Below are positions 1-20,220 of a stretch of 20,220 nt of DNA, one piece after another. Below the pieces are notes generated by a model that was not told the origin of the DNA, searched no databases, and was given only the letters and a program-made list of their open reading frames with translations. The stretch spans positions 1 to 20,220 of IMG/VR virus record IMGVR_UViG_3300030382_002811; one strand, given 5' to 3'. Each line of letters starts with the position of its first letter. Within the stretch, counting starts at the first letter, position 1. Position numbers and translations under genes: made by a program. This stretch comes from a virus.

Positions 1-95
1 CGAGTAAGCAGAGACGATACCGTATTCCCGAAACCTGCTTTCTTAATTCCTTCCGTTGAAATGCTGCTTAAAGTGGGTGGTGTCGGTGCGGCCAT
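1..95 (-). CDS. Partial CDS, probable phage structural (tail/adaptor-like) protein, N-terminus only
   Basis: An ATG at 95, preceded by GGAG with a 7-base gap, opens a frame that runs off the left edge after 31 codons. The protein begins MAAPTPPTLSSISTEGIKKA and continues with a G/T/S/L-rich stretch. From memory, a Pro/Thr start followed by TEG(L/I)KKAG is common at the N-terminus of structural proteins in phages with N4-gp56 capsids, often placed as head-tail adaptor or tail proteins. That assignment is inference. The gene overlaps the 3' end of the HNH endonuclease gene by 53 bases in another frame, so its ribosome binding site lies inside the nuclease coding region. The C-terminal part is outside the window. 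Confidence 0.6.
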   Translation of the reverse strand, partial: MAAPTPPTLSSISTEGIKKAGFGNTVSSLLT

Positions 96-618
96 AATTT
101 GTCTCCATATCTACTATGCGTTTACAGTGCGTGACAAATTCTTTGTAGGTCAAATCCATTTTCATCCAATTACAAGTTTTGCAACATGAAACCAAATTGT
201 TAAATTCGTATTCCTTGATATTTTCTACCCTGTCTATTCCTATGTTTCCTAAATTACTTATTTCACAACCACAATATTCGCATGGAATATTTGCGAATGA
301 TACGAATTGTTCAAAAGTTAGTTCAAAAGAAATACCTCTCTTCTTAGCATTTGTTTTATAGCCATAAAAAGTTCTTCGCTCTGGATTGTCTTTCCAATAT
401 CTTTTGTCATTAATGCTCTTGTCATTCTTAACCTGCTCAAAAGATTTTTTATAATCATCTCTCGACTGAATACCCTTTGAACGCCTATACACCTCTCCTC
501 TATCCTGTTTGCAATGGATACATACATAGCTATAAACTTTAAACTGTCCTTCAGACCAGTTCTCATTAAGAACCAATGGTGAGTCACAGTCCTTGCAATA
601 ATGTATAATAAATGGCAT
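43..618 (-). CDS. HNH endonuclease, free-standing, homing-type
   Basis: This 191-aa protein is a probable DNA-nicking or cutting enzyme of the HNH superfamily. The N-terminus carries a possible zinc ribbon (C8/C11 with C33/C36). The middle part has the Lys/Arg-rich stretch that often precedes phage HNH domains (around 80-100). The nuclease core follows: C113-x2-C116, then GIDRV with D129/R130, N141, C146-x2-C149, N150 and K153, matching the pattern Cxx C...DR...N..CC..CN..K. The start ATG at 618 has GAAAGG seven bases upstream. It is the last complete gene of the operon, and its 3' end overlaps the start of the next gene. Such genes are usually selfish mobile elements between late phage genes, though some assist DNA packaging. 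The nuclease call is secure; the biological role is not. Confidence 0.88.
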   Translation of the reverse strand: MPFIIHYCKDCDSPLVLNENWSEGQFKVYSYVCIHCKQDRGEVYRRSKGIQSRDDYKKSFEQVKNDKSINDKRYWKDNPERRTFYGYKTNAKKRGISFELTFEQFVSFANIPCEYCGCEISNLGNIGIDRVENIKEYEFNNLVSCCKTCNWMKMDLTYKEFVTHCKRIVDMETNYGRTDTTHFKQHFNGRN

Positions 619-633
619 TAAATACCTTTCGCC

Positions 634-1206
634 TTACTTGTAGAAATAATTTTTATTTTCTAACTTAACTAAATCATTGTCCTCCAGTTCCTTGATAATT
701 GCATCATAAATAGGTTTCGTTTTTCTTTTAGCCGCCATGTTCTTGCCATCCATTCCTAACGATTTCGTAAAGGAAGTATGGTTTAATCCTCCATTGCTCA
801 ATAAGGCCTTAGCTTTTTCGCCTGCTGGAGTTGTTAGCTCTTTAAATCTGTTAGCATTGGACTGCTTGACATCCTGAGAAACATTTGGTCTGCCTACTGT
901 CGTTGCCTTTGTCTGGTCTCCAGCTTCAGTAGCTTCCTCTAAAGTCACTATCTTTTGGTCTATTTGCTGAGGCTGCATTCGCTCCTGATGAGACTTTAAT
1001 GTATGGTCTCTTATAAGGTCATAAGGCTCTACATTCCTGTACTCATGCCTCTTGTCTTTTCCGTTATAATATCTTTCAACCCCATTTTCCTTTTCAACAT
1101 AAAAATTACATTCATTTTTGTTAGCAGATTGAAACCCTTTCCAATAGCCCACAGATTTTACCTCCCTTTTTTGTTTACGATATTCAGCAATTTGAAATTC
1201 ATACAT
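634..1206 (-). CDS. Hypothetical 190-aa phage protein
   Basis: I do not recognise this protein. The N-terminal third is rich in Tyr, Asn, Lys and Arg. A Gln/Thr-rich, probably flexible linker lies near residues 75-120. The C-terminal part (about 145-190) looks helical, with the sequence PIYDAIIKELEDNDLVKLE, which would fit a small winged-helix-like or adaptor fold; this is only an impression. The start ATG at 1206 shares bases with the TAA stop of the preceding gene (TAATG), so it is probably translated by re-initiation; the ribosome binding site itself is weak. It sits in a run of small genes between virion-like genes and the HNH gene, so a minor virion or assembly role is possible. Confidence 0.6.
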   Translation of the reverse strand: MYEFQIAEYRKQKREVKSVGYWKGFQSANKNECNFYVEKENGVERYYNGKDKRHEYRNVEPYDLIRDHTLKSHQERMQPQQIDQKIVTLEEATEAGDQTKATTVGRPNVSQDVKQSNANRFKELTTPAGEKAKALLSNGGLNHTSFTKSLGMDGKNMAAKRKTKPIYDAIIKELEDNDLVKLENKNYFYK

Positions 1207-1376
1207 TATTTCTTTTTCTCAATAAAACCCTCAGAATACTTAGGCACTGAGACCTCTGGATTCTCAGGGTCATATCTTACTTGCTTTTTGTCACTCTCCC
1301 ACATTCTCCCATTATCGTCAATGTAGCGAGCAATCTCTTGCTTTTTATCATTCTGGAATCCGATTGACCTACCCAT
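1206..1376 (-). CDS. Small hypothetical protein, 56 aa
   Basis: This short hydrophilic protein has no recognisable domain. A longer frame exists upstream to 1454, but the start is placed at 1376 (or the adjacent ATG at 1379) because AGGAGG lies six bases before 1376. That choice also reduces the overlap with the preceding gene to a few bases (ATGATGGGTAG). The protein is rich in Lys, Asp and Glu, with a YIDDNGRMWESDKKQ segment and a C-terminal VPKYSEGFIEKKK tail. The stop overlaps the next ATG (TAATG). Function unknown; the tight coupling on both sides supports a real gene in the late operon. Confidence 0.6.
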   Translation of the reverse strand: MGRSIGFQNDKKQEIARYIDDNGRMWESDKKQVRYDPENPEVSVPKYSEGFIEKKK

Positions 1377-1602
1377 CATTTGCCTCCTTTTTAGGTTCTT
1401 TCTTTGGAGCTGGAGCTTCAATCTCTTTTTCCAATGCAGCAATCCTGTCCTCATAATGACCGATGGCTTTGTTTGCAGCCGCTATAGCCTCCGTCTTTAT
1501 ATCAATATAACCCAACAGCTCTTCTATCTGCTGCCTCTTCGATTCCTTCGGGTCTTTTGCAGCCTGAACCTGTGCTTGAATCTCGTCTCGAATCTTTCCC
1601 AT
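1369..1602 (-). CDS. Small coiled-coil protein, 77 aa
   Basis: The protein is almost entirely helical in character. Residues about 5-60 have heptad-like spacing (KRQQIEELLGYIDIKTEAI and then EDRIAALEKEIE), followed by a Pro/Lys-rich charged tail (PAPKKEPKKE). The start is set at the ATG at 1602, where GGAGGG precedes by about eight bases, rather than the ATG at 1617, which has no ribosome binding site. There is no membrane segment or catalytic motif. A structural or scaffolding-like role is possible for such a small late coiled coil, but nothing in the sequence decides it. Confidence 0.6.
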   Translation of the reverse strand: MGKIRDEIQAQVQAAKDPKESKRQQIEELLGYIDIKTEAIAAANKAIGHYEDRIAALEKEIEAPAPKKEPKKEANDG

Positions 1603-1626
1603 CAGCCTTCCCTCCATTGATAAGGT

Positions 1627-1821
1627 TTATCCATGCGCAATCGGATGATTACCTGAACCCAACCTCTTGCTATTGTCCTCAGTTTTCTTCCTGCGCTGTT
1701 TCATCCTGTCAGTAGCCTCTGCTTTTCTCATTCTTGACGCATTGCCAGCCTCCCTGTGATGGAAGTCAGTTCTATGCTTGTTCGGTATTACATCTAATCC
1801 TATCGCTATTCTATCTGGCAT
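1627..1821 (-). CDS. Small basic hypothetical protein, 64 aa
   Basis: This is a small, strongly basic protein with many His and Arg residues, for example a TDRMKQRRKK segment near residues 37-46. It has no cysteine pair, membrane helix or recognisable fold. AGGAGAACAAA directly precedes the ATG, which supports translation. Its charge would suit nucleic-acid contact or low structural order, but I do not recognise a family. It lies in line with its neighbours, with a 12-base gap to the upstream gene. Confidence 0.55.
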   Translation of the reverse strand: MPDRIAIGLDVIPNKHRTDFHHREAGNASRMRKAEATDRMKQRRKKTEDNSKRLGSGNHPIAHG

Positions 1822-1833
1822 TTTGTTCTCCTG

Positions 1834-2058
1834 TTAGAGTCTTTTATCTGAAGGGTTCTTAGGTTTATTAAAACTCTTACTCCTTGCACGAGCAGCAGCA
1901 TGAGCCTCTGTCTGAGTTGTAAATCCATGACCTAATCTTTTTGTTTTAATAGCATGGTCTACTGCTGCCCTCTTACCGACCTTTTTCCCACCTATAACTG
2001 ATTTAATATTAAAAAACTTGTCGTCTATTCCTACAGTTATTGTCTGTTCATGTGACAT
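1834..2058 (-). CDS. Small conserved-type phage protein, 74 aa
   Basis: The protein begins with a short beta-rich part (QTITVGIDDKFFNIKSVIGG). A helical, Lys/Arg/Ala-rich segment follows, ending in EAHAAARARSKSF. From memory, this layout (ligand-like N-terminal strands with FxIxxVxxG, then an AAxxRSxxF helix) recurs in small proteins near phage tail genes, but I cannot name the family. AGGAGAGGAG lies about seven bases before the ATG, a strong ribosome binding site. The start overlaps the end of the upstream gene by 22 bases. Confidence 0.6.
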   Translation of the reverse strand: MSHEQTITVGIDDKFFNIKSVIGGKKVGKRAAVDHAIKTKRLGHGFTTQTEAHAAARARSKSFNKPKNPSDKRL

Positions 2059-2432
2059 AAATTCTCCTCTCCTTTCTTTTGTTGTAATTTCTGGTTTAGC
2101 AATTCAAAAGGTTTGTTTAGCAATAGTGCCTCAAAAACTTCTACGGCAATTTCATCGCTCCACATAGTCCTTATAGCAGATGGAAAACGTAATGCAACAT
2201 TAAAATCGCTTTCTGTGAAAGTTTCTTCAGATGGCATTCCTGCCAATTCTCCGCTATCTCCCTTGACTCCATCATTAAAAACTCCAATATCAAACGGTTT
2301 GTCCTCCTGCTGACGCTTCATTATTGCTTCGGTCTGCATAGACATCATTCCTAATGGAGTTTTCTCACCATTATCCTCTATCCTGAAGTCTGCTCCGCCT
2401 TCAACCCTACTGTCTGACTTTATATGTGGCAT
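2037..2432 (-). CDS. Hypothetical late phage protein, about 131 aa
   Basis: The open frame extends upstream to 2528, but the start is placed at the second of two adjacent ATGs (2432; the first is at 2435) because GGGGAG lies six bases before it. The longer form would overlap the YkgJ-type gene by over 100 bases. The protein is acidic and Met/Glu-rich. It is probably flexible up to residue 85 and then more folded, with a W and a hydrophobic helix (IAVEVFEALLLNKPFELLNQ). No domain is recognised. Its place among small genes after a virion-like protein suggests a minor structural or assembly role, which is inference. Confidence 0.55.
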   Translation of the reverse strand: MPHIKSDSRVEGGADFRIEDNGEKTPLGMMSMQTEAIMKRQQEDKPFDIGVFNDGVKGDSGELAGMPSEETFTESDFNVALRFPSAIRTMWSDEIAVEVFEALLLNKPFELLNQKLQQKKGEENLCHMNRQ

Positions 2433-2700
2433 CATGGACTCCCCAACATTGTTTCTTGCCGTTCTTCTCTCTCGGATAATCTCTGCATACTTTTGGTCTC
2501 TGGTTATAAATCTCACACCTGCGACCATCGAAATGCTTACATACAGTTCCTATCCGAAACTTTGCCTTAAACTCATTTCCTACCTTGACAACTTCAACTC
2601 CAAAATTACTATAAAACCTTGCCTCATCTTCTGGCAAGCAGACAGATATATTTGCACCAACGCAACACTGACCACAACCTATGCAAGCCCATTTATCCAT
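2407..2700 (-). CDS. YkgJ-type cysteine-cluster protein
   Basis: This 97-aa protein carries the Cys pattern of the YkgJ / zinc- or iron-chelating family: C6-x2-C9-x2-C12-C13 (CIGCGQCC), then C54, C62 in RRCEIYNQRP and C72 in VCRDYP. The CxIYxxRPxxCRxYP block is the signature second half of this family. Members are thought to bind a metal, and their biochemical function is poorly known. The ATG shares bases with the stop of the upstream virion-like gene (TAATG), so it is coupled to structural gene translation. Phages carry copies, but a role in virion assembly is unproven. The family call is confident; the function is not. Confidence 0.85.
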   Translation of the reverse strand: MDKWACIGCGQCCVGANISVCLPEDEARFYSNFGVEVVKVGNEFKAKFRIGTVCKHFDGRRCEIYNQRPKVCRDYPREKNGKKQCWGVHDATYKVRQ

Positions 2701-3563
2701 TAGTTGTCCACCACCATTAAGTCAAAACCTGCTGTCATATCTGTACTATTAGTGCCTGACCTTATTTGCACTTTCATAATAGCGGGGCCGACAAATATTT
2801 TAGGTATCCAAAATTGTATAGACCTTGCTGAAGTTCCAGCGCCAACAAAGCCAAAAGTATGCTTCGTAACAAATCCAGTTATCTCTTCATCTGGCCTTGT
2901 GTTTACACATAAATCACAATCAGCAACTCCAGTTGAGCCACCACCTTTATTGTAATTTCCATAGAGTCTGCCAAGGTAAGCTGTCTGTATAGAAGGAATA
3001 CCATATATAGCCATTTGGGTTTGTCCTTGCCCTGCCCTTATACGAGAAGTCACAGTTCCATCTGTGTCGGCTGTGGCTTTAATAGTTCCTACGTTTGGTG
3101 GAGTGTCACCCCATGTTATAACTTCCATTCTATGAATTATGACATAAGCATTTGTTGTTGGAACATCTGTAGTTCCATTCATTTCTATTGTTTCACTAAT
3201 TTCAGCAGTATCCCAATCTGGTAAGCCGCTTATTCTGACAGTTCTTGCTCCATCACCCAAGATAGTATCGTTGGCATCTGAGGATGCTAACTGATGTATT
3301 CTGGCTGCTGTGGGAGCTAACCATATTAATGAGTCTCCACCAGAAGCGAGGTGATGTCCACCATCCCATATATCTGCTGTTATACCATTTTGAATTTGAA
3401 TGTTTCTACCATACTTATTGACACCCATGTGACCAGAGACTTCACCAGCAGCTACAGCTATATTGAAATCTTTCGCAACAACCATTGGCATATTGCGCAG
3501 ATGTTTTACCCCATAAGGCACATTGTTTTCATCTTTGAACCAAATCTCTGCATCATTGCTCAT
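2700..3563 (-). CDS. Probable virion structural protein, beta-rich, 287 aa
   Basis: This 287-aa protein is rich in Gly, Thr, Val, Ile and Asn with few charged helices, as expected for a beta-sandwich tail, fibre or capsid-associated protein. A conserved-looking segment near residues 43-70 (GEVSGHMGVNKYGRN, then a QIQNG.TADIWDGG stretch) resembles N-termini seen in environmental phage structural proteins. The C-terminal half has regular strands of the kind ITGFVTKHTFGF and SIQFWIPKIFVGPAIMKVQI. Its start overlaps the end of the GT9 gene by 11 bases. It follows the sugar-modification island and may be one of its protein substrates: it is Ser/Thr/Asn-rich and presumably exposed. Structural role likely; exact position in the virion unknown. 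Confidence 0.65.
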   Translation of the reverse strand: MSNDAEIWFKDENNVPYGVKHLRNMPMVVAKDFNIAVAAGEVSGHMGVNKYGRNIQIQNGITADIWDGGHHLASGGDSLIWLAPTAARIHQLASSDANDTILGDGARTVRISGLPDWDTAEISETIEMNGTTDVPTTNAYVIIHRMEVITWGDTPPNVGTIKATADTDGTVTSRIRAGQGQTQMAIYGIPSIQTAYLGRLYGNYNKGGGSTGVADCDLCVNTRPDEEITGFVTKHTFGFVGAGTSARSIQFWIPKIFVGPAIMKVQIRSGTNSTDMTAGFDLMVVDN

Positions 3564-4599
3564 TTTTCCATTCCTTATAATGTCGTTCTATTTCGTTTTT
3601 AACAACTTCATATTTTAAATTAGCCATACATAATGGTGTTTTTAACTTATCATGTAATGGACAAGATTCAAGAGTATAATGCAATTGGTGGCAAGGGTAA
3701 CATGGAGTATCATATTCACTGGCGTGTAGCTCGGAACAGTTCTTCCAGTATTTAGTAAGGTTTTCTTCAGACGAATGAGAAAGCAATACAATCTTTGGCG
3801 TGTCATAGCAACCTGCTCCATTAAGTATCCCTGTTTCACTTCCTACCACCAAGTCTACATACTTCGTCATTAATAATGCTTGCCGTATCGACCATTTGTC
3901 CGACCTGCACTTTACTCTCGGATGTTCCCATTCGAGCATCACGCTTACTGCGTCACCTACTGTTATAAATACTATGTCATTATAATCTCTCAACAACCAA
4001 TCGCAAACTAATTGCGTGTACGGGTAGTTCTTGTGGAAAGAACTTCCTGCAAGCGACCACATGACAACAAATTGCTTGGCTCTTCTTGGCTTCTTAATGA
4101 ACGCTTTGGCAAGTTGGTGTTCAAGTGAGGTGAAGAAGAGTTCACCGTTCCTCCCTGTGATTTCAGGGAATCCAGCAATTGCGAACTGTTCGTCGTAATA
4201 ATTTTTATTGCATTTCTCATGTCTTACTTCATGCTCCCATCCAAATTCTTTACTTCCTTCAATCTTGAGTAGCCCACCTTCAACTGAGCCAGAAAGATTA
4301 ATGAACTTGTCGTAACCTTTAGACAGATTCTCCCAATACTCCCCAAGTTTTTCATTCGGTATTTCATCATCTTGCTGGATTAGAAATTTGTCTATGTTCG
4401 GATTGTGCCTCAGGACACTCTGCGCTCTCGGAGTCATGTTCATCGTCACATGGTAGCCCAACTGCTTTAAGTGACTCAATAAAGCTGTAAGCATAATTAC
4501 ATCTCCGAAAGCTCCGTACCTGACTACGCATACCGTTTTTCCTTCCATTGGCTTCGGTTTTTTCCATTGTTGTTGCCATATCCTGTCTGGTAAGTTCAC
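3553..4599 (-). CDS. Glycosyltransferase family 9 (heptosyltransferase-like)
   Basis: This 348-aa protein has the GT-B layout of the ADP-heptose:LPS heptosyltransferase family. The N-terminal domain carries VVRYGAFGDVIMLTALLSHL (D33 corresponds to the catalytic Asp of the GDxxxxxP-like motif). The C-terminal domain has VVGSETGILNGAGCYDTPKI (about 251-270), the usual donor-binding block, followed by a Cys cluster C300-x2-C303...C313. Family members transfer a sugar from an ADP- or other nucleotide-sugar to LPS core or related acceptors. Donor and acceptor here are unknown. Translation starts at GTG (4599), which overlaps the sulfotransferase stop (GTGA) and has AGAGG four bases upstream. It is the last gene of the island and overlaps the next virion-like gene. 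A phage-borne GT9 enzyme is unusual. Confidence 0.85.
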   Translation of the reverse strand: MNLPDRIWQQQWKKPKPMEGKTVCVVRYGAFGDVIMLTALLSHLKQLGYHVTMNMTPRAQSVLRHNPNIDKFLIQQDDEIPNEKLGEYWENLSKGYDKFINLSGSVEGGLLKIEGSKEFGWEHEVRHEKCNKNYYDEQFAIAGFPEITGRNGELFFTSLEHQLAKAFIKKPRRAKQFVVMWSLAGSSFHKNYPYTQLVCDWLLRDYNDIVFITVGDAVSVMLEWEHPRVKCRSDKWSIRQALLMTKYVDLVVGSETGILNGAGCYDTPKIVLLSHSSEENLTKYWKNCSELHASEYDTPCYPCHQLHYTLESCPLHDKLKTPLCMANLKYEVVKNEIERHYKEWKNEQ

Positions 4600-5228
4600 G
4601 CAACCTCTTTCTCATTAAACTCTCCATTCTGCACAGTGTTACTCCTGTCTGGTTTTCGAGCTATTCCTCCGACTATTGGAATATTTATTCTTTTAGAAAT
4701 ATGCCTGATTGTTTTATCAAACCGAGAACATAAATCTTCATAGCGAACATAAATAATATTATGCCCTGCCATCCGTTCCTTCCAGCTTGCCTTATGCCCG
4801 TTCCATCTCGCCAGCATTGACGGATACTGTTTATACTGGTAACGCATACATCCGCCATAAGGCTCTGCAATTTTAAGCTCCTCTATGTCTTTGCATTTAG
4901 CAGCTTCATCCCAAACAATACTATTCCAATGTTTCAGGCAACTTTTAAACATACTGTCCTCTGACCTGTAAATGTAAAATACATGAGCAAACTTCAATAC
5001 TTCCTCTATCACGGGCTGGAAGAAAGCTCCTTCGTAATGAGACTTAACAATATACTTTGGCTCTTTTATGCCTTGCAGCATATTCAATATATTACTTGGT
5101 ACGTGAGGCAGCACAGGCATATCAAGATTAAAGTACGGGAAACTTGTATACCCAAAGTTTAACGCCAGTGAGTTCATCAAGAAATGCGTACCACTGCGTT
5201 CATGTGAATTGACTATCATTAATTTCAT
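4596..5228 (-). CDS. PAPS-dependent sulfotransferase family protein
   Basis: This 210-aa protein (224 aa if read from the ATG at 5270) has the sulfotransferase order of motifs. The 5'-phosphosulfate loop is SHERSGTHFLMNSL (about 8-21). KSHYEG follows, with H64 at the position of the catalytic His. The 3'-phosphate site FYIYRSEDSMFKS has R88 and S96. YVRYEDL lies at 160-166. Near the C-terminus is an ARKPD...NGEFNEKE segment, where family members have the RKGxxGxW loop. The enzyme should move a sulfo group from PAPS to a hydroxyl or amine; the neighbours point to a sugar or glycosylated protein. The start at 5228 is preferred because AAGGAG lies about 13 bases upstream, though it is not decisive. 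The stop overlaps the GT9 start. It needs host PAPS, as no sulfate activation gene is seen. Confidence 0.82.
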   Translation of the reverse strand: MKLMIVNSHERSGTHFLMNSLALNFGYTSFPYFNLDMPVLPHVPSNILNMLQGIKEPKYIVKSHYEGAFFQPVIEEVLKFAHVFYIYRSEDSMFKSCLKHWNSIVWDEAAKCKDIEELKIAEPYGGCMRYQYKQYPSMLARWNGHKASWKERMAGHNIIYVRYEDLCSRFDKTIRHISKRINIPIVGGIARKPDRSNTVQNGEFNEKEVA

Positions 5229-5352
5229 ATTTTTTATCATGCTCCTTGCAAGCACATTCATAGGTTTCAATTAACAATTTATCAAATCTTTGTTCGATTT
5301 TTAATATAGTTAGCTGAAAATTACATTCTTTGCAAATTATCTGTAAAGTCAT
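5200..5352 (-). CDS. Small Cys-pair (zinc-ribbon-like) protein, 50 aa
   Basis: A 50-codon ORF begins at ATG 5352 with GAGGGATT directly before it and ends at TGA 5200. It encodes an N-terminal C-x2-C (CKEC, residues 7-10) and a C-terminal C-x-C (CAC, 33-35) separated by a helical segment (LKIEQRFDKLLIE), the layout of a small zinc ribbon. It fills the otherwise empty space between the dehydrogenase and the sulfotransferase and overlaps the start of the latter. Its final codons contain the AAGGAG that may serve the sulfotransferase, which suggests coupled translation. Function unknown. Confidence 0.6.
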   Translation of the reverse strand: MTLQIICKECNFQLTILKIEQRFDKLLIETYECACKEHDKKYEINDSQFT

Positions 5353-5386
5353 AATCCCTCAATAATAAGGCTGGACTGTTGCTCAT

Positions 5387-6208
5387 TCAAGGTGTCGTAC
5401 TGCCAGCCATTGTTAATCTCTCTACTAATTTAATTGACTTTGCTGCTTCATGTTTACTAACTCCCTTGCCGTTCTTAAAGTCCTCGTAGACTTTTAAATG
5501 AAGATTCTCAAATCGTTTAGCAAGGTTGTATGGTTTCCCATCTACGACTAAAGTTCTTATTTGTGTATCCATTGGTTGATGTAGATAGAACTCCCAAAAC
5601 ACTGATGCTTTTTGAAATTCAATCGTTCCTATGGAATGATGACCTTCACTCAATACAATATTATTTGAGAGAACATTACCAAACAACCACTGCATCAAAT
5701 CGAAATAATGAATCCCAATATTAAATAAAAGACCGCCCGATTTTTTTTCTTGTCCTTTCCACCCTTCCCAATAGAATTTTCCACGATTTATGAGCAGTTG
5801 CAACCTAACCTTATGTCCTGAAGTTATTTTTTTCTTTAGCTCAATCATCTCAGGATTGTGCCGAAGCTGCAAGACAGTCCTCGTTCCATTCATCATTCCA
5901 ATATATTTACTATCTATTGTCAATGGTTTTTCGCATAAGACTTTCTTCCCACGCTTCTCACATTCTACAATCATTGGAGGATGCAAGTGATTAGGAGTGC
6001 AGATAGCAACATTATCAACTAACTTAAACTCTGGAACATTCACCATCGTAAGCCAGTTGTTAGTACAAAAAACATTGCCAGTTATTTTACTAAACTTACT
6101 CAAGTCATTATCGCAAGCCATAATAAGCTCATCACCAATGTCCTCGATAGCATCCATGTGGCGTTGCGCTATAAAACCTAAACCTATTATTCCCCACCTT
6201 TCTTTCAT
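5387..6208 (-). CDS. Gfo/Idh/MocA oxidoreductase, WlbA/WbpB-like sugar dehydrogenase
   Basis: This 273-aa protein has an N-terminal NAD-binding Rossmann fold (WGIIGLGFIAQRHMDAI, residues 5-21) and a Gfo/Idh/MocA catalytic domain with the hallmark CEKPL (K94). Further along are LQLRHNPEM, INRGKFYWEGWKG and SGGLLFNIGIHYFDLMQWLF (N163, H167). The last three blocks match, from memory, UDP-N-acetyl-2-amino-2-deoxyglucuronate dehydrogenase (WlbA/WbpB). That enzyme oxidises C3 of UDP-GlcNAcA en route to 2,3-diacetamido sugars of O-antigens. It is some 40 residues shorter than the usual 310-odd, the loss lying in the C-terminal half. The ATG overlaps the upstream GT4 stop (ATGA) and AAGGGAG precedes it. 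No aminotransferase or acetyltransferase partner is seen, so partners must be host-encoded or the substrate differs. Confidence 0.85.
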   Translation of the reverse strand: MKERWGIIGLGFIAQRHMDAIEDIGDELIMACDNDLSKFSKITGNVFCTNNWLTMVNVPEFKLVDNVAICTPNHLHPPMIVECEKRGKKVLCEKPLTIDSKYIGMMNGTRTVLQLRHNPEMIELKKKITSGHKVRLQLLINRGKFYWEGWKGQEKKSGGLLFNIGIHYFDLMQWLFGNVLSNNIVLSEGHHSIGTIEFQKASVFWEFYLHQPMDTQIRTLVVDGKPYNLAKRFENLHLKVYEDFKNGKGVSKHEAAKSIKLVERLTMAGSTTP

Positions 6209-7164
6209 TTATTCTCCCTTAATTTGTCAGCTTGGCAATCAGGACAATTATCAATCTCTTCTTTAGATGTTTTATCATGCACTATGGGTTTTTTCGTCAA
6301 ACCTTCAGTTGCTAATGCGTAAACCCTCTCATAGTTGCTCCATCCAAAATACCTCTTAACTCTGTTTCTATACATTATTGCATCATAATCAGAAGATGGT
6401 AATAGCATTTGTACAGCTTCCTCTACTGTATCAAATACACAGTCGCCAAACTGTTCTCTTGAGCCAGCCCAATTATGCACCACTGGCTTAATCCCTTTCG
6501 CCATAGCTTCTATTACGCTGTTTGGACTTCCTTCACTTATAGCTGTTGACAGAAGGTAGTTTTTATCTTTTAACCAGAAATTCATGTTGCCTATTTCACC
6601 TTCAAAATAAAAACGCTTCTTCATTGACCTGCAAATATTGTTGAGATAGTCCACAGTAGCACCGCATTGGATTGCTCCAGCTAAATGCAAAGAATAATCA
6701 TCTGGTAACTTTTGCATTATCTGAATGGCAAGGGGAAGGTTTTTCTTTTGGTTTATATAGCCAACTACTGCCACTTTTTTTCCATGAGTCTTTTCTTGAA
6801 AAGTCCAATCATTTACATCAACACCATTATAAATAACTGTCGGCTTAACGCCAGTGCGCTCCTCAAACCCTTTAGCAAGATAGTCATTAACCATAATTAC
6901 TTTATCTACTTTTTCCCAATTAAGAGATTCTATTACTTGAGAATAGTATTCATACCTTCTTACGAAAACAATATATCGTGAGTTCTTTGGACTTCCATTG
7001 ATAAATCTAAAGGTATCCTCATTGCACCAGTGAAAAATCATTAAATCGTCACAATCTTTTATGGGGGCTTTGGTTATTGATACTTCCCAATCGTTGTCCT
7101 CAAATATCTTTGTATATCCCTTTAACCACTGCATCTTGAAAGGCGACACCATTTGCACTCTCAT
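6205..7164 (-). CDS. Glycosyltransferase family 4 (GT-B fold)
   Basis: This 319-aa protein is a compact GT4 enzyme. The N-terminal domain is short. The linker region has TVIYNGVDVNDW (about 109-120). The C-terminal Rossmann domain contains VVGYINQKKNLPLAIQIM (donor-site region) and the EX7E motif SEGSPNSVIEAMAKG with E211 and E219. Such retaining enzymes transfer a sugar from a nucleotide-sugar to a glycan or other acceptor; donor and acceptor are not readable here. A C-terminal CPDC pair (residues 308-311) is an odd addition. The ATG overlaps the stop of the preceding 56-aa gene (ATGA), with GGGGGAAAAT upstream. The absence of membrane helices suggests a cytoplasmic enzyme. Confidence 0.87.
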   Translation of the reverse strand: MRVQMVSPFKMQWLKGYTKIFEDNDWEVSITKAPIKDCDDLMIFHWCNEDTFRFINGSPKNSRYIVFVRRYEYYSQVIESLNWEKVDKVIMVNDYLAKGFEERTGVKPTVIYNGVDVNDWTFQEKTHGKKVAVVGYINQKKNLPLAIQIMQKLPDDYSLHLAGAIQCGATVDYLNNICRSMKKRFYFEGEIGNMNFWLKDKNYLLSTAISEGSPNSVIEAMAKGIKPVVHNWAGSREQFGDCVFDTVEEAVQMLLPSSDYDAIMYRNRVKRYFGWSNYERVYALATEGLTKKPIVHDKTSKEEIDNCPDCQADKLRENK

Positions 7165-7331
7165 ATTTTCCCCCTACTCATCACTATCCATTGATAGGAT
7201 AATAGTTTTCTCAATAACTCGCTACGTTTAAAAAAGTTATCATTATAAGACAACTTATTATTCTCAACTTTAATCCTAACAGCTACTTGGTCATCCCAAT
7301 ACTTTTCTTCCGCTAATGTTCTATTTATCAT
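7161..7331 (-). CDS. 56-aa protein resembling a truncated SAM-methyltransferase N-terminus
   Basis: The reading frame extends to 7409, but AAGGAGG lies three bases before the ATG at 7331, and the longer form would be buried in the upstream gene. The protein begins MINRTLAEEKYWDD, has a linker, then FFKRSELLRKLLSYQW. The EKYWDDQ start followed by a KR-x2-LL helix and a W resembles the region just before motif I in class I methyltransferases of polysaccharide loci. Here the frame stops after a few more residues, before any VLEIGCG-type motif, and the next gene starts in the same bases (ATGA). Without the AdoMet-binding loop it cannot be a working methyltransferase. It could be a remnant kept for coupling or an unrelated small protein. 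The family guess is weak; the ORF itself is well supported. Confidence 0.5.
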   Translation of the reverse strand: MINRTLAEEKYWDDQVAVRIKVENNKLSYNDNFFKRSELLRKLLSYQWIVMSRGKI

Positions 7332-8451
7332 TATCCTCCTTAGTAAATAAACGCTCAAAATCATCATCTGATATAGGTGTAGACAAATCTGTATAACTGT
7401 TTCGTACACTCGTAAGTGAACAATACAAATCTTTTAATGGCTGTAGATTATTGTCCATAGTAAACTGCTGGCGTTTCTTCAATAAAACTTTTCTTATTTT
7501 TGTATGTTCTTCCCATCTTTCAAATAGTTCTTCAAGATTTTTCACTTCTATGCCTATGCCATGTTCCCGTACAAACTTACCGCATTCTTTTGCATTTATA
7601 GCGACAATGGGAACTCCTGCTGCCACATAATCAAAGAGCTTATTTGGCATGGCGACTTCCCATTCCCTTGTATAGTTAAGATTCCCAACCAAACCCCAAT
7701 CATGTCTGCCAATGTTTTTCAATAATGTATCATATACATAAGGTGGATGCACGAATGCTATATCGTTGTAGGCTTTCATAAATTCTTTATCTTCGTTATT
7801 CCTGCCAGCATACAGATGAAATTTGACACCTATATCATGCGCTTTTTGTGCAAAGTCTTTATAGTCACAATACCTAAATCCAAAACTTGCTTTAGATGTT
7901 ACATCCATTTGAATCTTTCCCTCGTAGACTAAGCCGCCCATCCAATCGGCAGCGTTGTATCTATATAATCTTCTCGGCAGGTAAGATGGTAAAATGATGT
8001 GAGGTTGGGTTAGTTTGAACTCGTTAATTATTAAATCAGCGAATGGTCGGGAGGGAAATACTAAGGCATCTGCAAGTTGAAAGTTATTTCTCTCTTCTAT
8101 GCTTACACGAACAACCTCTGGATTCTTTTCTTTTTCTTCTGGCGTTACTCTGGCGAGAAAAGAATCATGGACATCCAATATTACAGGAACGTCACACATC
8201 TCTTTTATCAATGTGACAAAGAATGATGGTTCATTATGACAATGAAACACATCGGTGTTTGGAGCGTGGAGTTTTATAAAAGAAGCTAAATTCCCTAAGT
8301 CGAACCAATGGCCGAATGTTGAATAGGCTTCTGAAAATGAGGCGTGTCTGTGGGCAATTAAGTGGACTTTGTGCTGGCCTCCCTCGATGAGAGGCAACCC
8401 CATCTTGTGTACTCTCACACAAGAATGGTTTGCTACCATAACTACTTTCAT
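7321..8451 (-). CDS. Glycosyltransferase, GT4-like (GT-B fold)
   Basis: This 376-aa protein begins MKVVMVANHSCVRVHKMGL, a typical first strand and acceptor loop of GT-B enzymes. FHCHNEPSFFVTLIKEM and VILDVHDSF follow (about 90-120), as in GT4 family N-domains. The C-domain contains WEVAMPNKLFDYVAAGVPIV, which matches the NKxxDYxAxGxPxV donor-binding signature, followed by a ...GIGIEVKNLEELFERW tail. It probably transfers a sugar from a nucleotide donor. No membrane helix is seen. It is the first gene of the modification island, 12 bases downstream of the T-tract of a hairpin terminator, with AAAAAGGAACA before its ATG. Its expression therefore probably depends on readthrough from the capsid genes. 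The substrate is not decidable. Confidence 0.82.
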   Translation of the reverse strand: MKVVMVANHSCVRVHKMGLPLIEGGQHKVHLIAHRHASFSEAYSTFGHWFDLGNLASFIKLHAPNTDVFHCHNEPSFFVTLIKEMCDVPVILDVHDSFLARVTPEEKEKNPEVVRVSIEERNNFQLADALVFPSRPFADLIINEFKLTQPHIILPSYLPRRLYRYNAADWMGGLVYEGKIQMDVTSKASFGFRYCDYKDFAQKAHDIGVKFHLYAGRNNEDKEFMKAYNDIAFVHPPYVYDTLLKNIGRHDWGLVGNLNYTREWEVAMPNKLFDYVAAGVPIVAINAKECGKFVREHGIGIEVKNLEELFERWEEHTKIRKVLLKKRQQFTMDNNLQPLKDLYCSLTSVRNSYTDLSTPISDDDFERLFTKEDNDK

Positions 8452-8462
8452 TGTTCCTTTTT

Positions 8463-8492
8463 AAAAAGTTGGGGGAGTATTACCCCTCCCCC
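8463..8492 (-). terminator. Rho-independent terminator between capsid genes and sugar island
   Basis: On the minus strand a perfect 7-bp stem GGGGGAG/CTCCCCC (8486..8492 with 8471..8477) closes an 8-base loop and is followed by AAC and a run of five T (8463..8467). It lies just after the 160-aa structural gene and immediately before the first glycosyltransferase gene. No promoter is visible between it and that gene. Confidence 0.75.
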
Positions 8493-8506
8493 ATGAGGGC
8501 TTACTA

Positions 8507-8989
8507 CTAAGTATTTACATCCCAATTTGAATCAAGTGCAGGAACGTAATCGACAAAGAACGCAACAGTACCAGTTGTGGTGCTGGTATTCTGTGCCGTA
8601 CCTTTATCTGTTTCGGGAGTACCTGTCGTAATACTAATGTACTCTCCAGCCTTACACTGAGCAACTGACATAGTTATATCAGAAGCGAAAGAGAAGAGTG
8701 CAGATGAAAAACAGTTAAAGGAAGCTGCTAATGAAGCAGAAGCTCCTCTTGTTTTCACCCGACAATCAATCTTGTCAACTCCAGAACCATTCAATGTTGC
8801 CATTGTGAAAGAGCCAGCTTTCAAAAGACGAATCGGCCCTCTCGGATACCACCTTGCAAGCTGAGACTGAGTTGTAGCATCAGTCGTACCGAAGGTGTAT
8901 CCAGCGGCAGCGTCTCCACCGAGCTTCACGGTGAGACCAAACCACTTTCTTGTTATTCCGCCATATACCGCAGCATCATAAGTTGCCAT
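8507..8989 (-). CDS. Probable virion protein, 160 aa, directly downstream of capsid gene
   Basis: This 160-aa protein is Ala/Thr/Ser/Gly-rich and beta-prone, with an N-terminal block ATYDAAVYGGITRKWFGLTV and a C-terminal strand GTVAFFVDYVPALDSNW. It follows the major capsid gene by 23 bases, with AGGAGAACAAA before its ATG, and precedes a terminator, so it is the end of the head gene group. Position, size and composition suit a capsid decoration or head-completion protein, but I cannot tie it to a named family. It contains several Thr/Ser-rich stretches (for example around residues 135-145) that could be glycan acceptors if the following island modifies the virion. Confidence 0.65.
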   Translation of the reverse strand: MATYDAAVYGGITRKWFGLTVKLGGDAAAGYTFGTTDATTQSQLARWYPRGPIRLLKAGSFTMATLNGSGVDKIDCRVKTRGASASLAASFNCFSSALFSFASDITMSVAQCKAGEYISITTGTPETDKGTAQNTSTTTGTVAFFVDYVPALDSNWDVNT

Positions 8990-9012
8990 TTTGTTCTCCT
9001 AAAAAAAATTAA

Positions 9013-9975
9013 TCACGCACCAGAATCCCACTTGATAATTCTTGAGTCTCCTTCAGTATCCCACTCAAGCGCCCATCCGCCCAAGAAGTACCATGCGATA
9101 CCTTTAGACCTTCCGTAATCAGTAACAACCTTCATGCGGATTTCCTCTGGCACAACAATGGCTTCTCTAACGACACCTTTACCGAACATATAGGCATCAA
9201 GAGACTGCGCCTTAGTCCACGATTTAGCCGTTGCAGTTCGAGCAGCAGCGTCAACCGTAAACCGTGAAGCATAGAAGTCTTTAACAAACCTAACACCGTG
9301 TAGTCTCCCCACTTCACCGTTATATATCTTATGGACACCTGTTTCCGTATACTGATTAACTCCTTCCATTGCTCCTTCGAGTGACTCAATCGCTTCCAGA
9401 GAAGCAATACATACATAAGAATCACCTTCGTAAGCAGGTACGTTCCGTTTCTCTAACTCAAGTCTCATCTTCCTAACGTGACGGGAATTAAGAATTGATG
9501 TGTTAGTAACAGTAGCAGTACCGTTAGTAGTAAGAGTATGGGCAGTAGTAGAAGTACCCACGAAACGTAACTTAGTTTCATTGTACCGTCTCTCAACCTT
9601 ACCATCCAACACCTTAGCTGCATCATCGAGCAATCCGCCTCTCACAATTTCCTTTACATCAAATTCTGACAGGGCTTCTGACTTGAAAGAAAACGGAATG
9701 GAGTTACCTACTTCATTTACTGTAAGCGTACCCCATGTCAAAGCCTGAGTGGTTTCGTGCATGGTGTTGGTTTCGGTTAAGTTTCCACCGATGGTCGCAA
9801 CATTAGCAACTTTCAGCCAGTTCACTGACTGACCTCTCTGCTTTCCGAATGCTTCCTTGACATCAACGAACTGTCTGAACTTGAATAAAGGTTGGGCTGA
9901 ACGCTGGAAAAACTGATTAAGTTTGTTGTTTGTCAACACACCTGAGTGGTTGACCCATAGCATCTCGTTAGCCAT
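9013..9975 (-). CDS. Major capsid protein, N4-gp56 family
   Basis: This 320-aa protein forms the icosahedral head shell. It matches, from memory, the N4-gp56 family of HK97-fold major capsid proteins. The signs are FxQRSAQPLFKFRQFVD near the N-terminus, a strand-rich middle with LTVNEVGNSIPFSFKSEALS, then GLLDDAAKVLDGKVERRYNE, SRHVRKMRLELEKRNVPAYE, YVCIASLEAIESLEG and GEVGRLHGVRFVKD. The order of conserved blocks and the length (about 300-400 in the family) agree. TTGGAGG lies 12 bases before the ATG. It sits directly after the scaffold-like gene, the usual order. The family is common in N4-like and other podoviruses. Confidence 0.92.
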   Translation of the reverse strand: MANEMLWVNHSGVLTNNKLNQFFQRSAQPLFKFRQFVDVKEAFGKQRGQSVNWLKVANVATIGGNLTETNTMHETTQALTWGTLTVNEVGNSIPFSFKSEALSEFDVKEIVRGGLLDDAAKVLDGKVERRYNETKLRFVGTSTTAHTLTTNGTATVTNTSILNSRHVRKMRLELEKRNVPAYEGDSYVCIASLEAIESLEGAMEGVNQYTETGVHKIYNGEVGRLHGVRFVKDFYASRFTVDAAARTATAKSWTKAQSLDAYMFGKGVVREAIVVPEEIRMKVVTDYGRSKGIAWYFLGGWALEWDTEGDSRIIKWDSGA

Positions 9976-10005
9976 CGTCTATATACCTCCAATTAAATTG
10001 GAAGA

Positions 10006-10995
10006 TTAGACAGCAGACCTCTGTTTCTCTTTCTCACGCATTTCCATGTAACGGCTATTCATTTCTTTTTGACTTAAAGAGTTAACATCTTCTTTCTTTT
10101 TAACAACAGGCTTGCCACCAGAATTTCCAGACAGAGCCGCTTTCTTCTTGAGAGCTATTCGCTCATCAATAAGCGTGTCCTTATCTTTCTGGTCTATGAT
10201 TTTTTGCATCGAAGGATATATCTCTTCCTTATAAATCTTTTTCCAGCCAACAGAGTTATCAATATCAAGAACCTTCCTGACAGCACCGTTGCTATCTGGA
10301 AAATAACTCTGTGGGTCTGGTTCTTTCATTATAAGGTCTTGGATATGCTGCTTGATTAATGGAGTACATTTTTCAAACCCATCGAAGCCTTCTTCTGCAA
10401 GCTCCTTATGAGTTGTCCTTACGTTCTCCAGAAAAGCTGTCTGCATCTTCTGAGCATCTGTTTGAGAATCCTTTTGCTTGAGTGAAGCAATCTGAGCCTC
10501 AAGGTCATCCGCCCTCTTTCTCTGCTTTAACAGCTCTGCATCATAATCCTCAATATATTCCTCCTCTTCTTTATCCTTTTCTTCAGGTTTGCGTTCATTA
10601 ATAACATCCCTGAGTTGATTTTTTAAATCAAGAACTTCAGCCTGCAACTCTTTACGTCTCTCACGTTCTTCGTGAAATGCGCCATGAGGAACTGTCTTCT
10701 CTTCGGGTTTGTCAGATTTATCATCCTTACTGTCCTCAGTGTCATCCTTTTTCTTCTCTGGCTCTCCCTCTTCGGATTCGGCAGGAGCATCCGCATCTTT
10801 TTCTACAGATTCCTGATTACTACCTTCGGGATTTCCTTCAGGTTTGTACTTTGCGTAAAGTTTATCACGCTCAGACAAATCTTCGCCAGCATCTCCACTT
10901 ACGTCAGGAGTCTCCGTTTGCGTTTCTCCTACTGTTACTGCATCCTCTTTTTCGGCAGAGGCATCCGATTGTGCTGCGTCTTTCTTCTTATCCAT
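10006..10995 (-). CDS. Capsid scaffolding-like protein
   Basis: This 329-aa protein is very acidic and low-complexity in its first 110 residues (Asp/Glu/Ser/Lys/Pro-rich). A long predicted coiled coil follows (about 108-180, with RERRKELQAEVLDLKNQL and RKRADDLEAQIASLKQ), and the C-terminus is basic and helical. This is the classic shape of phage scaffolding proteins, which guide capsid assembly and then leave. It lies immediately upstream of the major capsid gene, 30 bases away, which is the conserved place for scaffold. GGAGG precedes the ATG. No protease motif was seen, so the assignment rests on composition and position, not on a sequence signature. Confidence 0.82.
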   Translation of the reverse strand: MDKKKDAAQSDASAEKEDAVTVGETQTETPDVSGDAGEDLSERDKLYAKYKPEGNPEGSNQESVEKDADAPAESEEGEPEKKKDDTEDSKDDKSDKPEEKTVPHGAFHEERERRKELQAEVLDLKNQLRDVINERKPEEKDKEEEEYIEDYDAELLKQRKRADDLEAQIASLKQKDSQTDAQKMQTAFLENVRTTHKELAEEGFDGFEKCTPLIKQHIQDLIMKEPDPQSYFPDSNGAVRKVLDIDNSVGWKKIYKEEIYPSMQKIIDQKDKDTLIDERIALKKKAALSGNSGGKPVVKKKEDVNSLSQKEMNSRYMEMREKEKQRSAV

Positions 10996-11034
10996 TTAAT
11001 CCTCCGTAGTTTTACAAGTTTTGCGCTTGCTGTT

Positions 11035-11051
11035 CCTGAATACGGTTCAGG
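11035..11051 (-). promoter_or_regulatory. Perfect hairpin in the leader of the scaffold gene
   Basis: A 6-bp perfect inverted repeat CCTGAA-CCGTA-TTCAGG lies about 40 bases upstream of the scaffold ATG, in a 104-base non-coding gap. There is no T-run after it, so it is unlikely to be an intrinsic terminator. An RNA stability element, processing site or operator would all fit; the sequence does not decide. Confidence 0.4.
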
Positions 11052-11075
11052 TATCCGCTTATAATTTTTTTATAC

Positions 11076-11103
11076 TAAATACCATGTTTAAATTTAAAGT
11101 CAA
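11076..11103 (-). promoter_or_regulatory. Possible promoter upstream of scaffold and capsid genes
   Basis: On the minus strand TTGACT (11098..11103) is followed after 16 bases by TATTTA (11076..11081), preceded by TGG as in an extended -10. The -35 overlaps the stop codon of the upstream 106-aa gene. The -35 is close to the sigma-70 consensus but the -10 is poor. An extra promoter for the highly expressed scaffold and capsid genes is reasonable. Confidence 0.35.
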
Positions 11104-11420
11104 GTTAAATTTTTCATTTCTAAAGTACCATCTTTAATTCTTTGCTCCAAAATTTCAGAGGCATACTTGGCTTGAGCATCTAACCACGCTGGTATATCTC
11201 CAAAATTATATCTACAAACCTTGATGATTGCTTTCAATTCGCACTGGCGTTCTAAAGATAACCCTTGTTTTGTTACCAGCTCACGTAGCGCATTATCGGA
11301 TACAACTTTAAAGCAAAACTCAAGGGTTTTAAATTCTGGAAGAGCTTGGAGTTTCTTAATGTCCTCAAATTTTCCTACCTTTTCTATAAAGGTCTGATTG
11401 TCTATATCTTCTATATTCAT
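11100..11420 (-). CDS. Hypothetical protein, 106 aa, in head gene cluster
   Basis: This 106-aa protein begins MNIEDIDNQTFIEKVGKFED and appears mostly helical, with three Cys residues that do not form an obvious metal site. I do not recognise a family. It lies between portal and scaffold genes, where head-assembly accessory proteins are often found. It starts three bases after the stop of the 44-aa gene and has little ribosome binding site of its own, which suggests translation by re-initiation. The gene ends in a TGA that overlaps the -35 of a possible promoter for the scaffold gene. Confidence 0.65.
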   Translation of the reverse strand: MNIEDIDNQTFIEKVGKFEDIKKLQALPEFKTLEFCFKVVSDNALRELVTKQGLSLERQCELKAIIKVCRYNFGDIPAWLDAQAKYASEILEQRIKDGTLEMKNLT

Positions 11421-11423
11421 AAA

Positions 11424-11558
11424 TTATTTACAATGGTGCTTCATTTTATGTCTCTTAATATACTTCCCCTCATACAAAACCCAAACAGTTAGCTCGTTTA
11501 CTTTTATCAATGGAACTGTTACTTCATTGCGACTAACAATACATTTAACTTTTTTCAT
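11424..11558 (-). CDS. Small protein, 44 aa, coupled to portal gene
   Basis: A 44-codon frame starts at an ATG that shares bases with the portal stop (TAATG) and ends three bases before the next gene. The protein is basic, with a strand-like middle (LTVWVLYEGKYI) and a His/Lys/Cys C-terminus (HKMKHHCK). Without it the gap between portal and the 106-aa gene would be the largest untranslated space inside the head cluster. It is supported by overlap and position rather than by homology, and function is unknown. Confidence 0.5.
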   Translation of the reverse strand: MKKVKCIVSRNEVTVPLIKVNELTVWVLYEGKYIKRHKMKHHCK

Positions 11559-13321
11559 TATTGACTCCCAAATTGTCCTGCCTGCGCACCGCCCTCAACT
11601 ACTGGCTGGCCTGCGCCTGCTAATGATGGGTCTAAACCTCCGCCCTGCTGAGGCTCTACTCCCTGAACTTGAAAGAAGAAATCCTGTACGTTTTTATGTC
11701 CGAGCTTAGGTAATATCTCATCCATAAACCGTGTCGTGTCTATCATTCTTATCTGCTGTTTAGGCACTGCTCCAGACTGAATAAGCTGTATCATAGCCGT
11801 ATTCGACATATTCGCCCTGTCCATAGCAAGCATATTCTGTTGGATTTCAAATTGCTTTCCGACTGCACCGAGACCGACATTGATTTCAAGGTCAACCTCT
11901 TCGCCTAAATCAAAGATGTCTATACCTGTCGGATTCAAGTCTCTGAAGTTTTCATTTGCTACACGCAAGATTGCTGCATCAGTCTCGAACCTTTGTATCA
12001 TACCAGCCAAAACTGAAAAGAAATCAACGAGAAACGTCTCTTTAACTATTGCAGCGAAAAGGTCTATCTTCGCATTTGACTCAGCAAGATTAATCTGAGC
12101 TACAGTTGCCTTTGATTCAGTTCCAAGACCTTGCTTCTGAGGAGTAACACCAGACATCTCCTGCATCATATTGTCATCTACGAGAGCTTCGGTATATGAT
12201 GTCTGAGTGACATTGTTAAAAGGTCTGTCAACTACGCCACCAACGTCATCCGCCAGAGTAACTCCGCCAGCCCGTGAACGGGTAAGCGATAACAAATCGA
12301 CATTAGCAAATCTGGAAACGATTGTTCTTCCATTTAAAGCAAGGGATACATTGTCTTTCCTCTGATTTAGATGAGAGTTTATACTCTCCTGCACTCCCTC
12401 AAGTGGCTGAGGGAATCCTTCTCCAATTGCCTTGTGAGCCTCAGTTAGACACTGACCCATGACAATGTTGTATCGCCTACCGTAAGGAGACTCCATCGGT
12501 TCTTTTAATATAGTATCGCCAGAGTGAGCGCCAAAAAAAACTCTCCCACCTTCTTTATAGAAGGTCTCAAACCAAACATACTTTTCTTCGGCCTTTATTA
12601 CTTCATTCTTATTGGTTTCATTGAATTTACCTGCTGTCGGGTATTCATTTGGCTGAGGGTTCTGCAACGGGTCACGTTCATTTATGTGGCGAGTCTGCCT
12701 AACTATCTGAGTCTCAGGCGTGGAAGGTTCGAGCTTATCTATTAATGAGTCCTCGTATCCGAGTTCCAATAGCTCTTCTCTGGTTGACCAGTTCTCAAAT
12801 ATAAAGTATCTCTTCTTTTCTTTTATTGCGGTTGTCATGTCGTGGTAAACCTGCTCAGGCGGATATAGTACAAACTCAGGCTTGTCGTCAAACTCATTTA
12901 AAACCCACCTGAATTTACCTATGCAGATTCCGACATTTATAATATCCTGAAAAGCCCATACGAATTGCAAGAACAATCCGTCAGTTCTCATCATAGTGTC
13001 GTAACGCCATTTAGTAACGAAGTGGAGAATCTTGGAACGGAGGGTGTCAGTCTTACCATCTCTCCCTGTAATTTTAAAGTTATCTGAGTCTCTGAGAAAG
13101 ATTTGATAGAAACTTGCAAGGATTCTCCATGAAATAGCCCATATCTTGCGGTAAAATAATTTAGAACGTCCTCTAACTTTGGATTTTTCAACTTCATTTG
13201 CCTGAAACACTCCTTTCACATTCCTGATATTCTTTGTCCATTGGTCATCGTACTGCCGTCTCAACTCCTGCGCTTCATGTTTCCATCTTTCTGCTTTTAG
13301 GATAAAGTCATCTTTTGGCAT
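11558..13321 (-). CDS. Portal protein (head-to-tail connector)
   Basis: This 587-aa protein is a probable dodecameric portal at the DNA-entry vertex. Length, place directly after the large terminase gene and sequence character agree with podovirus-type portals. The N-terminus is charged and helical (residues 1-60). A membrane-like amphipathic block IWAISWRILASFYQIFL follows. Next are a beta-rich stretch with FEFVLYPPEQVYHD-like sequence and a helical part with ATVAQINLAESNAKIDL (the portal stem/crown helices). The tail is Gly/Gln-rich, ending GGAQAGQFGSQ. I place it near the SU10/phiEco32-type portal group from memory, but I cannot confirm the subfamily. GGGAGGAG precedes the ATG. Confidence 0.82.
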   Translation of the reverse strand: MPKDDFILKAERWKHEAQELRRQYDDQWTKNIRNVKGVFQANEVEKSKVRGRSKLFYRKIWAISWRILASFYQIFLRDSDNFKITGRDGKTDTLRSKILHFVTKWRYDTMMRTDGLFLQFVWAFQDIINVGICIGKFRWVLNEFDDKPEFVLYPPEQVYHDMTTAIKEKKRYFIFENWSTREELLELGYEDSLIDKLEPSTPETQIVRQTRHINERDPLQNPQPNEYPTAGKFNETNKNEVIKAEEKYVWFETFYKEGGRVFFGAHSGDTILKEPMESPYGRRYNIVMGQCLTEAHKAIGEGFPQPLEGVQESINSHLNQRKDNVSLALNGRTIVSRFANVDLLSLTRSRAGGVTLADDVGGVVDRPFNNVTQTSYTEALVDDNMMQEMSGVTPQKQGLGTESKATVAQINLAESNAKIDLFAAIVKETFLVDFFSVLAGMIQRFETDAAILRVANENFRDLNPTGIDIFDLGEEVDLEINVGLGAVGKQFEIQQNMLAMDRANMSNTAMIQLIQSGAVPKQQIRMIDTTRFMDEILPKLGHKNVQDFFFQVQGVEPQQGGGLDPSLAGAGQPVVEGGAQAGQFGSQ

Positions 13322-13333
13322 CGTTGCTCCTCC

Positions 13334-14944
13334 CTAATATCCTGTGTTATCACTGTCGTATTCGGGTTCTGGCACGTAATCATTAAAAGGCATCCAGTTC
13401 ATTACTCTCTGGTGCGCATAACGTAATGCTGCATGAAAATCATGCTTGCCTTCTTTTATGTCATCTTTTATTTTATCATCTTCATTAGCGAAAGTGTCAC
13501 GCTCCAATGTTTTCATGGAGTGGATTAATTCTTTATTTTCTGGTGTATCAAAAATTACCAGCTTTGGCAAGTTAATTCTTTCATCTACCTTTAATTTCTG
13601 CCGTATTAAATCTACCCCTGCTATCTTAGAACCTACGAATTTTTCCGATTTGAATAACGCAGGAATCGCATTCTTTCCCCTACCCAAGAGTACGTAAGCA
13701 TTATAGTCACCAATAATCCTGATAGTAGAATCAGCAGATTTATCGCAATTAGTCCATCCCAAACGGTAATTTCGTTCAATAGCACGTTTTGCCAGCTCTG
13801 CTTTAATGATTTCAGTATCATCCCCATGATTGCTTTTATAGCATCCGACAACATATTCAAAACCCTCCCTGTCAACGGCTATCTCCGCACACGCTGTTGG
13901 TTTCGTCATGTGAGGGTCTAACCCACGATAAACAATATAATCTTCCCTGTTAAGTTTAAATGGTTTAATAACATGAATTTTCTCAGAAAATAAATTAGAA
14001 TAAACCAAGCCAGATAAACTTACATACTTTCCGAGCAAACGCATCAGCAATTTATTGTAATCGGTTTCCTGAGAACATATTTCATCAAGAGTCGAAAGGT
14101 TCGCTTTCTTATTTGTAACTGAAGCGAGTTCAAAAACCTTTACGTTGTCAGCAATATCTCCAAAGAATATTTCGGAACTCCATGACAGTCCGTGAGTAGG
14201 CGTAAAGCCAAACAGCTCTATTACCCTGTCGGCTGTTACGAAACGCATTAAGTTCTCTTTTCTTATTTTTTCTTTCGGCTCTTCATCATAAATAACAACA
14301 TTAAGCTGCACACCCTGAAACGAGTCCACATCCTGTTCATTCGTCATAAACTCAATTTCAGCCAGAACAAAGTTGTTGTCACGATAGAGCGTAAGCATCT
14401 TGCGTTCTGCGTTCCAACTATCAGCCCAATTACCATTCTTTAAACATTCCTTTGGTGCAAACTTCTTCCACTCCCTTATAACTGCATTCTGTAACTGCCT
14501 ATTATCGACTCCAACAACCCTCGCTTTCATAGGAAATCTTTTAGGAAGCAAATGTTCAGGGAAAACTCCTTTCAATGCTTCTGGCAAAACACCTGTAGTT
14601 ATCCCGTAACATATGATACTCATTATGAGAGTTTTGCCAGCTTGGTTCGCACCGAGAACAGCTATAATATTACAGGTCTCCAATGCCTTGATAGCATCCA
14701 ATTGAGAATCGAATACTTGAGGTATATCTTCGGGGTTTAGGTATTTCCTGAGGAGAGCTTCGCCTTCTGGAGTTACAGTGCCATCGGAGGGTTCAAAATA
14801 ATAATAGGCGTTCTCTTCTTTCAGGAAATCTATTTTTGTGTTGATTTCACAATCAACCAATGCAGCAACTTTGTCTGCGATGGCTAATTGTTCTTCATCG
14901 GGAAGATGTTTTAATTTGTCGTAATCGAGAGTTTTAATGTCCAC
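13334..14944 (-). CDS. terL: Terminase large subunit (DNA-packaging ATPase/nuclease)
   Basis: This 536-aa protein is the motor ATPase and nuclease that packages DNA into the prohead. The ATPase domain has Walker A VLGANQAGKT (residues 98-105 core), Walker B LNVVIYDEEP (D220, E221) and a coupling motif near GFTPTHG (247-253). The RNase H-like nuclease domain carries acidic residues D343 (YRGLDPHMTKPT), D401 or D405 and D502 (HDFHAALRYA). Length is usual for the family. Translation starts at GTG (14944) directly after the TAA of the preceding gene, with no clear ribosome binding site, so it is probably coupled. No small terminase subunit is recognisable next to it. It lies upstream of the portal, the standard order. 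Confidence 0.95.
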   Translation of the reverse strand: MDIKTLDYDKLKHLPDEEQLAIADKVAALVDCEINTKIDFLKEENAYYYFEPSDGTVTPEGEALLRKYLNPEDIPQVFDSQLDAIKALETCNIIAVLGANQAGKTLIMSIICYGITTGVLPEALKGVFPEHLLPKRFPMKARVVGVDNRQLQNAVIREWKKFAPKECLKNGNWADSWNAERKMLTLYRDNNFVLAEIEFMTNEQDVDSFQGVQLNVVIYDEEPKEKIRKENLMRFVTADRVIELFGFTPTHGLSWSSEIFFGDIADNVKVFELASVTNKKANLSTLDEICSQETDYNKLLMRLLGKYVSLSGLVYSNLFSEKIHVIKPFKLNREDYIVYRGLDPHMTKPTACAEIAVDREGFEYVVGCYKSNHGDDTEIIKAELAKRAIERNYRLGWTNCDKSADSTIRIIGDYNAYVLLGRGKNAIPALFKSEKFVGSKIAGVDLIRQKLKVDERINLPKLVIFDTPENKELIHSMKTLERDTFANEDDKIKDDIKEGKHDFHAALRYAHQRVMNWMPFNDYVPEPEYDSDNTGY

Positions 14945-15316
14945 TTATAGCAAGCTGAGTAGTATCCAGATGAACATTGGTATGGCGGCTTGTTTCTTTA
15001 TGTCGTCAACCACACCGTCTCCGCCTTTAGCTTTCTCATCTATAAGGCGGTTTATATCTTTATGCTGAAGTTCAATATGCTTCCCCTGCATCTTCATAAT
15101 CTTTTCCTTGTCGGCTATTATCTTTTCATTAGCTTCGTTAATCTCTTTCTGTGATTTAACCTGCTTCTCTAAATTTATTATTAAGTCGCTCTGTATTTTT
15201 ATTACATCATCTGCCTCAGAAGCAAAAACAAACTGGCTAAAGAATACAATCAGAGACAGAATTATAAATGAAATTATCAGATGTTTCCAAAACCCATCAT
15301 CTTCATTTTTTGGCAT
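14945..15316 (-). CDS. Exported/membrane coiled-coil protein, 123 aa
   Basis: The N-terminus has a hydrophobic segment (about 12-31, ending FSQFVFASEADD) that looks like a signal peptide with an Ala at the cleavage site, or an anchor. A coiled coil follows (about 38-95, with LIINLEKQVKSQKEINEANE and similar heptads). The C-terminus is hydrophobic (PMFIWILLSLL), apparently a tail anchor. A protein fixed at both ends with a periplasmic coiled coil could act in lysis, for example a spanin-like bridge, but no lipobox Cys is present. It overlaps the upstream membrane gene by 14 bases and lies near the M15 peptidase. It is also where a small terminase might be expected, but the membrane segments argue against that. 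Confidence 0.65.
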   Translation of the reverse strand: MPKNEDDGFWKHLIISFIILSLIVFFSQFVFASEADDVIKIQSDLIINLEKQVKSQKEINEANEKIIADKEKIMKMQGKHIELQHKDINRLIDEKAKGGDGVVDDIKKQAAIPMFIWILLSLL

Positions 15317-15644
15317 AAGCCAGCTCTCCGTTAAGGCGCATTTCTTGTGTGTGTGCTTTTTTGTATCTTTCTTGGGCGTTTTTTAACTTTTCCCTTAGTT
15401 CTTCTTCTTGAACTTGCAATATCCGATACTCTTTTTTTGTTACGTGCTTTTCTTCCTTTGACCTTTGTATCTCTCTTTGTATTGGAGTGATTAAAGTTGC
15501 TATCTTTTTCTTCCTCTGCGCCTGTTCTTTTTTCTCTTCCTTTGCTACCAACCTTGCTATCCGTTTTTTCAGGAAAGAATTTCTTAAACCAAAAATAAAT
15601 AGAACAGCCACACATAACACCAAACCCCAATATTTAAGACTCAA
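15303..15644 (-). CDS. Membrane-anchored coiled-coil protein, 113 aa
   Basis: One N-terminal transmembrane helix (about 6-22, LVLCVAVLFIFG) is followed by a long, very basic coiled coil (Lys/Arg/Glu-rich, 30-105) with heptads such as EEELREKLKNAQERYKKA. In layout it resembles an Rz-type i-spanin. However, the strong positive charge right after the helix would favour a cytoplasmic C-terminus, so I do not call it one. The start is a TTG sharing bases with the upstream TGA (TTGA); no in-frame ATG lies near, and a GGTGG lies six bases upstream. It belongs to a run of membrane proteins downstream of the M15 peptidase. Confidence 0.6.
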   Translation of the reverse strand: MSLKYWGLVLCVAVLFIFGLRNSFLKKRIARLVAKEEKKEQAQRKKKIATLITPIQREIQRSKEEKHVTKKEYRILQVQEEELREKLKNAQERYKKAHTQEMRLNGELAYAKK

Positions 15645-16030
15645 TTAACCACCATGTCATCAACCTTTCTCTTTGCAGGCTCAACCTTCGTGAATTCCGC
15701 AAAAGATTTACCTTCGTTCTCCATGAAGAATTTAGTCACCATGTCACCTGAACGCTGTTCCGCAAGTGCAACTAACTTTCTATCGAAGCCCATCATAACG
15801 AAAAAGTTAGCCAACAGCTTTAGCATGAACAAAATAAATGGCAAATCAATTGACATTCCTGCCGACTTCATGCCTTCCGCTTTCTTCTTGCACTCATGCT
15901 TAGTTCCAGTTGGAAATTTAGTCTTACACTTTAAGCAAAGGTCTTGAGTGTAGTTGACCTCTGGTTTCTTTTTTTCATCACTTTTTTCTGTTGCGTCTTT
16001 GTCTTTGTTCTCTTCTTTTTTTACTTCCAA
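15641..16030 (-). CDS. Zinc-knuckle and hydrophobic-segment protein, 129 aa
   Basis: The first 30 residues are highly charged (Lys/Glu/Asp). A Cys/His cluster CLKCKTKFPTGTKHEC follows (C32, C35, H45, C47), a plausible zinc site. A hydrophobic stretch (about 62-82, LPFILFMLKLLANFFVMMGF) could be a membrane helix, and a helical, mostly basic C-terminus ends the protein. Translation starts at TTG (16030), chosen because GGGAGGAG lies five bases upstream and no ATG gives a better fit. I do not recognise the family. A holin-like role is thinkable because of the membrane segment and the nearby peptidase, but the charged zinc-binding N-terminus is unusual for that. Confidence 0.6.
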   Translation of the reverse strand: MEVKKEENKDKDATEKSDEKKKPEVNYTQDLCLKCKTKFPTGTKHECKKKAEGMKSAGMSIDLPFILFMLKLLANFFVMMGFDRKLVALAEQRSGDMVTKFFMENEGKSFAEFTKVEPAKRKVDDMVVN

Positions 16031-16102
16031 GTTTTCTCCTCCCTTTTCTATTCTGGTGAGCCATCCAAGTATCCAGCCAAATTCTCAGTAAGTCGTCATT
16101 AG

Positions 16103-16462
16103 TTAGTAAACCCAAATCACATCCTGCGTTTTACTCATATCAGAATCAACATGAATAAAAGTTTTACCGATACCAATTCTTCTAAAGTGTTTCATTAACG
16201 CTGGCAATATCTCTGCCCTTGCAATGCTCGTTTTACACTGTATGTCAGTTGCCTTGCTAATTAAATGACTTGATGTGTCCTTGCCGCCTTCCGCCTTGTT
16301 ATGTTTTTCACAACGACAACCACTATTTATTTTAAGCCCTATCCCTGCATCATCTCTTGCAAGCTGGAGCTTATTAACGTGCTTCATATTGATATCGTCT
16401 TTACCGCAAGAGCAGCGACAGGAAAATTCCCAACGAGAAAAGTTATCTGTTAAGTCACCCAA
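16103..16462 (-). CDS. Peptidase M15-type endolysin (zinc D-Ala-D-Ala peptidase)
   Basis: This 119-aa protein has the metal-binding layout of the compact M15A peptidase group (Peptidase_M15_3). SSHLISKATDI supplies H66 and D73, and FIHVDSD supplies H104, with an upstream INSGCRCEKHN block (45-55) and a terminal VIWVY strand. Such enzymes cut peptide cross-links in murein and serve phages as endolysins or virion-associated lysins. There is no signal peptide, so release would depend on a holin or similar protein. Extra Cys residues (15, 17, 19, 49, 51) may add a second metal site. The start is TTG, with GGAG eight bases upstream and overlap with the previous gene stop. A D-Ala-D-Ala carboxypeptidase role is the alternative to endolysin. 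Confidence 0.82.
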   Translation of the reverse strand: MGDLTDNFSRWEFSCRCSCGKDDINMKHVNKLQLARDDAGIGLKINSGCRCEKHNKAEGGKDTSSHLISKATDIQCKTSIARAEILPALMKHFRRIGIGKTFIHVDSDMSKTQDVIWVY

Positions 16463-16685
16463 TTAATTTTCTCCACCATTTTAATTTAAAATGTTTGCAG
16501 TTGTTGTCCTTGTTTTTCTTATGTGGACTGTCATAAATATTCCAGCAGGTTGCATGGTCATGCTCTTTCTTTGTATCGTGTTCACAATGTTCCGAAAACC
16601 TACCTATGTCGCCACTCCAGCTAAAATAATATTTACACTTTGAGCAATAAACTACGTCTGGACATTCCCTTAATTGTTCTTTCAA
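16455..16685 (-). CDS. Cys/His-rich probable zinc-binding protein, 76 aa
   Basis: This small protein is dense in Cys and His: C8, C14-x2-C17 (CSKCKYY), C34-x-x-D, H42/H44, C47 and C63 with H64. That is enough for one or two zinc sites. No catalytic motif is seen. Translation starts at TTG (16685), chosen because it overlaps the upstream TGA (TTGA) and AAAGGA sits six to seven bases upstream. It sits directly upstream of the M15 peptidase and overlaps it by eight bases. Its role is unknown; small Cys/His-rich proteins of this type are common in phage accessory regions and some bind host proteins. Confidence 0.65.
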   Translation of the reverse strand: MKEQLRECPDVVYCSKCKYYFSWSGDIGRFSEHCEHDTKKEHDHATCWNIYDSPHKKNKDNNCKHFKLKWWRKLIG

Positions 16686-16987
16686 ATACTATCCTTTCTT
16701 TTTATTTCCTGCTCCATTATTCCACCTTCGAGGCACTTTGCGTAATCATGTGCTGCGGTGACTTTTGCAAGTATCTTTTCTAACTCTCCTCTATCCCAAA
16801 GCCTCAATTTATCTGGCTTACCCTGCTCACCCCTTATTAAAAGAAATTTAACCCACATCCCCTTTGCCGTATCATTGGCTTTCTTTAAATGCAGGCATGG
16901 TTTTACTATTTTGTTTTCTAAAAGAAGTGAGTTGCCACCGTGAGATACTAAATATATAAGTCCAATCAAAGTGATTAGTGATTTCAT
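16682..16987 (-). CDS. Small secreted or membrane-anchored protein, about 101 aa
   Basis: The N-terminus (SLITLIGLIYLVSHGG) is a short hydrophobic helix, either a signal peptide or an anchor. A basic, mostly helical soluble part follows, with two cysteines (positions 31 and 85) that could form a disulfide in the periplasm. The start at 16987 (second ATG) is preferred over 16993 because AGAGG then lies about eight bases away. It is the first gene after a strong promoter at 17022..17050. I do not recognise a family. Being next to the peptidase gene and probably exported, it could help in lysis or in host-envelope modification; nothing in the sequence proves either. Confidence 0.6.
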   Translation of the reverse strand: MKSLITLIGLIYLVSHGGNSLLLENKIVKPCLHLKKANDTAKGMWVKFLLIRGEQGKPDKLRLWDRGELEKILAKVTAAHDYAKCLEGGIMEQEIKRKDSI

Positions 16988-17021
16988 TGTCATGTCCTCT
17001 CATTAAGTTTAGCATGACAAC

Positions 17022-17050
17022 GCTATATCATTTTTTTTAAGGCAAGTCAA
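17022..17050 (-). promoter_or_regulatory. Sigma-70-type extended -10 promoter
   Basis: On the minus strand TTGACT (17045..17050) and TATAGC (17022..17027) are spaced 17 bases apart, with TGA immediately before the -10 as an extended -10 element. Transcription would begin near 17015, some 30 bases before the ATG at 16987. It lies in the only clear gap between the two-helix membrane gene and the lysis-like unit. Confidence 0.65.
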
Positions 17051-17053
17051 TCA

Positions 17054-17236
17054 TTAACCCAAAAGTATGTACGCAGCCCACAGAGCCAAACCTAAAGCCA
17101 ATAGCAAATCCATCAAATCCATCATAGCAGAAACGCTATCTCTTGCTCTTGGGTATTCTCCTTTATACATAAAAACTATGTGCATAAAAACAGAAAACAT
17201 AAAAAAGAAAAACATTGTCTTTGTAAATGCAATCAT
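17054..17236 (-). CDS. Small two-helix membrane protein, holin-like, 60 aa
   Basis: The protein has two hydrophobic helices: residues 5-23 (FTKTMFFFFMFSVFMHIVF) and 39-58 (MDLMDLLLALGLALWAAYIL), joined by a short charged loop. Size and two-helix topology fit class II or III holins, and an M15 peptidase lies three genes downstream. Holins cannot be identified safely by topology alone, and other phage membrane proteins look alike. GGAGG lies four bases before the ATG. The gene follows the Cys-rich 77-aa gene by nine bases and ends just before a promoter, so it belongs to the preceding transcription unit. Confidence 0.6.
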   Translation of the reverse strand: MIAFTKTMFFFFMFSVFMHIVFMYKGEYPRARDSVSAMMDLMDLLLALGLALWAAYILLG

Positions 17237-17245
17237 AAGCCTCCG

Positions 17246-17479
17246 CTAAGGCACATGGCGCTCCTCTATAACCATGCGATTACTCTTTGCACAACGAGTA
17301 CAGTAATAGTTGCCGTTACGGTAGTGATAACGGTCAGCACCACCAATGCCACAACTCGCACATTTGTTTCCCAAGCTCCGTGTTCCAAAAGTTTTATCAT
17401 AGCTGCTCCTGTTCTTAATATACTTCTGTCCTTTGCAGAAGAGATTGTATTCTCCTGTCATGTATGCTTTGCTTGCCAT
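17246..17479 (-). CDS. Zinc-ribbon protein, 77 aa
   Basis: The C-terminal half has a clear zinc ribbon: C40-x2-C43 (CASCGIGG) and C60-x2-C63 (YYCTRC), with strands between. The N-terminal half is basic and rich in Tyr and Asn. Such small ribbons bind DNA, RNA or protein. AAAGGAGAGAAC directly precedes the ATG. The gene is first downstream of the non-coding block at 17480..17793, which holds a promoter-like sequence and four short repeats, so it may be the target of regulation there. I do not recognise a named family. Confidence 0.7.
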   Translation of the reverse strand: MASKAYMTGEYNLFCKGQKYIKNRSSYDKTFGTRSLGNKCASCGIGGADRYHYRNGNYYCTRCAKSNRMVIEERHVP

Positions 17480-17523
17480 GTTCTCTCCTTTAAGTAAGCG
17501 TGGTGTCGAGAGCGTGGTCAGTC

Positions 17524-17601
17524 GGTAATCTCTTATTCGGGCTATATAAATTCGGTTAATCGGTCAATCGAATGTAAACCGTTAGAGAGTCGGGTAATCG
17601 G
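17524..17601. repeat. Four GGT(n)AATC direct repeats, operator-like
   Basis: On the plus strand the words GGTAATC (17524), GGTTAATCGG (17554), GGTCAATCGA (17562) and GGTAATCGG (17593) occur within 78 bases. Their AATC cores start at 17527, 17558, 17566 and 17596, giving distances of 31, 8 and 30 bases, near whole helical turns (three, under one, three). The two inner copies overlap a promoter-like -35. The pattern suits cooperative binding by a small regulator, such as the ribbon-helix-helix protein at 18993..19148. This is inference. Confidence 0.45.
17541..17567 (-). promoter_or_regulatory. Possible promoter for the zinc-ribbon gene
   Basis: On the minus strand TTGACC (17562..17567) is followed after 15 bases by TATAGC (17541..17546), the same -10 as in the better promoter at 17022. 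The spacing is shorter than usual, so it is weak evidence. It would start transcription about 55 bases before the ATG at 17479. Confidence 0.35.
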
Positions 17602-17633
17602 AGTTCCGCATTCGATTTAAGGAATCATCGAGA

Positions 17634-17706
17634 ACCTTTGAGTTGGAATCGAACCAATAACAAATAGATTTACCGTCTATTGCTCTACCATTTGAGCTAT
17701 CATATT
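17634..17706 (-). pseudogene. Degenerate tRNA-like element, anticodon GTA (Tyr)
   Basis: The minus strand folds into most of a tRNA. The D-arm GCTC/GAGC has an AAATGGTA loop. The anticodon stem ATAGA/TCTAT has the loop CGGTAAA (anticodon GTA), and a 5-base variable loop follows. The T-arm has TTGG/CCAA around TTCGATT. Against a working tRNA: only 4 of 7 acceptor pairs form, the first T-stem pair is A-C, position 33 is G instead of the invariant U, and no CCA follows. Bacterial tRNA-Tyr also has a long variable arm, which is missing. I read it as a tRNA remnant or mimic. Confidence 0.55.
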
Positions 17707-17793
17707 AACGCCAAATGCAACGATAGCAGCTACTACCTCACGCTTTTTTGACGAGTGCGTGGCGACTCCCTGCTCTCACGCCCACCACAATTT

Positions 17794-18108
17794 TTATTTT
17801 AATTCTATATACGGGTCAACAAAATCATTCATCACATCATCCTGCAAGCTGACCTCCGTAGTCCAGTTTGCCTGTTGAATTGCTGCATCCACCAACCTGA
17901 GATTCTTGGCGTAATAGTTATATGCAGCAGTTACCTGTTGAAATGATACCTTCGGAACTTGAGCAACAACATTATCCACGTTCTCTGTGACGCTCTGCCT
18001 CTGAACCTTTACCTCAAACAATTCCTGAAGATTAATCTTGGACAACCTATCAACGTGCTGCTGTAATTCTTTCCTTCTTAATAATGCCTCCGCTAACTTC
18101 TTCTGCAT
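17794..18108 (-). CDS. Small helical protein, 104 aa
   Basis: The N-terminus (KLAEALLRRKELQQHVDRL) is a helical segment that resembles, from memory, the start of the DIP1984/septicolysin-like family (KLAEALxxRxxLQxxxxxL). The rest does not contain anything I can match, with a second helical part (QQVTAAYNYYAKNLRLVDAA) and an acidic C-terminus. There is no membrane segment or cysteine. AAAGGAG lies four bases before the ATG. It ends at the edge of the non-coding block, so it is the last gene of its unit. Function unknown. Confidence 0.6.
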   Translation of the reverse strand: MQKKLAEALLRRKELQQHVDRLSKINLQELFEVKVQRQSVTENVDNVVAQVPKVSFQQVTAAYNYYAKNLRLVDAAIQQANWTTEVSLQDDVMNDFVDPYIELK

Positions 18109-18127
18109 AAAACTCCTTTCTAAAAGA

Positions 18128-18496
18128 TTATCTTTTGCCAGCTTCCATTATTGGAATGTTGGCTTCTGTCGGAACATAAATTATTTGATGTATTCTGCCT
18201 TCCTGTAATGCTTCTGCAAACGCTCCAAGAAACTCCTGATACCTGTATTCAGGGAACTCTTTTGCAGCTTGGCCTACTACCTGTATTGCTTGCGCTCTAT
18301 GCTTAGATGCTTCCACTTCCGCCTTTGCCTGTTCAATCATTATTAATTTTTCCTGCTGCGCTCTCTTTAATTTTGCTTCACCAGATAAACCAGACTTCCA
18401 AACATTCCAGATAGGCAAACCAAACAACAATCCACCTAAAAGACATAAGACTACAACTACTAAAGCCAACATTTCTATATTACCTTTTTGATTCAT
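18128..18496 (-). CDS. Membrane protein with prohibitin-tail-like C-terminus, 122 aa
   Basis: The N-terminus has one transmembrane helix (about 8-28, LALVVVVLCLLGGLLFGLPI). A charged helix follows with AKAEVEASKHRAQAIQVVGQ, and then EFLGAFAEALQEGRIHQIIY and VPTEANIPIMEA. The last blocks resemble the end of SPFH/prohibitin-type proteins, but the SPFH domain itself is missing. The start at 18496 is chosen because AAAGGAG lies five bases upstream and it overlaps the upstream TGA (ATGA). It is coupled to a coiled-coil protein, so the two may form a membrane complex. What such a complex does in a phage is unknown to me. Confidence 0.65.
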   Translation of the reverse strand: MNQKGNIEMLALVVVVLCLLGGLLFGLPIWNVWKSGLSGEAKLKRAQQEKLIMIEQAKAEVEASKHRAQAIQVVGQAAKEFPEYRYQEFLGAFAEALQEGRIHQIIYVPTEANIPIMEAGKR

Positions 18497-18981
18497 AATA
18501 CTCCTTTCAACCATTGGTTAACATCATTTTGAAGCTCCACTCTTATTGGTAAATATTTATTTCCGAAAACTTTTTTCTTGTATTCTTTCTTTTCTTTTAA
18601 TCCAACAGGTATCCTAATCTCGAGAATCTCATTATACATTTCCTGAGTCCTCTTGCTTTCATCCTCCAGATTCTTTTCAATCTTATCACGGTATTCATCC
18701 TTAACCTTCGCAACTTCGGCTTGCAAAGTTTTTTCTTTTTCCATATTTTTCTTCTCATGCTCAATCTCAAGCTGCTCCGTCTTAATTTTAACCATGTGCT
18801 TAATATCTTCATCGGCAATCTTGCGGTCATTAACAAGCTCTTCTTTCTCAATTCTATGCTTAGACTTTAAATTCTCAACCTCATTAACCAATGTGTTGCG
18901 CTGCGAGTTCAGAGATATAATCTGTTCTCTTAATTTATCTAATTCAACTTTCTCATGCTTTGCTACAAAAACAAACGGCAC
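18493..18981 (-). CDS. Long coiled-coil protein, 162 aa
   Basis: Residues about 10-120 form a nearly continuous charged coiled coil (for example LDKLREQIISLNSQRNTLVN). A short basic, less repetitive C-terminus follows, with YLPIRVELQNDVNQWLKGVL at the end. The start is placed at GTG (18981) because GGAGG lies four to five bases upstream. A TTG at 18996 that overlaps the upstream stop is less well spaced. It precedes and is translationally coupled to the prohibitin-tail-like membrane protein. A structural partner role for that protein is a reasonable guess; no enzymatic motif is present. Confidence 0.6.
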   Translation of the reverse strand: MPFVFVAKHEKVELDKLREQIISLNSQRNTLVNEVENLKSKHRIEKEELVNDRKIADEDIKHMVKIKTEQLEIEHEKKNMEKEKTLQAEVAKVKDEYRDKIEKNLEDESKRTQEMYNEILEIRIPVGLKEKKEYKKKVFGNKYLPIRVELQNDVNQWLKGVL

Positions 18982-18992
18982 AACTCCTCCTT

Positions 18993-19148
18993 TCAAATTT
19001 TGGCTTTAATAAATTTCTCAATACTCTTGAGAATGAGTTGTTTCATTGAAGTGCGCTCACCAACCGACACCATCTTCAGTCTGTAATGGAGTCTCTTCGG
19101 TATAACAAGCATATAGACTGTATCTCCATCTGTTATTTTTACTGGCAT
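18993..19148 (-). CDS. Ribbon-helix-helix (Arc/CopG-type) regulator, 51 aa
   Basis: This short gene starts at ATG 19148, with AAGGAGG five bases upstream, and ends at TGA 18993. The protein has the ribbon-helix-helix layout: a strand (DTVYMLVIPKRL), helix A (LHYRLKMVSV), a Gly turn (GER) and helix B (SMKQLILKSIEKFIKAKI). Such proteins dimerise and bind short DNA repeats through the strand, usually as repressors. It overlaps the end of the Cys-rich gene by 10 bases. The repeats at 17524..17601 are candidate targets. The fold is recognised by pattern only; the regulatory role is inference. Confidence 0.65.
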   Translation of the reverse strand: MPVKITDGDTVYMLVIPKRLHYRLKMVSVGERTSMKQLILKSIEKFIKAKI

Positions 19149-19513
19149 CTCTTCCTCCTTCCTGTCTTAGTAAACATCCGATGTTCTTCTGGCAATAGTT
19201 TATCGAGAAATAGAGCCTCGCCTCTTGCATACTTCAGACACAACCTGCATCTACCCCTAACCCTATATAAAGTTTTGTGTTTATTATGCACACTTTCGTG
19301 ATGAGCTTGCCAACTCACATAAGGAGTGCCTCTGCAAAAATATCTGCCTGTTTTTATGGCCACAGGGCAATTCTCGCAAGAACCTTCCCCCTTATAAAAC
19401 TTCTTACACAGAGAACAATTATCCATCCCTCTATCTAAGCCACCTTCCTTCCAAATCCGCACCCACTTATTTCTACCGTTAATAGTAGCTCTTATAGTTC
19501 TTTGGTCGTGCAT
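19139..19513 (-). CDS. Cysteine-rich zinc-binding phage protein, 124 aa
   Basis: The protein has a first cluster C33-x2-C36, C46-x2-C49 and C60 (CSLCKKF, CENCP, then FCRGTPYVSW) with H71/H72 nearby. A second pair lies at C89-x2-C92 (CRLCLKY). The C-x2-C...CxxCP...C..TPY..W arrangement recurs in small phage proteins and suggests zinc binding, but I know of no fixed function. The start is the ATG at 19513, where AAAGGAGG sits three to four bases upstream, rather than the TTG at 19528. The N-terminus is basic. It precedes the ribbon-helix-helix gene. Confidence 0.7.
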   Translation of the reverse strand: MHDQRTIRATINGRNKWVRIWKEGGLDRGMDNCSLCKKFYKGEGSCENCPVAIKTGRYFCRGTPYVSWQAHHESVHNKHKTLYRVRGRCRLCLKYARGEALFLDKLLPEEHRMFTKTGRRKRCQ

Positions 19514-19524
19514 ACTCCTCCTTT

Positions 19525-19692
19525 TCAATTAGCCTTTTTCCAAAAACTCATATTTGACCCAACAACAGTGGCTTCTTCATAACCATTTTTAAATGCTGCC
19601 TGCGTTGTGTTGTGATAGATGCCTACAATCGCAACAATTCCAAACATAATAATAGCAACAACGATAACTATTACCCTATCGCTTGAACTCAT
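19525..19692 (-). CDS. Single-pass membrane protein, 55 aa
   Basis: This short gene starts at ATG 19692, overlapping the upstream TGA (ATGA), with AAAGGAG eight bases away. It encodes one strongly hydrophobic helix (about 7-26, VIVIVVAIIMFGIVAIVGIY) and a polar C-terminus with NGYEEATVVGS. There is no catalytic motif. Small one-helix proteins of this kind occur in early and middle phage regions as inhibitors of host membrane proteins or as anchors; which applies here cannot be said. Confidence 0.6.
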   Translation of the reverse strand: MSSSDRVIVIVVAIIMFGIVAIVGIYHNTTQAAFKNGYEEATVVGSNMSFWKKAN

Positions 19693-19883
19693 AAAATCAT
19701 CTCCTTTCTAATTCTTTCTGGTACAAATTTAACAATTCTAAACTTTTGTTTTGTAGCCCAACATTTAGCAGAGAAAATAGCATCTTTTTTGGTTTTAAAT
19801 GCACTTATCTTAAAACTTGGAAAGTATTGAGCATTAACCCATTTGTTATTCTCATATCTTTGTAATACCCAAACTTGCTTCAT
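19689..19883 (-). CDS. Small basic hypothetical protein, 64 aa
   Basis: This 64-aa protein begins MKQVWVLQRYENNKWVNAQY and appears to be a small mixed alpha/beta domain (strand, strand, then a helix KTKKDAIFSAKCWATKQKF and a final strand FRIVKFVPE). It is basic overall. The ATG is preceded by GGAGAGGTT. I do not recognise the family. It heads a run of small genes after a terminator, and its stop overlaps the next start. Confidence 0.6.
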   Translation of the reverse strand: MKQVWVLQRYENNKWVNAQYFPSFKISAFKTKKDAIFSAKCWATKQKFRIVKFVPERIRKEMIL

Positions 19884-19892
19884 AACCTCTCC

Positions 19893-19991
19893 TTAAAAGC
19901 GTGGAAGCTGGTGGATGCTCTTTATTAAAAAGGTTTTCCCTTTATATTGCGCTATCTCAATATACTTCACGCACACCCACCAACTATCCAC
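19893..19991 (-). CDS. Possible very small protein, 32 aa
   Basis: A GTG at 19991, with AGGA nine bases upstream, opens a 32-codon frame ending in TAA at 19893, directly before the GGAGAGG of the next gene. The product is basic with Trp and Tyr (DSWWVCVKYIEIAQYKGKTF). There is no overlap or homology to confirm it, and the length is close to chance, so it is only a possibility. It lies just downstream of the terminator. Confidence 0.3.
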   Translation of the reverse strand: MDSWWVCVKYIEIAQYKGKTFLIKSIHQLPRF

Positions 19992-20007
19992 TAATGGGTG
20001 TCCTATT

Positions 20008-20035
20008 CAAAACGCCCTACTCTCTATAAAGCGTT
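20008..20035 (-). terminator. Hairpin terminator after the partial upstream gene
   Basis: On the minus strand AACGCTTTA (20027..20035) pairs with TAGGGCGTT (20011..20019) as a 9-bp stem with two G-T pairs and a 7-base loop, followed by a short T-run. It lies about 20 bases after the stop of the partial gene and marks the end of that transcription unit. Confidence 0.55.
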
Positions 20036-20056
20036 GAGTGCCGAAGCACACACCCA

Positions 20057-20220
20057 CTACCCAAAATGAGGCATATTAAGAAGGTTCTTCTTGTCAAAGA
20101 AATCTCCGCACCACTTATCGTTTCCTATAACTGGAAAGAAAGAACCGTGACTATCTCCTTTCACAAGAACAATTGGTGGAAAGATTCTGCACTCGCCATT
20201 GACTGTTTTTTTCTTTTCTA
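20057..20220 (-). CDS. 3' part of an upstream gene (N-terminus outside window)
   Basis: The last 53 codons of a gene enter from the right edge and end at TAG 20057. The readable part contains CRIFPPIVLVKGDSHGSFFP and KWCGDFFDKKNLLNMPHFG, with a normal protein-like composition and two cysteines. The open frame carries no internal stops. The protein is not recognised, and its start lies outside the window. A hairpin terminator follows it, so it is the last gene of the preceding unit. Confidence 0.55.
   Translation of the reverse strand, partial: EKKKTVNGECRIFPPIVLVKGDSHGSFFPVIGNDKWCGDFFDKKNLLNMPHFG

Follow-up and report, generated by a model that had tools for sequence, protein, structure and literature searches.

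A glycan gene cassette beside the capsid gene suggests that an uncultured phage decorates its own shell with a modified, probably sulfated, sugar

The window analysed here, the whole 20,220-nucleotide stretch from IMG/VR virus record IMGVR_UViG_3300030382_002811, carries a set of sugar-modifying genes next to its capsid gene. Because this set changes together with a putative coat protein, the analysis suggests that the phage decorates its own shell with a modified, probably sulfated, sugar. The best explanation as a whole, which on balance we favour, is that the cassette serves to glycosylate the head of the phage itself, with the glycosyltransferase GTa acting on the cement protein D1 and the other enzymes elaborating and sulfating the product. 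Virion glycosylation is already known in mycobacteriophages, and the cassette is a variation on it; the new point is the pairing of the post-capsid protein with the first glycosyltransferase. The genes concerned, and the hairpin that lies among them, are these:

9013 to 9975, minus strand: major capsid protein (phrog_1357, E 1.7e-22), directly upstream of the cassette
8507 to 8989, minus strand: D1, 160 aa, probable capsid cement or decoration protein and proposed glycan acceptor, next to the capsid gene at some 30 loci
8470 to 8493, minus strand: G+C-rich hairpin followed by a T run, between D1 and GTa (terminator-like match, 8 pairs)
7321 to 8451, minus strand: GTa, GT4-type glycosyltransferase paired with D1 (Pfam GT4 models, E about 2e-6)
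7161 to 7331, minus strand: SAM methyltransferase remnant, 56 aa (about 45 N-terminal and 12 C-terminal residues fused in frame)
6205 to 7164, minus strand: GTb, GT4-type glycosyltransferase (Glycos_transf_1, E 3e-10; phrog_2170 glycosyltransferase, E 4e-11)
5387 to 6208, minus strand: WbpB/WlbA-type sugar-nucleotide 3-dehydrogenase (GFO_IDH_MocA, E 5e-16; WbpB 3o9z, E 4.7e-33)
5200 to 5352, minus strand: 50-aa CxxC open reading frame, read from sequence (not conserved; L003 has no room for it)
4596 to 5228 (listed ORF start 5270), minus strand: PAPS-type sulfotransferase (Sulfotransfer_1, 1.8e-4; invariant motifs)
3553 to 4599, minus strand: GT9, heptosyltransferase-like, a backbone gene of the lineage (lineage profile: 3tov, 1.2e-6; heptosyltransferase II 1psw, 2.9e-4)
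2700 to 3563, minus strand: 287-aa gene outside the conserved unit (phrog_8198, a family of unknown function)

An earlier note had described seven coupled genes between 3553 and 8451, five of them named enzymes. All five (GTa, GTb, the dehydrogenase, the sulfotransferase and GT9) are found there on the minus strand, while the other two are the methyltransferase remnant and the unconserved 50-aa reading frame, which is probably an insertion. Both GTa and GTb belong to GT4 by fold or profile: the model of GTa (pLDDT 90) has a GT-B/GT4 fold with Z 27 to BshA and 24.8 to Gtf3, and GTb carries the EX7E motif as EGSPNSVIE. The dehydrogenase aligns to 3o9z over nearly the whole protein, with EKP and GIHYFDL, and so shows the full-length match, Rossmann motif, EKP lysine and GIH histidine of the WbpB/WlbA enzymes. 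No aminotransferase or acetyltransferase partner of the diamino-sugar pathway was found by reading the open reading frames of the 20-kb window and by family scans of the cassette genes; the host could provide them. For the sulfotransferase, the Pfam match is slightly below the cut-off and the profile match to PDB 5x2b (8e-4) is likewise marginal; the 5'-phosphosulfate loop, the 3'-phosphate Arg/Ser and the catalytic KxH of PAPS enzymes are present, and SHERSGTHFL, KSH, R102 and S110 are invariant in six sequences from relatives. Its start is probably ATG 5228, not TTG 5270, because the relatives begin at MKL. As a single sequence GT9 gives a weak match, and the lineage profile was needed for its assignment to the heptosyltransferases; 14 of 22 members match heptosyltransferase I, and four cysteines are invariant in the 22 homologues. 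As for the methyltransferase, intact 210-aa Methyltransf_25/11 homologues stand in L002, L003 and L020, and relative to L003 about 154 codons have been lost in frame, with the junction inside an imperfect short repeat.

Wherever it could be estimated, dN/dS lies between 0.03 and 0.23 across all the enzyme genes (GTa 0.04–0.06, GTb 0.07–0.10, the dehydrogenase 0.09–0.10), from which it follows that the cassette is not there by chance. The cassette might also be passive cargo, an island of genes lacking a shared role that gathered where recombination is frequent, between capsid and adaptor. This would fit the strongly variable gene content and the homing insertions close by; yet such purifying selection on all the genes, the strict pairing set out below, and the fact that the recognisable genes of the block are almost only those of glycan chemistry make this reading very improbable.

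The surroundings of the cassette are general in a large uncultured phage lineage. One viral collection holds at least 588 capsid relatives of this podovirus-like lineage, and in 15 or more relatives the major capsid protein is 93–97% identical. Their usual layout is the major capsid protein, a small beta-rich protein that is probably a cement protein, glycan genes, GT9 and an SU10-type adaptor, and almost every relative has its glycan block in this interval, bounded by the capsid gene and the head-tail adaptor; among 48 loci retrieved by the capsid protein alone and having more than 3.5 kb of downstream sequence, 45 contain GT9 before the tail genes. The capsid family had been taken for N4-gp56, for which a confident match is lacking, and the family is phrog_1357. 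In the cultured phages with the most closely related capsids, Vibrio phage 219E41.1 and Escherichia phage PTXU04, the interval from capsid to adaptor holds small genes, none of them annotated with a glycan function. The co-occurrence that the earlier note had proposed beside the capsid gene thus holds for the core layout, the exact enzyme set being confined to L002, L003 and L004, which alone among the relatives combine the dehydrogenase and sulfotransferase with GTa, GTb and GT9; in L095 both the dehydrogenase and the sulfotransferase occur, without a confident GTb match.

An O-antigen cluster joined through assembly error is ruled out by the recurrence of the same layout in dozens of independent contigs, and bacterial contamination is ruled out also because bacterial genomes contain no close homologue of GTa. 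The best bacterial match of GTa in 84,980 species genomes is 26%, and therefore this is not a host gene set. DNA-level and protein searches of 50,697 cultured phage records gave no match to the sulfotransferase, GTa, GT9 or D1, and a literature search found no paper joining a phage sulfotransferase, glycosyltransferase, methyltransferase and capsid.

D1 is rich in serine and threonine (together 23%), and its model is a beta-sandwich (pLDDT 80). The fold has a VIA Z of 7.7 to the Pam1 cement protein and of 7.2 to those of KHP40 and Carin1, values tied with, and within Z 1 of, those to unrelated carbohydrate-binding modules. Neither the D1 profile nor the capsid profile matched any phage head structure in the PDB by sequence at a meaningful E-value, Foldseek of D1 against the PDB gave no match with an E-value below 0.001, and its viral Foldseek matches are generic beta-sandwiches, C1q/collagen-type proteins among them. 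The proposal that D1 is a cement protein draws on these fold matches, tied as they are, and on its place beside the capsid gene. In the gap between D1 and GTa a stable hairpin (MFE < −18) recurs at this position in all 28 D1 loci, with z < −2 in 22 of the 28 against 2 in-gene controls. It is probably a terminator or attenuator, and its conservation after the cement gene suggests that the enzymes are expressed at a lower level than that gene.

Late expression had been argued from the overlap of GT9 with a downstream virion gene. The overlap, of 11 bases, is real; the ‘virion gene’ is a phrog_8198 member with 28–30% identity to cyanophage reading frames, some of which are annotated as tail fibre. 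The argument is weak, because this downstream gene is absent in the nearest relatives, and collinearity with the head genes is a better one.

The central observation is that D1 and GTa go together. In all 31 loci on the capsid tree that have D1, GTa comes after it, many D1 loci having been retrieved with GTa or D1 queries, and GTa is missing beside the capsid gene in all 28 non-D1 loci. Along this tree the two switch together in nine of nine independent switches (at least nine supported; sign test p 0.004). Their distances are correlated far more closely (r 0.87) than those of D1 and the adjacent capsid protein (0.54); given the capsid protein, the partial correlation of D1 with GTa is 0.81, as against 0.15 for D1 with the capsid protein given GTa. 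Among capsids at least 93% identical, the post-capsid protein changes among D1, D2 and D4 with its enzymes, and the sulfotransferase and GT9 stay; three different post-capsid proteins are found ahead of the retained sulfotransferase and GT9. After D3 proteins comes a second GT9-like enzyme particular to them, and after D4 proteins come MptE-like and methyltransferase enzymes, so that D1, D3 and D4 each have a neighbouring enzyme of their own. D2 is without one: GT9 is present at its loci, joined in one group by the sulfotransferase, and the dedicated first enzyme is missing.

D1 and GTa are neighbours, and physical linkage could explain part of their coupling.

These patterns bear on what the glycan might be attached to. 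A reading in which the enzymes remodel the envelope of the host, its LPS or capsule, so as to exclude superinfecting phages or change the receptor, and owe their late-operon place to chance or timing, has in its favour the resemblance of GT9 to LPS heptosyltransferases, the origin of WbpB in O-antigen pathways and the authors' own reading of pelagimyophage glycosyltransferases (PMC7029224). We think it unlikely, since it leaves unpredicted both the co-switching of the first glycosyltransferase with the post-capsid protein and the near-universal place between capsid and adaptor, the set has neither flippase nor polymerase, and late expression would leave little time for protecting the cell. The earlier preference for virion decoration over a change of host LPS is in this way favoured by co-switching, co-divergence and position, the chemistry itself being a prediction. 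Distinctly unlikely, too, is that the carrier of the glycan is the capsid protein or a further virion protein, such as the adaptor or one of the tail, with GT9 as the protein-modifying enzyme and the D1–GTa coupling mostly linkage. Consistent with such an acceptor, capsid and GT9 distances correlate at r 0.91 although GT9 is distal, this one enzyme is retained with every D type, and its four invariant cysteines resemble the iron finger of TibC (Cys 339, 342, 358, 370; PMC4358343); but GT9 may track the capsid merely since both are backbone, D1 and GTa are inseparable across the nine switches, and their correlation persists with GT9 or GTb controlled for. Least probable of all is modification of phage DNA bases (hypermodified DNA), as the window has no recognised base-modifying or nucleotide-hydroxymethylating gene and the enzymes lie in the head operon, not with the replication genes. 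We know of no precedent for sulfation in phage DNA base modification; a role of phage glycosyltransferases there is known (Pyle 2024, cited in PMC12619734).

Beyond the observed genes, their order, pairing, co-divergence, purifying selection and methyltransferase loss, we infer for the favoured reading, decoration of D1, an acceptor, a reaction order, a glycan structure, its sulfation and a purpose. D1, encoded straight after the capsid protein, would be a cement protein on the capsid surface, and GTa its dedicated glycosyltransferase, attaching the first sugar or sugars. GTb would extend the glycan, the WbpB-like dehydrogenase would supply a sugar nucleotide of an unusual uronic or keto type, GT9 would attach one more sugar, heptose-like, and the sulfotransferase would sulfate the product with host PAPS as donor; relatives would also methylate the glycan with their methyltransferase, a step lost in the window phage. 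Phages would exchange D1 and GTa as a matched pair while the capsid gene and GT9 on either side stay fixed, and the virion surface could thereby be altered without altering the shell. The hairpin after D1 probably gives high output of structural protein and lower output of enzymes from one late transcript. A lineage-wide version, to which we give slightly less than even chances, is that each cement-protein family has its own initiating protein glycosyltransferase and that both are exchanged jointly, flanked by a fixed capsid gene and a fixed GT9 gene; the shell would then stay constant under glycan coats that vary in a serotype-like way and are sometimes sulfated.

Were this so, a large uncultured podovirus-like lineage would carry capsid glycan coats as a standard and modular trait, and phage sulfotransferases would gain a testable role. 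GTa and D1 would form a named, putative enzyme–acceptor pair and the glycosyltransferases might be new protein glycosyltransferases. Environmental phages may in this manner vary surface charge or adhesion with shell assembly unaltered.

The nearest known system is that of mycobacteriophages Che8, Corndog and Myrna, for which PMC12363180 and PMC12619734 give virion glycosylation (Freeman 2023, pmid 37329881) and describe capsid and tail-tube glycans that shield virions from antibodies. The likeness is that the glycosyltransferases are phage-encoded and linked to virion genes. Glycosyltransferases are reported there and the chemistry is proven, whereas here a multi-step set with dehydrogenase and sulfotransferase, and in relatives a methyltransferase, is seen in the genes, tied to the capsid locus and matched with a post-capsid family. 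The jelly-roll or Ig-like cement proteins of Pam1, KHP30/40 and GP4 are not known to be glycosylated. They are, like D1, small beta-sandwiches encoded beside the capsid protein; D1 has no sequence match to them, and its fold scores to those of Pam1 and KHP40 (Z 7.2–7.7) are tied with unrelated domains. Related folds form 1:1 surface trimers (PMC9698820). The dehydrogenase resembles the WlbA/WbpB UDP-sugar 3-dehydrogenases of O-antigen pathways (E 5e-33, EKP and GIH kept), unlike which it is phage-encoded, about 40 aa shorter and without aminotransferase or acetyltransferase partners. GT9 shares a GT9-like fold class and a C-terminal four-cysteine motif with the bacterial autotransporter heptosyltransferases (TibC/AAH), but lacks the N-terminal beta-barrel and differs in cysteine spacing. 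A TibC-type (BAHT) protein heptosyltransferase was rejected as its identity, the GT-B domain starting at about residue 22 and four cysteines alone being common; the search with the GT9 lineage profile did not recover TibC. Sulfotransferase-family genes occur also in marine phages, for example in OM43 phage genomes, with a function that the authors call unclear (PMC10580990); unlike those, the gene described here has a fixed place in a glycan cassette adjoining the capsid genes, and a function is therefore suggested.

The minus strand of the 20,220-base virus record reads as a head gene operon in the order terminase, portal, scaffold-like gene, major capsid protein, a small post-capsid protein (D1) and then a glycan cassette, in which each enzyme that the earlier note had proposed from sequence is found:

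8507-8989, minus strand: D1, 160 residues, probable capsid cement protein
7321-8451, minus strand: GTa, GT4-type glycosyltransferase
6205-7164, minus strand: GTb, GT4-type glycosyltransferase
5387-6208, minus strand: WbpB-like dehydrogenase
4596-5228, minus strand: PAPS-type sulfotransferase
3553-4599, minus strand: GT9, heptosyltransferase-like

The enzyme genes abut or overlap by a few bases, save around two small ORFs, and purifying selection acts on every one of them, including a methyltransferase gene wherever it is intact. One small ORF (5200-5352) has no conservation; the other (7161-7331) reads MINRTLAEEKYWDDQ...LLRKLLSYQWIVMSRGKI, in other words the N-terminus fused to the last 12 residues of a 210-residue SAM methyltransferase that is whole in three related loci (L002, L003 and L020). 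The deletion is in frame, its junction falling within an imperfect short repeat, and loss from the genome and loss in assembly are both possible; the preferred reading is that it varies the final glycan. GT9 does overlap the gene at 2700-3563, as the earlier note had said in arguing for late expression, although the latter gene lies outside the conserved unit. Downstream of the cassette, a small CxxCxxCC protein (PF03692; 2407-2700) occupies the same place in several relatives. A tRNA-like match lies at 17639-17702 on the minus strand (Rfam tRNA, 38.9 bits; not reported by ARAGORN).

Scanning IMG/VR with the capsid protein, GT9, sulfotransferase, GTa and D1 gave about 120 contigs, in which profile searches reveal a common layout, with a single small protein gene behind the capsid gene, then glycan genes, then GT9 and finally an SU10-type adaptor. 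The recognisable variable genes of the island concern, almost without exception, glycan chemistry, and include methyltransferases, GT2 and GT4 enzymes, UDP-glucose/GDP-mannose dehydrogenase, PIG-L deacetylase, hexapeptide acetyltransferase, a radical SAM/SPASM protein and a second sulfotransferase type. With the capsid protein as sole query, 73 loci were listed, a few on contigs already known; GT9 is present, 0.9-6 kb behind the capsid gene, in 45 of the 48 newly listed loci with more than 3.5 kb downstream. None of GTa, D1, GT9 or the sulfotransferase occurs in a collection of 50,697 cultured phage records. Since the best GTa match among 84,980 bacterial and archaeal species genomes has 26% identity, the cassette is taken to be viral; recurrence of the layout in viral contigs likewise rules out a host O-antigen cluster as its origin. 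One relative (L019, 2734-6978) carries in a single island a radical SAM/SPASM protein, a different sulfotransferase type (Sulfotransfer_1, E 5e-13) and an MptE-like plus methyltransferase protein. The 43.5-kb contig IMGVR_UViG_3300030103_003364 (L014, L027) has GT9 at each end, as two alleles 86% and 78% identical to that of the window, possibly reflecting strain variation at a circular junction.

The small post-capsid proteins form at least four families, D1 (that of the window), D2, D3 and D4. Every D1 is followed by GTa; behind every D3 comes a second enzyme resembling GT9, in most cases immediately and in one (L082) with two other ORFs between; D2 precedes the sulfotransferase, or just small ORFs and GT9, and D4 an MptE-like (PF01973) plus methyltransferase protein. 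Profile comparison hints at a remote kinship of D3 with both D1 (hhalign probability 83%) and D4 (75%). PF01973 is the domain of Maf flagellin glycosyltransferases. Maf enzymes modify flagellin Ser/Thr (PMC11339370), though any tie between them and the phage proteins is no more than a lead. GTa is duplicated in tandem in one relative (L116, 8802-11068) and D1 in another (L098, 6481-7338).

In a capsid-protein tree (59 rows), no fewer than nine changes of the D1 label are needed on branches with good support, and GTa accompanies D1 in 9/9 independent pairs. Ascertainment bears on this pairing, many D1 loci having been retrieved by D1 or GTa queries; the capsid-only scan agrees, D1 and GTa occurring together in 5/5 loci (three already known, only two new) and GTa in 0/43 others. 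D1 and GTa distances correlate at 0.87 over 25 loci (0.81 with capsid distance removed), while D1 correlates with the adjacent capsid protein at 0.54 (0.15 with GTa removed) and GT9 with the capsid protein at 0.91, though several kilobases distant. The exchange boundary is therefore placed between the capsid gene and D1, which moves together with GTa. Linkage of neighbouring genes is a partial alternative which accounts for the joint transfer; it less easily explains why D1 and GTa are never split yet capsid and D1 are, both gaps being short. Behind capsids at least 93% identical to that of the window, D1, D2 and D4 variants are all present, with the sulfotransferase and GT9 constant.

An AlphaFold2 model of D1 (30 sequences; pLDDT 80) is a beta-sandwich, whose best VIA matches (Z 7-8.5) intermix virus coat domains, carbohydrate-binding modules and the cement proteins Pam1, Carin1 and KHP40; the modelled fold is therefore compatible with, not proof of, a cement protein, an assignment which it fits. 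In phages including GP4 and Pam1, cement-type proteins are trimers on the capsid surface, GP4 having 540 copies beside 540 capsid proteins (PMC9698820). Between D1 and GTa the window has a G+C-rich hairpin and a T run. The hairpin sequence varies by locus, with a fold below -18 kcal/mol there in 28/28 D1 loci tested, lying within coding sequence where, in a few, D1 abuts GTa; z is below -2 in 22 of the 28, against 2 for in-gene controls (mononucleotide shuffles), the window's own hairpin reaching only -1.0 with dinucleotide shuffles. A promoter check saw no excess. We infer attenuation after D1, such that a single late transcript yields abundant structural protein and fewer enzymes.

In the proposed pathway, GTa would prime D1; extension of the glycan would fall to GTb, GT9 and the product of the dehydrogenase, and the sulfotransferase would add sulfate, the host supplying UDP-sugars, PAPS, SAM and possibly ADP-heptose. 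The dehydrogenase product is uncertain because its usual partner enzymes are absent. Sulfation would probably be targeted to the GT9-dependent part, since the sulfotransferase and GT9 genes overlap and stay together behind three D types in the window's group. In five relatives (L011, 3483-3989; L012, L013, L016, L017) ORFs of HNH type, with 43% identity to the HNH gene of the window (43-618), lie between these two genes; the same five have a short GT9 insertion at the RYGAFGD codons, and the GT9 N-terminus appears altered. L002 has a roughly 700-base insertion (6523-7242) at about the same site. A candidate homing target is the GT9 nucleotide-binding loop. Several distant relatives (L113, 8710-9007; L121, 6443-6700; L106, 790-1075) have group I introns (Rfam RF00028) in the gene for the major capsid protein.

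Marine phage glycosyltransferases have been interpreted by others as host LPS modifiers (PMC7029224), and phage sulfotransferase function is described as unclear (PMC10580990). In mycobacteriophages, capsid and tail glycosylation is established, according to PMC12363180 and PMC12619734, which cite Freeman 2023. Within an open-access library, no paper was found to report this gene order, a matched post-capsid protein or a glycan set of this kind that includes a sulfotransferase. The cassette therefore emerges as a candidate variant of known virion glycosylation, with a predicted acceptor and chemistry.
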